DNA from: Paraglaciecola arctica BSs20135
GTDB taxonomy: Bacteria > Pseudomonadota > Gammaproteobacteria > Enterobacterales > Alteromonadaceae
Direction of reading: 5' to 3'
Assembly (NCBI RefSeq): GCF_000314995.1
Contig: NZ_BAEO01000009.1
Location: 1-64,000 of the forward strand
DNA length: 64,000 bases
Made by a program: the position numbers and the translations under genes. Position 1 is the stretch's first letter; every line of letters begins with the position of its first letter. The notes under the pieces were generated by a model. It did not search any database and had not been told where the DNA came from. It saw nothing but the letters and a program-made list of their open reading frames with translations. This document shows positions 1 to 64,000 of this stretch, in pieces.

Positions 1-152
1 AACCGCTCTTCAACCCATCCACGGCGATGTTCATAACTCTGGCCTGAATAACTATCCACACCGCACAAAAAAGAGCGCCGTACACAACGGGAAACACAAT
101 GGTAATAAGGAGTATCCGATAAACAAATTTGACTGCTACGTGGCTGGGGCAT
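1..152 (-). CDS. REP-associated-type (Y1/IS200-like) transposase, N-terminal part, runs off the window
   Basis: A reading frame opens at ATG 152 and stays open to base 1, giving 50 residues. The N-terminus carries the pattern DTPYYHCVSRCVRRSFLCG followed by YSGQSYEHRRGWVEER. This is the typical start of the roughly 320-residue Y1-type HUH transposases related to REP-associated tyrosine transposases. The His-hydrophobic-His motif and catalytic Tyr would lie outside the window. An AAAGGA ribosome-binding site sits about 10 bases before the ATG. The upstream DNA carries a 25-bp repeat array, an arrangement expected for this class. Completeness of the gene cannot be judged here. Confidence 0.75.
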   Translation of the reverse strand, partial: MPQPRSSQICLSDTPYYHCVSRCVRRSFLCGVDSYSGQSYEHRRGWVEER

Positions 153-213
153 GACATCAATCCTTTGATTTATTTCCTATTCAAAGCCTAGCTTGTCTTT
201 TTATTTAGTCAAA

Positions 214-330
214 TTGTTATGGGTGGCTTGGTAAACTTCTTGGTAAACTCTGTAAACTTTGTTATGGGTGGCTTGGTAAACTTTTGTTATGGGTGGCTTG
301 GTAAACTTGCTCTTGGTAAACCTGGTAAAC
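214..330. repeat. 25-bp direct-repeat array with interspersed GGTAAAC fragments
   Basis: A 25-bp unit containing TTATGGGTGGCTTGGTAAAC occurs at 214-238, 259-283 and 284-308. The last two are exactly tandem. The intervals are filled by shortened pieces of the unit: CTTGGTAAAC at about 239-248, TGTAAAC at 251-257, and CTTGGTAAACCTGGTAAAC at 312-330. The array lies between the transposase start and the acyltransferase stop and has no coding potential of note. It is most simply the cognate repeat of the adjacent Y1-type transposase, which is inference from position. Confidence 0.8.
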
Positions 331-344
331 CATCCCACAGTTTT

Positions 345-1148
345 TTATCCATGATTTAATGTGAGGCGTATGTGTTTCAACATTAATTTGATGCCTGGCG
401 AGAGGTTTTCCATCAGTAATTCAGGGTTGATATAATACGGAGCTCTTTTGCCGTGGTATTCGATTACAGGGCCGATTTGTTCAAATTCTATACCAATGAA
501 CTTCATGCTGCGTGCAAGTCTGGGCTCCATCATCACAAAAGTATGTTTTATTTGATTCTCCATTACTAATGAAGCAGCAGATAAATAAAGCCCAATCGCA
601 ATAAAGGGGAAACATCTTAGTTCGTTTACAGAATAAGTATGTTGATTGATAACCCCAGTTGATGCGCCACTATATTTATCCATTTTACGACGCCTAAATT
701 CATTTGGAACAGCCAAGCGTGATATCTCACAAATCTCATGAGGTTTAAAATCATTAGGGTTTATTTTTCCAGGGGAAATAGAGTTTAAGCAGTACTTTTG
801 AATCGGTATAGTTTGACCGTTGGTTTCTGGCCTTACAACTCTGACTGTCCCTGCATAGTTGTGAGTGGGTAAATGCTGTATGAGGCAGTGAAACGAATAA
901 TCATCAAAGTCATCTTTTTCGATTTTAGCTGGATTTTCTGCTTCAAATTTTAATTCTTCGCAATAAACACCATGGCGAATACGGTAAGCTTCGTCTTTAA
1001 GTAAAGGACTGGTGGCCAAAACAGGTGAAAGGTAAGTTGCAAAATGTCGGGATACCGTTTTAAGTTCATTATTAACCGCAATATTCATTACTTTTTTTAT
1101 TAGCGGGCCAATTATGGGTTTATTGGAATATTTTTTTAAATTTTTCAC
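345..1148 (-). CDS. PEP-CTERM/exosortase system-associated acyltransferase (GNAT fold)
   Basis: The 267-residue protein matches the N-acyltransferase family linked to PEP-CTERM/exosortase systems. Markers are the segment with YRIRHGVYCEELKFE at about residues 55-69, an acidic FDDYSFHCLI segment, an AGTVRVVRP strand and EISRLAVP followed by a basic FRRRK stretch. Related proteins resemble acyl-homoserine-lactone synthases in fold; the acyl acceptor is unknown. The start shown is GTG and overlaps the stop of an upstream relic (GTGA). ATG at 1088 is an alternative, because the first 20 residues are basic and not typical of the family. No exosortase or PEP-CTERM substrate is visible here, so its partners are elsewhere or lost. 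Confidence 0.8.
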   Translation of the reverse strand: MKNLKKYSNKPIIGPLIKKVMNIAVNNELKTVSRHFATYLSPVLATSPLLKDEAYRIRHGVYCEELKFEAENPAKIEKDDFDDYSFHCLIQHLPTHNYAGTVRVVRPETNGQTIPIQKYCLNSISPGKINPNDFKPHEICEISRLAVPNEFRRRKMDKYSGASTGVINQHTYSVNELRCFPFIAIGLYLSAASLVMENQIKHTFVMMEPRLARSMKFIGIEFEQIGPVIEYHGKRAPYYINPELLMENLSPGIKLMLKHIRLTLNHG

Positions 1149-1390
1149 GTTTTTGGAATCGTAACCATTTTTTTAGCTTCCGTATCAACACTGTTTAGTC
1201 TTTTAGGAATGAATTCTAGAGCAGTTTTACAACCAATTTCATACAAAGATTCTTTCTCTTGAATAGACATGTTAAAAGCAACGGGGAAAGCTTCCCAGTA
1301 TTAACGATTATAGTGTTTTTCCAATATTGATCATGTACATATTCTCTAGACATTGACTTCATAAACGCTCTAATCAACATCATCACACAT
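1145..1390 (-). pseudogene. Patatin-like phospholipase C-terminal relic, frameshifted
   Basis: Two overlapping reading frames on the minus strand together resemble the C-terminal end of a patatin-like phospholipase. The first gives FMKSMSREYVHDQYWKNTII followed by VNTG. After a one-base shift at about 1292-1297 the second gives EAFPVAFNMSIQEKESLYEI and then GCKTALEFIPKR. The order 'TI-V-TG ... FN-S---K--LYE-G---A-EF' is the usual patatin tail. The N-terminal catalytic part (GGxR/K, GxSxG) is absent. The last 41 codons (ATG 1270) form a small open frame whose stop overlaps the acyltransferase GTG. This is read as a decayed gene, not a small protein. Confidence 0.5.
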
Positions 1391-1932
1391 TGCACTAAGG
1401 GTAACCAACTTTATTTGAATGCTTTGCCTGTTACTTGGTCGCTTTTTAATCTGAAGTGCCAGTTAATAAAGACACCCAATCACAGTCTAATCAACAAGCA
1501 TAAAGTGATGGGTATATTCCTCTATGGGGTTTTAAGAAATAAGATATTCAGGCCGATTGGGGATTTGGCTTATTAATGCAACTAAATGATTCAGCCAATT
1601 CAAATTTTAGACAACGCTATTGAGCACAGGTTGTGCTGGTAGCTTTGAAAGTGTGTGCGCTGAGTTTAGGCCGCTCTATAATAGGGCTGTTATGATGCTC
1701 TATGTAACCAGCTTTATCTTGTCGAATACAACGGCTGGATTTAGCAAAACAGTCATAAACGTAAATATCGCCTTTATTGGTCCAAGAAACTCCAGGCTTT
1801 CTACTACAGCCCAATTCTAAAAATAAAGCAGTTTAAAGACCTATTACATGCCGAAATCAGGATGTACCTAATAGCCGTATCTTTGCACTTGCATGTTAAA
1901 CAGACAGCATACTTCAGCGCTATATACAGAGC
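1391..1932. other. Non-coding or decayed DNA
   Basis: About 540 bases between the patatin relic and the LytTR regulator. Short overlapping frames exist on both strands at about 1617-1820, but none has a recognisable family, ribosome-binding site or neighbour that would support it. The stretch follows the decayed patatin gene and is probably more eroded accessory DNA. Nothing specific is recognised in it. Confidence 0.4.
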
Positions 1933-2676
1933 TTAGCGATCTAACCACTTCTTGAATTGCGCCGTGCGGGTTTTACTAGTGATAAGCGGCTGGTCTAAAA
2001 CATTAGTCGATACAGCGAGGGTATCTTTGCCATAATTCTCAAATGCACAGATATAATCCAGATTGATTAAGTCACTGCGGTTTAAACGAAAAAATTGTTT
2101 AGGATCCAATTGTTGTTCAAGTTCTGAAATTGAGTTCCCCGTCAGCATATGATGTTGGCCACTTTTATCGTATGCAGAAATCACCCCGGATGTCGCGCGT
2201 AGACATACTATATCCTCGGTTCTTAACACTTCAATTGCCTGTGCGTTACGCAGCAAAAACCGGCTTTTATAGGGAGTACCGTTATCAACCAGAATCGTTT
2301 TTTTAGAACTCGAAAAATTGATTTTTAATTGTTCATAGCTGAGCATGGCCTGTGAAAAACGCTTGTAGGAAAAGGGCTTGAGCAAGTATTCAATACCTTG
2401 GTTTTGAAAGGCCTGAGCCCAATGATGGTCATAAGAGGTGGTATAGATCACCGGGCAGGGTAAATCGAGGGAGTTTAAGGCACTAAACACTTGTCCGTCG
2501 AGTAATTCGATATCTGAAAAAATCAGATCCAACTGTTGTTCAGATGCAAAAAAAGCCAATACATCCGAAGTTTTATCGAACTGAGCAACGATAGTCGCAT
2601 CAGTGAAATACCGGGTAATGAAACCTATCAGTTTTTGCTTTGCTAGGGGTTCATCTTCAATTACCACAACTCTCAT
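1933..2676 (-). CDS. LytTR-family response regulator
   Basis: This 247-residue regulator has an N-terminal receiver domain starting MRVVVIEDEP, with the acidic pair E7/D8 and the phospho-acceptor Asp in the segment LIFSDIELLDG near residue 55. The conserved Lys lies in LLKPFSYKRF. The C-terminal half is a LytTR DNA-binding domain (residues about 145-245), with FFRLNRSDLINLDYI and a TSKTRTAQFKKWL tail. Its ATG overlaps the stop of the kinase gene by four bases (ATGA), so the two should be translationally coupled. It probably acts on promoters through direct repeats, as LytTR proteins do. Its targets are unknown. Confidence 0.9.
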   Translation of the reverse strand: MRVVVIEDEPLAKQKLIGFITRYFTDATIVAQFDKTSDVLAFFASEQQLDLIFSDIELLDGQVFSALNSLDLPCPVIYTTSYDHHWAQAFQNQGIEYLLKPFSYKRFSQAMLSYEQLKINFSSSKKTILVDNGTPYKSRFLLRNAQAIEVLRTEDIVCLRATSGVISAYDKSGQHHMLTGNSISELEQQLDPKQFFRLNRSDLINLDYICAFENYGKDTLAVSTNVLDQPLITSKTRTAQFKKWLDR

Positions 2677-3695
2677 ACTGCTTCCTTTTGCTTACATAGA
2701 GGCAAAATCAGCTCAAAATGGTCAGGTGTGTGCTCCACCTTTAACGGTTGGTTAAATATCGTATTGCAGCGAGATTGCAAGTTTGTGATCCCTAACCGAG
2801 TGGATTCCTGTTTGAACTCTTTCTCGTTTATCTTATTAAAAATACGTAACTGATTTTCCTCAATGGTTATCTTGATAACTAAGGGATCCGCTTTATCGCC
2901 CTGGTTGTGCTTAATTGCGTTTTCTATCGCTAGTTGCAAGGAACAAGGCAACACTTTGCTGCTTAGATCGGCAGCGGGCATAGTAGTCACCTCTAAAGTG
3001 TAGGCCTTGTCAAAGCGTGTGCTTATCAAATCCATATAGTTTGTGGCAAAGGCTAGTTCTTGTTTTAACGAGACCAATGTATGATCTTTATGCTGCAAAA
3101 TGTAGCGGTAAATATCGCAAAACGTATTGAGATATTCATCCGCATCATCTGGATCTTGTTGAATAAGCGCTGATAACACATTGAGGTTATTAAATAAAAA
3201 GTGAGGGTCGATATGCTGCTGCAATGTTTTTACCTGACTTTCGAGTAGTGATTTTTCCGTTTGTTGTAAGGCAATCCCTTGCTGTTTTATCTGTTCAAAA
3301 ACCTTAAATGCGAGGGTAAATCCCCCGACAATAGTGTGCAAAATAAACTGCATACTGATTAGCGAGAGTATATGGGCCAGAGTGATAGTTTGAATACCAA
3401 TTGCCAACTCAAGGACGCAAATTAATCCGGTTACTACTAGTGTAAAGCTTGCATTGCTGCACAGAAATACACGAATATAGCTATTGGTATCGGTGATTTT
3501 CTGCCGTCGCGTCTGAAAAAACTCAAACCAACGTAACGTTATCCATTGGGCAATAAAGCATTGAATTGCCATCCACACGGGGGCATCAAAATGCCACTGA
3601 ATGGCCTCCCCCGGTTTGACTTGCAATTGGGCGGAATACAACACCATAAACAAAGAAAACAGGCAAATGATAAAAAAATTAGTTAACTTGTTCAT
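2673..3695 (-). CDS. LytS-like sensor histidine kinase (His_kinase family)
   Basis: A 340-residue membrane kinase. Four or so hydrophobic segments occupy residues 1 to about 130. A short coiled stretch leads to the phospho-acceptor motif QQHIDPHFLFNNLNVLSALI (His in DPHFLFN). The ATP-binding part has LQLAIENAIKHNQ as N-box and a short GITNLQSR G-box. This is the architecture of kinases paired with LytTR regulators. It lies eight bases downstream of the preceding gene and overlaps the regulator gene. No extracellular sensor domain is present, so the signal is probably sensed in the membrane or through the upstream partner protein. Confidence 0.9.
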   Translation of the reverse strand: MNKLTNFFIICLFSLFMVLYSAQLQVKPGEAIQWHFDAPVWMAIQCFIAQWITLRWFEFFQTRRQKITDTNSYIRVFLCSNASFTLVVTGLICVLELAIGIQTITLAHILSLISMQFILHTIVGGFTLAFKVFEQIKQQGIALQQTEKSLLESQVKTLQQHIDPHFLFNNLNVLSALIQQDPDDADEYLNTFCDIYRYILQHKDHTLVSLKQELAFATNYMDLISTRFDKAYTLEVTTMPAADLSSKVLPCSLQLAIENAIKHNQGDKADPLVIKITIEENQLRIFNKINEKEFKQESTRLGITNLQSRCNTIFNQPLKVEHTPDHFELILPLCKQKEAV

Positions 3696-3703
3696 GGTGT
3701 GTC

Positions 3704-4474
3704 TTATTGCTTTTTAGCTTGGCTGGTATCAGGCAAGCGCATAATAACGTTTCCTTCCTCATCTAAAAACTCTAATTTTGCATCGCCTTCTTTGCTCACA
3801 AGCAGTTGGATACGTTTATTGCCCTGTGCATCATTTAAGCGCAGTTGAGAGCTCCCATTTAAGGTGCCGTAAAAGGCTCGCCGCGCGGCTCCTTTATTTT
3901 CCGCAATGATTAGTGTTTCAAGCTCGGCCATTTTTCCATTGTCACCTTCTGCCTGGGCTTTGGTAAACGCATTGCTTAACTCAAAGTCCATATCCCTACT
4001 AGGCCTGTCCATAATGGTTAAGCCAGTAATCATGAAGTCTTCTTGCTCTATATGCTGCATCATCATGGTTTGATCTTGGTTGTAGCGATCAAACGACATG
4101 TGCAGCCCATGACTTACTTTTTCATTCTCTTTTTTTCCTCTGAATATCAGACCGCCATTTTCTGTGCCTTCATCATTATAAAAAATCATTCCAGGACGGG
4201 CTCCATTAGAACGGAACACCTCTTTGCCATATTGTTCAACGGCTGGGGCTTTATCTGAATTTGCAAGTACCATGCGGTTAAGACCATTTGTTTCAATAAT
4301 ATTAATACGCTGAACCGATATTTCTTCGAATGTGGCGACATTAGTTGTGTTTTGGGAATTGCCCAGCGCCACATAACTACCAAGCGCCAAGATACTAACG
4401 CCGAACGCATAGTTGATTAGTTTTTGTGTTTTCAGTTGCTTAGCTAATACCGTCTGTTGAGTTGTTTGTGTCAT
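3704..4474 (-). CDS. Membrane-anchored protein of unknown function, first gene of a LytS/LytTR operon
   Basis: The ATG at 4474 is preferred over 4498 because GAGGATGGG lies just before it. The 256-residue product has one N-terminal transmembrane segment (INYAFGVSILALGSYVALG, about residues 20-40). A large, probably periplasmic domain follows. This contains the patterns RINIIETNGLNRMVL, GARPGMIFYNDEGTENGGLI and, near the end, SQLRLNDAQGNKRIQLLVS with FLDEEGNVIMRLPD. The repeated 'D/N-x-x-G-N-x-R' turns suggest a beta-rich fold. I do not recognise a named family. Its place at the head of the two-component operon suggests a sensor accessory or an output; this is inference. Confidence 0.75.
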   Translation of the reverse strand: MTQTTQQTVLAKQLKTQKLINYAFGVSILALGSYVALGNSQNTTNVATFEEISVQRINIIETNGLNRMVLANSDKAPAVEQYGKEVFRSNGARPGMIFYNDEGTENGGLIFRGKKENEKVSHGLHMSFDRYNQDQTMMMQHIEQEDFMITGLTIMDRPSRDMDFELSNAFTKAQAEGDNGKMAELETLIIAENKGAARRAFYGTLNGSSQLRLNDAQGNKRIQLLVSKEGDAKLEFLDEEGNVIMRLPDTSQAKKQ

Positions 4475-4792
4475 TTTCCCATCCTCTAAATCATCCATTC
4501 TAATATGTGTTATTCGTGGCCGTAGCTCTTTGGTATGAGGCTAAAGTAGCGCAGAGATAATCATGGAAATATACAAACCCCATAAGCGGGGGGAAAACCC
4601 GAATAAAGAGAAGAAACGACGGTTTGAAATGGTTTTCAGGTGGTGTACTTCTACCTTGAAGCAGGGGATGATTTGCTACTTTTAAAGATGGGGGGCTTTT
4701 CTATTTAATATAACTTGTAATTGATGCCGTTCTAACACCAAGTTATAAGGCAGATGGCTGCTCCTGCCAAGTATCCAACTTCAAATTTCTTG
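4475..4792. other. Intergenic region, no gene seen
   Basis: About 320 bases between the LytTR operon and the lipoprotein gene, presumably holding the operon promoter near 4500-4560. A G-rich stretch occurs at about 4586-4600 and 4690-4697. No convincing open frame, terminator or repeat was found. Confidence 0.4.
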
Positions 4793-5107
4793 TTATATTC
4801 CTTCACCAAAATTACATATAAGTACTTCACCTGTAGCTGTTGCGCCTTGAATAGTGGAATCTAGATTAAGGATTTTTATAGCATTCCCGCCGAGAATAGC
4901 AGCTTTATTTCGAAGTTCATTTAAAGCATTTTCGGATTCATGACCAGCCGTAGCGCCAAGAGTGTCAAACGCAGATGCGGTTCCTAGAAATTTGCAATTA
5001 GATTGCTGATTACTTTCTACAATCCTGACGCTTTGTCCTTTTACAGTTAAAGTTGTTGTACAACCAAACACTAAAAACATAGTTACTAATATTATTAATA
5101 CTCTCAT
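4793..5107 (-). CDS. Small lipoprotein of DUF4156 type
   Basis: A 104-residue product with a lipoprotein signal (hydrophobic residues 3-14, lipobox FLVFGC, Cys16). The mature part has VRIVESNQQSNCKFLGTAS, ALNELRNKAAILGGNAIKIL and a final Cys-containing strand. The NC-K-LG motif followed by LRN-AA-LGGNA is typical of DUF4156 lipoproteins of unknown role. The two mature Cys residues could form a disulfide, as in relatives. The gene stands alone, and its promoter should lie in the palindrome-rich region upstream. Confidence 0.75.
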   Translation of the reverse strand: MRVLIILVTMFLVFGCTTTLTVKGQSVRIVESNQQSNCKFLGTASAFDTLGATAGHESENALNELRNKAAILGGNAIKILNLDSTIQGATATGEVLICNFGEGI

Positions 5108-5410
5108 TTATTTACTTCCTCGTTGTAAAATTGATCAATTCAGAACATAACAATTTTTCGACGACATAACGTTGTGTTTAAACACGAAATTATGTCGCAT
5201 ATAATTAAGACCATATTTTTACACGGTCTCTACGTGCTTCTTTTATAAACACTTTTCTACATACAAGCAAAGAATACTTGTGGCGATACCCCACAATGTC
5301 GACGATCGGCTGTTATTGGACACACAACCAATCACTGAATATAAAGCCAGATACTTAATTTCAATTAAGTATCTAAATATTAGTCGGAAAAGCCGATGCT
5401 TTTGATTTAC

Positions 5411-5551
5411 CCTCGACTCAAAGCTCGCCACTAAATTACTCATTTTTGTAGGTCAATCGCCATGGACAGGCGATTGAGTAATGCCTCGTCGGGAACGAAT
5501 CATTACGACCTGCAAAAATGGATAGTTTAGTGAATGAAGAGCTTTGCCCTC
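5411..5551. repeat. Long imperfect palindrome that can form a three-way junction
   Basis: The core has an outer stem 5441-5454 against 5507-5520 (14 bp, one mismatch). Inside are two hairpins: AATCGCC/GGCGATT at 5455-5475, and GTAATG..TCGT/ACGA..CATTAC at 5478-5506. The stem extends outward imperfectly through CTCGA..CAAAGCTC on both flanks to about 5411 and 5551. It lies in a gene-free spacer and looks like a MITE-type or structured intergenic repeat. The 66-codon open frame crossing it at 5243-5443 is not supported. Confidence 0.7.
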
Positions 5552-5567
5552 GAGCGGCTTTCTTTGC

Positions 5568-5597
5568 TTACTTTCTTGAGCTGTAGCAAGAAAGTAA
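5568..5597. repeat. Perfect 11-bp inverted repeat
   Basis: TTACTTTCTTG at 5568-5578 is the exact reverse complement of CAAGAAAGTAA at 5587-5597, with an eight-base loop. There is no T-run at either end, so it is not a standard terminator. It adjoins the three-way-junction palindrome and probably belongs to the same element. The 15 bases at 5612-5626 recur in inverse orientation at 14265-14279. Confidence 0.7.
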
Positions 5598-5655
5598 GTC
5601 GCACAAAAGGGATTCTGTGAGAAACCTGCTAGGGATGGCAGTGCCCGCTAGGGCA

Positions 5656-5681
5656 TAAAAAGCCATCGACTAATGATGGCT
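5656..5681 (-). terminator. Rho-independent terminator of the valine operon
   Basis: Read on the minus strand, the stem AGCCATC/GATGGCT with a seven-base loop is followed by TTTTTAT. It lies about 55 bases beyond the stop of the last gene (SDR). Confidence 0.7.
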
Positions 5682-5735
5682 ACATTACCTATTTACAATC
5701 ACTGAAAGTGATGACTAAAAGTATTTAAATAAAAC

Positions 5736-6497
5736 CTAAACCCGTGTCCCCCCATCCAACTCCAAAGTCCTACCCGTAAAATACTCATTCTCAAAAATAA
5801 ACTTAGCCGCATGGGCCAATTCTTCCACTTCGGCTAAACGCTGCGCAGGAATACTTTTGATAAACATTTCACGCATTTCAGGGCGCATTTGTGCGGCCAT
5901 AGCAGTCTCGACTAAGCCAGGTGCGATACACCCAGTGCGAATACCAAAACGGGCGAGCTCTTTGCTCCATGATACTGTCATAGTGGCGACTGCCGCTTTG
6001 GATGCTGAGTAGTTAGTTTGACCGGCATTACCTGCACGAGATACAGAGGAGATATTCACTATCACTCCTTTGCTTTTGGTTTCGACCATTTGAACGGCGG
6101 CTTCGCGGCTACACAAAAAGGTGCCTGTGACATTTACATCCAGTACAGATTGGAATTGCTCTAGTGGCATTTTACTTACGATCTTACCTTCTTTCACTTT
6201 AAGTAACATGCCATCACGCATGATGCCTGCGCTATTAATTAAACCGTTAATTTGTCCAAAATCCGCAGCCACTTTTGCAAAGGTGGCTTCCACTTGTTGT
6301 TCGTCGGTGACATTAACTGCGTAACCATTAGCTTTTACGCCTAACTTTTCGATTTCGGCAGCGGCCGCTTCAACGGCTTCGGTTTGCATATCTAACAAGG
6401 CAATATGTGCGCCTTGTTTGGCAAATTCTTCAGCCATTGCTTTGCCCAAACCTTGGGCTGCGCCTGTGATAACAATCACTTTATTTTGTAAATTCAT
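5736..6497 (-). CDS. SDR-family dehydrogenase (3-hydroxyacyl-CoA or FabG-like reductase)
   Basis: A 253-residue short-chain dehydrogenase. It has the cofactor loop TGAAQGLGKAMA at residues about 11-22, a VNSAG-type segment read here as INSAG, the catalytic Ser in NISSVSR, and YSASKAA with the catalytic Tyr and Lys. The C-terminus ends TGRTLELDGGTRV. Asp at the end of the second strand (ALLDM) favours NAD over NADP. It is the last gene of the branched-chain catabolic operon, two bases after mmsB. A role oxidising a 3-hydroxyacyl-CoA intermediate is likely but unproven; an acetoacetyl-CoA reductase role is possible. Confidence 0.85.
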   Translation of the reverse strand: MNLQNKVIVITGAAQGLGKAMAEEFAKQGAHIALLDMQTEAVEAAAAEIEKLGVKANGYAVNVTDEQQVEATFAKVAADFGQINGLINSAGIMRDGMLLKVKEGKIVSKMPLEQFQSVLDVNVTGTFLCSREAAVQMVETKSKGVIVNISSVSRAGNAGQTNYSASKAAVATMTVSWSKELARFGIRTGCIAPGLVETAMAAQMRPEMREMFIKSIPAQRLAEVEELAHAAKFIFENEYFTGRTLELDGGTRV

Positions 6498-6499
6498 TG

Positions 6500-7405
6500 C
6501 TACTTCTCTTGCTTGGAAAATAAATTAAAAATACTGGAAAAATCCAGTTGTCCGTTGCCTTGCTGACTGTGGATATTATATAAGCTTTGTGCGAGTGCTC
6601 CCATGGGTGTGAGAGATTGACTCTTAAGCCCAGCGTCCATTGCCAAGCCTAAGTCTTTCTTCATCAAATCCACCATAAAGCCACCTTGATAATCATTCGA
6701 TGAAGGCACATTAGGCATCACATCAGGGCAGGGGTTATACAATTCTAAGGTCCAGTTTCTGCCAGAACTTTGCAACATAATGTCCGACATCACTTTAGGA
6801 TCTAGGCCGTTATCAATCGCCATCTGTAGGGCTTCAGAGGTGCCTAACATCAAAACAGATAACAACATATTATTGCATATTTTAGCCACTTGACCGGCAC
6901 CGTGGTCGCCAGCATGGAAGATGTTTTTGCCCATTGCCTGCAAAATCGGTAATGCTGTCGCGTAATCCTGCTCGTCACCACCCACAATAAAAGTCAGAGT
7001 ACCCGCCATGGCACCACTGACCCCACCAGATACAGGAGCATCAATAAAATAGATGTTTTTTTCGGCCAGTTTATTGGCAACCGTTATTGAAGTCGATGCA
7101 TCTATAGTGCTCGAATCAATCACCAAAGTACCAGCTTTTAACTGGTTAATTAGGCCGTTTTCACCAATGTAAAGTGACTCAACATGCTTACCTGCTGGCA
7201 ACATGGATATCACTACATCGGCTCCCTGAACAACATCTGCTGCAGAATTGGCTGCAGTAGCCCCTGCTTGTTGTAGATTGTCCATAGCGGTTTGCACTAG
7301 GTCAAATACACTCACTGAAAAACCGGCTTTTAACAAGTTATGAGCCATAGGTGCGCCCATATTGCCCAAACCGATAAAGGCTATTTTAGGTAGTTTATTA
7401 GACAT
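6500..7405 (-). CDS. mmsB: 3-hydroxyisobutyrate dehydrogenase
   Basis: The 301-residue protein oxidises 3-hydroxyisobutyrate to methylmalonate semialdehyde with NAD in valine degradation. It has the Rossmann motif GLGNMGAPMAHNLLKAG at residues 12-28, the substrate-binding DAPVSGGVSGA loop, and the catalytic Lys in GAGQVAKICNNML. The substrate-side helix has GRNWTLELYNP and GFMVDLMKKDLGLA. Length and motifs are typical for the family. It lies nine bases after the hydratase/hydrolase gene and supplies the substrate of MmsA, encoded by the first gene of the operon. Confidence 0.93.
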   Translation of the reverse strand: MSNKLPKIAFIGLGNMGAPMAHNLLKAGFSVSVFDLVQTAMDNLQQAGATAANSAADVVQGADVVISMLPAGKHVESLYIGENGLINQLKAGTLVIDSSTIDASTSITVANKLAEKNIYFIDAPVSGGVSGAMAGTLTFIVGGDEQDYATALPILQAMGKNIFHAGDHGAGQVAKICNNMLLSVLMLGTSEALQMAIDNGLDPKVMSDIMLQSSGRNWTLELYNPCPDVMPNVPSSNDYQGGFMVDLMKKDLGLAMDAGLKSQSLTPMGALAQSLYNIHSQQGNGQLDFSSIFNLFSKQEK

Positions 7406-7414
7406 TTTATTCCC

Positions 7415-8569
7415 CTAACCTGCGTTTAGCTGTGCTAATGGATGAGAGTCTTGAGACCAAATATCAGCAAAAAAATAATCAATAGTAGCTTGCGGTACTT
7501 GTTCAACAGACTTATAGCGCCAATTGGGCTGATTATCTTTATCAATCATCAGCGCCCTTACCCCTTCTTGAAATTCACCAAACTCGCCACATTTACATGA
7601 CAAACCTAACTCCATTTGAAAACATGCTGCTAAGCTCATACCCTTGCCTCTATGCAGTTGTTCAAAAACCAAATTTGCCGTGATAGGTGACCCCGCACTT
7701 AAAGTTTTTTGTGCTTTGTTTAACCATTTATTATCACCAGCATTGGCTGACATTATGTAGTCAACCGCTGCCACAACATCAGTTTGCGCGGCCAAAGTTG
7801 TTAACCACTGCTGATTTTCTTGAAGATTTCCCTGTGGCAATTGACCAAAATGTAGGGAGTGAAAATCATCACAAATACTGGTTAATGTTTGATGTAATAA
7901 TTCCTCTTGCCAATTTGCGGATAATAATCTGGCAAAGAGTGTAGCTTTTGCATCTTGGGGTACAAAGTAGTCGGCCAAATGACTATACAAAGCATCGGTG
8001 GCATTGATGCTTGCACCTGTTAGTCCTAAAAACAAACCATTGCCCGCTGGCATTTGATTTAAAAAGTAGCTGCCGCCAACATCAGGGTATAATCCGATAC
8101 TGATTTCGGGCATAGCAATACGCGAATTTTCAGTGACAACTCTGTGACTGCCACCACTCATCAAGCCTAAGCCGCCACCCATAATAATACCATTACCCCA
8201 TATTAAGACAGGCTTGGAGAAAGTATGAATAAGGTAATCGAGTTGGTATTCTTCAGTGAAAAATTCCTGCAAGGCTAATTGATTAGCTGCCTCTGAGCTT
8301 TCTTTGTCGGCTTGCGAGGCCTGCATTGACTTATACATAGACACAATATCGCCACCCGCACAAAAAGCCCGCTCGCCACTTCCATCTAAAAACACCATAG
8401 CAATCTTAGGATCTTGCTGCCATTTTTCTAATTGAGGCGTTAGCAGTCTGATCATTTGCAAATCGAGAGCATTAAGTGCAGCAGCTTTGTTTAAGGTTGC
8501 ATGGCCAATCTTAAAACCACACTCTGTGATTATTTCGTCGAAATAAACCACTGCATTTTCATTAGACAT
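7415..8569 (-). CDS. Enoyl-CoA hydratase/isomerase family; probable 3-hydroxyisobutyryl-CoA hydrolase
   Basis: At 384 residues it is longer than a simple crotonase and matches the 3-hydroxyisobutyryl-CoA hydrolase group. It has the oxyanion-hole segment SGERAFCAGGDIVSMY and GNGIIMGGGLGLMSGG. The ISIGLYPDVGGSYFLN segment carries the acidic catalytic Glu/Asp region. The C-terminal half has EFQEGVRALMIDKDNQPNWR, typical of this group. It would release free 3-hydroxyisobutyrate from its CoA ester, just before MmsB. No separate crotonase for the preceding hydration is seen in the operon, so that step may come from a generic enzyme elsewhere. Confidence 0.87.
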   Translation of the reverse strand: MSNENAVVYFDEIITECGFKIGHATLNKAAALNALDLQMIRLLTPQLEKWQQDPKIAMVFLDGSGERAFCAGGDIVSMYKSMQASQADKESSEAANQLALQEFFTEEYQLDYLIHTFSKPVLIWGNGIIMGGGLGLMSGGSHRVVTENSRIAMPEISIGLYPDVGGSYFLNQMPAGNGLFLGLTGASINATDALYSHLADYFVPQDAKATLFARLLSANWQEELLHQTLTSICDDFHSLHFGQLPQGNLQENQQWLTTLAAQTDVVAAVDYIMSANAGDNKWLNKAQKTLSAGSPITANLVFEQLHRGKGMSLAACFQMELGLSCKCGEFGEFQEGVRALMIDKDNQPNWRYKSVEQVPQATIDYFFADIWSQDSHPLAQLNAG

Positions 8570-8602
8570 AAAATTCCTTACCTATATGAGGGGTCTTAAA
8601 TC

Positions 8603-9760
8603 CTAAAGGATGTCACCAGCATTCTCTGCTAATAAACGTCTACCAATGATCATTCGCATAATTTCATTGGTACCTTCTAAAATTTGGTGTACTCGCACAT
8701 CTCTTACATATCTTTCTAATGGATATTCTTTGATATAGCCATAACCACCGTGAATTTGTAATGCTTCATTACACACATTAAAACCCACATCGGTTGCAAA
8801 ACGTTTTGCCATAGCGCAATAAGCGCTGCATTCAGAGTCTTGATTATCTAGTTTAAATGCGGCCAATCTAACCATTTGCCTCGCGGCCACTAGTTCGGTA
8901 GCCATATCTGCTAATTTAAATTGTAAGGCTTGAAATGCCGCTAATGGTTTGCCAAATTGGGTACGCTCTTGCATATAATTTTTGGCTGTTTGTAATGCCA
9001 TTTGTGCAGTACCAATTGAGCAGGTAGCAATGTTGATGCGCCCGCCATCCAAGCCTTTCATGGCAAAGGTAAACCCCTGCCCTTCTTCACCCAATAAACA
9101 ATCAGCCGATATACGCACATTGTCAAAGGTAATTAAACGAGTGGGTTGTGCATTCCAGCCCATTTTTTCTTCTGCCTTGCCATAGATCACACCTTCAGCA
9201 TCGGCAGGAACCACAAAAGCAGAGATGCCTTTAGGGCCAGCTTCACCAGTACGCGCCATCACTACTAAGACATCAGTTTCACCGGCACCTGAAATGAACA
9301 TCTTGGAACCGTTTAACAGGTATTCGCCCGCGTCTTTTTTGGCTGAAGTGCGCATTGCGGCGGCATCTGAGCCAGAGCCTGGTTCAGTTAAGCAATAAGA
9401 AGCGAGCTTTTCACCTGTGACTAGGCTTGGACACCACTTATCTTTAGCGGCTCTTGTTCCCCAAGTCGCGACCATCCAAGTAGCCATATTATGAATAGTC
9501 ATCATGGCTGTGGTTGCGGTGCAGCCCATTGCTAGTTGTTCGAAAATAATCGAAGAGTCCAAGCGGCTTAAGCCCATGCCGCCTTCATCTTCAGGAGTAT
9601 ATAAACTACAAAACCCAAGCTCACCGGCTTTTTGGATCACCTCTTTGGGAAAAATATGCTCTCTATCCCACTTAGCCGCATTAGGTGCAAGTTCTTGCTC
9701 TGCAAATTGTTTAGCAGTTTCGGCAAAGGCAAGTTGGTCTTCGGTTAAATCAAAATTCAT
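8603..9760 (-). CDS. Acyl-CoA dehydrogenase, probable isobutyryl-CoA dehydrogenase
   Basis: A 385-residue FAD flavoprotein with the two family signatures CLTEPGSGSDAAAMRTSA and QIHGGYGYIKEYPLERYVRD. The catalytic Glu lies in ILEGTNEIMRMII near the C-terminus, the position used by short- and branched-chain enzymes. Its position next to mmsA, mmsB and a 3-hydroxyisobutyryl-CoA hydrolase supports isobutyryl-CoA as substrate (valine pathway); 2-methylbutyryl-CoA is also possible. It starts eight bases after the mmsA stop. Confidence 0.9.
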   Translation of the reverse strand: MNFDLTEDQLAFAETAKQFAEQELAPNAAKWDREHIFPKEVIQKAGELGFCSLYTPEDEGGMGLSRLDSSIIFEQLAMGCTATTAMMTIHNMATWMVATWGTRAAKDKWCPSLVTGEKLASYCLTEPGSGSDAAAMRTSAKKDAGEYLLNGSKMFISGAGETDVLVVMARTGEAGPKGISAFVVPADAEGVIYGKAEEKMGWNAQPTRLITFDNVRISADCLLGEEGQGFTFAMKGLDGGRINIATCSIGTAQMALQTAKNYMQERTQFGKPLAAFQALQFKLADMATELVAARQMVRLAAFKLDNQDSECSAYCAMAKRFATDVGFNVCNEALQIHGGYGYIKEYPLERYVRDVRVHQILEGTNEIMRMIIGRRLLAENAGDIL

Positions 9761-9768
9761 AACGCCAC

Positions 9769-11265
9769 CTATTTCAATGAGATAGTCATATTGGGTCCTG
9801 AGGCAAGATCATCCTCAAACCAGCGAGCAGTCACGGTTTTAGTCTCGGTATAAAAACGCACAGCTTGTTTTCCGTAGGCGTGCAAGTCGCCATAAAATGA
9901 GTTTTTCCAACCCGTAAAAGAGAAAAACGGCAATGGCACAGGAATAGGTACATTGATACCCACCTGACCCACTTCAATTTCATGTTGATATTTACGTGCA
10001 GCAGCGCCACTGGCAGTAAATATAGAGGTGCCATTACCATAAGGGTTACGATTAACTAAAGCGATAGCCTCTTCTAAGGTATCTACTGCCATACAACATA
10101 ACACTGGACCAAAAATTTCTTGTTGGTATATCACCATATCTTCTGTGACATCAGAAAATACCGTAGGTCCAACCCAGTTGCCGTCTTGGTAACCGTCTAT
10201 ATCCAACACAAAGTCAGAACCATCAAGCAAACAAGTTGCCCCTTCGTCTTTACCTTGTTGAATAAGCGATAACACTTTTTGTTTGGCTTGTGGGCTGATT
10301 AGCGGACCAAAACCGGCTGATTCATCATCCCATAATCCCGGTTGAACGGCCTTTAATAGCTCAGTTAGCTCAGCAATCCAGTCTTTGGTTTGACCTACAA
10401 ATACCGCCACAGAAATAGCCATACAACGCTGGCCCGCAGCGCCCACAGAGGCACCTACCAGATTATTCAACACCTGCTGTTTATTAGCATCAGGCATGAT
10501 CACCGAATGATTTTTAGCGCCAGCAAAACACTGCGCACGCTTCATGTTGTCAGTTGCAGTTTTATAAATATGTTGTCCTACGGGAACCGAACCAACAAAA
10601 GACACCGCCCTGATATCAGGGTCGACCAGCAGTTTATTCACTTGGTCTTTACCACCATGCACCACATTTAATACACCTTCTGGCGCGCCAGCTTGTACAA
10701 ATAGCTCAGCTAGTTTCATTGGCGTTAATGGGTCTTGCTCAGATGGTTTAAGAATAAAAGTGTTGCCGCAAGCAATCGCCATAGGGAACATCCACAAGGG
10801 GATCATGGCTGGAAAATTAAAAGGGGTGATACCTAAACACACACCTAAAGGCTGAATATAACTATAGGTATCTATGCCCCTGGCCACATTTTCAGCGGTT
10901 TCGCCCATCATCATTGCTGGAATATTCATGGCTTGTTCGACTACTTCGATACCGCGCCATACATCCCCTTTAGCATCGGCAAAAGTTTTGCCGGTTTCAC
11001 TGCTTAAAAGTGTAGCAAGCTCATCATGATGCTCCTTAAGAAGTTGTTGGTAACGCATCATCACTCTTGCTCTTTCTGACGCTGGCACTTCTTTCCAGGT
11101 TTCAAAAGCAGCTTTAGCGCTTGCTACAGCCAAAGCTAATTCTGCGTCAGTAGTGCAAGTCAACTCAGCAATAACTTTATTATTGGCAGGGTTAGTCACT
11201 GCTATGTTTGGTAACGAAGACGACACTATCAATTCGCCATTGATCAAGGACGGAACAAGCTGCAT
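9769..11265 (-). CDS. mmsA: CoA-acylating methylmalonate-semialdehyde dehydrogenase
   Basis: A 498-residue aldehyde dehydrogenase with the MMSDH pattern. It has [32 protein letters not shown], the catalytic Cys in [14 protein letters not shown], and the C-terminal [19 protein letters not shown]. It converts methylmalonate semialdehyde, NAD and CoA to propionyl-CoA, ending valine degradation. The ATG has AGGA seven bases upstream. It is the first gene of the operon, and an 18-bp palindrome lies 48 bases before its start. Confidence 0.94.
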
Positions 11266-11312
11266 AAATAATCCTAAATTGTTTATATTTTACGAGGCTA
11301 ACAAATTTTTAC

Positions 11313-11330
11313 CTTTACGTTAACGTAAAG
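11313..11330. promoter_or_regulatory. Perfect 18-bp palindrome, LiuR-like operator of the valine operon
   Basis: CTTTACGTTAACGTAAAG is its own reverse complement. It sits 48 bases upstream of mmsA, where a promoter would be. MerR-type LiuR regulators of branched-chain amino-acid catabolism in gammaproteobacteria bind palindromes with an ACGT-N-ACGT core, so LiuR is the likely binder. The regulator gene itself is not in the window. The assignment is inference. Confidence 0.65.
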
Positions 11331-11486
11331 CAAACAATTTAGTTTTTAGATAAGTGTTTCGTTAGCTATACAAGCTTAAACTTTGCATTTAAGTGGGACT
11401 ATGTACATTGACCTAAAAAAATTAATTATTTTTATCTCCTGTGCCTGCTATGCTGCTGATTATGTGTAGAAAAATAGTCCATTTAT

Positions 11487-13196
11487 ATGTCACTTGCTAA
11501 AATTAAAGTCGCCGTTGTGGAAGACAATGGCATGGCTCGCACCAATATCCGCAATCATTTATTGGATATGGGGTTTGGACAAATTAGCTGTTTCAGCAAT
11601 GGTCGAGAACTAAAAGCTAATTTAAAAGGTCAGAAGTTGGATCTTTTATTGATGGACTTTCACCTTGGCCAAAATAAAAACGGCGTAGAGGTATTACAAG
11701 ACTTACAAAAGCAGAAACAAATCACCCACACGACTTGTGTGATGTTTATTACCTCTGATCGACTGCCACTAATTATCGGCCAAATTGTTGACGTGCATCC
11801 TGAAGCTTTAGTAGTTAAGCCTTATACCATACGTAATTTGGTTAAGAATATTTCTAACTGTCTTGCCCTACATCAATATTTAATGCCTGTTTTTGAAATG
11901 ATGGATGATGACAATTACCCACAAGCATTAGTGGTACTAGATCACCTAATAGAAGAAAATGCCCAACCGAAGAAAAAAAGTGCACTGATCAAATTGCGCG
12001 CTAGGTTATTAACCAAATTAAGTCGTTTTTCTGAAGCAGCTGATCTTTACCGCAGTATTTTGGAACGCTCAGACAAAGTCATATGGGCAAAATGGGGACT
12101 GATCCAAAATTTATTTTTAGATGATCATGTAGAAGAAAGTGAAACCTTATTACACGAATTGACTCGGTCAGAACTCACCAACGACAAAGCTTGTGAGTGG
12201 CTAGCACGTATCAGCGTCAGCAATAATCAATACAGTAAAGCCGAAAACTATATGCATCAAATTCGCGAAGGCGAGTTATCTATTCCTGCTGCTCGTTTAA
12301 AATCCTATATATATCAAGCACAAGAGCGGGGCCACGAAGCTATCGCTTTACTAGAAAAAAAGCGCGAATCTAATCGTTCAATTCGCGAACGTTACGATGA
12401 AATATCCCTCGATCTCGCTCGTTGTTATATAACTGAAGCCGAACTAAGATCTAATACCCAACGCACTTCAGATTTAAAAGTCGCGAAATTTTTAATTGGA
12501 GCGGCAGGCAGAAAACTATCAGATCCTAGTTTAACCATTCGAAAGGATTACATGTTTGCGAATATCGCGTTTTTGGAAGGTAATCTGGTCAAAGCCAATG
12601 AAATTTTATCTCGCCCAGGTATGAGTGAACTACAAGACGCTGAAATATCCACTATCACCGATGCTGTTCAAGCATGGCGAAATACAGGTGATACCGAAAA
12701 AGCCAAAGAATTTTTAAAGCTTAGCCAAGAAAAACTGAGAGACATTAATGACGGTAATGAAAAAACTGTCTCAAGCATGTTGGTTGCTAAGGGCGAAGAT
12801 GCTATTGGTGAAAGAAGGCCGCAAGCCCTTGAATTTAATAAAATTGGGTTGCAAAAATACACGTTCAAAAATTATATCGAAGCAACTGAGGACTTCTATA
12901 ACGCTTATTTACTATTCCCACGAGAGCTGGCTTTTAGCCTCAACTTGTTACAGGGTTTAGTACATGCAGAGCTACTTTCCTACAAAAAAGTGAACACTTT
13001 GGAATTTTTAACAGAATTGCAAAACCGTGAACTTAATGAAGGCAATCAAAAACGTTTGGATGATATAGTCAGTCGTATTACCAAGAAAAAAGACGTATTT
13101 TTTCTTGCCAGTGAAACAGAGGGTCAAGCAAGCAATGATGATGAAAATAAGAAAAGAACACAGCGCATTGTTACCCCAGCTAAACCAAACCATTAA
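11487..13196 (+). CDS. Response regulator with CheY receiver and TPR repeats
   Basis: A 569-residue protein. Residues 1-125 form a receiver domain: IKVAVVEDNGMAR with acidic residues, phospho-acceptor Asp in LDLLLMDFHLGQ, MFITSD, and Lys in ALVVKPYTIRNL. The remaining 440 residues are helical repeats of TPR type, for example FSEAADLYRSILERSDKVIW and KAENYMHQIRE. No DNA-binding or enzymatic domain is seen, so output is probably by protein-protein contact. The cognate kinase is not adjacent. A periplasmic binding protein gene follows 122 bases downstream on the same strand. Confidence 0.85.
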   Translation: MSLAKIKVAVVEDNGMARTNIRNHLLDMGFGQISCFSNGRELKANLKGQKLDLLLMDFHLGQNKNGVEVLQDLQKQKQITHTTCVMFITSDRLPLIIGQIVDVHPEALVVKPYTIRNLVKNISNCLALHQYLMPVFEMMDDDNYPQALVVLDHLIEENAQPKKKSALIKLRARLLTKLSRFSEAADLYRSILERSDKVIWAKWGLIQNLFLDDHVEESETLLHELTRSELTNDKACEWLARISVSNNQYSKAENYMHQIREGELSIPAARLKSYIYQAQERGHEAIALLEKKRESNRSIRERYDEISLDLARCYITEAELRSNTQRTSDLKVAKFLIGAAGRKLSDPSLTIRKDYMFANIAFLEGNLVKANEILSRPGMSELQDAEISTITDAVQAWRNTGDTEKAKEFLKLSQEKLRDINDGNEKTVSSMLVAKGEDAIGERRPQALEFNKIGLQKYTFKNYIEATEDFYNAYLLFPRELAFSLNLLQGLVHAELLSYKKVNTLEFLTELQNRELNEGNQKRLDDIVSRITKKKDVFFLASETEGQASNDDENKKRTQRIVTPAKPNH

Positions 13197-13318
13197 AAAG
13201 ATAAAAACTCAGGAAAACTACAAACAATACTTGATAGTCATGGGGTTGGATTACAAATTTACTGAATTGCTCTACTCGAGTTATCCTCATTTGCTGTTGT
13301 TTTGAATGGGAAGTAAAG

Positions 13319-14254
13319 ATGTTCAGAAAAAACATAATCGGCGTTATTATTTTAATATTTTTTTCTTTCCCAACTATTGCTAAAACTAATGAAAACAATG
13401 TGATAGCTCCCAAAACTACAACTAAACTGGTTAGCTTCGGGCTTAACTTAGATGGTTTTGAAGACGCCCTCTTAGCCCAAATACTGTCATACCAAAAAGC
13501 AGATGTCTTGATTTCACGTTATCCACGTTGGATACCCGGAGTACGCGCCTTTCAGATAATGGCTAAACATCAAGGTATCGACATAGTCTGGGGCAGCGCA
13601 ACTAAAGAGCGATTCAATACATATCTCCCGGTAAAAGCTCCAATCTATAAGGGTTTAATTGGCTGGCGTTTAGCATTTGTGACACAAGCCAAACAACAGA
13701 TTTTTGCTGATGTGAGTACACTTGATGAGTTACGCGCATTTAATCCCGGGCAACGTCTCAATTGGGCTGATTACAAAATTTATAAAGAAAATGGTTTTAC
13801 TATCGCATCGGGTTCCAGCCGCAGAGCGCTAGCTGAAATGTTATTACTAGACCGTTTCGACTTTTTCCCACGTGGGGTCATTGAGATCGAAATGGAACAG
13901 CGTGAATATACTAATATGAGTATTGTCCTCGATCCTCATCTACTCATTCGATACAAATCCGCATTTGTTTTTTATGTTGCTAAAGATAATCTTGAATTAG
14001 CTAAAATCTTAACTGAAGGTCTGCACAAAGCCAAAGCAGACGGTTCGTTTGATAGGTTGTTTGAACATCATTTTAAAGCATTATTTGAACGTTTAGATTT
14101 ACCTAATCGCAGAATTATTGAATTGAATAACGCCCTATTACCGAAAGAGATGTTAAATATAGAAGAGCATTTATGGATTTCCCCAAAAACCTTACTCGAT
14201 ACAATACCACCTCCAAGAGTATCTGATCATAAAAACACGGGCTTTGCCCAATAG
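13319..14254 (+). CDS. Periplasmic substrate-binding-like protein (SBP_bac_3-type)
   Basis: A 311-residue exported protein. Residues 1-21 form a signal peptide ending TIAKT. The mature part has the bilobed-receptor look of amino-acid/solute-binding family proteins: WIPGVRAFQIMAKHQGIDIV, GSATKERFNTYL, ASGSSRRALAEMLL, and IRYKSAFVFYVAKDNLELA. No permease or ATPase genes are near, so it may act as a sensory or orphan binding protein. The ATG follows GGGAAGTAAAG. Its central and 3' parts are repeated almost identically as a broken copy at 20362-20883. Confidence 0.75.
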   Translation: MFRKNIIGVIILIFFSFPTIAKTNENNVIAPKTTTKLVSFGLNLDGFEDALLAQILSYQKADVLISRYPRWIPGVRAFQIMAKHQGIDIVWGSATKERFNTYLPVKAPIYKGLIGWRLAFVTQAKQQIFADVSTLDELRAFNPGQRLNWADYKIYKENGFTIASGSSRRALAEMLLLDRFDFFPRGVIEIEMEQREYTNMSIVLDPHLLIRYKSAFVFYVAKDNLELAKILTEGLHKAKADGSFDRLFEHHFKALFERLDLPNRRIIELNNALLPKEMLNIEEHLWISPKTLLDTIPPPRVSDHKNTGFAQ

Positions 14255-14315
14255 TTGGCGAATAGGTTTCTCACAGAATTTGTGTGACGAAATAATAAAA
14301 AGTGAAGCTTATAAA

Positions 14316-14347
14316 AAAGCCCAAATCGTTTTACGACTTGGGCTTTT
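14316..14347. terminator. Terminator hairpin after the binding-protein gene
   Basis: AAAGCCCAA pairs with TTGGGCTTT, extended by TCGT/ACGA around a three-base loop. A-rich DNA precedes it and TTTTCCT follows. It can stop transcription from the plus-strand gene ending at 14254 and perhaps from the opposite strand. Confidence 0.7.
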
Positions 14348-14408
14348 CCTATTTGAGTAACGAATATTTTACTTAGCCGGAACTCTGGTTTATTTAGCCA
14401 CGGGGATT

Positions 14409-15095
14409 TCAGTGCGCAAGATGTTTTATTACCCGATACCGTAAATACCGATTAGTGGCTTCGAGTATTTCAATCTTGGCGCCTTTGTAGCCAATAACGT
14501 TGGATTCATTTAGGTCATACTCAACATTGTTTGAATAGTGAGTGGCATTGGATTGATGACTAAACTCCCGATAAGCGAATAGCACTTTATTACCTACCAT
14601 ACCGTTATAAATTAAGGATTTTTGAATACTATTCAGATGCAGTAATTCTAAGGTTGTTAAATTGAAGTCATCATCATCATCACACAAATCTCGAACAGAA
14701 TTATTTCTCAAACATAAATCGCCAGTGTCTCTTTCTCTTTTGATGGCGTCAACCCAGCCCAAACATAACCCACCAGCTATATAGAAATGACCACCATCAC
14801 GAGTCTTAGGTGCAGGTGAGTAATAATCGAAATCACTGTCTGTAGAGGTTTTTATGTACCAACCTGCAGTGGCATTGTGGCAACCAAAATTTCTTGAAAG
14901 CTCCTGACGTAACTCGATGGCATCGAAGGTATAATAAGTCGCTTGAAGTAATATGTTATCACCTATATTGGCCGTGGCAGTTTCGCCTTCCTGAGGCGTA
15001 TTGATGGGTGTTACAACGGGATCCACCCGATGATAATTACTAGAACACCCCATAACAATGAAGGTCATCAGTATTAGAAGCATGATTTGTTTCAT
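14409..15095 (-). CDS. Putative lipoprotein of unknown function
   Basis: A 228-residue product with a lipoprotein signal (LLILMTFIVMGCSS, Cys17). The mature part has no family I recognise. It contains several Cys residues (CHNATAGWYIK, GGLCLGW, LCLRNNS, LCDDDDD), an acidic run of five Asp and a Tyr-rich C-terminus. The ATG overlaps the stop of the beta-helix protein gene by four bases (ATGA), so the two are probably co-expressed and may form a surface complex. It may be an assembly or stability factor for that protein; this is inference from position only. Confidence 0.7.
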   Translation of the reverse strand: MKQIMLLILMTFIVMGCSSNYHRVDPVVTPINTPQEGETATANIGDNILLQATYYTFDAIELRQELSRNFGCHNATAGWYIKTSTDSDFDYYSPAPKTRDGGHFYIAGGLCLGWVDAIKRERDTGDLCLRNNSVRDLCDDDDDFNLTTLELLHLNSIQKSLIYNGMVGNKVLFAYREFSHQSNATHYSNNVEYDLNESNVIGYKGAKIEILEATNRYLRYRVIKHLAH

Positions 15096-16660
15096 GAGAA
15101 AATCCTGTAGCTATTACTACGACATGAGCTGACAATGTTGAAAAGCAATATTGTGCTTAAGACTATTAGCAACAGCCATAAAGATCCGCCACCACCGCTA
15201 TTGTCAGTTGTCCCACCACCACAGTTATTGCAGTTAGTGCTTACCTGAAATTCAAATGCGCCTATGTCCATATTGGCACCTTGTACTCTTGCATAGCCGT
15301 TACCACGTTGATCAAAAGTATAATCCGCAACTCTGTCATCTTTGGGCTGTGCATGACGTTTTCCCGCATCAATTAATGGGCTGCCTGCTTGTAAAGCGTG
15401 AGTTTGTGTTTGACCTTTGTTATCTGTCAACGGCGCAAACATTGGATCAATCTCCGTTAGCACACTTCCTATTGCAGAAGAGTGCTCAACAAAATCCACA
15501 CCTTGAATACTACCGATCATTGAATAACTAGCTGTTATTTTCCCACCATAAATGTCCGTACGAAAATTAGTGCCACTGGGACTCGCATGATTTCCTGCAA
15601 TCACACTATTTGCCATTGATACTGGATAGATACTTCTGTAAGTCAAAATTCTTAGCCCGCCACCTTCACCGGCAAAGTTGTTAGTTATTGTGGTGGATTG
15701 CAAAAATAAAGGGGCATGTTCTGAAGCACCTCTTATTCCACTTTGGGATGTAAGGTAAAGACCTCCGCCCTGATGATATGCAGAATTACCGCTAAGTGTT
15801 GAATTACTAATACTGATATTGATAGTTTGACTAGCACTAATTGCGCCTCCACTTCCTGATTGAGTTGCGTTATCGCTAAGCTCACTATTGGTAATGATAA
15901 GATTCGGCTCTGTTGTGAAACCACCTTCGATATAAATCGCACCACCATCCAAAAGGAATCTAGAATTATCCTTGCCCACCACTCTATTTTCACTTAATGC
16001 ACAGTGGTCAATAATAATTTTATCGTCATCTTCTAACCTGGCGTAAATAGCGCCACCGCGAAATTCTGATTGAAATTGCTGTATTCGACAATGAGTGAGT
16101 TTTAGGTTGCCATTCTCTATAGCTATGGCTGCTCCACTCCCATTAATCAGCGTATTACCTTGACCTGATAAAGTAAGGTCATCTAAATATATATTGGCAT
16201 TAACGCCTCTAATTAAGCGGCCAGTCCGTTCAATTGTTATTCTTGCCACTTTTAGCCCAAGCTGCTTAATTTCAAACTCAACCCTGTTTCCTGCTTGACC
16301 TTCAACAGCAAATAACTCTCTCATGCTTAGTGCTGCAGGTGAAAAACTAACTGTTCCTTGAAAAGTACCTGAACCATCAATCAGTAAGTCATCAGTTACT
16401 TTCAGTGTTCTAGAAATTTTAATGTTTTGCGCCGACCCAAATATTGACCGATCAAACACAATGGTATCTTTCCCAGCCAATATGTTGGCATCATCAACGG
16501 CTTGCGCAAGACTTCCAGGCCCAAATGGCTCAGTGTTGGTTACTGTTATTTCAGCAGCCCAAGAGGTGATATTTAATGTGAACAGAATAACAAGTATTAA
16601 CATTTTAGCTGAGGCTAACAAAGTCTCGGTAGTAAAACGTTTGTGATTTAAATTGATCAT
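15092..16660 (-). CDS. Choice-of-anchor Q-type right-handed beta-helix surface protein
   Basis: A 522-residue exported protein. A signal peptide occupies about residues 15-35 (LILVILFTLNITSWAAE). The early VTNTEPFGPGSLAQAVDDAN is the usual first turn of such helices. Repeated patterns such as GGAIYIEGG, SGSGGAISASQ, YHQGGGLYLTS and GEGGGLRILT mark parallel beta-helix turns. It ends with AGSPLIDAG and GANMDIGAFEFQ (choice-of-anchor Q), followed by a Cys/Gly-rich linker. A final GGGGSLWLLLIVLS hydrophobic segment with a basic end resembles a GlyGly-CTERM-like sorting signal. Substrate or partner is unknown. Confidence 0.82.
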   Translation of the reverse strand: MINLNHKRFTTETLLASAKMLILVILFTLNITSWAAEITVTNTEPFGPGSLAQAVDDANILAGKDTIVFDRSIFGSAQNIKISRTLKVTDDLLIDGSGTFQGTVSFSPAALSMRELFAVEGQAGNRVEFEIKQLGLKVARITIERTGRLIRGVNANIYLDDLTLSGQGNTLINGSGAAIAIENGNLKLTHCRIQQFQSEFRGGAIYARLEDDDKIIIDHCALSENRVVGKDNSRFLLDGGAIYIEGGFTTEPNLIITNSELSDNATQSGSGGAISASQTINISISNSTLSGNSAYHQGGGLYLTSQSGIRGASEHAPLFLQSTTITNNFAGEGGGLRILTYRSIYPVSMANSVIAGNHASPSGTNFRTDIYGGKITASYSMIGSIQGVDFVEHSSAIGSVLTEIDPMFAPLTDNKGQTQTHALQAGSPLIDAGKRHAQPKDDRVADYTFDQRGNGYARVQGANMDIGAFEFQVSTNCNNCGGGTTDNSGGGGSLWLLLIVLSTILLFNIVSSCRSNSYRIFS

Positions 16661-16845
16661 TTCCTTCTCCTAAAAAACAATGTGATTGAGCACCTTTGTG
16701 AAGTACTTATTGTTAATAGCGAGAGATAGTTGGAAATTTGCCCAAACCTTTTCAATTAATTTAAGAGATAGAATTTATTCAGCTAGCGATAGCTGTAAAT
16801 CATTTAATACTCTCTGTGTGCATGTAGGATTGGGTTTCATTTAAA

Positions 16846-17010
16846 GTGGACCTGTTGACACTTCATGAAGCCATTGAGCTGTTAGCCGAACATGATGCAC
16901 GTAAGGCACTGCTGATATAACTTCAGTATATTGTAGGCTTAAACTTCGAAGAAATGGCTTTGGTGAATGGATTGTCTTCAAGCTCTATTTAGCGAGAACT
17001 AGGTTTTTCA
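16846..17010 (+). pseudogene. Relic of an ECF sigma factor (TIGR02999-like) C-terminal region
   Basis: Translation from 16846 gives VDLLTLHEAIELLAEHDARK followed by ALLI-stop-LQYIVGLNF, EEMALVNGLSSSSI-stop-REL. This aligns with the intact sigma factor at 19790-20359 (LDDAIEALAAKDSRKAQLIE, LQYFAGLNFAEMALVTGLST, STIDREL). Two in-frame stops and loss of the N-terminal half make it a pseudogene. It sits downstream of the kinase on the opposite strand. Confidence 0.75.
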
Positions 17011-17019
17011 CCGGTCTTG

Positions 17020-17823
17020 TTAGGGATTATTATGTGCTTCTAGAATGTTATTTAATCTTAGCTTTATTCTTGTGGGTATTTCCTTTCTAGAAACAACAGA
17101 TTGTACTTTTTGAATATATACCTTGGATGCATCTTTATTGTTTAGCTTAATATAAGAATGTGCAATATCTAGAGCACTATCCATTACTAAGGGATGCGAC
17201 TGATCGAATAGGCGATTTAGTAAATCATTACTTTTTTGATAGTGCTCAAGAGATTTTACTGCCAAACCTTGTGCTTCATAATACATGGCTCTTACGGAAA
17301 GTGCCTTTGCAAGTGATTCATGTTCTTCGTTAGCATAATAAACTCTGTATATTTTATCCGCTCTATCCAGAGATTTTACCGCCAAATTATTTTGCCCAGC
17401 CAATATTTGCAATTTTGCCAGCAAAACTAAATTGTGTCCTACGTCCACTGCTTCGATACCCAATTTTTCTTCATTGATCCTAAGTGCCCGTTTTATTTTT
17501 TGGGTTGCACTAGAAAACTCTCCCATCAACAACTCTAATTCGGCGATGCTGGAAAGATCGATAGCAACATCAATATGCTCTGGACCAAAAAAAGCTTCGT
17601 CAAAATCCAATGCTTGTTGAAAAAATTTAAGCGCTTTTTGTTTGTTAAATGAAGTATCGATTATTAACGTTCCCATGAAATTATAAATAGCTGAAAAAAT
17701 CACATCTTTTTCGTCAAATACCTCCACCGCGTCCTTGATCACTTGAGATTCCACCTCTAATGCCCTGTAATATTCTCCATTTAAATGAAGAATAATGGCT
17801 AAATTATGGTTAGCGATAACCAC
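17020..17823 (-). CDS. TPR C-terminal part of the Ser/Thr kinase, separated by a frameshift
   Basis: The 267-residue frame is all TPR-like helices: LAIILHLNGEYYRALEVESQ, ALKFFQQALDFDEAFFGPEH, ATQKIKRALRINEEKLG, SLDRADKIYRVYY, SLEHYQKSNDLLNRL. It has no start of its own with a ribosome-binding site. Reading upstream in this frame gives KKYPEEARAVV, which continues the kinase sequence LYSQSLANF across a run of seven T (plus strand) at 17845-17851. It is therefore best read as the C-terminal third of the protein encoded from 19591. The shift may be a real mutation, a slippage site or a sequencing error. Confidence 0.65.
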   Translation of the reverse strand: MVIANHNLAIILHLNGEYYRALEVESQVIKDAVEVFDEKDVIFSAIYNFMGTLIIDTSFNKQKALKFFQQALDFDEAFFGPEHIDVAIDLSSIAELELLMGEFSSATQKIKRALRINEEKLGIEAVDVGHNLVLLAKLQILAGQNNLAVKSLDRADKIYRVYYANEEHESLAKALSVRAMYYEAQGLAVKSLEHYQKSNDLLNRLFDQSHPLVMDSALDIAHSYIKLNNKDASKVYIQKVQSVVSRKEIPTRIKLRLNNILEAHNNP

Positions 17824-19591
17824 AGCGCGCGCCTCTTCTGGATATTTTTTTAAAATTGGCTAAAGATTGAGAATATAAGTCAATTGCTTCTTCATATTCG
17901 CCGAGATCAGACAATGATCCTGCAAGCATATCCAATACATATGCATGGGTATTTTTACCAAAATAATTAGATTGCTCGATTAATTCTACTGTCTCTCTAA
18001 GAACCTCAATACTTTCGGCAGTCCTTTTTTGAGTAGACCGCAAGAAACCTAGCAGCCATAAAATATCAATTTTATCTTCAATAGTTCCCTTCCCTGTTTT
18101 GTGAATGGTTAAAGCATCATCAAGAAATGTATTGGCAGTTTCATATTCACCCAGTTTTATGTAGCTTTCACTCATATCACTGAGAAATTTAGCTTTCTTT
18201 GAATTGGGGATCGCTGAATTGTTCTTGATTAGTGCAGCACCATTATCAAGAATTTCTTTTACTGTTATTCGATTATTCCCCGCCTTGTAAAATATACTAG
18301 ACATAAAAACAAACAATTCCTCAGCTGCATCTTTGTGTGCGACATACTTAAAATGCTGAGCAACTGCGAACCAAGAGGAAACCCCTATACTGACTATAAA
18401 TAACGTTGCCAACATGACACCGCTAGCATGTCGCTTGAGATATTTTTTAAGGTAATAGAGATTGCTACTTTTCTGTGCTTGAACGGGTTTGTTATCCAAG
18501 TATCGTTTTATATCCTCGTACATGGCATCCACAGAAATGTATCGTCGTTCACTTTCTTCATTTAGTGTTTTGAGCACAATGGCATCCAAATCACCTTTAA
18601 GTGCTTTATATATTTTTATATCACTACTGCTTAACCCTTTAGATTCTTTTTGTCTCTTTTTGAACGTTTGACTAGGCGCAATAGGTAACACATCAAATTG
18701 ATTCTGATCAGTAATATCGCCGTTTTTAAAAGGCATGCCACCACTTAGCAAATAGTGCAGTAATACGCCTAACGAATAAATGTCGCTCGATGTGGTAATC
18801 GCTTCTCCTTTTATTTGCTCAGGACTCGCAAAAGCGGGGGTTAATGGCCGGTTTCCAATTTGGGTTATTTCGCCCTGTTGTTTGCCAGTGTTGACATTAA
18901 TAGCTTTAGCGATACCAAAATCCAGTAATTTAGGAATGCCGGAGCGAGTGACTAATATATTGGAAGGTTTAATATCTCTATGCACAATAAGATTACGATG
19001 TGCATAACTAACGGCTTCGCAGACTTTTTGGAATAAAGTTAAGCGTTGTTTGATTGATAGTTGCCTATTTTCACAATATTCGTCAATAGGCTCACCTTCA
19101 ACATATTCCATAATTAAATACGGCACACCATCATTTGTCGCTCCGCCATCGTAAAGTTGAGCGATATAAGGGTGATGCATTCGTGCAAAAATTTGCCGTT
19201 CGTTGTCAAAGGCCTGTTGCATTTGTGAAGACGCCAGCATACCGCTGAGTATTTTAATCGCGACAGTTTGTTCAAAATTGTCATCATCACGCTCACCTAA
19301 AAATACTACCCCCATTCCGCCGCTGGCAATTTCTGCGGTAATTTTAAATGCGCCAAAGGTTTTACCTATCCACAGGGGCTTGTCTTTTTGCATATCATCA
19401 AAAGTGGCGTTAAGGGCGGAATGTATAAAGTTATTGGTATGTTTATCGTTCGCTAATAATGTAATAAGTTCACGATGTAGATTCGGGTCTGATTCAGAAA
19501 GCTGTAGAAGGTATTGTTGCTGTAAATCCGCTGGCAGCGAAATCGCGTGTTCAAATGCATTTTGCAATCTAGATAATGTATCGCTGGCCAT
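17810..19591 (-). CDS. Membrane Ser/Thr protein kinase with TPR domain (frameshifted 3' end)
   Basis: A 593-residue frame. A Hanks-type kinase domain spans about residues 75-370: Gly loop IASGGMGVVFLGE, Lys in VAIKIL, catalytic loop VHRDIKPSNILV, DFGIAKA, and activation segment AFASPEQIKG. A transmembrane segment (MLATLFIVSIGVSSWFAVA) lies at about 390-410, followed by extracytoplasmic TPR repeats. The frame ends abruptly in ISRRGARCGYR after an A7 run; removing one A joins it to the TPR frame at 17020. The divergent neighbour is an ECF sigma factor, a common pairing in which the kinase is thought to work with that sigma factor. Confidence 0.85.
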   Translation of the reverse strand: MASDTLSRLQNAFEHAISLPADLQQQYLLQLSESDPNLHRELITLLANDKHTNNFIHSALNATFDDMQKDKPLWIGKTFGAFKITAEIASGGMGVVFLGERDDDNFEQTVAIKILSGMLASSQMQQAFDNERQIFARMHHPYIAQLYDGGATNDGVPYLIMEYVEGEPIDEYCENRQLSIKQRLTLFQKVCEAVSYAHRNLIVHRDIKPSNILVTRSGIPKLLDFGIAKAINVNTGKQQGEITQIGNRPLTPAFASPEQIKGEAITTSSDIYSLGVLLHYLLSGGMPFKNGDITDQNQFDVLPIAPSQTFKKRQKESKGLSSSDIKIYKALKGDLDAIVLKTLNEESERRYISVDAMYEDIKRYLDNKPVQAQKSSNLYYLKKYLKRHASGVMLATLFIVSIGVSSWFAVAQHFKYVAHKDAAEELFVFMSSIFYKAGNNRITVKEILDNGAALIKNNSAIPNSKKAKFLSDMSESYIKLGEYETANTFLDDALTIHKTGKGTIEDKIDILWLLGFLRSTQKRTAESIEVLRETVELIEQSNYFGKNTHAYVLDMLAGSLSDLGEYEEAIDLYSQSLANFKKISRRGARCGYR

Positions 19592-19789
19592 GCTTGATCA
19601 CTAAGTTTATATATGTCCTTGAATGAACAAATAATAGGCGCTTTAGATCCAAGCTTCTAGAACATTTTATATCTTGGAGATTTTAATATATTCAAAAAGA
19701 GTGAGTTGTTATGGCTTATCGCATTCAATCACAAACCGGTTTATAGTGGATTTGACATGATTTCACCTAATAGGCGTCACTGAATAACC
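19592..19789. promoter_or_regulatory. Divergent intergenic region between kinase and sigma factor
   Basis: About 200 AT-rich bases that must hold the promoters of both divergent genes. No clear -35/-10 pair or inverted repeat could be fixed by eye. Confidence 0.4.
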
Positions 19790-20359
19790 ATGCAAAAGGG
19801 ATCCAACATTACGCAGTTACTTCACCAGTTTGGTAGTGGTGATAAAATGGTGTTGCAGCAGTTATCGCCATTGATTTATAAAGAACTAAAAAACATTGCA
19901 GGCCGGTTGTTTAATCACGAATCATCAGACCATACCTTGCAACCAACTGCATTAGTGAATGAAGCTTTTATAAAACTAATTGATGTTAATGTTAGCTGGC
20001 AAGATCGTGCTCATTTTTATGCACTGGCAGCACGCATGATGCGCCGCATGTTGGTTGATCACGCTAAAGCAAAAACGGCAGCTAAACGGGGAGGCAGTGG
20101 TAAAGACATAACCTTCAATACTTGTGTTGAAGATAACAATAGTTCGATGGGCATATCGATAGAAATGTTGTCCTTGGATGACGCTATAGAGGCCCTAGCA
20201 GCAAAGGACAGCCGTAAAGCTCAGCTCATAGAATTACAATATTTTGCGGGTTTAAATTTTGCTGAAATGGCACTTGTCACAGGGTTATCGACTAGTACTA
20301 TAGATCGCGAACTGCGCTTCTCAAGGGCATTGCTTAAAACCTACTTAACTGATAATTAA
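19790..20359 (+). CDS. ECF-type RNA polymerase sigma factor (TIGR02999-like)
   Basis: A 189-residue sigma factor. Region 2 has KELKNIAGRLFNHESSDHTL followed by QPTALVNEAFIKLID, SWQDRAHFYALAARMMRRML and VDHAKAKTAAKRGG, the pattern of the group found next to Ser/Thr kinases. Region 4 has IELQYFAGLNFAEMALVTGL followed by STSTIDRELRFSRALL, a helix-turn-helix. No anti-sigma factor is adjacent; regulation is probably by the divergent kinase. A broken copy of its 3' half lies at 16846-17010. Its stop is followed almost at once by the broken binding-protein copy. Confidence 0.9.
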   Translation: MQKGSNITQLLHQFGSGDKMVLQQLSPLIYKELKNIAGRLFNHESSDHTLQPTALVNEAFIKLIDVNVSWQDRAHFYALAARMMRRMLVDHAKAKTAAKRGGSGKDITFNTCVEDNNSSMGISIEMLSLDDAIEALAAKDSRKAQLIELQYFAGLNFAEMALVTGLSTSTIDRELRFSRALLKTYLTDN

Positions 20360-20361
20360 GC

Positions 20362-20883
20362 ACCTATCCACGTTGGATACTCGGAGTTCGCGCATTTAAT
20401 CCCGGGCAACGTCTCAATTGGGCTGATTACAAAATTTATAAAGAAAATGGTTTTACTATTGCATCGGGTTCCAGCCGCAGAGCGCTAGCTGAAATGTTAT
20501 TACTAGACCGTTTCGACTTTTTCCCACGTGGGGTCATTGAGATCGAAATGGAACAGCGTGAATATACTAATATGAGTATTGTCCTCGATCCTCATCTACT
20601 CATTCGATACAAATCCGCATATGTTTTTTATGTTGCTAAAGATAATCTTGAATTAGCGAAAATCTTAACTGAAGGACTGCACAAAGCCAAAGCAGACGGT
20701 TCGTTTGATAGGTTATTTGAACATCATTTTAAAACACTGTTTGAACGTTTGGATTTACCTAATCGCAGGATCATTCAATTGAATAATTCATTATTACCGC
20801 AAGAGATGTTAGATATAGATGAACATTTTTGGATTACCCCAAAAGACCTGCTCGAAAAATCGCCTTCTAAAGGATCAAGTTAA
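20362..20883 (+). pseudogene. Truncated second copy of the periplasmic binding protein
   Basis: From 20365 the frame reads YPRWILGVRAFNPGQRLNWA and continues nearly identical to the protein encoded at 13319-14254. The signal peptide and first lobe are missing. Compared with the intact gene, 189 bp (63 codons) are lost between two CGCGC stretches (13544 and 13733), so the join is in frame. No start codon exists before Met at 20494. The last 25 residues differ (DIDEHFWITPKDLLEKSPSK against the intact tail), and DNA identity falls towards the 3' end. Confidence 0.8.
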
Positions 20884-20961
20884 TAAAAGTTCAAATTGCA
20901 TAACGAGATACTAATATCAATCCGTATAAATAATCATTTTACGTAAGTGAATACCATTAAT

Positions 20962-23900
20962 TTAAGTGCTTAATGTCGCTATGACCTTATTAATAACACC
21001 AACAGCCAACTCGAATTCAACTAAATCAGCACGTGCAGCTTGTATATTTCCTGATTGATACTGACGCTGCATTTGTTGAGCAATAGTATGGATATCATGA
21101 TGGGCTTGTTCAAGTTGCAACATGTATTCCTTTTCAAATAACTGTTCTTGCGTTTTCAGACGGATCCAGTTACCACAATGACACATTTTACTATCAAGAA
21201 TAGGCCAGGGTGCAACGTCATCTGGTGGTGCTACAATTTTTCTACTCAGACTTTGTTGCCACTGCAAAGTAATAAGTTTGAATATCTCGAGGCTATTTTC
21301 TTGGTTATTAAGAGATTTATTGCCACAAAGAAGCCATTTTTCATTAGGAATATAGCTATTTAGCCACTGACATACCGCTGAAGCAGGCATAGGTTTTGCT
21401 ATTCCATAACCTTGAGCTAGCTCACAGCCCATAAGGATTAACATAAGGCCATGATTAGTTGTTTCTACGCCTTCCGCAATAACTTCGCGGTTAAATGATT
21501 TTGTCAAAGAAATCACTCCATCAATGATGGAATAGTCACTTGGATCATCCAACATGTCTCTAACGAAACTTTGATCAATTTTAATTGTATTAACAGGTAA
21601 ACTTCTTAGATGGGTCAACGAAGAGTAACCCGTACCAAAATCATCCAAAGAAGCGCTAACGCCTAATAGGTTTTGGCATGTCTCGATAATATGCGTAATT
21701 GCATTTAAATCACCTAAAGCAGAGCTTTCCAATATTTCTAATTGTAAACATCGAGGATCGATATTTGGATGTGCGGCTAAGGACTTTTCAAGGGCAACAA
21801 AAAAGGAGGATGACAGTAAATGGTTTGATGAAATATTAACACTAACTTCCACTTCAACACCTTGCTGTTGCCAATCATCAAGTTGCTGTAACGCCTCATT
21901 AATAACCCATTCTCCTATCCTACTTTCTAATGGTGAGCCATCGATATAGGGTAAGAAATTTAGTGGAGGGATCAGTCCTTTTTCAGGATGGAACCAACGT
22001 ATTAAGGCTTCAACCCCAAACACCTCGCCAGTTACCATGTTAACTTTAGGCTGATAGTACAATTGAAATTCACTATTCACTAAAGCTTGTTCAATTTCCT
22101 CTAGTTGCAGATTCTTTTGAATAATACGTTGGTCTAAATCAGGATTATACAATTGAGAACGATGTTTCCCTGACAGTTTAGATTTGTACATCGCTTGGTC
22201 CGCATGACGTAATAGAGTATCTATATCGCCATTGTCTGATGGATATAAAGTCACACCACTAGAGGCAGTAATATCATGTTGAACCCCATCAATAAAATAA
22301 GGTAGTGCCAACGCTTGATGAATGCGCTGCATAGTTATTTCATATTGTGATGCTGATTCAATATCATTAAGTAATATTGCAAACTCATCTCCACCTTGGC
22401 GAGACAGAGTATCTTCTTCTCTAATACAGCCAGTGATGCGCTCTGCCACTTCAATTAATAAACGATCTCCAGCCTCATGCCCATAAGTATCATTTACGGG
22501 TTTAAAATCGTCTAAGTCAAGAAAACACACCGCGAGTTTATGCCCCGTACGTTTACTATGGGCAATAGCTTGATGAAAGCGATCTATAAATAAGGACCTA
22601 TTAGGTAAATGAGTGAGTACATCATAATGAGCCATCAAATTTAGTTTATCTTGCTGCTGTTTGATACTCGTAATGTCAGAAAAAACAGCGACATAATGAG
22701 TCACTTCATCATGCTCATTGGTTAATGAGGATATGTTGAGTAATTCAGAATATAATTCTCCCTGTTTTGTCCTATTCCATACTTCGCCTTGCCAGTGACC
22801 TTGTTCAGTGATCGACTTCCACATCTGTGAATAAAACTGTGGGCTTTGTTTGCCAGAGCTTAAAATTCTGGGTGACTCCCCAATAATCTCATCATGGCTA
22901 TAACCGGTAATTTTGACGAAGGCGGGGTTAACATCAACAATGACCTGTTGCGCGTCTGTAACCATAATACCTTCATGGGTATCACTAAATACTCGAGAGG
23001 ATAATTTAAGTGTTTCTTCAGCTTTCTTACGTAGACTAATATCCTGAACAACCACAATATAGTTCAGGGGATGCGTTCCAATTTCCCAAGTAGGAGACAT
23101 TGTCAGTTTAACCCAGATAGTATGACCATCTTTGTGCAGATAACGTTTTTCTATAGTGACTTCACGTTGTTGACCGCTGAGTATTTTTTCACGGTTTTCA
23201 ACACTCATAAGTAAGTCATCTGGATGGGTAAATACTTTAAAGTGCGTTTCATTTAACATCTCATCCACACTGTAACCGAGCATATCGCAAAATCGCTGAT
23301 TAATGCGAATGAACGTCCCTTTCGCTGCACTTATCAACCCAACGCCAATTGCCGCTTGTTCAAAAATACTACGAAATAGTTGTTCACTAGCCACCAAAGA
23401 CTCTTTCGATTCAGCTTCATTTGTAACATCTCGAATAACACAAATAAGCTGACCATTATGAGAAATTTTGTTCAGACGAGCGTCAAAATGCATAACTTTG
23501 TTACTAATAATCAACTCATATTTAAAAATAATCGTTTTTCCTGAATGTACTACCTCATCCACTGTTGATTGGTATAGCTGTGCAATCTTTTCGGGAAAAA
23601 CATCTTGAATTCGTTTACCAATAAAATCATTGGTTTTTGTATGCAGATCATCTTCATTTGGCGCGCGATAATCTAGAATGGTCCCATCATGCGTCATACG
23701 AAAATAAATATCGGGTAAGGCGTTAAATAAGCTTTCTAGCTCAGCACTATGGCGTAATTTATTTATCTCAGCTTGTTTTAATTCAGTAACATCTTGTATT
23801 GTTCCTGCTCTTAAATTGGCTTGCCCTGTTGAATCAATCGCATGGCCACTTGTAGTCAAAACCCAACGTATTTCACCGTCATTACGGCGAATTTGACATT

Positions 23901-24576
23901 CAATACTACAATCTGTTTTATTCTTTATTGCTTGTTGAAATTTCTTGTCGACAGTGGCTCGTTCTTCAGGGATGACATGCTCAAGAAACATCTCGTAGGT
24001 CCACTGAGGTCGCAATGAATCGTAACCAAATATTTGATCGTGTGTTAGGGAACAATGAGCAGTGTTGTCAATATGATTAAATTCCCAACTACCAATATGG
24101 CACTGTTCCAGAATATCTTCTAACCTGCTGGCACTTTCTTGTATCTTTCTTTCTTTGAGACAACGTTTTGTAGTATCGATAGACTGAATAATATAGCCCG
24201 AGAGTTGACTCTTATTGGATGCGTAGATGGCAGTGATAGATGTTTCAGCATAATGAATCGGACCGCCCTCAGTCTGAAAAACATCTTCAGTAATTAAAGC
24301 TTCTTGCAGGTTTGAAGCGTCAACTAATCGTTGTTTCCAAATATCGCCCCATTCAGGAAAATCACACCAAGCTGGCGAATGCCAGAAAGGCTTTCCGATA
24401 TAATCTTCTCGGGTAACACCTTGAGATGTTAACGCAAATTCGTTTACGTCTAATACTTTACCTTCAGGAGTAAGTATCGCCATAAATTGCGATTGCTGGT
24501 TAAAAAATACTTTAAATAGCTGTTCAAAATCATTGAAAGCCTGAAAAGTGGATGAATTTACAGCGTTTAATTTCAT
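20962..24576 (-). CDS. Multi-PAS GGDEF-EAL protein with C-terminal CZB-like domain
   Basis: The ATG at 24576 is preferred, with AGGAACAGG just before it; the frame is open upstream to 24699. About five PAS/PAC segments fill residues 1-640, followed by GGDEF (RQGGDEFAILL, motif intact) and EAL (GVEALIRWFHP, intact, with LDDFGTGYSSL). It can thus both make and break c-di-GMP. The last about 110 residues resemble a chemoreceptor zinc-binding (CZB) domain: MCHCGNW aligns with the Cys-x-x-G-x-W motif and QAHHDIH with H-x-x-x-H. The first His ligand appears replaced (ITLQW). No transmembrane segment is seen, so it should be cytoplasmic. Confidence 0.88.
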   Translation of the reverse strand: MKLNAVNSSTFQAFNDFEQLFKVFFNQQSQFMAILTPEGKVLDVNEFALTSQGVTREDYIGKPFWHSPAWCDFPEWGDIWKQRLVDASNLQEALITEDVFQTEGGPIHYAETSITAIYASNKSQLSGYIIQSIDTTKRCLKERKIQESASRLEDILEQCHIGSWEFNHIDNTAHCSLTHDQIFGYDSLRPQWTYEMFLEHVIPEERATVDKKFQQAIKNKTDCSIECQIRRNDGEIRWVLTTSGHAIDSTGQANLRAGTIQDVTELKQAEINKLRHSAELESLFNALPDIYFRMTHDGTILDYRAPNEDDLHTKTNDFIGKRIQDVFPEKIAQLYQSTVDEVVHSGKTIIFKYELIISNKVMHFDARLNKISHNGQLICVIRDVTNEAESKESLVASEQLFRSIFEQAAIGVGLISAAKGTFIRINQRFCDMLGYSVDEMLNETHFKVFTHPDDLLMSVENREKILSGQQREVTIEKRYLHKDGHTIWVKLTMSPTWEIGTHPLNYIVVVQDISLRKKAEETLKLSSRVFSDTHEGIMVTDAQQVIVDVNPAFVKITGYSHDEIIGESPRILSSGKQSPQFYSQMWKSITEQGHWQGEVWNRTKQGELYSELLNISSLTNEHDEVTHYVAVFSDITSIKQQQDKLNLMAHYDVLTHLPNRSLFIDRFHQAIAHSKRTGHKLAVCFLDLDDFKPVNDTYGHEAGDRLLIEVAERITGCIREEDTLSRQGGDEFAILLNDIESASQYEITMQRIHQALALPYFIDGVQHDITASSGVTLYPSDNGDIDTLLRHADQAMYKSKLSGKHRSQLYNPDLDQRIIQKNLQLEEIEQALVNSEFQLYYQPKVNMVTGEVFGVEALIRWFHPEKGLIPPLNFLPYIDGSPLESRIGEWVINEALQQLDDWQQQGVEVEVSVNISSNHLLSSSFFVALEKSLAAHPNIDPRCLQLEILESSALGDLNAITHIIETCQNLLGVSASLDDFGTGYSSLTHLRSLPVNTIKIDQSFVRDMLDDPSDYSIIDGVISLTKSFNREVIAEGVETTNHGLMLILMGCELAQGYGIAKPMPASAVCQWLNSYIPNEKWLLCGNKSLNNQENSLEIFKLITLQWQQSLSRKIVAPPDDVAPWPILDSKMCHCGNWIRLKTQEQLFEKEYMLQLEQAHHDIHTIAQQMQRQYQSGNIQAARADLVEFELAVGVINKVIATLST

Positions 24577-24861
24577 CCTGTTCCTAATACAAACATAAAA
24601 ATATCTAAAGTCACTTTGAAGTATGTTGAGTTTTTCATTTTGGTGAGGAATATATACTATTGAATGGGGCATAGACAACAGCGTTAGTGCACAAACCATG
24701 ACTTTAACAGGGTGTTAACAATTTCTTTATCTTAGATATGAAAACTGATTTAACTACATAAATTGTGATTGAAGTCGCAGTGACCGTTACCAACTATAAC
24801 TCCCGATCGTGTCTACTTTGTCGCAGTAATTAACATAGGATAATAAAACCGCTTTATAAGC

Positions 24862-24895
24862 AAAAAAAAAACACCTACCGAATTGGCAAGTGTTT
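24862..24895 (-). terminator. Terminator of the paired acyl-CoA dehydrogenase operon
   Basis: On the minus strand AAACACTTGCC pairs with GGTAGGTGTTT (two G-T wobbles) around a five-base loop and is followed by about ten T. It lies some 105 bases after the stop at 25001. Confidence 0.75.
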
Positions 24896-25000
24896 CTAGA
24901 TGGTTACTGAAACTCACTTCAGATTAGATTATCAGTTCTGGCACTCTTATCAGATAAAGTCATCAGACTATGTCTTCAAACCAAGTGCCTAAATCAGATA

Positions 25001-26140
25001 TCAGTCAGAATAAGAGAGTTTGTTAAATTTTTTCTGCTGAAAATCTGCATCACCAAAAGTGGTGTTGATCATCATTAAGCGCTTCACATAATGACCTACA
25101 TCAAGCTCATCAGTCAGACCCATGCCACCATGTAATTGAATGGCTTCATCGCCAATCAATTTACCGTTACGACCAATCATCACTTTTAATGCAGCAATAT
25201 TTTTAGCCAGATCCTCTGCGCCACTTTCAGCGGCACACACGGCACGATACAACATGGATTTGGCTTGCTCACCAGCCATAAACATATCCACCATACGATG
25301 TTGCAGAGCCTGAAAACTGCTAATGGCCACACCAAATTGTTGTCTTGTTTTAGTGTATTCAATAGTAGTAGTGGTCAGCTTTTGCATGATCCCCAAAGCT
25401 TCAGCACCCAAAGCAATAATAACATCGCTTACTATGGCTTCAATAAGTGGGTAACCTTGATCAACATCACCCAAAACATGGTCAGCGGCAACACGAACAT
25501 CCGTAAGTTTGATGTTAGCAACCACTTGCCCATCCATCAGGCGGTAAGTAGTACGTTCCACACCTGGTGCGTCAGTATCAATCAGGAATAAGGTAATCCC
25601 GGCTTCATCACACTGTTCACCAGAAGTTCTCGCAGAAACCACAACTTTATTGGCTGCAGCGCCATTAGAAACAACCGTCTTTTCGCCGTTAAGGACAAAC
25701 TCATTGCCGTCACGTTTAGCTTGTGTTTTCACGTCAGCCAATTCAAAACGACTCTGACGTTCTAAGTAGGCAAAGCCACCTTGTAATGAACCGTCGATAA
25801 TTTTTTCGATATTGGCTTCTTGTAAGGCAGCGTTACCACTTTTATTCAGCAATCCGCCAAACATTAATACGGTAGCGATAAAGGGCTCCACAACTAAACC
25901 TTTACCCATCTCTTCCATTACGGCCATAACGTCGGTCGCACCGCCGCCAAAACCACCATGAGCTTCATCAAAGGGAATGGAAAGCCAGCCAAGATCGGCA
26001 AAGGTCTGCCAGTTTTTAGGATTAAAACCTAATTCGCTCGCAGCATTAGCGCGGCGACTTTCAAAGTCATATTGGTCTTGCACAAAGCGTGTGACGCTGT
26101 ATTTGAGCATATTTTGTTCTTCGGATAAATTAAAATTCAT
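25001..26140 (-). CDS. Acyl-CoA dehydrogenase, second subunit of a likely heteromeric enzyme
   Basis: A 379-residue acyl-CoA dehydrogenase-fold protein. It has WLSIPFDEAHGGFGGGATDV, a weakly conserved central region (VLNGEKTVVSNGAAANKVVV), and AIQLHGGMGLTDELDVGHYV near the end. The usual C-terminal catalytic Glu motif (E-G-T/S-N-E) is absent. In two-gene alpha2beta2 acyl-CoA dehydrogenases one subunit typically lacks the catalytic base. It starts two bases after the partner gene, which supports a complex. Substrate is unknown; relatives act on pimeloyl-CoA, cyclic acids or steroid side chains. Confidence 0.85.
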   Translation of the reverse strand: MNFNLSEEQNMLKYSVTRFVQDQYDFESRRANAASELGFNPKNWQTFADLGWLSIPFDEAHGGFGGGATDVMAVMEEMGKGLVVEPFIATVLMFGGLLNKSGNAALQEANIEKIIDGSLQGGFAYLERQSRFELADVKTQAKRDGNEFVLNGEKTVVSNGAAANKVVVSARTSGEQCDEAGITLFLIDTDAPGVERTTYRLMDGQVVANIKLTDVRVAADHVLGDVDQGYPLIEAIVSDVIIALGAEALGIMQKLTTTTIEYTKTRQQFGVAISSFQALQHRMVDMFMAGEQAKSMLYRAVCAAESGAEDLAKNIAALKVMIGRNGKLIGDEAIQLHGGMGLTDELDVGHYVKRLMMINTTFGDADFQQKKFNKLSYSD

Positions 26141-26142
26141 GA

Positions 26143-27324
26143 TTAAAGCCCCAGTACGTATTTGGCAGTAATATTTTTCTGTACTTCGTTTGAACCACCA
26201 TAAATAGTGGCAGCGCGTCCGTACATATAAGCTTTCCTCGCATCATGTCCAAAGGCGTGACCTATGGTTTCTGCATTTTCTTCGCCGTGAATGACGCCGC
26301 TGTAGTAGCCGGCCAAATCCATATACATTTGCTGGATCGCTTGTTGAATTTCAGTACCTTTGATTTTAAGTAGTGAAGATTCAACACCCGGTCCTTTACC
26401 GTCTGCCGTTGAAGCCAACACACGTAACTCTGTGTATTCTAATGCCATCAATTCAATTTCAGTATTCGATAGGCGATTCTGGAACTGGGTGTCTTCGCTA
26501 AGAGGACGTCCACCACTGACTTCTTGAGCAAGTAACTTGCGCAGGTCACGAAGGCGACGCTTAGAATCGGCAACGGCGGCAATAGAAGTACGTTCATGAG
26601 CCAATAAGGCCTTAGCATAAGTCCAACCTTTGTCTTGTTCACCAATACGGTTAGCGACAGGGACCCGAACATTGTCAAACACCACTTCGTTGAGACTATG
26701 ATGATCGTCAATAGATGAAATTTTATTCACCGTAATGCCAGGACTTTTCATATCAATCAATAAGAAAGTAATACCGTCCTGACGTTTGCCAGAAGAATCA
26801 GTACGTACTAAACAAAAGATCCAATCTGAGTACTGAGCATAAGTGGTCCAAACCTTGGCACCATTCACGATATAGTCATCACCATCCAGTTCAGCCTTGG
26901 TTTTTAATGCGGCAAGATCTGAGCCTGCACCGGGTTCAGAATACCCCTGACACCACCAATCTTCATTTTTAAGAATACGCGGTAAAAAGCGTTTTTTCTG
27001 TTCTTCGCTACCAAAACCGTAAATCACCGGCGCAACCATTTTTAAGCCGAATGGCACAACATCAGGGGCCCCGGCTAAAGAGCGTTCCGTTTCGAAGATA
27101 AAGTTTTCTGTCACAGACCAGTCGGCACCACCGTGCTCAACAGGCCAACCCGGGGCTAACCACCCTTGGTCATTTAATTTATTCTGCCACTCAATTTGTG
27201 CAGCCTTAAACTCTTGGTTGTCGCCACGAATTCTAGTGGCTAGATTGTCAGTCCAATTTTCAGACAAAAATGCGCGCACTTGGTCGCGAAAGGCCAATTC
27301 CTCAGCCGAAAAGGTAATATCCAC
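26143..27324 (-). CDS. Acyl-CoA dehydrogenase, catalytic subunit of a likely heteromeric enzyme
   Basis: A 393-residue protein with WLAPGWPVEHGGADWSV, CQGYSEPGAGSDLAALKTKA and a C-terminal IYGGSNEVQKNITAKYVLGL. The last keeps the Ser-Asn-Glu motif of this subfamily. The N-terminal pattern with GW-P-WP-EHGG is that of large subunits of heteromeric acyl-CoA dehydrogenases. It heads a two-gene operon divergent from the AraC-type regulator at 27476, which may control it. No thiolase, ligase or hydratase is in the operon, so the pathway cannot be told. Confidence 0.87.
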   Translation of the reverse strand: MDITFSAEELAFRDQVRAFLSENWTDNLATRIRGDNQEFKAAQIEWQNKLNDQGWLAPGWPVEHGGADWSVTENFIFETERSLAGAPDVVPFGLKMVAPVIYGFGSEEQKKRFLPRILKNEDWWCQGYSEPGAGSDLAALKTKAELDGDDYIVNGAKVWTTYAQYSDWIFCLVRTDSSGKRQDGITFLLIDMKSPGITVNKISSIDDHHSLNEVVFDNVRVPVANRIGEQDKGWTYAKALLAHERTSIAAVADSKRRLRDLRKLLAQEVSGGRPLSEDTQFQNRLSNTEIELMALEYTELRVLASTADGKGPGVESSLLKIKGTEIQQAIQQMYMDLAGYYSGVIHGEENAETIGHAFGHDARKAYMYGRAATIYGGSNEVQKNITAKYVLGL

Positions 27325-27475
27325 TTAGTCTATCCTCTATCAATTGTTCATCTTGGGCATGTCTCCAAGTAGGCCCCTACTCTACGCCCCTTCCTTTCCC
27401 ATGTACTTAGGGTAAAATGCCACTTATTGCGGCATATGTGCCAAATAGTGTAAATGAAAAAATGGGGAAAATAGC

Positions 27476-28477
27476 GTGCCTGAAGCAAAATGGCGAGTAG
27501 CCTTACTTATTTTTAACGGTGCCTGGGCTTCTACGGTTTATGGCTCATTGGAATTATTTCACAGCGCTAATTTACGGCAACCCCAAGATCAGCAATTTCA
27601 CTGCGACTTGCTCAGTGCCGATCATAAACCGGTACAGCTCTATGGTGGCCATTCTATCCATGGCGATTCAATAATAGGTGAACAAGCATATGATCTGATC
27701 ATGCTGGCCCATTACTGGGGAGATTTCGAAGAGGTAACCCAACAATATCCTAATATTCCAGCTTGGATCGCCAAACAACACGCTCAGGGTGCACGCATTG
27801 CTGGGATCAATAGTGGTATTTTTTGGGCTGCTGAGTCCGGAATATTAAACGGCGGGCGAGCAACAGCCTACTGGCGTCACTTACGTGAATTCGAGCAACG
27901 TTACCCTGATGTTCAATGGCAAGCCAATCAGGCAAGTGTAGAACATCAAGGGATCTACAGCTCTAATGGTCAAAATGCCTCAATGGATCTTAGTTTGCAC
28001 TTATTGGAAAAATTTTGCGGCGCCTCAATTGCGGCCGGCTTGGCCAGAGATATCACCTTTGATAGCCGCAGGATCTACGATTTAAATCTAATTAATATTG
28101 CCGGTTTTCGGCAACACAGAGATTTAGGTATTCACAAAGCACAGGATTGGCTAGACGAATATTTCACTGAAAGCTTGGAGCTACAACATCTCGCCAAACA
28201 AATTGGTATGAGTAAACGCACATTTATTCGGCGCTTTCAAAAAGCCACGGGAGAACTGCCCTCGCGCTACCTACAGCGACTCAGAGTTGAAGCCGCTAAA
28301 CATCGCTTAGCTAATACCGAAGACAGCATTAAGACCATTGGAATGGATGTGGGTTATCGAGATATCAGCTCGTTCTCAAAAGTATTTAAGTCGCTGACCG
28401 ATGTCACGCCTCGAGAGTTTCGCAGACGCTTAAGGCCAGCCGCAGCAGGTGTTAGGAATATTTCAAAATCCGACTAA
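27476..28477 (+). CDS. GlxA-type AraC-family transcriptional regulator
   Basis: A 333-residue regulator with an N-terminal DJ-1/PfpI-like domain (residues about 5-190) and a C-terminal AraC helix-turn-helix pair (about 225-325; LAKQIGMSKRTFIRRFQKAT and IGMDVGYRDISSFSKVFKSL). The catalytic Cys of the DJ-1 elbow is replaced (GINSGIFWAAESG), so it is a ligand-sensing rather than enzymatic domain. The start is GTG with GGGGAAAA just upstream. It is divergent from the acyl-CoA dehydrogenase pair, so that operon is the first candidate target. Its 3' end overlaps the convergent VWA gene by 26 bases. Confidence 0.87.
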   Translation: MPEAKWRVALLIFNGAWASTVYGSLELFHSANLRQPQDQQFHCDLLSADHKPVQLYGGHSIHGDSIIGEQAYDLIMLAHYWGDFEEVTQQYPNIPAWIAKQHAQGARIAGINSGIFWAAESGILNGGRATAYWRHLREFEQRYPDVQWQANQASVEHQGIYSSNGQNASMDLSLHLLEKFCGASIAAGLARDITFDSRRIYDLNLINIAGFRQHRDLGIHKAQDWLDEYFTESLELQHLAKQIGMSKRTFIRRFQKATGELPSRYLQRLRVEAAKHRLANTEDSIKTIGMDVGYRDISSFSKVFKSLTDVTPREFRRRLRPAAAGVRNISKSD

Positions 28478-29834
28478 AAATACGTTCGATATCTTTCAAA
28501 TTTCGACAAGGTTCAGCACTGCTACACCATGGTAAATACTCCGACATAATTGAATCGCCACTATCCCAACTGTTACGCTGCTCTGGATTTAGCCATAACA
28601 CCCGCTTACTCTTACGAAAAACCTGTTCCCAAATATCTACCCGACCATCGCCTTGATTATTACGGGCATCGCCCAACATGATAACAGTTGTCTTTTTGTC
28701 GATACTCGCTAGCGCTTGTGACTGAAAGCCTGACAGAGCCTTGGCATAGTCCGTAGACAAGCCACCCCAGCGTTTCATAATTTCCTCAAGGGCCAACTCA
28801 ATTTCTTGCTGTTTAAACAGCTCGGTAACCTCGACCATATCCGAGGCAAAAACAAATGAGCGTACTTTTGGCATAACGTCTTGTAGAGAATACAAAAACA
28901 ACAAAAGAAAACGCGCAACCCTACTCACCGAACCACTAACATCACAGATCGCCACAACTTTAGGCCTTTCTACCCGTGTTGCTTTCCAACGTGTATGAAA
29001 TAATGCCCCATCAAAAGCGGCATTGGCGGCTATGGTTTTACGCACATCTAACTGCCCCCGTTTACGGGTTAAACGCCGACGACTATGTTGTGCAGCTAAT
29101 TTGCGCGCAGCGCGGCGCACCAAAGTTTGCATTAGTTTGTAGTCGAGACGATCAAGCTGGCTTAACTTTGCCTGCTGTAAAAAATCCTCACGGTATTTTT
29201 GGCCTTTATGTTGAGCAAAAATCTGATGCTGCTGCTCCACATAATCTTTAACTTGATCAAGCAGGCGGGCACGAGATTTGATTAATTCTCGTTGTAGTTT
29301 TTTTTGCTTTGGATCAGGACTGTTTTTTGGTTCAGGACTGTTGGTTACTCCATGGATTTCGGCGCTCAGCGCTTCGTCTCCGAGGCGTTGCATTATTTTG
29401 TAGGCGAAATGATTTTTTTGAGTAAACAGCACAATAGTCGACAACTTCTCTGCCACAGCCGCCTGAGCAATAGCCAGACTCATATCTTCTTTTTGTATCA
29501 GAGCTTGTCCCAAAGCTGAACTTGCGTTAGCTGCCGAGTCATCCCCATTGCCTGCATCCTTCTGCGCTGCGAGTAAATCCTCAGAGGGCTCGCTGTCACC
29601 TTGATCCGCTTCTTTAGCTTTTTCAACACCAGTGAAATATAAGTCAAATAACTCCTCATAAATCTCTTGGTCATCCTGTCGCTTAACCAAGGTTAATGCC
29701 AAAACATTTTTGCATGTTTCACGACTATCAAGTCCTAACAACTGGATGGCTTTTAACGCATCCAAGGACTCAGCTGGCGAAACTGGCAAACCAGCTTCAC
29801 GCAGCGCACCTATAAAGTCGGCAACAAAACGCAC
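28452..29834 (-). CDS. VWA-domain protein, CoxE-like
   Basis: A 460-residue protein of the CoxE type. The N-terminal part has FIGALREAGLPVSPAESLDA and a low-complexity acidic linker (about 90-120). A basic region follows, and a von Willebrand factor A domain fills the last about 190 residues. The metal-binding MIDAS motif is intact (AICDVSGSVSR, later GGLSTDYAKAL and MLGDARNN). It starts right after the stop of the MoxR ATPase gene. Such MoxR-VWA pairs act as chaperones in metal-cofactor insertion or complex assembly. The client here is unknown. Confidence 0.87.
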   Translation of the reverse strand: MRFVADFIGALREAGLPVSPAESLDALKAIQLLGLDSRETCKNVLALTLVKRQDDQEIYEELFDLYFTGVEKAKEADQGDSEPSEDLLAAQKDAGNGDDSAANASSALGQALIQKEDMSLAIAQAAVAEKLSTIVLFTQKNHFAYKIMQRLGDEALSAEIHGVTNSPEPKNSPDPKQKKLQRELIKSRARLLDQVKDYVEQQHQIFAQHKGQKYREDFLQQAKLSQLDRLDYKLMQTLVRRAARKLAAQHSRRRLTRKRGQLDVRKTIAANAAFDGALFHTRWKATRVERPKVVAICDVSGSVSRVARFLLLFLYSLQDVMPKVRSFVFASDMVEVTELFKQQEIELALEEIMKRWGGLSTDYAKALSGFQSQALASIDKKTTVIMLGDARNNQGDGRVDIWEQVFRKSKRVLWLNPEQRNSWDSGDSIMSEYLPWCSSAEPCRNLKDIERIFSRILKYS

Positions 29835-30770
29835 TTAGCGCAAACTCTTCAATAAAGCCGCAATTTCTGGCTCAACTAACTCGATATCATCCTGAAACTT
29901 CAGTAATAAATTCAAAGTTTCTTTCACCCAATGAGAGTCCAACTCTGCAACATTTAATAAAAGTAACGCTCTTGCCCAATCGATAGTTTCACTGACTGCC
30001 GGAGATTTTTTCAATGGCATATCTCTAAGTTTGCCAATAATAGCCACTATCTGCTCTCTTAGCTGTGCATCCAGACCTTCAACCTGAGTCGCTAAAATTC
30101 GGCTTTCTAAGGCTGCATCAGGGAATGGAATATACAAATGTAAGCAACGACGCTTTAGCGCATCCCCGAGCTCTCGCGTGTTATTACTGGTTAACATCAC
30201 TATTGGAGTCGAAACAGCTTTTACTGTACCAATTTCTGGAATAGACACTTGATAATCCGATAACAGCTCTAATAAAAAAGCTTCAAATTCTTGATCTGCT
30301 TTATCTATTTCATCTATCAGTAAAACTGCACCATCCTCACTCTGCAGAGCTTGCAATAAGGGTCTGGGTTCCAAAAACTCTTGTGAATAAAAGATGTCGC
30401 CAAACTCATGCAAACGGGTAATAGATTCATCTAATCCCTTAGCACCTCTAAGCACATCACCTAATTGTTCTTTAAGAACCTGAGTGTAAAGCAGTTGTTT
30501 GCCATACTTCCATTCATACAGTGCCTTTGACTCGTCAAGCCCCTCATAACACTGCATACGGATCAGCGGCGCGTTGAGGTAAGCAGCTGTTATTTTGGCT
30601 AATTCAGTTTTCCCAACACCGGGAGGACCTTCAATTAAAATGGGTTTTTGCAAGTGACAAGCCAAATATATTGCGGTGGCGACTGAATTGCTACATATGT
30701 AACCTAAGGCCTCGTAACGGCTTTGAATAATCTCTGGTGAGGCAATTTTTTCTTGGTGTTTAATGATCAC
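29835..30770 (-). CDS. MoxR-family AAA+ ATPase
   Basis: A 311-residue AAA+ protein with Walker A GPPGVGKTEL at residues about 49-58, Walker B VLLIDEIDKAD, sensor 1 VMLTSNNTREL and the arginine-containing ALKRRCLHLYIPFP. A Cys/Tyr-rich insertion (MQCYEGLDESKALYEW) before Walker B is usual for MoxR. It is the first gene of a two-gene unit with the VWA protein (stop at 29835, VWA start at 29834). It presumably remodels a target protein together with the VWA partner. Confidence 0.9.
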   Translation of the reverse strand: MIIKHQEKIASPEIIQSRYEALGYICSNSVATAIYLACHLQKPILIEGPPGVGKTELAKITAAYLNAPLIRMQCYEGLDESKALYEWKYGKQLLYTQVLKEQLGDVLRGAKGLDESITRLHEFGDIFYSQEFLEPRPLLQALQSEDGAVLLIDEIDKADQEFEAFLLELLSDYQVSIPEIGTVKAVSTPIVMLTSNNTRELGDALKRRCLHLYIPFPDAALESRILATQVEGLDAQLREQIVAIIGKLRDMPLKKSPAVSETIDWARALLLLNVAELDSHWVKETLNLLLKFQDDIELVEPEIAALLKSLR

Positions 30771-30920
30771 GGATATCTGCTGCTCGAGGATAGTTATCCG
30801 ATATTATTCAGATAATGTTTGCCTATTACCAATCACTAAAATCACTTTAAAACTATTGGCGAAAAGCTTGTTGTTGTGGATTGTTTCTATTTCTTGGGAC
30901 ATCACTAGAAAAGTGAAACA

Positions 30921-30955
30921 AAAGCTCAAACAGCAATTACGATTTGAGCTTTTTT
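30921..30955. terminator. Bidirectional terminator hairpin
   Basis: AAAGCTCAAA pairs perfectly with TTTGAGCTTT around a 12-base loop, with A-rich DNA before and T6 after. It lies about 20 bases beyond the stop of the cphA-prime gene (minus strand, 30977) and upstream of the MoxR gene, so it should end the cyanophycin transcript. Confidence 0.75.
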
Positions 30956-30976
30956 ATAGAACACCAGAGATTATGG

Positions 30977-32671
30977 TTAGTTTAGAAAAGTTAATTGGGT
31001 CAAATACTCATGCACTTGTTCCCTATCCGACAATACAAATAATAAAACCACATCGCCTGGCTGGGCAAAATCCATGGCGATTTTCGCGCCTTCTAATGGG
31101 TTAGCTGCATACTGTATTTTTTCAGAAGGAATCGATTGTTGCTGTAAATAATTACCAACAATCTCTGGTACATCGCCTATTTCTCGCCCCCGTAAATAAC
31201 GCTCTAACTCAGTCACTACGTATAAACTTGCATCTAACTCGGTTACAGCAGCTGTGAGATTACGTATTTCTTCGTCACTTCTATCCCCAGCATGGCTAAA
31301 CATGGCAATTTTACGCTTAGCTGGAAGTTGGTTAATGGTTCTTACTACCGCACGCATACTATGTTCGTTGTGAGCAAAATCCACCAGCACCTTAATACCT
31401 TTGATTTCGTAGATATTGCCTCTTCCAGGGTTATCTTGGGCGTTGCTGCCGAAATCCTTTAAACCATCTCGAATCGCTTGAGTAGGTAAATTCAGCGCTT
31501 TGCATAAACCCACTACTCCTAACGCATTTTGCACATTGTGCTCAGCAGCGCCGTTCAGTGTCATAGGGACTTGCTCTAGTGCGGCAATGTATTCTTCATC
31601 ACAACCTAAAGCATAAACAATATGTTTATTGCGAATAAATACCGCCGCACCACCTGACCTTATCTGGCTTTGGATCAAAGCATTAGATTCATCTGTGCTG
31701 TACCAACAAACCTTTTTATCAAGCTTTAAACCTTGTTCTCTTACCAGTTTATTGTCGGCGTTTAACACTAATGTACCCTGTGCATCGAGTCCCTTAGCAA
31801 CCACAAATTTTGTTTCTGCTAATTCTTCAACTGTATTGATACCATACTGTCCCAAATGATCACTGGCGACATTGGTAATAAGCGCCGCGTCCACTGAATC
31901 AATGGGGATGCCTCTTCGTAATATTCCACCACGGGCCACCTCTAAAAAAGCCAGCTCAGTGCGTTGATCTCTAAGTAACATTCTTGCGCCACCTGGGCCA
32001 GAATAATCACCATGATCAATAATATCGCCACCTACACGAATAAAATCAGTAGAAGTGACACCGGCAACATAACCCGCGGCTTTAGCAATGTGCGACGCCA
32101 AACGTACGCTGGTTGACTTGCCATTGGTGCCAGTGATGAAAACCCGTGGAATGTCTTGATATTGTTGCCATTTAATACTTTTTAAGTCTGGCAGTGCCCT
32201 AACAGGCCAAGTTTGTGATGACTTACCCATACCTAAGCTGACTTCATCGTCATCAGCGATACAACTGACTCCATGCTTTTTGGCTTCTTGTATCAAAGTG
32301 ATAAGTGCAGGGTTGAGCTCTTCAGCAAGTTCATCCTGTAATTCATTTAGCCGTTGTTGCCAATTGGGTGTGAAGTCGTTTTTAAGTTCAGCTACAGCAC
32401 AATGCCAAGCTAATTCAGCAAGATCACAAGCACAATAAAGGGCATCTATTGGGGCACTTATGGCTAAGTTTGCCCCTTCGCTATGCAGTCGATAAGTAGT
32501 TTGTTGTTGCCAGCCAAATTCAGCTAACAACTTTGCCAGCCACTTGTGCCAAACATCCACCACAGTATTCTTATCAATGTCATCAATAAACACATCAAGA
32601 ATGGCACCAGGTTGATCCCACAATAAGTTAGGCCCAGTTAAGCGCCGTGCGTCGTCTAGTTCTAATCGCAT
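30977..32671 (-). CDS. Short cyanophycin-synthetase-like Mur ligase (CphA-prime)
   Basis: A 564-residue protein. A short N-terminal region starts with the RRLTGPN motif also found at the start of CphA. A MurE-like ligase domain then covers about residues 175-560: P-loop ITGTNGKSTSVRLAS, VARGGILRRGI, NVASDHLGQYGINTVEELAE, HNVQNALGVV, DFAHNEHSM and SHAGDRSDEEI. The central ATP-grasp domain of true CphA is missing. It follows cphA by 14 bases. Similar short paralogues accompany cphA in proteobacteria. It may add one amino acid type or assist CphA; its role is unsettled. Confidence 0.85.
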   Translation of the reverse strand: MRLELDDARRLTGPNLLWDQPGAILDVFIDDIDKNTVVDVWHKWLAKLLAEFGWQQQTTYRLHSEGANLAISAPIDALYCACDLAELAWHCAVAELKNDFTPNWQQRLNELQDELAEELNPALITLIQEAKKHGVSCIADDDEVSLGMGKSSQTWPVRALPDLKSIKWQQYQDIPRVFITGTNGKSTSVRLASHIAKAAGYVAGVTSTDFIRVGGDIIDHGDYSGPGGARMLLRDQRTELAFLEVARGGILRRGIPIDSVDAALITNVASDHLGQYGINTVEELAETKFVVAKGLDAQGTLVLNADNKLVREQGLKLDKKVCWYSTDESNALIQSQIRSGGAAVFIRNKHIVYALGCDEEYIAALEQVPMTLNGAAEHNVQNALGVVGLCKALNLPTQAIRDGLKDFGSNAQDNPGRGNIYEIKGIKVLVDFAHNEHSMRAVVRTINQLPAKRKIAMFSHAGDRSDEEIRNLTAAVTELDASLYVVTELERYLRGREIGDVPEIVGNYLQQQSIPSEKIQYAANPLEGAKIAMDFAQPGDVVLLFVLSDREQVHEYLTQLTFLN

Positions 32672-32685
32672 TATTCGAATCTTCC

Positions 32686-35502
32686 TTAATCAGAATCTTC
32701 GTCATGCTCAACCACTAAACGCACACCACGTTCGTCATGCACCAGTGACTCACCTGCGTTTAATTCAAACTTATGCTCTATAGGTTCAAATAGTTTTTCA
32801 GGGAAATCTTGTGACGGTATTTCATCTTGCTTGTCTGCGTCAACATTGCCATTAAAATGCACAATCTGTTTCCAACAACGGGTGATGTTGTCTCCCAGAA
32901 TTATCAGCAAATCGCCTTTTTTACAATCTTTAAGGGCTTGATCAATCGCTTCTTCTTCAGATGGAATGACTTGAATGTTGGCGTCATCAATACCGGCTTC
33001 AAGCAATGTTTGTTTGAGCATTTGTGGTACTTCATCATTACCGCGACCTCTTCTGTCATCGTCAGCTTTGCAAATGAATGTATCGAAACCTTTGGCAGTA
33101 ATTTGGCCTACTTCTACCACATCCTCATCTCGTCTATCGCCTGGCATCGCCAGTACTATTCTGCGTTTTCCACTTACATCTAGACGTGTAGCTAAATCGG
33201 TAATGGTAGCGATTGCAGCTGGATTATGGGCGTAATCGAGTATGACTTTGAACGGTAATTCATCATAAATATTGAGTCGACCTGGGGCTTGATAGAAAGA
33301 GGTATTAAAAATTCGTAAGCCTTGGCGAATATTTTCTAGAGAGGTATCAAAACTATAGGCAATGGCTGCGGCAAACATAGCATTTTGCACATTGTGTAAA
33401 GCTTTACCTTCAACTGTTGCAGGGATTAAATGAGTCCAAAGTAGTGGTATATGTGCACCCTTATCATAGATAGTGATCATATCGCCATTGATGCCCTTTT
33501 CGAGCACAGCGGCCATACCACCACTGCGGATATGTTCGCGCACTAGCCCATGACCCGAGTCCATAGTCACATAACAAATACGCTCAGCGTCACAGAAATC
33601 TGCCATTTGTAAACACAAATGATCATCAGCATTCAACACCACCACATCTTTGGCTACTTCAACTACCACACGTTTAATTTGTGCAAGTTGCTCTACTGTA
33701 TTAATTCCTCTTTGTCCCAAATGATCGGCTGTAACATTAAGGCAAGCTCCGACATTACAAGTGGTATAGCCCAAGCCGCGCTTGAGAATACCACCACGTG
33801 CCGTTTCCATAATGGCAAAATCAACACTAGGGTCACGTAGTACTATTTGCGCAGATGTGGGACCTGTCATGTCCCCTTTAACGGTTAAGTGGCCGTCGAT
33901 ATACACACCATCTGTAGAAGTCATGCCGGTAGTAAATCCAGACGATTTCATGATGCTGGCTAACATACGTGAAGTTGTGGTTTTACCATTGGTACCGGTA
34001 ATTGCAGCAATAGGAATGCGCGCATGACTGCCAACGGGGAACAACATGTCTATGACTTTTCCAGCGACATCTCTTGGAGTGCCTTCACTTGGTGCCACAT
34101 GCATTCTAAAACCAGGGGCAGCATTACATTCGCAAATACCACCACCAATTTCTTTATAAGATTTGCTGATATCGTCAGATAAAAAGTCTACTCCCCCCAC
34201 ATCAAGACCAATGGCTTTGATTGAGCGCACCGCCATATCTCTATTATCAGGGTGCACCATATCAGTCACATCAATGGCGGTGCCACCAGTGGATAGATTG
34301 GCAGTAGAGCGTAAAAAGAAAATTTGGTCTTTGTCTAATACGGTTTGTTTGTTGTAGTTAGCTTCATCCATCAAACGTTCGGCTTGGCTGTCTAACTCCA
34401 ATCTAGTTAATACTTTTTCATGGCCTATGCCGCGACGTGGATCTTGGTTAACTATATCGACTAATTCTTCAATATTACTGACACCATCACCCACAACATG
34501 GCCGGGTACACGTTTAGCAACCGCCACTAGTTCATTATTCACTACTAACATTCTGTGATCATAACCAGTCAAAAAGCTTTCAATCAAAATAGCTTTACTG
34601 GTGCCGTGTTTTTGAGCTTCGTGGTAAGCGGTAATAACCTCTTCATCAGTTGTCAGGTTGATACTGACACCTCGACCATGATTCGCATTTAAAGGTTTAA
34701 CCACCACCGGAAAACCAATTCTATTGGCTGCACGAGCGGCTTGTTTTTCACTATAAACCATCACCTGTTGCGGAACGGGTAACCCCAAATCGTTGAGTAA
34801 ATTATGGGTGTCTTCTTTATCGCAAGAAATTTCTACGGCTATGTGTTTGGTTTCACTGGTTATAGTAGCTTGAATACGCTGTTGATATTTACCGTGCCCA
34901 AACTGCACTAGGCTATATTCGTTAAGCCTAAGCCAAGGAATATTGCGCTGCTCTGCAGCTGCTACTAGTGAGCCTGTACTGGGCCCAAATTCTTTACGTT
35001 GCGCCATACGCACAAAACTGCGTAATTCATCGCTAAAATCAAAGTCATCTTCAATATCCGAACTAATAACTTGTTGTACATTAGCTGGCATCAAATGGGT
35101 TAATAAACGCATGCCTAAGGCGCCGGCTTCAAGCCCTACGTCTCTTTGATGATATTGATAAACAACGTTGTAGCAGCCTTCTTTTTTCAAACTTCTAGTA
35201 CGACCAAAATTAACCGGAGAGCCTGCCAAATTCTGTAATTCGAGGGCCACATGTTCCCATATATGTCCTATCCAAGTGCCCTCATCTTCTCTCAAGCGCC
35301 TAATAAATCCGCCGTCTTCACCATATGAACAACCATGGCTTTGTAATGAAGGTAAAGCTTTAATTAGTCCATCAATAAAACCTGCGCCTAACTTTACTGA
35401 AGGCCAATTTTCTAACTCACCAATATCGATTTGATAACGAATAACAGGGAAATTAGCGTAGATATTAGGACCAACATACACATTTTTGCTGAGAATTTTC
35501 AT
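32686..35502 (-). CDS. cphA: Cyanophycin synthetase
   Basis: A 938-residue two-ligase enzyme that builds the multi-L-arginyl-poly-L-aspartate storage polymer from Asp, Arg and ATP. The N-domain has SYGEDGGFIRRLREDEGTWI followed by GHIWEHVALELQNLAG. The ATP-grasp part (about 190-470) has VVKPLNANHGRGVSINL and ECNAAPGFRMH. The Mur-ligase part has AITGTNGKTTTSRMLAS, ETARGGILKRGLGY, NVTADHLGQRGI and LDYAHNPAAI. A C-terminal acidic extension of about 55 residues ends in EHDEDSD, so it is somewhat longer than the usual about 875 residues. It starts 181 bases after cphB, so it may have its own promoter. Confidence 0.95.
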   Translation of the reverse strand: MKILSKNVYVGPNIYANFPVIRYQIDIGELENWPSVKLGAGFIDGLIKALPSLQSHGCSYGEDGGFIRRLREDEGTWIGHIWEHVALELQNLAGSPVNFGRTRSLKKEGCYNVVYQYHQRDVGLEAGALGMRLLTHLMPANVQQVISSDIEDDFDFSDELRSFVRMAQRKEFGPSTGSLVAAAEQRNIPWLRLNEYSLVQFGHGKYQQRIQATITSETKHIAVEISCDKEDTHNLLNDLGLPVPQQVMVYSEKQAARAANRIGFPVVVKPLNANHGRGVSINLTTDEEVITAYHEAQKHGTSKAILIESFLTGYDHRMLVVNNELVAVAKRVPGHVVGDGVSNIEELVDIVNQDPRRGIGHEKVLTRLELDSQAERLMDEANYNKQTVLDKDQIFFLRSTANLSTGGTAIDVTDMVHPDNRDMAVRSIKAIGLDVGGVDFLSDDISKSYKEIGGGICECNAAPGFRMHVAPSEGTPRDVAGKVIDMLFPVGSHARIPIAAITGTNGKTTTSRMLASIMKSSGFTTGMTSTDGVYIDGHLTVKGDMTGPTSAQIVLRDPSVDFAIMETARGGILKRGLGYTTCNVGACLNVTADHLGQRGINTVEQLAQIKRVVVEVAKDVVVLNADDHLCLQMADFCDAERICYVTMDSGHGLVREHIRSGGMAAVLEKGINGDMITIYDKGAHIPLLWTHLIPATVEGKALHNVQNAMFAAAIAYSFDTSLENIRQGLRIFNTSFYQAPGRLNIYDELPFKVILDYAHNPAAIATITDLATRLDVSGKRRIVLAMPGDRRDEDVVEVGQITAKGFDTFICKADDDRRGRGNDEVPQMLKQTLLEAGIDDANIQVIPSEEEAIDQALKDCKKGDLLIILGDNITRCWKQIVHFNGNVDADKQDEIPSQDFPEKLFEPIEHKFELNAGESLVHDERGVRLVVEHDEDSD

Positions 35503-35639
35503 AGGCTAAAGGTTCCTGCTTAAGTGTTACTGAAATAAGAATAGATTGAGAATGCATAGATTGTTTACACATCAAACTAACTTATAGAAAAATGCGGATA
35601 AGCGCCAATGATTTTAGCTTGGAATAGGGGATATATTAA

Positions 35640-35676
35640 AATGGGTAACTAAACATATCAGCTACCCATCTTTTAA
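35640..35676 (-). terminator. Possible weak terminator/attenuator between cphB and cphA
   Basis: On the minus strand ATGGGTA and TACCCAT form a seven-bp stem with a long loop, followed by TTTTAAT. It lies just beyond the cphB stop and could reduce read-through into cphA. The stem is short and the loop large. Confidence 0.35.
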
Positions 35677-35683
35677 AAGTACT

Positions 35684-36502
35684 TTATTCGATGAAGGCTT
35701 TACGATCATTAATGTTATAACGACTGCCACTAGCCAATATATGTAATTTTAAGTTCAGCAATGTGAGTGCATCACCACTGCGCGCTTCAGCCATAGAAGA
35801 ATGTTCAATGTCTGATGGGTCGATGACGGTAATTGCGCCACTACCCACTACAGTAAATTCATTGTCACCGTCGATAAAAGCTGCGGTATCTTCATCAAGT
35901 CCTAGACCGAGTAAAAACGGATTGTAAGACACGGCACTGAGTAACCGTGACAATCTATTGCGCTCATTAAAATGCTGATCAACCACTATAGTATTAATCA
36001 GTCCTAAGCCCGGCGCTAAATTCACACCATCTTCGGTAGGTACAATGCCGGTATTGCCACCGGTAATCATATGTTGTGACACAATAGCGGCACCCGCTGA
36101 AGTGCCTGCAACATGCACACCTTGGGCATTTAGCTTACGAATAGTTTGGGCTATAGGTGTGCCTCCTAGAATAGTCGACAAACGTAATTGGTTACCCCCA
36201 GTGATAAATATGCCAGTACAACTTTCAAGTTGGGTGACATATTCTTCTTTTTTAGCATCATTACGATCACTAATAGGCAACCAATGGGTATTACCGGCCC
36301 CTAGTTCTTTAAATATTTTTTGATATCTCTCACCGGTATCTTCCAACTGAGAAGCGGTAGGCACAATACAAATATCAGCATCGCTGCCGCCGCATAACTC
36401 CACAAATTTCTTTAAAATTTCTGGGTTATCTATTTTTTCTTCTGCACCACCAATGGGTATGACATACCCGCGTTGTTGCCCTTTAATATCTGGAGACGGC
36501 AT
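35684..36502 (-). CDS. cphB: Cyanophycinase
   Basis: A 272-residue S51-family serine exopeptidase that cuts cyanophycin into beta-Asp-Arg dipeptides. It starts GYVIPIGGAEEKID. The nucleophile Ser lies in the elbow HVAGTSAGAAIVSQHM, and TGGNQLRLSTILGGTP is the usual Gln-containing segment. DQHFNERNRLSRLL supplies the His region. No signal peptide, so it acts in the cytoplasm on the intracellular granule. It starts two bases after iadA; the two would form a complete depolymerisation pathway. Confidence 0.94.
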   Translation of the reverse strand: MPSPDIKGQQRGYVIPIGGAEEKIDNPEILKKFVELCGGSDADICIVPTASQLEDTGERYQKIFKELGAGNTHWLPISDRNDAKKEEYVTQLESCTGIFITGGNQLRLSTILGGTPIAQTIRKLNAQGVHVAGTSAGAAIVSQHMITGGNTGIVPTEDGVNLAPGLGLINTIVVDQHFNERNRLSRLLSAVSYNPFLLGLGLDEDTAAFIDGDNEFTVVGSGAITVIDPSDIEHSSMAEARSGDALTLLNLKLHILASGSRYNINDRKAFIE

Positions 36503-36504
36503 TT

Positions 36505-37692
36505 TTATTCCTCAAAGGTACCTTTCTTAACAACTGCTTTATTGTAGATATGCCAAACACCCTTTGCCATCACGTGGTTTATACGGTTTTGTTTATCTAA
36601 AACGATTAAATCAGCATCCATACCGAGTGCTATTTGACCTTTATTTTTAAAGTTCATAAGCGTGGAAACATTGCTTGTAAAAAAAGCTAAGCAATCTTCA
36701 ATTTTTGTTCCTTGGTCTACCAATTGATAAAATACATTGGTCATTGCAATCGAATTTGCAAAATCCATTTTGGTCATATGACCATGACAATCAAAATTGG
36801 GCAGACAACCACCGCCATCTGAACTAATGGTTAATTTGTCTTGTGGGTAATCGCTATTGATATAGCGTAATAATGCGTCTGCTGGCTCGTAACCTACTTC
36901 ACCAGTTTCAAATGCGGTGACATCTATCCAGCAACCTTGCTTGGTTAACTCACACGCTTCTTCGAATAATTCTCTGCGCCGGTTAACATGAGTAGGATTA
37001 AAGGTTCTAGCAGGGATCTCTGACGAAGCTAACGCTTGGCGCACTAATTCTAGACCACGCTCACCATCACCTAAATGCAAATGCACTACACCCGCTTTAC
37101 CAGTCATCAAGCGTGAAACATGAGCTTCTGATGCTACTTTTAGTAATTCATTAAGTGTGGGTTGCGATGATCTATGATCACTAATAGCCAATTCACCTAC
37201 CCCCACAATAGGCTCAATAAATACAATATCGGTTCTTATTGAGCCCGTTAGAGTAGTTGGCGGCAGATGATACCCACCTGTATAACAGTAGGCTGACAGC
37301 CCTTCCTCTCGCAAAGCGTACACTTGGGCAAGTAATGATTCAGTACTGCGAGTCACATCGTCAGTACCCAATAATCCAACCGCAGTTGTCACACCCGCTT
37401 GCGTAAATTGACTTAAAGGCACAGCTGGAACACGAGTTGAAAAACCTGCTTCACCGCCGCCGCCCGTAATGTGGGTATGGGCGTCGATAAAACCAGGAAG
37501 CAACGCTTGGCCTTGCAGGTCGAGTTCATCAACGGCAAGTAGCGGATCCAAAACAGGTAACTCATCACCCATGTAGAGTATTTCGCCACCACCAATCACA
37601 AGATGCTGAAGACCCATAGCCTCAGGAGCATAAACATTAGCGTTTTTAAGTAAAGTTATAGAACTAGCTGAAGCCACAGAATTTACCGACAT
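36505..37692 (-). CDS. iadA: Isoaspartyl dipeptidase
   Basis: A metallo-amidohydrolase of about 395 residues that splits beta-Asp-Arg released by cyanophycinase. Metal and active-site segments are clear: FIDAHTHITGGGGEAGFSTR, VVHLHLGDGERGLEL, FNPTHVNRRRELFEEA and TISSDGGGCLP. ATG 37692 is chosen because the known family starts soon before the ITLLKNANVYAPE strand. A TTG start at 37746 would add 18 residues that have no counterpart, and neither has a strong ribosome-binding site. It is the first gene of the minus-strand cyanophycin cluster. Confidence 0.9.
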   Translation of the reverse strand: MSVNSVASASSITLLKNANVYAPEAMGLQHLVIGGGEILYMGDELPVLDPLLAVDELDLQGQALLPGFIDAHTHITGGGGEAGFSTRVPAVPLSQFTQAGVTTAVGLLGTDDVTRSTESLLAQVYALREEGLSAYCYTGGYHLPPTTLTGSIRTDIVFIEPIVGVGELAISDHRSSQPTLNELLKVASEAHVSRLMTGKAGVVHLHLGDGERGLELVRQALASSEIPARTFNPTHVNRRRELFEEACELTKQGCWIDVTAFETGEVGYEPADALLRYINSDYPQDKLTISSDGGGCLPNFDCHGHMTKMDFANSIAMTNVFYQLVDQGTKIEDCLAFFTSNVSTLMNFKNKGQIALGMDADLIVLDKQNRINHVMAKGVWHIYNKAVVKKGTFEE

Positions 37693-37865
37693 ATAAAAAT
37701 AAGATGAAAACAGCGCGATCCTAAAGCACTCAAAGCCGCTTAGCAAAGGCTTTGTCAGCTTAATCCCCCCATAAAACCAAGATTAATCTGCCAATGTGGC
37801 TGCAAATCGTACAAATTAAGACTAGAGTTAATACTCGTTTTTCATCTATATATTGAATAACCCAC

Positions 37866-39260
37866 ATGAAAAAAATTCTATCATTTACAATATTAATCTT
37901 TGCCTCTATGTCCACTTTAGCTGCTGCGATAAAAGATTCCCCACATGCAGTAAAAACGCTGCAGATTTACAAAACCATAATTGAGATCCCAACCGTAGCC
38001 GGACGTGGCAAAGTACCAGAAATGGCCGCATACCTAGCAAAAGAATTTAGTGACGTTGGCTTTAAAAATGAAGATATTCAAATTCTTCCAACTGGTGAAA
38101 CAGCAGCACTAATTGTGCGTTACCAAGGTAACGGCTCTGCAGACAAAAAACCCATTCTTTTACTGGGTCATATGGATGTAGTAGAAGCGTTTGACAAAGA
38201 TTGGCAGCGCCCGCCTTTTACGCTCACTCAAGATGATAAGTATTTCTACGGCCGCGGCACTATAGATAATAAACTTGGCATTGCCATGCTCTCTGCAACT
38301 TTTATTCGTTTGAAAAAAGAAGGTTTTATTCCTAACCGGGATATCTTTATCGTTTTCTCGGGTGACGAAGAAACCGCCATGGTAACCACAAAAATGCTCG
38401 CCAATGCACGGCCTGAACTGGCAAACGCAGAATACGCTCTTAATTCTGATGCTGGCGGCGGTGATCTGGATAAAGATGGCAAAGCCATAACCTACTTAGT
38501 GCAAGCAGCAGAAAAAACCTATGTTAGCTTCGAACTCACATTGCGCAACAAAGGCGGCCATAGCTCAAGACCAAGGCCCGACAATGCGATTTATGAACTA
38601 TCAACAGCCTTACTTAACATCAGAGACTACCACTTCCCTGTGATGTGGAGTGACATGACTCGGGAGTTTTTTAAAGTATCAGGTACCCAATTGAGCGGCG
38701 AATTAGGCAAGGCTATGACGGCATTTGCAGCCGACCCAACAAATAAAAAAGCATCTGACCGACTAGAAAAAGAATCCTCATACGTGGGTACCACTCGTAC
38801 TACTTGTGTCACTACTATGTTAAAAGCAGGACACGCTGAAAATGCCCTACCGCAATCCGCCACAGCCACAGTCAATTGCCGTATTTTCCCAGGTATCAGT
38901 GTTGAAGACGTCAAACAAAGCCTACAAAAAGTGGTAAACAATGATGCTATAGAATTTGTCACCTTAGGCTTACCAGTAGAAAGCCCAATATCAGAATTGC
39001 GGGATGACGTAAGGGCCGCGGTCAAAAAAGCCGTACATGCTCGTTATCCTAATGTACAAATAATTGCCTACATGGAATCAGGCGGCACAGACGGTATGCA
39101 CTTTCGCAAAGCAGGTATCCCAACATGGGCATTAGCTAGTGTATTTATGAACCCAGATGAAATGTTTGCCCACGGTCTAAATGAACGTTTACCTATCAAA
39201 ACCTTCTATGATGGCTTGGATCATTGGAGCATTATTTTAAAAGACCTAACAGCTAACTAA
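37866..39260 (+). CDS. M20-family metallopeptidase, exported
   Basis: A 464-residue zinc peptidase with a signal peptide at residues 1-20 (ILIFASMSTLAAA). Metal ligands lie in LLGHMDVVEAF, GRGTIDNKLG, FSGDEET and GGTDGMHFRKAGIP, with a dimerisation lid between (NKGGHSSRPRP). It is divergent from iadA, only about 170 bases away, so they may share regulation. As an exported peptidase it would supply amino acids from outside; a direct cyanophycin link is inference. Confidence 0.88.
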   Translation: MKKILSFTILIFASMSTLAAAIKDSPHAVKTLQIYKTIIEIPTVAGRGKVPEMAAYLAKEFSDVGFKNEDIQILPTGETAALIVRYQGNGSADKKPILLLGHMDVVEAFDKDWQRPPFTLTQDDKYFYGRGTIDNKLGIAMLSATFIRLKKEGFIPNRDIFIVFSGDEETAMVTTKMLANARPELANAEYALNSDAGGGDLDKDGKAITYLVQAAEKTYVSFELTLRNKGGHSSRPRPDNAIYELSTALLNIRDYHFPVMWSDMTREFFKVSGTQLSGELGKAMTAFAADPTNKKASDRLEKESSYVGTTRTTCVTTMLKAGHAENALPQSATATVNCRIFPGISVEDVKQSLQKVVNNDAIEFVTLGLPVESPISELRDDVRAAVKKAVHARYPNVQIIAYMESGGTDGMHFRKAGIPTWALASVFMNPDEMFAHGLNERLPIKTFYDGLDHWSIILKDLTAN

Positions 39261-39278
39261 CCTTAGATTACAACAAAT

Positions 39279-39304
39279 GCCTGCTGCCATTTTTAGTAGC
39301 AGGC
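39279..39304 (+). terminator. Hairpin after the M20 peptidase gene
   Basis: GCCTGCT pairs with AGCAGGC around a 12-base loop, about 20 bases past the stop. The following T-run is poor, so it may be a weak terminator. Confidence 0.45.
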
Positions 39305-39499
39305 TTGAACATTTATGACTGTATTAAATCCTCAAAGACTGCCCACAATTAACTGAGGTTATTGAATTTGCTAATATTATTTAGCCAATTTGAATTGAAT
39401 ACGTATGTAGCAATTTGTTAAGCACTCAATGCAGAGATAGTATTAATTATTCAAACTTTATTGATCTTAAATTTAGAAAGATCAAAGGATAAGACTAAT

Positions 39500-41539
39500 A
39501 TGAAACTCAAACATCTAGCAAATTGTGGTCTATTACTCACGGTTTTTATTGTTAATCAAACAATGGCCAAAACTGTCAGTCTAACCTCTCCCAATAACGC
39601 CCTAGAAATCTTTTTATCAGACGATAACGGGGCGATTAAATACCAAGTGAAATATGCTGGAAAATTAGTAATACAACCCTCAGCTTTGGGACTACTGCTT
39701 AAGAACGAAGAAGGTTTTTCGCAGAATTTAAGTATTAGGAAAAGCGAGATATTGTCAGCAGATGATACTTGGGTTCAGCCATGGGGTGAGCGCAAATTTG
39801 TAAGAGATCATCACAACGAACTTTATGTCGAATTCAAAGAAGATGATAATTCACCATTTAATATAGGTATTCGATTTAAGTTATTTGATGATGGTTTTGG
39901 GTTTCGTTATGAAGGTTTGGGTGACAACAAAACTCCTGTCGCTATTATTGATGATTTGACCGAATTTTCATTCCAACAACCTGAAAAAATAGATTCTTGG
40001 TGGATACCTGCTCGTGGCTGGAATCGATACGAATATTTATACGAATCGACAAAACTCGATAAAATTGATCGGGTGCATACGCCTTTCACTTTCAAACTGC
40101 CAGGTGGTGAACACGTCAGTATTCATGAAGCAGCCTTAGTGAATTTTGCAGCCATGACCTTAGACCAAAGACGCCCTGGAACGCTAAAATCAAATTTAAC
40201 ACCCCGTTATGATGGCCTAAAAGTATTAACTACTGGTGACTTTAAAAGCTCATGGCGTACGGTTCAAATAGCTAAAGATGCGGTTGGATTGCTTAATTCT
40301 GATTTAATTCTCAACCTCAATGAACCGAATAAGCTGGGTGATGTGTCATGGGTTAAACCAGGTAAATACGTTGGTATTTGGTGGGGCATGCATCTAAATG
40401 TGAATAGCTGGGGTTCTGGCCCTATTCACGGTGCAACCACGCAGCAAACCAAACAATATATGGATTTTGCGGCTAAGTATGGTTTTGATGGTGTGTTAGT
40501 AGAAGGTTGGAATATTGGCTGGGACGGCAGTTGGTATGAAAATGGAGATGTATTCAGTTTCACGCAAAACTATGCCGATTTTGACTTAGAAGCCGTTACC
40601 CAATATGGCAAATCTAAAGACGTTCGACTAATTGGCCACCATGAAACATCTGGCAGTATAAGTAATTATGAAAACCAAATGGACGACGCCTACACACTTT
40701 ATCAAAAACACGGCGTGACTCAAGTAAAAACAGGTTACGTTGCCGATGGTGGCCAAGTTAAACGTATTGACGAAAACGGGATTGCACGCATGGAGTGGCA
40801 CGATAGTCAAAACGTTATCAATCACTACTTACACAGTGTCAAACAAGCAGCCAAACATCAAATTAGCATTAATACTCACGAACCCATTAAAGATACCGGA
40901 TTAAGACGTACCTACCCCAATTGGATCAGTCGAGAAGGTGCTAGAGGTCAGGAGTTTAATGCCTGGGGCTCCCCTCCAAATTCTCCTGCACATACAGTTA
41001 ACCTTGTGTATACCCGCATGTTGGCAGGGCCTATGGATTTTACACCAGGAATTTTTAATTTGGCTTATGAAGGGCTTGATGCAGAAAATCGCGTACAAAC
41101 CACTTTAGCCAAACAACTTGCCTTGTATGTGGTGTTATACAGCCCAATTCAAATGGCGGCCGATTTAATAGAACACTACGAGCAAAACTTGCCCGCGTTC
41201 CAATTTATTCAAGACGTATCAACGGACTGGCAACAAAGTATTGCCTTGGATGGTGAAGTCGGTGAATTTGTGGTATTTGCTAGGCAAGAAAGAGACAAAA
41301 ATGATTGGTTTTTAGGAGCAATTACTAATGAAAAAAGTCGCGAAATTAAACTAGCACTAAGCTTCTTAGAGAAAGGTAAAAGTTACCAAGCACAAATCTA
41401 TAAAGATGGCGAAGACGCTGATTGGAAAAGCAATCCCTACGCTTTGGATATCGTCAAGCAAGTCGTCACAAGTGAGGATACGTTAAATCTAAAACTTGCC
41501 ACAAGCGGTGGCGCTGCGATCCGCTTCAAAGCACTATAA
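39500..41539 (+). CDS. Glycoside hydrolase family 97 protein (SusB-like alpha-glucosidase)
   Basis: ATG 39500 is chosen over 39461 because AAAGGAT precedes it and a signal peptide follows (LLLTVFIVNQTMAKT). The 679-residue product has an N-terminal beta-sandwich, a TIM barrel and a C-terminal sheet. Markers are GVLVEGWNIGWDG, LIGHHETSGSISNYE, VKTGYVADGG, NTHEPIKDTGLRRTYPN and GPMDFTPGIF. The Glu in NTHEP and the absence of the Asp nucleophile in VKTGY favour the inverting, SusB-like mechanism. It would act in the periplasm on alpha-glucosides. No susCD-like or TonB genes are adjacent. Confidence 0.9.
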   Translation: MKLKHLANCGLLLTVFIVNQTMAKTVSLTSPNNALEIFLSDDNGAIKYQVKYAGKLVIQPSALGLLLKNEEGFSQNLSIRKSEILSADDTWVQPWGERKFVRDHHNELYVEFKEDDNSPFNIGIRFKLFDDGFGFRYEGLGDNKTPVAIIDDLTEFSFQQPEKIDSWWIPARGWNRYEYLYESTKLDKIDRVHTPFTFKLPGGEHVSIHEAALVNFAAMTLDQRRPGTLKSNLTPRYDGLKVLTTGDFKSSWRTVQIAKDAVGLLNSDLILNLNEPNKLGDVSWVKPGKYVGIWWGMHLNVNSWGSGPIHGATTQQTKQYMDFAAKYGFDGVLVEGWNIGWDGSWYENGDVFSFTQNYADFDLEAVTQYGKSKDVRLIGHHETSGSISNYENQMDDAYTLYQKHGVTQVKTGYVADGGQVKRIDENGIARMEWHDSQNVINHYLHSVKQAAKHQISINTHEPIKDTGLRRTYPNWISREGARGQEFNAWGSPPNSPAHTVNLVYTRMLAGPMDFTPGIFNLAYEGLDAENRVQTTLAKQLALYVVLYSPIQMAADLIEHYEQNLPAFQFIQDVSTDWQQSIALDGEVGEFVVFARQERDKNDWFLGAITNEKSREIKLALSFLEKGKSYQAQIYKDGEDADWKSNPYALDIVKQVVTSEDTLNLKLATSGGAAIRFKAL

Positions 41540-41619
41540 AACTCGGCGATTAGTTTTTGGGGCAAGCTAAATGATAAATCAGCCAGCCTTCAGTATGGCA
41601 AATCTAGTGGTATTAAATT

Positions 41620-41644
41620 GAAGGGGCAATGCCCCTTCTTTGTC
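41620..41644 (+). terminator. Terminator between GH97 and Amt genes
   Basis: GAAGGGGC and GCCCCTTC form a perfect eight-bp GC-rich stem with a three-base loop, followed by a short T-rich stretch. It lies between two convergent genes and may serve both. Confidence 0.8.
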
Positions 41645-41649
41645 TGTAG

Positions 41650-44600
41650 TTAATATAGAATATTAACTACAGATTCTTCGCTGTATTGTGTGAGGTCTTT
41701 TTGAATTAATAGCTTACTGGCATCTGCGACACTTTGTGGTCGATGAAAATAAAAACCTTGATAATAATCACATCCCATTTTTTGCAAAGTGGCTAATTGT
41801 GACTCAGTTTCGATGCCTTCAGCAATAGTTGTTAACTTAAGACTCTTGGCTAAATTAACAATAGTTGCACATATTTCAGCATCCTCATTTTTCACATCAC
41901 TTTCTGCAACAAAAGAACGATCAATTTTGAGAATATCCAACGGTAATATTTTTAAGTAACTTAACGACGAATAACCGGTGCCAAAATCATCCACAGAAAC
42001 ACTACAATTGAGCGACTTCAACTCATTCAGAATAGACACACAAGTATCAATATCCTCAATTAACATGCTTTCGGTGATTTCTATTTCTATGTACTTTCCG
42101 TCAATGTTGTAATGGGTTAGCTGAGTTTTAATAAAAGGCAAAAACTCAGGGCAAACAAGGTGTCGGCCCGCAATATTGATAGAAACGGGTAATACTTGAT
42201 AGCCTTGGGCAAACCATTGTTTAATGGTCTTCAATACCGAAACAATAACAAACTCACCAATAGCCACAATTAAATTACTTTGCTCAGCGATAGGAATAAA
42301 TTCGGCAGGAGAAATATCACCTAAGGTTGGATGGTGCCAGCGTATCAAAGCTTCAAACGACACTAAGGTGCCCTGTGCGGTTACTTTAGGCTGATACACC
42401 ATACTTAGCTGATTGAGCTCTAAGGCAGCTTGTATCCTTCTTTCATACTCACCCTCTGCATGGGCTTTTTCTCCCATTAGTTGCGTATAAAGTTGGAAAT
42501 TATCTCTGCCTTTTGTTTTAGCATGGTACATAGCGATATCGGCATGTTGTATCAGTTCATCTGAACTGACACTACCCGACTCAGAGATAGCAATGCCGAT
42601 ACTGGTAGGAATGCGGTAATTTTTTTCTTTTATCGTAATAACATCCCTCAATACAGCTAACACTTGTTGTGCTTTTTCACAGACAATCTTAGTCGTGAGC
42701 TCCCCCCTTACAACAATAATAAATTCATCTCCTCCTAAACGCGCAACAATATCTTGTTCTCCACAGACCTTATTTAATCGTGAAGCAACCTCTACAAGTA
42801 AAACGTCTCCCGCCTTATGTCCTAGGGTATCGTTGATTTTTTTAAAGTTATCTAAGTCCAAAAAAAACAAGGCTATGACGTCATTATTAAATTTTGCATC
42901 TCTGACCGCCAAATTAAGTTCGCGCATTAAGTGAGTGCGATTAGAGAGGTGAGTAAGTGGATCTTTATAGGCTAAAAAATGTAGCCTTGATTGGATTTTT
43001 TGCTCTTGGGTGACATCTCTAAGGTGTAAAGTAAATTCCAGCCTTTTATCCATACTGACTCTGGCACTGGTGATGGTTACTTCAGCTGGGAAGGTTTGAC
43101 CTGAAGCTCGTTTTAGCTGCACTTTAGAACGCCTATCTAACACTAACCCACTAGCGTGGGAAAATTGATGGGACAAACTAACTAAAAACGCTTTTTTATT
43201 CTCTTCTAGAGCAAAATTGTCAATAAAACACAGACCAGAAATTTGATTTTTCAAAATACCTAAAGTGCGCTCTGCAGCTGGGTTAAATTCAATAATATGG
43301 CCTTGCCAGTCAATGGAAATAATGCAATCCATGGATGAGTCCAAAATGGCACTTTTGCGTTTTTCACTCAGCTTGAATTGCTTCATCGCCTTTTCGCGGG
43401 CTAACATCTCTTGTGATACCTGAGAAATCACTTGGTTGTATTTTTTTGCTATTTGGCCAACTTCAGTAAAAGGCTCTTCTTTCACAGCTAAACTGTAATT
43501 GCCTTCTGTTTGGTGGGTCTGCATTTCATCTAATAAGTCAATCAACTCAGTGGTGGCATGATGCTCACTGATATTTAAGCCGCGAACTTCATCTTCTTGG
43601 GATACTCTGAGTGGATGTGAACGGTTAATTAGCACTATAAATAAATAACTCACACAAAAACTGAAGACACCTATAGTGAAAATACCAAGTAATTGCACTG
43701 CCACTTGCTCAATCATAGTTAAACCAGTGGCAAGTATGAGTGGGTCGCCAAAAAATCCCACGGCCAATGTCCCCCAAACACCCGCGAACAAATGTGTGGG
43801 AATCACTTTTAAGGCATCATCAATTTCTAATTTATCAAGTAACTCTGATCCATAATGCGCTATGACACCCGCCAAAATTCCAATAAAAGCAGCTTCCACA
43901 GGCGAGACAGCGTGGCAGCCTGCAGTCACCCCAACTAAACCAGCGATAATGCCATTTAAACTCGAACCAACGTCCACATAGCGCTGGGTAATTTGATGTA
44001 AAACCGTACTAGCCAGTCCGCCCCAAATGCCTGCTAAACAGGTGTTTAGAATAATAATAGGCACTAAATCATCAAAAATAAGCGCACTACCACCGTTAAA
44101 ACCGAACCAACCAAACCAAATTAGCATAGTACCTAAAGCGGCCATGGGTATATTGCTGCCAGAGGGAAAACTATGTGCGGACTGAAATCGCCCTAGCCTA
44201 GGTCCAATCACTAAAACGGCAGCTAATGCCACCCAACCGCCAACTGAATGCACCACAGTTGAGCCTGCAAAATCTATAAAACCTAATTGTTGCAGCCATC
44301 CCTCGTTGCCCGAAGTAAACGCGCCAGCCCATGCCCAATGACCAACCAGCGGATAAATAAAGGCGCTAAGAATGATAGTGATATAAATATACCCAGAAAA
44401 CCGCATTCGTTCTGCTACAGCGCCAGAGGTCAATGTAGCGGCAGTGCTACAAAACATCATTTGAAAAAGGAAAAACAAAATTTGGTAGGGCGTGTTATTT
44501 TGACCGAATAAAAATTCACCGCTTCCTATCCATCCAGCAACGCTTGGCCCAAACATTAAGCCAAAACCAAATAGCCAAAACACACAAGCTGAAATAATAA

Positions 44601-44733
44601 AATCGGTGACATTTTTAGCCGCAACATTAATATTATTTTTACTGCGAGTTCTGCCACTTTCTAAACATAAAAATCCCACCTGCATTAAAAAAACAAACAT
44701 AGTAGAAATAAGCAGCCAAAGGTGGTCTAACAT
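41650..44733 (-). CDS. Ammonium transporter fused to PAS-GGDEF-EAL
   Basis: A 1027-residue fusion. Residues 1-400 are an Amt/MEP channel with about 11 membrane helices: MQVGFLCLESGRTRSKNN, VGGWVALAAVLVIGPRLGRF, FGWFGFNGGS and THLFAGVWGTLAVG. A linker and PAS domain (CIISIDWQGHIIEFNPAAER) follow. The GGDEF domain has an intact RLGGDEFIIVV, and the EAL domain has SFEALIRWHHP and SVDDFGTGYSSL. The protein could couple ammonium binding or flux to c-di-GMP synthesis or breakdown. No glnK gene is adjacent, unlike typical amtB operons. Confidence 0.92.
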   Translation of the reverse strand: MLDHLWLLISTMFVFLMQVGFLCLESGRTRSKNNINVAAKNVTDFIISACVFWLFGFGLMFGPSVAGWIGSGEFLFGQNNTPYQILFFLFQMMFCSTAATLTSGAVAERMRFSGYIYITIILSAFIYPLVGHWAWAGAFTSGNEGWLQQLGFIDFAGSTVVHSVGGWVALAAVLVIGPRLGRFQSAHSFPSGSNIPMAALGTMLIWFGWFGFNGGSALIFDDLVPIIILNTCLAGIWGGLASTVLHQITQRYVDVGSSLNGIIAGLVGVTAGCHAVSPVEAAFIGILAGVIAHYGSELLDKLEIDDALKVIPTHLFAGVWGTLAVGFFGDPLILATGLTMIEQVAVQLLGIFTIGVFSFCVSYLFIVLINRSHPLRVSQEDEVRGLNISEHHATTELIDLLDEMQTHQTEGNYSLAVKEEPFTEVGQIAKKYNQVISQVSQEMLAREKAMKQFKLSEKRKSAILDSSMDCIISIDWQGHIIEFNPAAERTLGILKNQISGLCFIDNFALEENKKAFLVSLSHQFSHASGLVLDRRSKVQLKRASGQTFPAEVTITSARVSMDKRLEFTLHLRDVTQEQKIQSRLHFLAYKDPLTHLSNRTHLMRELNLAVRDAKFNNDVIALFFLDLDNFKKINDTLGHKAGDVLLVEVASRLNKVCGEQDIVARLGGDEFIIVVRGELTTKIVCEKAQQVLAVLRDVITIKEKNYRIPTSIGIAISESGSVSSDELIQHADIAMYHAKTKGRDNFQLYTQLMGEKAHAEGEYERRIQAALELNQLSMVYQPKVTAQGTLVSFEALIRWHHPTLGDISPAEFIPIAEQSNLIVAIGEFVIVSVLKTIKQWFAQGYQVLPVSINIAGRHLVCPEFLPFIKTQLTHYNIDGKYIEIEITESMLIEDIDTCVSILNELKSLNCSVSVDDFGTGYSSLSYLKILPLDILKIDRSFVAESDVKNEDAEICATIVNLAKSLKLTTIAEGIETESQLATLQKMGCDYYQGFYFHRPQSVADASKLLIQKDLTQYSEESVVNILY

Positions 44734-45163
44734 TTACTTTTGTACCCTACAATTTACGGTTATATCTTTAGGCTTAAAGCAAATATTGTTCCCGCTCAAA
44801 TACCACCTTATGGCAATAAAAGACCAGTATTTTCCCCACAATAGTGCAGGCAAGAGATATTCATGCAAACCAGCACCAAGTAAGGGCAGTGTTGTTTTAT
44901 ACCAATCCGTACAAAGAAGTGGCCATTCAGCAAATTTTAAAGGAGCTTAATATGTTCAAAACAATGCACAACAACCCCTAAAATGGGAAAAGGTGCAGAT
45001 ATTTTATGGTTAGGTCGGTACCTTTCTAGCAAAACTTTTAATGCAGATAAAGTACTAAAAAAAGAATATTGGTATTGATTAACCTGCTTTACCTAGGATA
45101 TTGACAGTGATGAAGCAGTGTTAAATACTCTCAATATCCCAGCGGGAATTTCTAGGAAAACAG
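44734..45163. other. Intergenic region with possible gene remnant
   Basis: About 430 bases between the divergent Amt-GGDEF-EAL and oxidoreductase genes. The first 100 bases should hold the amt promoter. From about 44985 to 45160 the plus strand has a broken frame (KGADILWLGRYLSSKTFNAD, stop, later DEAVLNTLNIPAGISRKTDV) that looks coding but has stops. I do not recognise the family. The ACCAATCCGTA motif at about 44905 resembles ATCAATCCGTATAA at 20916. Confidence 0.35.
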
Positions 45164-46735
45164 ATGTTAGATGTAATCATTATTGGAGGTGGCCACAACG
45201 GGTTAGTGTGTGCCAACTATCTTGCCATGACAGGTAAAAAAGTACGTGTATTAGAACGCCGCGAAGTAGTAGGCGGTGCTGCGGTGACAGAAGAGTTCCA
45301 TCCTGGTTTCCGAAATTCAGTGGCGTCTTATACTGTTAGTTTGCTTAATCCTAAGGTGATAGATGATTTAGAACTGCATAAAAACGGTTTAAATATTGTG
45401 CATAGAAAGGTCAACAATTTGTGGCCCCATGATAATAGTGATTTTTTAGCATTTGTTGTTGGCTCTGATAATTTAAAGGCTGAAATCGCTAGGTTCTCAC
45501 AAAGTGATGCGGATGCATTAGAGCGTTATTTTAGAGACACAGCCATGGTTGCCGATATCATTCGTGACTTTTTACTTGAAACCCCACCCAATGTGGGTGG
45601 CGGCATCAGAGATATTTTCAAAGCTGCAAAATTTGCTAATCGCTTGCGAAAATTACCCATTGAAGACGAACGTTTAGTATTAGATATATTCACTAAAAGT
45701 GTCTCGGACTTTTTAGATCTCTATTTTGAAAACGAATATGTTAAAGGTGCCTTTGCCTTCGATGGCATAGTTGGCAATTACGCCGACACTCAAACCCCAG
45801 GTTCCGCATACGTTTTGATGCACCATGCCTTTGGTGAAGTAAACGGTGAAAAAGGAGTTTGGGGACATGCTATTGGTGGTATGGGAGCCATTACCCAAGC
45901 TATGGCCAAGTCAGCTGTGGCCAAAGGGGTAGAAATCCAAACCAGTGCCGCAGTTAAAAAAGTGCTGGTACAGGATGGCAAAGCATACGGTGTGTTGCTA
46001 GAAAATGGCGAGACGTTAGAGGCAAAAGTCATAGTCTCAAACTTAAATCCAAGCTTATTGTATAACCAATTGGTTGACACAAAAGAGTTGCCAGAAGATT
46101 TTGCACGTCGCATGAAACATTATAAAAATGGCTCAGGGACATTCCGAATGAATGTAGCATTAAGTGAATTACCAAAATTTACCTGCTTAGCAAAACAAGA
46201 ACGAGCCAGTGCTGATCACCTAACAGGCGGAATAATCATTGGCGCCACCTGTGATTACCTTGACCGAAGTTACCGTGATTCGCGTGAGTTTGGCTGGTCT
46301 AAAGCGCCCATAGTTGAAATGCTGATCCCATCAACTTTAGATAATACTCTGGCCCCAGAAGGACAACATGTAGCCAGTTTGTTTTGCCAACAGTTTGATC
46401 CGGATATTGATTGGGATACACACCGCGAAACAGCGGCAGATTTAATCATTGAGCAAGTAGAAAAATACGCACCGGGCTTTAAACAATCGGTGCTGGGTAG
46501 GCAAATATTAAGCCCTCATGATTTAGAACGCATATTCGGGCTGACAAAAGGTGACATTATGCACGGCAATATGAGTTTGGATCAGATGTTTAGCACTAGA
46601 CCCTTGTTAGGCCATGGCAATTATCGTTCGCCCATAAAAGGTTTGTATATGTGTGGTGCGGGGACTCACCCTGGTGGTGGTGTGACAGGTGCACCGGGAC
46701 ACAATGCGGCGCGAGAAATTATACGCGATACCTAA
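45164..46735 (+). CDS. FAD-dependent oxidoreductase, PYROXD2/phytoene-desaturase-like
   Basis: A 523-residue flavoprotein. The N-terminal FAD motif is VIIIGGGHNGLVCANYLA, followed by VLERREVVGGAAVTEEFHPG. The C-terminal FAD segment GLYMCGAGTHPGGGVTGAPG and the HNAAREI end are typical of the PYROXD2 group rather than of carotenoid desaturases. No carotenoid genes are nearby. Its substrate is unknown. The ATG lies after AGGAAAACAG; the gene appears to be monocistronic. Confidence 0.87.
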   Translation: MLDVIIIGGGHNGLVCANYLAMTGKKVRVLERREVVGGAAVTEEFHPGFRNSVASYTVSLLNPKVIDDLELHKNGLNIVHRKVNNLWPHDNSDFLAFVVGSDNLKAEIARFSQSDADALERYFRDTAMVADIIRDFLLETPPNVGGGIRDIFKAAKFANRLRKLPIEDERLVLDIFTKSVSDFLDLYFENEYVKGAFAFDGIVGNYADTQTPGSAYVLMHHAFGEVNGEKGVWGHAIGGMGAITQAMAKSAVAKGVEIQTSAAVKKVLVQDGKAYGVLLENGETLEAKVIVSNLNPSLLYNQLVDTKELPEDFARRMKHYKNGSGTFRMNVALSELPKFTCLAKQERASADHLTGGIIIGATCDYLDRSYRDSREFGWSKAPIVEMLIPSTLDNTLAPEGQHVASLFCQQFDPDIDWDTHRETAADLIIEQVEKYAPGFKQSVLGRQILSPHDLERIFGLTKGDIMHGNMSLDQMFSTRPLLGHGNYRSPIKGLYMCGAGTHPGGGVTGAPGHNAAREIIRDT

Positions 46736-47007
46736 AATGTGCATAAAAACGGTTAGCTGAAGTGCATAGAGTCAAGTTGTTGCAAAGATACCGACAACCC
46801 AACACGCTTCTCGATTACCTCACTTTGATTTACTCTATACTTAGGTCCATCAGCGACTTCAAATATATTTTGAAAGGCCAAATCATAATCGTTTAGTCAA
46901 AATATTATTAAAATAGTGATCTTTATCCTCTACTAGCAATAAAATACTCTACAAGCAGGTCTGTTACACTGCAAGATGTAGCAGCCTTATTCGAAAAAGA
47001 GGAAATC

Positions 47008-47454
47008 ATGAGTCAATATCAAAAATCAGCAGATGCCATTTCTGCCTTAACAGCAGAGCAGTACCGAGTGACCCAAGAAAATGGCACCGAACGCCCTGGC
47101 ACAGGCGAACTGTTAGACAATACTTCTCCAGGCATATACGTCGATGTGGTTTCTGGCGAGCCTTTGTTTGCATCGTCTGCCAAGTTTGAGTCAGGATGTG
47201 GCTGGCCCAGTTTTACTAAGGCGATAGACTCATTCAATGTGAATGAAATTACTGATAACTCTCATGGAATGACACGAATTGAAGTACGTTCTTCTCATGG
47301 AGACAGCCATCTAGGGCATGTTTTTCCTGACGGGCCAACAGACCAAGGTGGCCTGCGTTATTGTATTAATTCTGCTTCATTACGATTTGTTCATCGAGAT
47401 GAGATGACAAGCCAAGGGTATGAAGCCTATCTAGATCAAGTTGAGGATATTTAA
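47008..47454 (+). CDS. msrB: Peptide-methionine (R)-S-oxide reductase
   Basis: A 148-residue MsrB that reduces the R isomer of methionine sulfoxide. The catalytic Cys is in [15 protein letters not shown] near the C-terminus; ESGCGWPSF holds the likely resolving Cys, and [15 protein letters not shown] the His residues. The four zinc Cys (two CxxC) of the other MsrB class are missing, so this is the zinc-free type. Start chosen after AAAGAGGAAATC. It is two bases upstream of msrA, so both stereoisomers are covered by one transcript. Confidence 0.95.
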
Positions 47455-47456
47455 TC

Positions 47457-47954
47457 ATGGCAATTGAACGAGCAGTATTAGCCGGTGGCTGTTTTTGGGG
47501 TATGCAAGATCTTATTCGCAAACGTCCCGGCATCACCTCTACCCGTGTGGGTTATACAGGTGGTGAAGTAGCCAACGCTACTTACCGTAATCATGGTAAC
47601 CATGCTGAAGGTATCGAAATAATGTTTGATAATGACGTTATTAGTTATCGACAAATTTTAGAGTTTTTCTTTCAAATTCATGATCCTAGCACTGAAAATC
47701 GGCAAGGAAATGATACTGGGGCATCTTATCGTTCGGCTATTTATTATGTGTCTGATGAGCAAAAATCAGAAGCATTGAGGACCATAACTGACGTGGATGC
47801 GTCTGGATTATGGCCAGGAAAAGTAGTGACCGAACTAGAGCCAGTGGGTGACTTTTGGGAAGCAGAGCCAGAACACCAAGACTATTTAGAAACCCGTCCT
47901 AATGGTTATACCTGTCACTTTGCCAGACCTGACTGGAAACTACCTTCAGCCTAG
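47457..47954 (+). CDS. msrA: Peptide-methionine (S)-S-oxide reductase
   Basis: A 165-residue MsrA with the catalytic Cys in [35 protein letters not shown] (substrate site), and [20 protein letters not shown]. Only one further Cys ([11 protein letters not shown]) near the end can serve as resolving residue. It is coupled to msrB, two bases downstream. No signal peptide, so it acts in the cytoplasm. Confidence 0.95.
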
Positions 47955-48071
47955 CTAGGTTTTATTGCACAGCGTTAATATAATTAAAACAACCGCCCCT
48001 AGTACCAATGATTCAGGTGGTGGTTGTAATACTAAAAGTAAAAAGTCGTTTGGCAGTCAATATGTTAAAAA

Positions 48072-49139
48072 TTATTGTTTAATTGAGTTGATGATATTTT
48101 GCATATTTAACGTCTGTGGCTCTTTCCCTTCTTTGAATGCTGAAAATTGATTAAAATTAATTTTTTGCCATTTTTGTTGTTGTACAAAGTCTAAATAATC
48201 CTTTACGTTATCTTTATTAATCACTTCAAAATCATAAAGCTCAGAGTGGTTTGAAAACCTATCTATTCCATGGTGATAATCAAAAATCTTAGTAACGGCT
48301 ATCGCCCCCATCAAAAAATGCCCACCTACCGACGCGGTCATTTCGCCTTGTTGAATTTTGAGTAATGCCTCGGGCAGCCAGTCAAATCCACCTAAAACAA
48401 CTGGCTTGTTAGACAACAGCTGATATTGCTCTAACGTTTTCAAAGCAAGTTCACCACTTGCGCACCAAAAAATATTAGTTTTAGGATATCGCCTAAGTAT
48501 CGTTTCAAAGTTAGTGGCAATGTTTTCGGGATCCCAATAAGTGGGAAAAATTTGATTTAAACTAATATCACTGCTCCTAAATAAAGCAGTTAGAACTTGT
48601 TCTCTGGTGCTGGATAGATAATCAAAATTACCACCAATTCCGGTTATTGAAGGCTTCACATCAGGATTACGACTACTGTGTTCTTCAAGTAAAGTATTTA
48701 AAAGTAACGCTCCCCCTCTAGCATTGTCGTAAGCCACTTCACCAATCCAATGTTTGTATTTTTGTTTAGGCTTTAATAATTCTGTTGCGTCTTTGTCAGT
48801 AAAAGCCTGCTCTAAGGTCACAAATTCAATACTATGGGCTTCAATTGTGTCAAAAACATGTGCAGTATTACCATGATATGGACGAAAAATAAGATAATCG
48901 GGTTTGCTTGGTTGGGCGATAATATTTTCAATTATTTCTAGGGTAGTAAAACGATTAACACCACCATAAATCACCTCAAGTTCAACCCCTAAACTTTTAG
49001 CCGAGGCGGTACTGGCTTGATAAACCATGTTCCAAAACGCTGCACCCTCTTTATCTGGAATAATTAAAATAACCTTGATTGCCAAAGCAAATTGAGAAAA
49101 CAAAAGAGTGCTTAATAATGTTAATAATTTCAAATTCAT
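48072..49139 (-). CDS. Periplasmic sugar-binding-like protein (Peripla_BP_4 type)
   Basis: ATG 49139 is preferred; it begins a clear signal peptide (LLTLLSTLLFSQFALA), whereas the upstream frame to 49169 adds residues before it. The mature 335 residues have the periplasmic-binding type I fold: VILIIPDKEGAAFWNMVYQA, LEVIYGGVNRFTTLEIIE, GGALLLNTLLEEH, GIGGNFDYLSSTREQVL and VVLGGFDWLPEALLKIQQG. No ABC permease or ATPase is near, so it may serve a receptor encoded elsewhere, as LuxP-like proteins do. Ligand unknown. Confidence 0.8.
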   Translation of the reverse strand: MNLKLLTLLSTLLFSQFALAIKVILIIPDKEGAAFWNMVYQASTASAKSLGVELEVIYGGVNRFTTLEIIENIIAQPSKPDYLIFRPYHGNTAHVFDTIEAHSIEFVTLEQAFTDKDATELLKPKQKYKHWIGEVAYDNARGGALLLNTLLEEHSSRNPDVKPSITGIGGNFDYLSSTREQVLTALFRSSDISLNQIFPTYWDPENIATNFETILRRYPKTNIFWCASGELALKTLEQYQLLSNKPVVLGGFDWLPEALLKIQQGEMTASVGGHFLMGAIAVTKIFDYHHGIDRFSNHSELYDFEVINKDNVKDYLDFVQQQKWQKINFNQFSAFKEGKEPQTLNMQNIINSIKQ

Positions 49140-49428
49140 TAGCTGTAAAATCCATCTCAAAGAACACAACTATTGGCTAGCATAGCTGAAAGTATTTAGA
49201 AGACCTAGTAATAGACAAAACAAGTATCAACAATATTGGGTATTATTTCTAACCCATTTACATTAATGTCATTTCAGAAAGTAAATCAAAGAATGCATAT
49301 TTCTCTAAAAAAAAGAGACTATATCCACACATAATAGACGGATAACAGATGCGCACAAAAATGGTGCGTAAGTCACTGGTCTGATGTTAGGATTATTCTA
49401 CTTAGTAACTAGAAGATAGATCCGCCCA
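49140..49428. other. Divergent intergenic region, no gene seen
   Basis: About 290 AT-rich bases that must hold promoters for the binding-protein gene (minus) and the acylase gene (plus). No open frame or strong inverted repeat was found. Confidence 0.4.
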
Positions 49429-51807
49429 ATGAAGTCACTTCTGAAAATTCTCATTATTATTGTCGTCATCATTTGTGCCGCAGGTGCTTGGTACATTAAC
49501 AGCAAACAACCACAACGCAGTGGTGAAGTTAGCCTTGCCAACTTACAAGCAAGCGTAAGTGTCCGTTATGATGAGCGTGGTGTGCCACATATTCAAGCGC
49601 AGAATGAATCGGATATGTATCGCACCCTTGGTTACGTGCATGCCCAAGATCGATTATTTCAAATGGAAATGGTGCGCCGTTTAGCGCGAGGTGAATTGGC
49701 GGCTATACTGGGTCCAAAACTGATCGACAGCGACAGGTTATTTCGTAGTCTGGGCATTCGTTCCTATGCCGATGCCTACGCAGCAAAAATGGATCCTAAC
49801 ACCCCAGCAAATAAAGCCTTAATGGCCTATTTAGATGGTATCAATCAATACCAAAACACTCACCCTGCACCGATAGAATTCGATATTCTGGGCATTACAA
49901 AACGCCCTTTTACTCCTAAGGACTCAGTAAGTGTCGCAGGTTATATGGCCTATAGTTTTGCAGCGGCTTTTCGTACTGAGCCGGTATTAACCTATATACG
50001 CGATCAGCTTGGTAGCGAATACCTTGATGTATTTGATTTAGCTTGGCATCCCGAGGGCGTTGTGGCGCCAAACTTAGCAGCCAATGATTGGCAAGACCTC
50101 AATCGCCTCGCCCAGCTCAGCCAACAAGCAGTCACAGATAGTGGTTTAGCATTATTTGAAGGCAGTAATGCTTGGGCGGTATCGGGTAACCGCACAGCAA
50201 GCGGTAAACCACTTTTAGCAGGTGACCCTCACATAGGTTTTGCGGTGCCTTCAGTTTGGTATGAAGCACACTTGTCTTACCCAGGATTTGAGCTTTACGG
50301 CCATCATCAGGCACTCAGTGCAACGGCCTCTCTGGGACATAATCTAGACTTTGGTTGGAGCATTACTATGTTCCAGAACGACGATATAGACCTCATCGCC
50401 GAAAAACTCAACCCTGATAACGCTAACCAAGTGTGGTATCAAGGTAAGTGGGTGGAGTTGCAAAGTCGCAGCGAACAAATTGCAGTCAAAGGTGCTGATC
50501 CTGTCACTTTAACTCTGCGTCGTTCACCTCATGGACCAATCATCAACGATGCACTAGGCAAACATGCAGGCAAAACGCCTATTGCTATGTGGTGGGCGTT
50601 TCTTGAAACCGAGAACCCAATCCTTGATGCATTTTATCAACTAAACCGTGCCGATACTTTGGCAAAAGCGCGAGCCGCCAGTGAAAAAATTCATGCTCCA
50701 GGGCTCAACATAGTTTGGGCCAATGCCAGTGGCGATATTGGTTGGTGGGCCGCAGCTAAACTGCCTCTTCGGCCCGATGGTGTAAACCCTAATTTTATCT
50801 TAGATGGCAGCAGTTATGAGGCAGACAAGCTTGGTTTTGTACCTTTTACTGCTAATCCTCAAGAAGAAAATCCAGCTCGTGGTTATATAGTTTCAGCTAA
50901 TTATCAGCCCGTCCCAGACAGCGGTATTGAGGTACCTGGTTACTACAACTTGCCGGCACGCGGGATACGTCTTAATCAAGGTCTAGCCGATAATAGTGTG
51001 AAGTGGAACATACAAAACAGTCAGGCATTGCAACTCGACTCTGGTAGTGGTTATGCACAGCGCTTACTCAAACCTTTGTTACCCATTATAAAGGCAGCTG
51101 CCAGCGCCGATGAACAAGAGCTAGTACTATTACTCAGTAACTGGAATGGGGATCACCAGCTTGAAGGCATCGCCCCAACAATTTTTAACCAGTTAGTTTA
51201 CCAACTCGCCTATGAAGCTATGGGAGACGAGATGGGGGAGAGTTTCTTTAATACTTTGATCAACACCCGCGTAGTTGATTTTGCATTACCGCGCTTGGCT
51301 GCAGAAGCCAACTCACCTTGGTGGGATAATCGCGACACATCAGTCATAGAAGATCGCACTGAAACAGTCGCAATTGCGTGGCAAGCAAGTCTAAAACATC
51401 TGCGCAGCACCTTGGGGACCGACACAGCCAACTGGCAATGGGGCAAAACTCATACCCTCACCCATGGGCACCCCTTGGGTCAGCAAGATTTACTAGACAA
51501 GATGTTCAACGTTGGCCAGTTTGCAGCCCCAGGCGGTCACGAAACGCCCAACAACTTGTCACATAAAATGGGTCCAACTCCATGGAAGGTGGCATATGGC
51601 CCTTCAACCCGCCGACTAATCGACTTTGCCGATCCCAGTCACTCACTGGGTATCAACCCTGTTGGGCAAAGTGGTGTAGCCTTTGATCAACATTATCAAG
51701 ACCAAGCCCAAACTTATATCAATGGTCAATACATTAAACAGCACTTTAGCGAGGCAGATATAGCGGCCAACACTGTAAGTACACTAAAATTAATACCGGT
51801 TAAATAA
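49429..51807 (+). CDS. Penicillin acylase family protein (Ntn hydrolase)
   Basis: A 792-residue precursor. An N-terminal hydrophobic segment (residues 4-22) exports or anchors it. The first chain starts VRYDERGVPHIQAQNESDMY and has GYVHAQDRLFQMEMVRRLAR. The self-processing site and N-terminal nucleophile are in EGSNAWAVSGNRTASGK (Ser246), followed by LLAGDPHIGFAVPSVWYEAH. Later WAFLETENPILDAFYQLNRA and MGPTPWKVAYGPSTRRLID fit the beta chain. Relatives hydrolyse beta-lactam side chains, acyl-homoserine lactones or other amides. The natural substrate is not predictable here. Confidence 0.92.
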   Translation: MKSLLKILIIIVVIICAAGAWYINSKQPQRSGEVSLANLQASVSVRYDERGVPHIQAQNESDMYRTLGYVHAQDRLFQMEMVRRLARGELAAILGPKLIDSDRLFRSLGIRSYADAYAAKMDPNTPANKALMAYLDGINQYQNTHPAPIEFDILGITKRPFTPKDSVSVAGYMAYSFAAAFRTEPVLTYIRDQLGSEYLDVFDLAWHPEGVVAPNLAANDWQDLNRLAQLSQQAVTDSGLALFEGSNAWAVSGNRTASGKPLLAGDPHIGFAVPSVWYEAHLSYPGFELYGHHQALSATASLGHNLDFGWSITMFQNDDIDLIAEKLNPDNANQVWYQGKWVELQSRSEQIAVKGADPVTLTLRRSPHGPIINDALGKHAGKTPIAMWWAFLETENPILDAFYQLNRADTLAKARAASEKIHAPGLNIVWANASGDIGWWAAAKLPLRPDGVNPNFILDGSSYEADKLGFVPFTANPQEENPARGYIVSANYQPVPDSGIEVPGYYNLPARGIRLNQGLADNSVKWNIQNSQALQLDSGSGYAQRLLKPLLPIIKAAASADEQELVLLLSNWNGDHQLEGIAPTIFNQLVYQLAYEAMGDEMGESFFNTLINTRVVDFALPRLAAEANSPWWDNRDTSVIEDRTETVAIAWQASLKHLRSTLGTDTANWQWGKTHTLTHGHPLGQQDLLDKMFNVGQFAAPGGHETPNNLSHKMGPTPWKVAYGPSTRRLIDFADPSHSLGINPVGQSGVAFDQHYQDQAQTYINGQYIKQHFSEADIAANTVSTLKLIPVK

Positions 51808-51852
51808 AATTCCGGGATGAGTAAAATCATTACTCTTAGTCTAAATAGCTCA

Positions 51853-52584
51853 TTAGCCAAACTGTTGTTTAAATTTACTTGCGTAACGGCGACTCACAGT
51901 AAAAATTTTTGGGCTATTTTTTAGGCTGACTTCCATTGTGCGGTTAGGGAGTACCTCAATAGAGTCAATCTGACTGATGTTTATTATGGTCGAACGATGA
52001 ATACGTACAAATGATTTTTCGGGAAGACGGTCTTCCCATTCTTTGAGGGACTTTTCGACCAAAAGTGCATTCCCTCCTGCAGCGCCACTAATGGTAAATA
52101 CCTCGGTATAGTCACCAGATGCGCAAATATGAGAAATCTTACTAATTTGTAAAAAGTGGGAGTGATCTCCCAGATTTAGAAAAATGGGATCATCGATATT
52201 GAGTTTTTGAACGGCCAAGACAGGCTCAGCATTTTCTTGGTACAGCTTATCAATAGAGGCTTTGAGCCTTTTGGGGTTAACCGGTTTGAGTAGATAGTCA
52301 AGGGCGTTGATTTCAAATGCACGGATCGCAAATTCATCAAAGGCAGTGACAAAAATTAAATTAAAGTTATGCACAACTTTTTCGAGCAAATCGAAACCGT
52401 TTTCCTGTCGCAGCTGAATATCTAAAAAGACTATATCGGGTTTTTTATCTTTGATTAGGTCCACTGCTTCGGTTAAGTTTTTTGCTTCGCCAATAATCCG
52501 AACATCACTAAATTCAGCTAACAGCTCTCGTAACTCTTGGCGAGCCAGTCTTTCATCGTCTACTAATAACGCCTTAAATGTCAT
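51853..52584 (-). CDS. LytTR-family response regulator
   Basis: A 243-residue regulator. The ATG at 52584 shares one base with the kinase stop (TAATG). The receiver has ALLVDDERLARQELRELLAE, the phospho-acceptor Asp in DIVFLDIQLRQENGFDLL, and Lys in YLLKPVNPKRLKASID. The LytTR domain has ISHICASGDYTEVF, SFVRIHRSTIINISQIDSIE and FTVSRRYASKFKQQF. It pairs with the upstream kinase; the two genes follow a PQQ dehydrogenase and an NTF2-like gene in the same direction. Confidence 0.92.
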   Translation of the reverse strand: MTFKALLVDDERLARQELRELLAEFSDVRIIGEAKNLTEAVDLIKDKKPDIVFLDIQLRQENGFDLLEKVVHNFNLIFVTAFDEFAIRAFEINALDYLLKPVNPKRLKASIDKLYQENAEPVLAVQKLNIDDPIFLNLGDHSHFLQISKISHICASGDYTEVFTISGAAGGNALLVEKSLKEWEDRLPEKSFVRIHRSTIINISQIDSIEVLPNRTMEVSLKNSPKIFTVSRRYASKFKQQFG

Positions 52585-53624
52585 TATTGTAAAATCTCTA
52601 TTCTGGCAACAACACATCCGTTTTCTTCATACAGAGCAAATGAGCTTTTGTTAGGCAACTGTTTTTTGAGTCGCTCTTGCACGTTATTCAAACCAATTTT
52701 GTCTTTTTTGTCAGTCTTTTGGGCATTAAGTCTGCCGCTGTTTTTAACCTCGATTACAAGCCTATCGCTTTCTAAAACTGCAGAAATGTTTATTTTTAAA
52801 ATCTCAGGGCTTGTTTGCAAGCCATGCTTAATAGCATTTTCTACCAAGGGGTTAAGTAAAAAACTGGGAAGCATTATTTGCTTTGCTTTATCGTCTATAT
52901 TCAATTCAACTTCTAACGCTTCTTCAAAACGAATTTTCTCGATAGCTAAATAATTTTCTACTGCCTCAAGCTCATCACTCAGAGTGTTTTGATTTTTATC
53001 ATTACTCATTAGAGAGTGCCGTAAAAACTCAGAGAGTTGCGTAATCATCTGCTTAGCGGCTGGGTTATCTGGGCTAATGGATGCACGAATTGAATTAAGC
53101 GCGTTAAACAAAAAATGTGGATTCACTTGGTAGCGCAGCATTTCCAACTGCGCGGTCTCAGCTAAAATTTTGGCATGTAATGTATTTTGATGTTCGACTT
53201 GCACTTGTTTCCAATACTTTATTCCAAAATAAATAGCACTCCAGGCTAAAAGTGTGACCGTATAAGTTAACGCCATTCTAGGTTTAAACTGCAATGAATA
53301 CATAAGATCAAAATTAGGCAATGTAGACCAAAAAAACAGTGTTTCAAGACTAGTCCAAACCATGCCAAATAAGGCCGTCGAAATAAAAACAATCAAAACA
53401 GTCCTACCCATAGATTGGCTATTGATAAGATTTCTATAAATCAGCCATAACAGGCAACTCAGTGAAAAACCAACTAGAGTTCGAAACGATTTAACCAGAA
53501 AAATATAACCAATGGATTCATCAGAATCTCTGGGAAGAAAGGTTAAAAACATCAACAGGAAATAAAGCAGCCAACCAATCACTTGCCATTTCCAAAGTGA
53601 GTTGGTTAGCTTCACAAAATTCAT
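52584..53624 (-). CDS. LytS-like sensor histidine kinase
   Basis: A 346-residue membrane kinase with four hydrophobic segments before residue 140, the phospho-acceptor motif MLRYQVNPHFLFNALNSIRA and the ATP-site motif LLNPLVENAIKHGLQ, then GLNNVQERL. It has no separate sensor domain. The gene starts 38 bases after the NTF2-like gene, suggesting one operon. A link to sugar oxidation in the periplasm is possible but is inference. Confidence 0.9.
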   Translation of the reverse strand: MNFVKLTNSLWKWQVIGWLLYFLLMFLTFLPRDSDESIGYIFLVKSFRTLVGFSLSCLLWLIYRNLINSQSMGRTVLIVFISTALFGMVWTSLETLFFWSTLPNFDLMYSLQFKPRMALTYTVTLLAWSAIYFGIKYWKQVQVEHQNTLHAKILAETAQLEMLRYQVNPHFLFNALNSIRASISPDNPAAKQMITQLSEFLRHSLMSNDKNQNTLSDELEAVENYLAIEKIRFEEALEVELNIDDKAKQIMLPSFLLNPLVENAIKHGLQTSPEILKINISAVLESDRLVIEVKNSGRLNAQKTDKKDKIGLNNVQERLKKQLPNKSSFALYEENGCVVARIEILQ

Positions 53625-53662
53625 TTATGTTGGCCCATAGAAATTAGATCCTAAGTAACTAA

Positions 53663-54490
53663 TTAAATTATTTTAAGCGCCGTGCTGGGGATAATATCAA
53701 AAGCGTTATTGACTATTTTCCATTCTCCATCAATTTTTAATAATGATAAATACTGAGTGATGATTGAATTTGGGAAGTTAAGAATTACTTTTGCAATTGC
53801 GGCATTACCTGTTGTGTCTATGCTCTGGATTTGATGGCTTATCATCCCTTCACCCTTGGATTTCAGATGCTTAAAACTTTCGATATAACGCTTAAGTGTG
53901 AGTGTTTTATATTGACCTTTGCTTATAGACATTATGTTGGCTTTGTTGTGAAACACTGCTGACAAATGCTCAGTATCACCGTTATTGTATGCCAGCATAT
54001 AACGCTTCAATGGCGCCATCACTTCTATTATGTTGGCCCTCTCGACTTTGTTATTTTGTGGGTCGCGAACCGAGTAAGCTATTTTGTTGGTGATTTTCCA
54101 TTCACCATTAATGTTTAACAGGGTCATGTAGTCAGTAAAAAGTATGCTTGAATAATCAAGTACCAATTTTGCAATCGCCACGTTCCCCGTTACCTCGATA
54201 CTTTTAATATAGGGAATACGTCGTACTCCATCATCTAGATTGCGTAATTTCATGCCACTTAGGTAATCTGGAAACTCCAATTTGGCGTATTTACCATCAC
54301 GTAAGTAACTTAGCTTTCCTTCACTGTGCAAGGCTTTGCCGAGCATGCTTTTGTCGCCTTTAAGGTGTCCGCCTAAGTAATTTTCTAATGGCACAGTGAT
54401 GGATTCAATGTCGTTAACTGGTGTGCTTTGTTGGGCATTGAGGCCAAAGGTTAGCAACAATAAAATAGATATAAACAGTTTGTTTGTCAT
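53663..54490 (-). CDS. Exported protein with two NTF2/lumazine-binding-like repeats
   Basis: A 275-residue protein with a signal peptide (LFISILLLLTFGLNAQQ). The rest is two similar halves of about 125 residues. Each has LENYLGGHLKGDKSMLGKAL / LKRYMLAYNNGDTEHLSAVF, then a VTGNVAIAKLVLDY / TTGNAAIAKVILNF strand, then YMTLLNINGEWKITNK / YLSLLKIDGEWKIVNN. This is the fold of Lumazine_bd_2 / SnoaL-type proteins, often binding small ligands. It starts two bases after the PQQ dehydrogenase gene and could bind its substrate or product; this is inference. Confidence 0.82.
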   Translation of the reverse strand: MTNKLFISILLLLTFGLNAQQSTPVNDIESITVPLENYLGGHLKGDKSMLGKALHSEGKLSYLRDGKYAKLEFPDYLSGMKLRNLDDGVRRIPYIKSIEVTGNVAIAKLVLDYSSILFTDYMTLLNINGEWKITNKIAYSVRDPQNNKVERANIIEVMAPLKRYMLAYNNGDTEHLSAVFHNKANIMSISKGQYKTLTLKRYIESFKHLKSKGEGMISHQIQSIDTTGNAAIAKVILNFPNSIITQYLSLLKIDGEWKIVNNAFDIIPSTALKII

Positions 54491-54492
54491 TG

Positions 54493-56028
54493 TTATTTCT
54501 TCCTTATTCTAATAATTTTGCCGTTGTCTTCGTCTGTAAGCAGGTATAATTTTCCTGCTGGGCTTTGCACTACTTTTCTGGAGCGAACGCGGTCGTCGAC
54601 AAAAAGTTCTTCGATGGCTTTGATTGTTTCGCCTTCAATTCTCACTCGCCAAAGGCTGCCACGACTTAAACCCGCAACAAACAAATCATTTTTCCATTCG
54701 GGGAACTCGCTTCCTGTGTAAAAGGTTAATCCTGTTGGTGCAACTGTTTGAAGCCAGTACCACAAAGGGTCGCTAAAGGTTCGATCTGAAAGTGCCGGTG
54801 GCTTGTACTCGGAATAGCGATAAGTACCAGTAGTTTTAATTGGCCAGCCGTAATTTGCCCCAGCCTTTAAGAGGTTAATTTCATCCCCCTGATTGGTGCC
54901 GTGTTCAGTGAACCAGATATCGCCAGTGTGGGGCTCAACCGTTAGACCTTGTGCAGCCCGAATGCCAAGGGCATAAATGCTATCAATTGTTTTGTCGGCA
55001 AACTTAGGATTGTCGGTTGGAATGGAGCCATCGGGGTTAATTCGGTGAATTTTCCCTCGCTTGTCTTGTAGGTCTTGCGCAATAGGCATACTTGGTTGGT
55101 TCATTTCGTTAAACAGCCGTTCGCCAATCGTAATATATAATTTTCCGTCTGATGCGAATGTCATGCCGCCGCCAAAATGCCAGGCTCCCGGTGTATAGGG
55201 ATCCGCAACAAATATTGTTTTGATGTCTGTTAATGCATTGTTTTTAAGGGTGGCTCTGATGACTTTTGTGGTAAATGTGTCGTCTTTTTGTGCGGCATAA
55301 GCAACATAAAACAATTGATTAGCTGTGAAATTTGGATCCAGCACTACATCAAAAATGCCCATATTAAAACTTCCTGTTCTGCCGGTTAAAGAAGAAGGAT
55401 AAATACCAGGCTCGTATTGAGACGCATCAATTGTAAGATTGATTGCAAGATCCTCTGGAAAATTCTGAATGACGGTTTTCTGTTTTGTTAGCAAATTAAC
55501 TTTTAGTAAGTCGCCGTCTTTTTCACTTATTAAAACTTCATTCTCGGATAAAAACGCCATGCTCCAAGGATGTGCCAGTCCCTGTATAACCATGTCTTTT
55601 ATGGGTTTGCCAGAAAAAGGATCCTGAATCTGTACCCCTTCTCCAATTTTTACAAAAACACTTTGCCTGAACTCATCTGGCTTGATGTCGTTAAGCAGTT
55701 TTAAAGCGCCGCTATTGGCGACGATTTTATTGAAGCGACCTTCGGCTTTATTCTGATCAATTAGGTCCGAGTATTTTGTGATCAATAAAATGTCAAATTC
55801 GGAGGCTTTATCAGCGCTAGTTTCAATCAATTCAAACGAGTCTATATAACCCAGTTTTAGAGCGGTAAGACGAATAGCCCGCCAATTATTATTGTAATAA
55901 AACAAAGCTTCAGCCCGATTGCCATTTTTAATCTTTATCCCTTCAATTAAATTAATAGTCTGACTTTTAACTGATATCGCACACAACAGTAAAGTCAGTA
56001 GTAAAACTTTCATTAAAAACCTGTTCAT
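54493..56028 (-). CDS. PQQ-dependent sugar dehydrogenase (soluble aldose-dehydrogenase type)
   Basis: A 511-residue exported protein. A signal peptide fills residues 1-22. An unusual domain of about 130 residues follows, then the beta-propeller: GLAHPWSMAFLSENEVLISE, GSFNMGIFDVVLDPNF, GAWHFGGGMTFASDGKLYIT, GLTVEPHTGDIWFTEHGTNQ, GDEINLLKAGANYGWP and VAPTGLTFYTG. These fit the glucose/sorbosone dehydrogenase family, which oxidises sugars in the periplasm with PQQ and calcium. It heads a four-gene operon with an NTF2-like protein and a LytS/LytTR pair. The N-terminal extra domain is unrecognised. Confidence 0.88.
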   Translation of the reverse strand: MNRFLMKVLLLTLLLCAISVKSQTINLIEGIKIKNGNRAEALFYYNNNWRAIRLTALKLGYIDSFELIETSADKASEFDILLITKYSDLIDQNKAEGRFNKIVANSGALKLLNDIKPDEFRQSVFVKIGEGVQIQDPFSGKPIKDMVIQGLAHPWSMAFLSENEVLISEKDGDLLKVNLLTKQKTVIQNFPEDLAINLTIDASQYEPGIYPSSLTGRTGSFNMGIFDVVLDPNFTANQLFYVAYAAQKDDTFTTKVIRATLKNNALTDIKTIFVADPYTPGAWHFGGGMTFASDGKLYITIGERLFNEMNQPSMPIAQDLQDKRGKIHRINPDGSIPTDNPKFADKTIDSIYALGIRAAQGLTVEPHTGDIWFTEHGTNQGDEINLLKAGANYGWPIKTTGTYRYSEYKPPALSDRTFSDPLWYWLQTVAPTGLTFYTGSEFPEWKNDLFVAGLSRGSLWRVRIEGETIKAIEELFVDDRVRSRKVVQSPAGKLYLLTDEDNGKIIRIRKK

Positions 56029-56260
56029 AAACTCATCCTATAAAACGTAACGCTACGCAGCATTCTTTGTTGGTTTTGCAACAGTTGCGACCTAAAGAAT
56101 AGGACAATAATTAGCTAGATTTAGGAAAAATCTTTAAATGGTAAAATAGGGAGATAAGCGGCAAATAATCCCTTTTGGATGTTCATCCTTTTTAAATCAT
56201 AAGGGCAATTCCGAAGTTATTTTAGCTTCTAACGTTGTCTTCCTAGGTTCCAACACAACA

Positions 56261-56333
56261 ACTTTCCACCTTGGAAAGTTTTAACTTGCCATATTGGAAA
56301 GTGTAGATTATATTACTTTCCACATTGGAAACT
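56261..56333. promoter_or_regulatory. Three 19-bp operator-like palindromes
   Basis: Sites at 56261-56279 (ACTTTCCACCTTGGAAAGT), 56284-56302 (ACTTGCCATATTGGAAAGT) and 56315-56333 (ACTTTCCACATTGGAAACT) share the arms ACTTTCC and GGAAAGT around a five-base centre. The third ends 12 bases before the ATG at 56346. They flank TAGATTATAT at about 56305, a plausible -10 region. They probably bind the winged-helix regulator encoded by the second gene. Confidence 0.75.
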
Positions 56334-56345
56334 AACAAAGAGTTA

Positions 56346-56831
56346 ATGATGCATAACAATGATAAAAGTATTTCTGTCACCGAGGCTAAAGCGGCACTTG
56401 AGTCTTTAGCCAAAATTGAGAAAGACACAAACGTATTCCTCAGGGTACCGCTGTGGCTTAATTTTATTATGTCTTGTTCCTACGGAATGGGCGTTTTTTC
56501 TTGGGCATCGACTCGCCACGATAACTTGTGGATGTTGGGGGCTATTATCTCTGCCGTGGTGTTTTTATTGGCTATTGCGTTTCATTTTTATAGTAGTCGT
56601 CTGTTAGGCGTTAAACCTAAATTTGCACCAAAGAGTAAGTCAGAATTGATATTTGGTTTATTAATAGCAATATTTTTTGCAGTGGCTGTCGCGTTAACCA
56701 GAACATTTTCTGAAAGTGGCATCTGGTGGGCCTCTTATGCAGGTGGCGCTATCACGACTTTGGTTTTAGCTTATGTAATGCATTGTTATCCCACTGGTGA
56801 TTACAAGATGGGAACCAATTTAAATGATTAA
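56346..56831 (+). CDS. Small four-helix membrane protein, unknown function
   Basis: ATG 56346 (or 56349) is chosen; the frame upstream starts with TTG inside the operator. The 161-residue product has a short soluble N-terminus (KSISVTEAKAALESLAKIEK) and about four membrane segments (LWLNFIMSCSYGMGVF, LWMLGAIISAVVFLLAIAF, LIFGLLIAIFFAVAVAL, WWASYAGGAITTLVLAYV). No named family recognised, though similar small membrane proteins accompany HTH_34-type regulators. It overlaps the regulator gene by eight bases. Confidence 0.8.
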   Translation: MMHNNDKSISVTEAKAALESLAKIEKDTNVFLRVPLWLNFIMSCSYGMGVFSWASTRHDNLWMLGAIISAVVFLLAIAFHFYSSRLLGVKPKFAPKSKSELIFGLLIAIFFAVAVALTRTFSESGIWWASYAGGAITTLVLAYVMHCYPTGDYKMGTNLND

Positions 56832-57114
56832 GGCTAAATTTGATCCGCTGATCCATGGGCAAAATCGCCTACAAATCTGTGCGATATTAACCCTTACTGC
56901 AGAAATCGAATTCAAAGTATTACGTGAAAAATTAGAGGTAAGTGACTCTGTGCTTTCAAAACACTTAAAGTCACTCGAAGAAGCTCATTATGTTCGCTTA
57001 TCTAAACGCACAGACATGGGGCGGCAACGTACTTGGTTGTCGTTATCAACAGAGGGTCGCATGGCATATAGTGGCCATGTGAAAGCATTACAAGAAATAG
57101 TAGGCAATCTTTAA
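56824..57114 (+). CDS. Winged-helix transcriptional regulator (HTH_34/MarR-like)
   Basis: A 96-residue DNA-binding protein with FDPLIHGQNRLQICAILTLT, the recognition helix in LEVSDSVLSKHLKSLEEAHY, and a wing RTDMGRQRTWLSLSTEGRMA. This is the small one-domain winged-helix family that often represses its own operon. It overlaps the preceding gene (ATGATTAA) and is followed within 12 bases by the CPBP protease gene. The three palindromes upstream of the operon are its most likely targets. Confidence 0.88.
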   Translation: MIKAKFDPLIHGQNRLQICAILTLTAEIEFKVLREKLEVSDSVLSKHLKSLEEAHYVRLSKRTDMGRQRTWLSLSTEGRMAYSGHVKALQEIVGNL

Positions 57115-57126
57115 ACGAGAAAATGA

Positions 57127-57843
57127 ATGCATATTTTCTATTCAAAAAAAATAAAATCGTTATTCTCCTATCATAAAAACCCTATGGTTTTAGGCTTTGA
57201 TTTAGCAGTCTATATTTCGGTAATGTTTTTAATAAGAGAAGTGTACTTTGCACAATTTAACTTTATTACTAACGGTCTTTTTTGGTCATTTACTACCCTA
57301 GTAGTTGCAACTGTTCTAATGCGTATACGAGGTATTACGTGGATAGAAATCGGTTTATGTCGACCAAAAAATTATCGGAAAACATTGCTAGCGACTGTTT
57401 TTATCTTCGCCTTCACCATTATTTCAATTCTGATATTTCAAACATTTAAAGAACAACTTGGTTTGCAAATTGCCCCCGACATGTCGAATGAAAATGCGTC
57501 GTCTAAATTTGGCGAGCTGGCAGGAAATTGGCAACTGTTTTTCGCCATCATCCCATTTATTTGGCTGCAATCAATGTTAGAAGAAATGTTAGATCGAGGT
57601 TTTTTAATGAACTGGATTGAAAGAGCACTTTCTAGCACTTGGTTTGCCACGGTAGCCGCAGTATTAATTCAGGCGAGTATATTTGGCTTTAGACATTCTT
57701 ATGATTTATCAGAAAGGTCTATTACTGTTGGGTTAATTGGTCTTGCTATGGGGATCGGTTATGTTTGTTTTGGAAGAAATTTATGGCCTTTAATCATTGC
57801 ACACTGCTTACTTAATACTATGTCTATGTTAGACAGAGTTTAG
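57127..57843 (+). CDS. CPBP-family intramembrane metalloprotease
   Basis: A 238-residue membrane protein with about seven hydrophobic segments. The three motifs of the CPBP/Rce1-like family are intact: SMLEEMLDRGF (EExxxR), FGFRH (FxxxH) and AHCLLN (HxxxN). In bacteria such proteins act as intramembrane proteases in stress, bacteriocin immunity or signalling. It is the last gene of a three-gene operon with a small membrane protein and a winged-helix regulator. The membrane protein may be a substrate or partner; this is inference. Confidence 0.88.
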   Translation: MHIFYSKKIKSLFSYHKNPMVLGFDLAVYISVMFLIREVYFAQFNFITNGLFWSFTTLVVATVLMRIRGITWIEIGLCRPKNYRKTLLATVFIFAFTIISILIFQTFKEQLGLQIAPDMSNENASSKFGELAGNWQLFFAIIPFIWLQSMLEEMLDRGFLMNWIERALSSTWFATVAAVLIQASIFGFRHSYDLSERSITVGLIGLAMGIGYVCFGRNLWPLIIAHCLLNTMSMLDRV

Positions 57844-57882
57844 AAAAACCTGTCACAATAAGAATCAAAATATTAATAAAAT

Positions 57883-57920
57883 AAAGGGGAGAGTTACTAT
57901 TATAACCCTCCCCTTTTATA
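57883..57920. terminator. Terminator between CPBP and CBS genes
   Basis: AAAGGGGAG pairs with CTCCCCTTT around a 16-base loop that can pair further (GTTA/TAAC). A-rich DNA on one side and TTTTATA on the other allow it to serve both convergent genes. Confidence 0.75.
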
Positions 57921-57944
57921 AACAGACCTTAAACTAATAAGGCG

Positions 57945-58532
57945 TTAAATAAGCTCCTCGTGTTTTTGCATAACGTCAAAATAATCTTTAAACGAATGAG
58001 CGGTGGCATTGATATAAACTGGCTCATCCAAAACCCGACTAATATCTGTTGATGAAATCACTCCACAAATTTTGTTGTTTTCATCAACGACTTGTATATG
58101 CGCTTCACCGAGTGACTCCATGGTTTTCTTGATATCACCGATACAAGCTCTGTGAACATTACTTTTTCGTAAAGCGGGCATTTTGTATGCCTGACTCATG
58201 ACATCTGACACTGTTAAGTCAGCCCTCGCCACACCTTTGCGGTTTGCAATCATTAATACAACACGGCTGACCAAAGTAAAGCCGCTAACCACCCCCAATA
58301 ACTTTGTATCTGTGCCAACATATAATTTCGACTTTCTATTGCTTAGTCTCATTACTGTCAATGCTTCATCAATACTTGTATCAGGAGCAATCATTTGCGA
58401 AACAATACAATCAATGTCGTTAACAACATGCTCAGCTGAACTATGTATATCAACATAAGGCTGCGTTTCGACTGATACGTTTGCACAAGAAATACTGCTA
58501 TCCACAGTAGGAATTATTTTAAAATCATTCAT
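57945..58532 (-). CDS. CBS-domain pair protein
   Basis: A 195-residue cytoplasmic protein with two CBS motifs at about residues 45-110 and 115-180: IVSQMIAPDTSIDEALTVMR with KLLGVVSGFTLVSRVVL, and VSDVMSQAYKMPALRKSNVH with KICGVISSTDISRVL. CBS pairs bind adenine nucleotides and control other proteins. No enzyme or channel domain is fused. The gene stands alone between terminators; its partner is unknown. Confidence 0.85.
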   Translation of the reverse strand: MNDFKIIPTVDSSISCANVSVETQPYVDIHSSAEHVVNDIDCIVSQMIAPDTSIDEALTVMRLSNRKSKLYVGTDTKLLGVVSGFTLVSRVVLMIANRKGVARADLTVSDVMSQAYKMPALRKSNVHRACIGDIKKTMESLGEAHIQVVDENNKICGVISSTDISRVLDEPVYINATAHSFKDYFDVMQKHEELI

Positions 58533-58590
58533 TTTAATTCACCAAAAATATTTATTAAATTTCCTACAAAGGGACTCTGTAGACTAGGTA

Positions 58591-58890
58591 TTAATTAAAT
58601 ACTTTTGGTGGAGCACGGGTAAGCGGCCGTAGATAGGTAAAATTTAGGTGGTATGTTGCTTGGGTTTGAACTTCAAGAGTGGTAAGGGCAACTTCGAAGT
58701 ATTCAGTAACCTCATATGAAATACCGACACCATCATCTGGATCATATTCGGGTGTACTATCAGCGACACATTCATAATCAGCAAGGTATAAGGCCTTTTC
58801 CTGATTGGAAACATCACCGGCTTCGGCAAGATTAATAAACGATGCCGACAAAAATAAAAACAACATTACAGCGACATTGCACTTAATCAT
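58591..58890 (-). CDS. Small exported protein of unknown function
   Basis: ATG 58890 gives 99 residues with a signal peptide (CNVAVMLFLFLSASFINLAEA); an upstream ATG at 58932 would add 14 polar residues. The mature part (about 75 residues) is acidic, with EYDPDDGVGISYEVTEYFEV and many Thr/Tyr. No family recognised. It has no operon partner. Coding status is moderately supported by the signal peptide only. Confidence 0.5.
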   Translation of the reverse strand: MIKCNVAVMLFLFLSASFINLAEAGDVSNQEKALYLADYECVADSTPEYDPDDGVGISYEVTEYFEVALTTLEVQTQATYHLNFTYLRPLTRAPPKVFN

Positions 58891-59059
58891 GCAATTTGTG
58901 AGTTGGTATTTATTTAGTAAGCTAGTGTTCATGTATTAAATAATATGGCTGTCAGTAAAAAACACAAGTGGAACCTGTCGTAAATTTCAGTAGATTCATC
59001 CTGTTAAATCTGAACACGGGATAAGCCATACGTTCAGATTCAAAAGTTTAGAGTATGTT

Positions 59060-59578
59060 TTATGATGCAAAAATCACAAATATAAGCGCAAACAAAGCCC
59101 CTGCAATAGATATCTTTATGCCATTTTTGAAGAAAGGCAACTTTGGCATAAACATCAAAAATGACGATACAACAAAGAATAATAATGAAACTCCAAAACC
59201 TATATTAAGGAAAAACAGTGGGCTATTATGTGTGGCTTTGTGCAACTTCACTAATTTGGCTAGAGGTTTGGGATAGTCAATTGTATTGATTACAGCCTCC
59301 CCGGTACTTTTATCATATTGACCAAGGTTAAAAATAATGGCGTCGTTCGATTCAGACTCGACTTTAAAATTTTTCAAGCGCAGATTATCACCTAATGACT
59401 CAATCTGTAATCCCGGCTCTAACTGACGTACTTCGGTTTGTGGAAACTTGAGAAAGTCTGTCTGTCTAAATATTAATAGGATCCCACTAGTAGCGTAAAT
59501 TGTGATAACACCCGCCAAAAAAAATCCCAGCCAACGGTGGTACTTACGAATACTATTATGAAATTTTGGTGACGCCAT
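59060..59578 (-). CDS. PepSY-associated membrane protein
   Basis: A 172-residue protein with three membrane segments (LGFFLAGVITIYATSGILLI, FFLNIGFGVSLLFFVVSSFL, IKISIAGALFALIFVIFAS) and a periplasmic loop of about 80 residues. The start KFHNSIRKYHRWLGFFLAG and the LVKLHKATHNSPLFF segment before the second helix resemble PepSY-TM iron-reductase-like proteins, but the product is short. It may be a small membrane partner in metal or heme handling; this is inference. Confidence 0.75.
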   Translation of the reverse strand: MASPKFHNSIRKYHRWLGFFLAGVITIYATSGILLIFRQTDFLKFPQTEVRQLEPGLQIESLGDNLRLKNFKVESESNDAIIFNLGQYDKSTGEAVINTIDYPKPLAKLVKLHKATHNSPLFFLNIGFGVSLLFFVVSSFLMFMPKLPFFKNGIKISIAGALFALIFVIFAS

Positions 59579-59749
59579 ATATTCCTCAATGGGTGTTTAA
59601 ATAATTGTGCTGTGCACATCAATATCTTAATTAACCAAAGATGGAGTCAATTAAGATCCTTAGCTCGTTCGTTAACGAGAATAACATTTCTCAAATAGGT
59701 AAAAAAAGACAATAGCCATAAATAAATCGTAAAGCTAAAGTTATCCACC

Positions 59750-60244
59750 TTATTCTGGATCTATCTCTGTTTCATCGTCATTTTCATCTTCTTCTTCACC
59801 CAACAGACTCTCGCTAGAAGCATCATAGTTAAAAGCTCCCAAAAAGGTGGTGTATTCATCTTCAGCAACACCACTAAGTTTGACGCTATATTCCTGTTCG
59901 AAAAGTAAAATAATCCAGGTTACTTGCTCCATCTTATTTTTTTTCGCTTTACTCATCAAATTAACGATAAAAGAGCTTGAGCAAGAACAGCCACCAGCCG
60001 CTTCATGTATATCTATGGTGCCAGTGTGTGCACCATTAGTTTCCATCATCTCAGGAGTAAAATAGCGTATTTTATAATTGTCTGACCAAGCGTTTCTTGC
60101 CCGAGTACCTTTTTTGAAAAAGGTCTCCTCAAAATATTCATCAGGAATATCAGCGTAAGGATGTTGCGAGGCCCAAACGGATACTTTGCCTTTGGTATTA
60201 AAAAGTAACCCTTTTTCAGGAGTTGAATGATTGTCTTGGTTCAT
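59750..60244 (-). CDS. Conserved-looking hypothetical cytoplasmic protein with acidic tail
   Basis: A 164-residue protein without signal peptide or membrane segment. It has VWASQHPYADIPDEYFEETF, IDIHEAAGGCSCSSSFIVNL, WIILLFEQEYSVKLSGVAED and a tail rich in Glu/Asp (EEEDENDDETEIDPE). The GGCSCSS segment could bind metal or nucleotide, but I recognise no family. It stands alone between short spacers. Length, codon pattern and absence of stops support it as a real gene. Confidence 0.65.
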   Translation of the reverse strand: MNQDNHSTPEKGLLFNTKGKVSVWASQHPYADIPDEYFEETFFKKGTRARNAWSDNYKIRYFTPEMMETNGAHTGTIDIHEAAGGCSCSSSFIVNLMSKAKKNKMEQVTWIILLFEQEYSVKLSGVAEDEYTTFLGAFNYDASSESLLGEEEDENDDETEIDPE

Positions 60245-60439
60245 AGAAAAGTGACTGCCGATAATGAATATTTGTGTATTCTATTATAGTGACAGGGGAA
60301 TAGCGCGCTATTGTGAGCAACTTCAACGAAGATAGGCGTAATAATAGTGGTGCTGGACGGTATGGCTTATCCCGAGCTGAGGTTAAATATGCTCATTGCT
60401 AATTCCCTGTATTAAAACCAATAAATTAAAGAGGTGATT

Positions 60440-61273
60440 ATGAAAAAACTCATTCGTTCGTTGTTATTTGTGCCTGGCTCTAAGCCAGAACGTTTTAATA
60501 AAGCCTTAAATGCCGGTGCTGATCTGGTCTGCATTGATCTAGAAGATGCTGTTTTACCTAGCGATAAAGACAGTGCTCGCCAAACTATAGTTGATTTTAT
60601 CGCAGGTTTAGATGAGACCAACAAACAAAAGCTTTGTGTGCGTATCAATCCATTATCTACTGTATTAGGTATTTTGGATTTAGAAGTACTGGCTACAGTT
60701 CAACCCGCTTACATTATGCTAGCCAAATGTAACGACGCTGCCGAAATGACAAAAGCCAGCCAATTATTGCATCCGGGGACCACTAAACTCATTGGCTTAA
60801 TTGAAACCTTAGAAGGTTTAGACAACGCCCCCCAAATTGCCAAGGCATCAAACAAAGTCGTCGCCTTGATGTTTGGTGGTGCAGATATGTCGGCAGAGTT
60901 GCGCTGTGAGTTTGCCTATCAACCGCTGTTATTTGTGCGTAGTCAATTAGTGATGGCTGCTGCTAGAGCCAAAATTGATTTAATAGATGTGCCTTATGTC
61001 AACATTAAGGATGAAGCAGGTTTACTGGCCGAAACCCAACTAGTTAAAGACTTAGGCTTCAGTGCAAAAGCGGCGATCCATCCCTGCCAAATAGCGGCCA
61101 TTCATATGGCCTTCAAGCCCACTACTACTCAAATTGCTTACGCCGAACAGGTTATGCAAACGGTTGATGGTCAAGAAAATGCAGGAGTGGTGGTGGTCAA
61201 CGGCCGCATGGTAGACAGACCAATAATATTAGCTTGTCAGCGCACTTTAGCATTGGCAAAAGTAATAGATTAA
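60440..61273 (+). CDS. HpcH/HpaI-family CoA ester lyase (CitE-like)
   Basis: ATG 60440 is chosen, with AAAGAGGTG before it; a GTG at 60434 is an alternative. The 277-residue protein has RSLLFVPGSKPERFNKALNA, GADLVCIDLEDAVLPSDKDS (metal-binding Glu/Asp), VRINPLSTVLGILDLE, KLIGLIETLEGLDNAPQI, VALMFGGADMSAELRC and FSAKAAIHPCQIAAIHMAF. These fit citrate-lyase-beta-like enzymes that cleave or hydrolyse malyl-, citramalyl- or related CoA esters. No citrate lyase alpha or gamma gene is near, so it is a stand-alone member. Confidence 0.9.
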   Translation: MKKLIRSLLFVPGSKPERFNKALNAGADLVCIDLEDAVLPSDKDSARQTIVDFIAGLDETNKQKLCVRINPLSTVLGILDLEVLATVQPAYIMLAKCNDAAEMTKASQLLHPGTTKLIGLIETLEGLDNAPQIAKASNKVVALMFGGADMSAELRCEFAYQPLLFVRSQLVMAAARAKIDLIDVPYVNIKDEAGLLAETQLVKDLGFSAKAAIHPCQIAAIHMAFKPTTTQIAYAEQVMQTVDGQENAGVVVVNGRMVDRPIILACQRTLALAKVID

Positions 61274-61460
61274 ATACCCATCCGTATATCAAGGTTTGCG
61301 ATGGATTTAACTGCTTAATGACAACACAGTCGGACTCTAGTGGCTGAAATCCACGGAATGCTATTTATCTCAGGATCAGCTCTTAAATAAACTTCTTCAA
61401 ACTCCTCATATAAAAACTTGATAAGCTAGTGTCTGTCCTTAAATCACCCACAGAAAATCT

Positions 61461-62312
61461 ATGCGCCAAAACCTAATATATTGTTTACTGAGTTTACCCA
61501 TTTTGGCCATGGTGGCGTGGTTTTACCTAGACAAACGCAAAATAAAACAGCGTGAGTTAAAACGTATCCGCTTAAGAGCGCAGCCATTACCCCCAGAATA
61601 CTTACACATATTACAAACTGAATTTCCTTTGTATTTGCGTTTACCCAATGAATTACAGAGTAAATTAGCGGGCCATATTCAGGTGTTTTTAGATGAGAAA
61701 GACATAGTTGGCCGAAATGACTTCGAAATAAACGATACAGTCAGAGTGTTAATTGCCGCGCAAGCTTGTTTGTTAATACTTAATCGGCCAGGCAATTATT
61801 ATCCTGGATTTCGTAGCATCTTGGTTTACCCAGAGACTTATGTAGCCAGCAGCACTCGGATAGAAGGCATGTTGCATATTACTGGTACTAGTACCAGAGC
61901 GGGGGAATCTTGGCACCGAGGTCCGGTAATACTGGCTTGGGATCATGTATTGCAAGGAGCCAGAGATAGTCGCGATGGCCACAATGTGGTGATGCATGAA
62001 TTTGCCCACAAACTAGACGAAGAAAATGCCGCAATGGATGGTTTGCCTTTATTGCCCACAGCAGCCCAATATCAACAATGGTCACAAGTATTAAATGCCG
62101 AGTTCAGTGTGCAACAACAAAAGTGGGCCGATGGTGAAGACGATGTAATTGACAGCTACGGCGCCACATCACCAGCCGAGTTTTTTGCGGTGGTGACTGA
62201 AACATTTTTTGAAAAACCCCATCAGCTAGAGCACCATCACCCGAAATTATATGAACAATTTAAACAGTGTTATTTGCTTGACCCCAAACAATGGTCTGCA
62301 GCCAAACATTAA
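61461..62312 (+). CDS. mtfA: MtfA-type zinc-dependent peptidase
   Basis: A 283-residue protein with an N-terminal hydrophobic segment (YCLLSLPILAMVAWFYL) and the zinc motif VVMHEFAHKLDEENAAMDGL (HExxH). The downstream EFFAVVTETFFEKP supplies the third ligand region. VLIAAQACLLILNRPGNYYP and VILAWDHVLQGARDSRDGHN are typical of MtfA. In E. coli MtfA acts on Mlc and affects glucose PTS expression. Here the N-terminal segment would anchor it at the membrane. Confidence 0.88.
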   Translation: MRQNLIYCLLSLPILAMVAWFYLDKRKIKQRELKRIRLRAQPLPPEYLHILQTEFPLYLRLPNELQSKLAGHIQVFLDEKDIVGRNDFEINDTVRVLIAAQACLLILNRPGNYYPGFRSILVYPETYVASSTRIEGMLHITGTSTRAGESWHRGPVILAWDHVLQGARDSRDGHNVVMHEFAHKLDEENAAMDGLPLLPTAAQYQQWSQVLNAEFSVQQQKWADGEDDVIDSYGATSPAEFFAVVTETFFEKPHQLEHHHPKLYEQFKQCYLLDPKQWSAAKH

Positions 62313-62340
62313 TTACCCCCGTAACTTAGGTTGTTAATAA

Positions 62341-62400
62341 TCAGCTATCTAAGCGGCTCATAAAAATTGCAAGCCGATGCAAGCCCTCTTCGAGTTCAGA
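62341..62400 (-). pseudogene. Fragment of an aminotransferase 3' end
   Basis: On the minus strand the frame gives SELEEGLHRLAIFMSRLDS and then TGA. This matches the tail of the aminotransferase at 63743-64000. The DNA 62359-62400 matches 63773-63814 at 40 of 42 positions. Upstream residues do not match, so only this tail remains. It lies just downstream of the diguanylate cyclase gene. Confidence 0.75.
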
Positions 62401-62436
62401 TGAAATTTTGTATGAGTGTTGTGGTAACGATGAGGT

Positions 62437-63492
62437 TCATAATTCCACACGATTCCTACCGTCCGCTTTACCTTTATAAAGGGCTCGGTCGGCACGGGCT
62501 ATAGCAGAATCCAAGCTCTCTGCTTGCTTCAACTCACTAATACCTGCCGTGATAGTGGGACTAACATCTTCCCCAATTTCCTTAAGCCAGTCATAGGTAA
62601 GAAACGCAGCTCTTATTCGCTCGGCGCTCAACTGCACATCAATGAGGGGGGTGTCGGGGAGAATAATCAAGAATTCTTCCCCCCCCCAGCGCGAGATAAG
62701 ATCTTGCTTGCGGACTTGTTTTTTTATGATCTGTGCAACCCTAACGAGAACATCGTCGCCAACTTTATGGCCGTACTGGTCGTTAATTTTTTTGAAATAG
62801 TCAATATCAATTAAGATAATACCAATACCGTCGTTTGTTCTATTAAAGTCTTGTATTTCTTTGTCTACTAGGTCGTTCATATAGCGTCGGTTGTACAACT
62901 CTGTAAGAGGATCTGTTGTTGCCAATATGTTCAGTTTTTTTTGAGCGCGACGCGCGGTCTTTAAATAGTACAACGACAAATAGCTGAGCATCACAAACAC
63001 TACACTCAGGTTGAACAAATGAACTATTTTCAACGCAAATGAATTAATTGGCTGAATTGGCTCAATAAACCAAGCTAAAAAGTCTAGTCCGACATAACAC
63101 GCGAATAACACTGTCAATGTGATTAACGCTGGTCTAAAAGATGTTGATAAACAAATTGCCGGAATAAACATGAGTAAATAGTAATGAAAGCCACTTTCCC
63201 AACCAATAAGAATAATACCGAGCCCTGCATGAATTATCACTTCTGACCAGATAAGGGCGACAGCAATTCTTTTCTTTCGGTTTTTGGAGGCATAATAAAC
63301 TAAGGTGTATATCGCCACACTGACAATATTGACCCAAGCAAGAATAGGCGAACCCAAAGCGTAAAAAAGAAAAAAGAATGCAACATCAATTAATGCAGCA
63401 ACTTGAGCGCTACGCATAAACACTAGCCAAAATTCGGGTCTTCGATCTTTCCCTTGAACATTACGTATTCTATCGTTGTTAGTCGTTTCCAT
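62437..63492 (-). CDS. Membrane diguanylate cyclase (GGDEF)
   Basis: A 351-residue protein. Residues 25-180 hold about six membrane segments (LIDVAFFFLFYALGSPILAW, HYYLLMFIPAICLSTSF, LSVVFVMLSYLSLYYL). The C-terminal GGDEF domain has TDPLTELYNRRYMNDLV, IILIDIDYFKKINDQYGHKV and the active-site SRWGGEEFLIILPDTP (GGEEF). The inhibitory I-site RxxD four residues before is not evident. It makes c-di-GMP in response to a membrane signal. It sits between two copies of an aminotransferase tail sequence. Confidence 0.92.
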   Translation of the reverse strand: METTNNDRIRNVQGKDRRPEFWLVFMRSAQVAALIDVAFFFLFYALGSPILAWVNIVSVAIYTLVYYASKNRKKRIAVALIWSEVIIHAGLGIILIGWESGFHYYLLMFIPAICLSTSFRPALITLTVLFACYVGLDFLAWFIEPIQPINSFALKIVHLFNLSVVFVMLSYLSLYYLKTARRAQKKLNILATTDPLTELYNRRYMNDLVDKEIQDFNRTNDGIGIILIDIDYFKKINDQYGHKVGDDVLVRVAQIIKKQVRKQDLISRWGGEEFLIILPDTPLIDVQLSAERIRAAFLTYDWLKEIGEDVSPTITAGISELKQAESLDSAIARADRALYKGKADGRNRVEL

Positions 63493-63631
63493 TTACCAAA
63501 ATCATTAATGAGATAAGAATGTTAACATTACACGAATTAACTCCCATGTTAAATAATGGCAAAACAATATAAAACGAACTGTCGGCAACACTAATGCTTT
63601 GACTTTCCCTCCACTGATGATTGATATTAGT

Positions 63632-63672
63632 AAAAACAAAAGCCCCCTAGCAAAACTGCAAAATAAGGGGCT
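63632..63672 (-). terminator. Terminator of the aminotransferase gene
   Basis: On the minus strand AGCCCCT pairs with the GGGGGCT arm around a loop of about 18 bases, followed by TTTTGTTTTT. It lies about 70 bases after the stop at 63743. Confidence 0.65.
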
Positions 63673-63742
63673 GGCAGTTTATTTCAAACTACTAAAATTA
63701 AGCAAATTCTTGAATAAAATGAGCACGGCTTATCACCAAACA

Positions 63743-64000
63743 CTAAGTGGTAAGGCTACTTTTTAAGCCTTCCATAAAGATTGCAAGTCGATGCAAGCCC
63801 TCTTCGAGTTCAGATTCTGCAGAAGCAAATGACAAACGCACATACTGGTCGCCTTGGAATTCACCAAAATCATTGCCTGGCGTTAGCGCAACATGAGCTT
63901 CTTGCAATACTCGCTCACAAAAAGTCATAGCGGAAAGCCCTGTGGGACTCACATCGATATAAACATAAAAAGCGCCGTCAGGGGAAACTGGCACATGTAA
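63743..64000 (-). CDS. Pyridoxal-phosphate aminotransferase, C-terminal part
   Basis: The frame is open to the right edge (the last two codons at 63995-64000 are in frame), so the start lies outside. The 85 residues contain PVSPDGAFYVYIDVSPTG, FCERVLQEAHVALTPGNDFG and QYVRLSFASAESELEEGLHR, the C-terminal domain of class I/II aminotransferases including the Arg (YVRLSFA) that binds the substrate carboxylate. Substrate cannot be told from this part. Its last about 15 codons recur as a fragment at 62341-62400. Confidence 0.85.
   Translation of the reverse strand, partial: LHVPVSPDGAFYVYIDVSPTGLSAMTFCERVLQEAHVALTPGNDFGEFQGDQYVRLSFASAESELEEGLHRLAIFMEGLKSSLTT

Follow-up and report, generated by a model that had tools for sequence, protein, structure and literature searches.

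IS200/IS605 elements such as IS608 and ISDra2 rely on Y1 chemistry and end in palindromes, not in terminal inverted repeats, and we know of no end arrays in this family. The element described here encodes a transposase of similar predicted fold, flanked by inverted ends without a consensus hairpin in place of the palindromic (hairpin) ends by which the family is recognised. The HUH/Y1 fold is also predicted to be shared with the E. coli TnpA_REP protein (4er8) associated with BIMEs. The accessible text on TnpA_REP describes GTAG-tagged hairpins, a gene that is mostly single-copy and no mobility evidence, and it notes that REPs might be disseminated by replication primed from the 3' end that the TnpA_REP cut produces (PMC8266576). 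In contrast, the present gene occurs in many copies between inverted ends and is flanked, instead of by the GTAG-tagged hairpin REPs that mark RAYT/REP systems, by an unrelated motif with no consensus hairpin.

Two features are already known: tandem REP and REPIN clusters that include flanking sequence, and Y1 genes between inverted ends. According to the available part of Bertels and Rainey (2011, PMC3116915), REPIN clusters consist of tandem units taking in flanking sequence, as do the arrays reported below, and a second cluster-forming mechanism was inferred for them; their units are whole hairpin-forming REPINs, whereas ours are end fragments cut at varied positions. The TIRtrons (TIRYT) of the Di Nocera group (2013, PMC3733652) carry a Y1 gene between REP-unrelated inverted ends, and TIR dimers and clusters are common among them, as here. 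Their usual, not universal, motif is GGGGWSAS, whereas that of the present element is GACACCCA, which departs from it, and the accessible portion of that paper describes neither unit start nor joint type nor truncation pattern. The TnpA_Y1 subclass 2.3 of Quentin et al. (2018, PMC6006769) comprises proteins of about 325 aa with HuH, WE and YVDLNP motifs, found in Alteromonadales in multiple copies and without REP hairpins, all features seen here. Recent spreading was inferred for this subclass and no REP-like structures were reported, and the sections of that paper at hand do not describe end sequences, inverted ends or arrays, all of which are present in our material. A literature search with little subscription coverage returned no description of the unit anatomy, or of the ends, miniature elements or arrays of subclass 2.3.

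The window, a stretch of 64,000 nucleotides of Paraglaciecola arctica BSs20135 DNA, opens with a locus of this kind (Table 1). Since window base 1 is also base 1 of contig C64, the transposase gene is cut by the assembly; its frame is open toward the left edge (translation of 3–152, minus strand: MPQPRSSQICLSDTPYYHCVSRCVRRSFLCGVDSYSGQSYEHRRGWVEER), and complete copies elsewhere in the genome encode the whole protein of 326 aa. The original prediction had read this region as a transposase start of 50 codons next to three 25-bp repeats and their fragments, and this was confirmed: the residues that it quoted lie in the translation, the three identical 25-mers occupy 214–238, 259–283 and 284–308, and fragments lie at 238–257 and 311–330. 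Its proposals that the unit belongs to the Y1 transposase and recurs in the genome also held. Related units adjoin related transposases in other genomes, and with at most one mismatch GGGTGGCTTGGTAAAC is found at 27 places in the 5.96-Mb genome versus 0 for the reversed pattern, a recurrence beyond chance; TTTAYCWAGCCACC, at the same tolerance, is found at 68 places versus 8 for its reversed control. The idea that had to be given up was that of a stand-alone REP-like repeat with an identity of its own, since the 25-mer is one of a series of truncated left-end copies, measuring 12, 9, 24, 25, 15 and 9 nt from the inside outwards, and its length reflects the point where copies happened to stop. 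A stand-alone 25-bp repeat family was rejected because unit lengths vary while the units start at nearly one point.

Table 1. Features at the start of the window (positions in the window).
Feature	Position	Strand	Remark
Y1/HUH transposase start, first 50 codons	3..152	(-)	TnpA_Y1 subclass-2.3-like; remainder lost at contig end
Subterminal left-end region, between conserved end motif and start codon	153..218	(-)	Judged from sequence; core-to-ATG distance mostly 69–90 nt in relatives
Innermost, complete left end, GTTTACCAA followed by GCCACCCAT	219..236	(-)	Core GCCACCCAT at 227..219
Array unit 1, GTTTACCAAGAA, truncated end copy	237..248	(-)	
Array unit 2, GTTTACAGA, short and imperfect	249..257	(-)	
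Array unit 3, GTTTACCAAGCCACCCATAACAAA	258..281	(-)	
Array unit 4, GTTTACCAAGCCACCCATAACAAAA	282..306	(-)	
Array unit 5, GTTTACCAAGAGCAA	307..321	(-)	
Array unit 6, outermost, GTTTACCAG	322..330	(-)	14 nt between this unit and the stop codon of the neighbouring gene
Host gene beside the element: PEP-CTERM/exosortase system-associated acyltransferase	345..1148	(-)	TIGR03694

The host gene scored 249 bits against TIGR03694 (cut-off 112), the residues scanned being those from 348–1085. Further along, window 1464–1478 (plus strand) carries TAATAAAGACACCCA, an end motif standing alone, which may be left over from another element; the sequence after the motif recurs behind similar motifs at C5:95278–95336. 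The ends of contigs C4, C10, C11, C13, C36, C46, C55 and C64 fall in or beside element copies, so the element probably causes assembly breaks.

The window's genome contains 12 near-identical transposase starts (94–100% identity, two of them within one array at C61) and one more at 76%, and the gene was detected at E <= 1e-60 in 20 of 22 genomes of the genus; of 511 relatives in the genome-collection scan the best 80 were kept, with Paraglaciecola sequences ranking highest. Judged by its length (326 aa versus a subclass median of 325 aa) and its HuH, WE and YVDLNP motifs, the protein fits TnpA_Y1 subclass 2.3. WE and YVDLNP are present around the catalytic tyrosine as W162 E163 and Y183–P188, and the HuH motif reads NHVH, differing at its third residue from the NHYH of the Quentin 2018 table. 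H71, H73, W162, Y183, N187 and P188 were invariant across 117 distinct relatives. The profile matches stayed under threshold for both Pfam Y1_Tnp (20.9 bits, cut-off 23) and NCBIfam NF047646 REP_Tyr_transpos (38.8 bits, cut-off 80). An AlphaFold2 model (mean pLDDT 88, pTM 0.89) gave as its best Foldseek match the E. coli REP-associated tyrosine transposase 4er8 (E 4e-4), the sole match below 0.001. The alignment of 4er8 with the model reached Z 11.4 at 3.2 Å over 157 residues, the next match having Z 6.6; Thg1-type folds in the VIA-align list, at Z about 6, fell far under 4er8.

The element measures ~1.25 kb and consists of the transposase gene between inverted ends TWANNARGACACCCA, the end in the window being TTTACCAAGCCACCCA; the ends lie about 80 nt upstream of the start codon and about 200 nt downstream of the stop. 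Our collected set held 156 genes or gene starts at 145 loci, duplicates in the 150 nt upstream of the start codon having been removed. Of the 156, 137 have a core, for example GACACCC or GCCACCC, 50–135 nt upstream of the start codon, mostly at 69–90 nt, and the inverted motif was found 60–450 nt after the stop in 77 complete genes and absent from that interval in 40 others. Left and right ends (137 and 65, the latter at 150–260 nt) share the logo TWANNARGACACCCAT..TAA, which carries little information beyond -8. RNAalifold returned no consensus secondary structure for 45 left and 40 right ends, a weak negative given the diversity of the alignment, which agrees with the original prediction that the usual REP hairpin is missing.

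The element edge probably lies ~9 nt outside the core, with high-identity support from one locus. This locus, L225 in G009, interrupts an IS gene of which an intact copy exists elsewhere (98.5%); the native IS DNA can be followed up to 9 nt from the core, and 2 nt of it are included in the array unit. Six more flank comparisons, most of which are across species, are compatible with an edge at 15 nt (L227, L237, L122), 12 nt (L218 and the right end of L009) or 10 nt (L214); that of L010 allows 20 nt and that of L240 gave no edge. Target duplication by complete elements was considered and rejected. The direct repeats flanking 65 complete elements were no longer than those of shuffled pairings (mean 4.18 versus 4.07, sd 0.12), so no target-site duplication is seen, and 7–8 nt direct repeats are single cases (L072, L077, L096, L100). 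No clean empty site was obtained; at L225, the locus with an intact IS to compare, a match to that IS was not found next to the right end. In Pseudoalteromonas, an older empty site (L281 versus L273/L274) places the insertion, by eye, just past the T-run of a terminator and is too diverged to fix the edge. At L239 (G009:C1:3988271) the element lies between two partial copies of an IS gene, presumably IS4-type, in inverted orientation, and its flanks read outward from nearby points of that same IS.

The arrays follow one plan at left and right ends alike: a tag, the 9–13 nt before the core, starting at or close to the element edge, is repeated outward, each time with a piece of the element end of differing length, the units running inward for 0 to hundreds of nt. 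The 9-mer tag was copied further out at 55 of 137 left ends and 36 of 77 right ends. Arrays within 250 nt were present at 52 of 136 left ends versus 0.29 expected from shuffled flanks, and at 35 of 76 right ends versus 0.19. Where this tag recurs, homology to the left stopped at 9–13 nt in most pairs (101 of 115 for left ends, 71 of 77 for right ends); these pairs are not independent, some loci being counted twice. The 9-nt floor was set by the search key, whereas the drop past 13 nt was not. To the right, homology in the same pairs extended for 0 to 220 nt. When the anchors were shifted as a control, outer copies appeared in 10–16 of 136–137 cases and the left boundaries were scattered over up to 85 nt.

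Comparison of adjacent units gave the same picture of narrow starts and varied ends. Among 162 pairs spaced by at most 120 nt, sharing to the left had a median of 11 nt (quartiles 10–13), the 8-nt search key fixing its lower limit and not its upper one, and sharing to the right a median of 7.5 nt (quartiles 2–14, maximum 94); a further 23 of 185 pairs were spaced by more than 120 nt. Clean joints were seen in 86 of the 162 pairs and show no microhomology above chance, the overlaps of 0, 1, 2 and 3 nt numbering 52, 18, 14 and 2 against about 47, 25, 10 and 3 by chance. The remaining pairs comprise 36 with 1–12 nt of unexplained filler, 21 deviating further, 10 overlapping too much and the rest intermediate; many joints are thus not simple. 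Clean units of at most 20 nt make up 76 of the 86, a count that covers spacings up to 120 nt only.

No cut sequence is visible at the unit starts, which vary between loci. The commonest fragment lengths at joints over all loci are 2 and 6 nt (ending in GA and GACACC), as if copying halted at preferred points. Purine-rich tract tags, e.g. AAAAAAGAAA, are seen at left ends in G004 and G009 (L211, L225, L232, L235, L237) and at L169, unlike the tag of the window's genome, TTTACCAA. By local GC skew the tag lay on the G-rich strand in 11 of 15 stretches (those, out of 20, with the array mainly at one end), a bias that is not significant and is confounded by genome.

The origin of the array fragments was traced for 28 fragments of at least 22 nt in genomes with several copies. 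Outside the window's genome, the adjacent element was the closest source for 18 of 19 fragments and tied for the other, with 13 of the 19 at 95–100% identity to it, so most units there were made from the neighbouring end. Within the window's genome, where the copies are very alike, the adjacent copy was closest for 2 of 9 fragments and tied for 2, and another copy was slightly closer for 5; trans events or later conversion are possible there.

Arrays at either end, counted for genes of at least 200 aa, also occur in closed or near-closed genomes of one or two contigs (G004, 2/5; G009, 6/16; G011, 3/4; G013, 3/5; G014, 5/7). Among drafts they were found at 9/9 genes in the window's genome (G000), 3/10 in G005 and 5/10 in other genomes of the genus, and the collection scan gave 20/60. 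They are found in many marine bacteria from about ten genera, including Paraglaciecola, Colwellia, Alteromonas, Marinomonas, Shewanella, Ferrimonas, Thalassolituus, Oceanobacter and Parathalassolituus, and arrays were seen by eye in Pseudoalteromonas plasmid records. The pattern TWANNARGMCACCCA is present at 65, 10, 55, 7 and 12 places in G000, G009, G011, G013 and G014, whereas its reversed control is present at 2, 0, 3, 3 and 0. G011 has nine miniature elements, each about 75 bp long and with the element's inverted ends, in which the outer nine nt are conserved, AATTAACAA or AATTATAAA preceding the core by eye, and the sequence beyond differs; some contain the same tandem units (L285, L287). 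These REPIN-like elements (L285–L289) lie at G011:C1 4528000–4555500, 2003460 and 4274303, 7 of the 9 within one 26-kb stretch, and the window's genome has a shorter one, L290 at C22:143502 (about 58 bp), whose inverted ends are the same.

Subclass-2.1-like Y1 genes had been chosen as a negative control. Repeats of at least 13 nt were found in 4 of 11 of their upstream and 3 of 10 of their downstream flanks, the corresponding counts for subclass 2.3 being 45 of 115 and 53 of 114. Their end motif, GGGGTCAGA, fits the TIRtron GGGGWSAS as given in the available text of PMC3733652, and of 21 loci with their elements, 6 had unit pairs, 20 in all, 8 of which overlap by 0–2 nt. These genes show the same arrays, and therefore the arrays are not specific to subclass 2.3 and the set is no clean negative. 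The loci with tag and GGGGTCAGA arrays are L310, L314, L316, L317, L321 and L322, of which L317 belongs to the window's genome (C22:94176).

We consider it an even chance that the arrays are truncated end copies made in place by transposase nicking, inward extension and rejoining. The transposase would read the same motif at either end and nick the strand running from the tag to GACACCC at or just outside the element edge, remaining attached to the 5' side of the nick. A polymerase would lengthen the 3' end inward across the element end, displacing the old strand, as at the start of a copy-out. Synthesis would abort early, usually within about 20 nt, and the transposase would then ligate its held 5' end onto the extended 3' end. 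The product would be the flank followed by tag plus fragment and then by tag plus complete end, and repeats of the reaction would build the array, one unit per aborted event. Such a reaction would be expected to give narrow starts, varied ends, chance-level joints, a largely local origin and symmetry between the two inverted ends, and from these features we infer the nicking, extension and rejoining, with the transposase as the agent. Against it stand the joints that are not simple, the 5 of 9 own-genome fragments nearer another copy and an edge drawn from one high-identity locus. Known HUH enzymes also differ from the present case, in which unit starts differ between loci without a visible cut sequence.

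Separate insertions of truncated elements at one spot, with a roughly 12-bp target-site duplication serving as the tag, would leave a tag-fragment-tag trace, and tandem complete and partial elements do exist (L010, L020, L194). Such insertions would also accommodate the own-genome fragments that are nearer another copy; however, the closeness of 18 of 19 fragments elsewhere to the adjacent copy, and flanking direct repeats of complete elements that do not exceed shuffled pairings, make this explanation unlikely. Chance-level overlaps at clean joints speak against replication slippage or microhomology-mediated repair at fragile ends, which would produce tandem duplications without a transposase and which we regard as slightly less likely still. 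Slippage suits units that are small and tandem, and the purine-run tags (such as AAAGAAA repeats at left ends in G004 and G009) look prone to it, yet it does not predict starts 9–13 nt outside the core combined with free inward ends at both inverted ends. A fixed start, a free end, homology-free joints and local origin would equally result if an edge nick became a break on one sister chromosome and was joined unequally to a random inner break on the other. This route requires two breaks and end joining and predicts long fragments to be as frequent as short ones, whereas short clean units prevail as given above, and we hold it to be a shade more improbable again. Finally, an assembly artefact at repeat-rich contig ends might be suspected, since the window starts at one such end and copies of the element contain several others; the arrays inside contigs and in G004, G009, G011, G013 and G014 show that they are no assembly effect, which leaves this explanation barely credible.

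Under nicking, extension and rejoining, we would guess that a full-length copying run copies the element out, which would amount to replicative transposition. A broader reading, to which we lean less than to its contrary, is that the arrays are fossils of aborted Y1 copy-out, that inverted-end Y1 elements are replicative and that the same reaction makes clusters of the REP, BIME and REPIN type. The dissemination of REP-type repeats is called unresolved in the accessible text of PMC3116915 and PMC8266576. The arrays may be a readable trace, in which each unit marks where the reaction began and where it stopped, and the element supplies, unlike most TnpA_REP genes, a multi-copy Y1 transposase in several genomes together with its own miniature elements.
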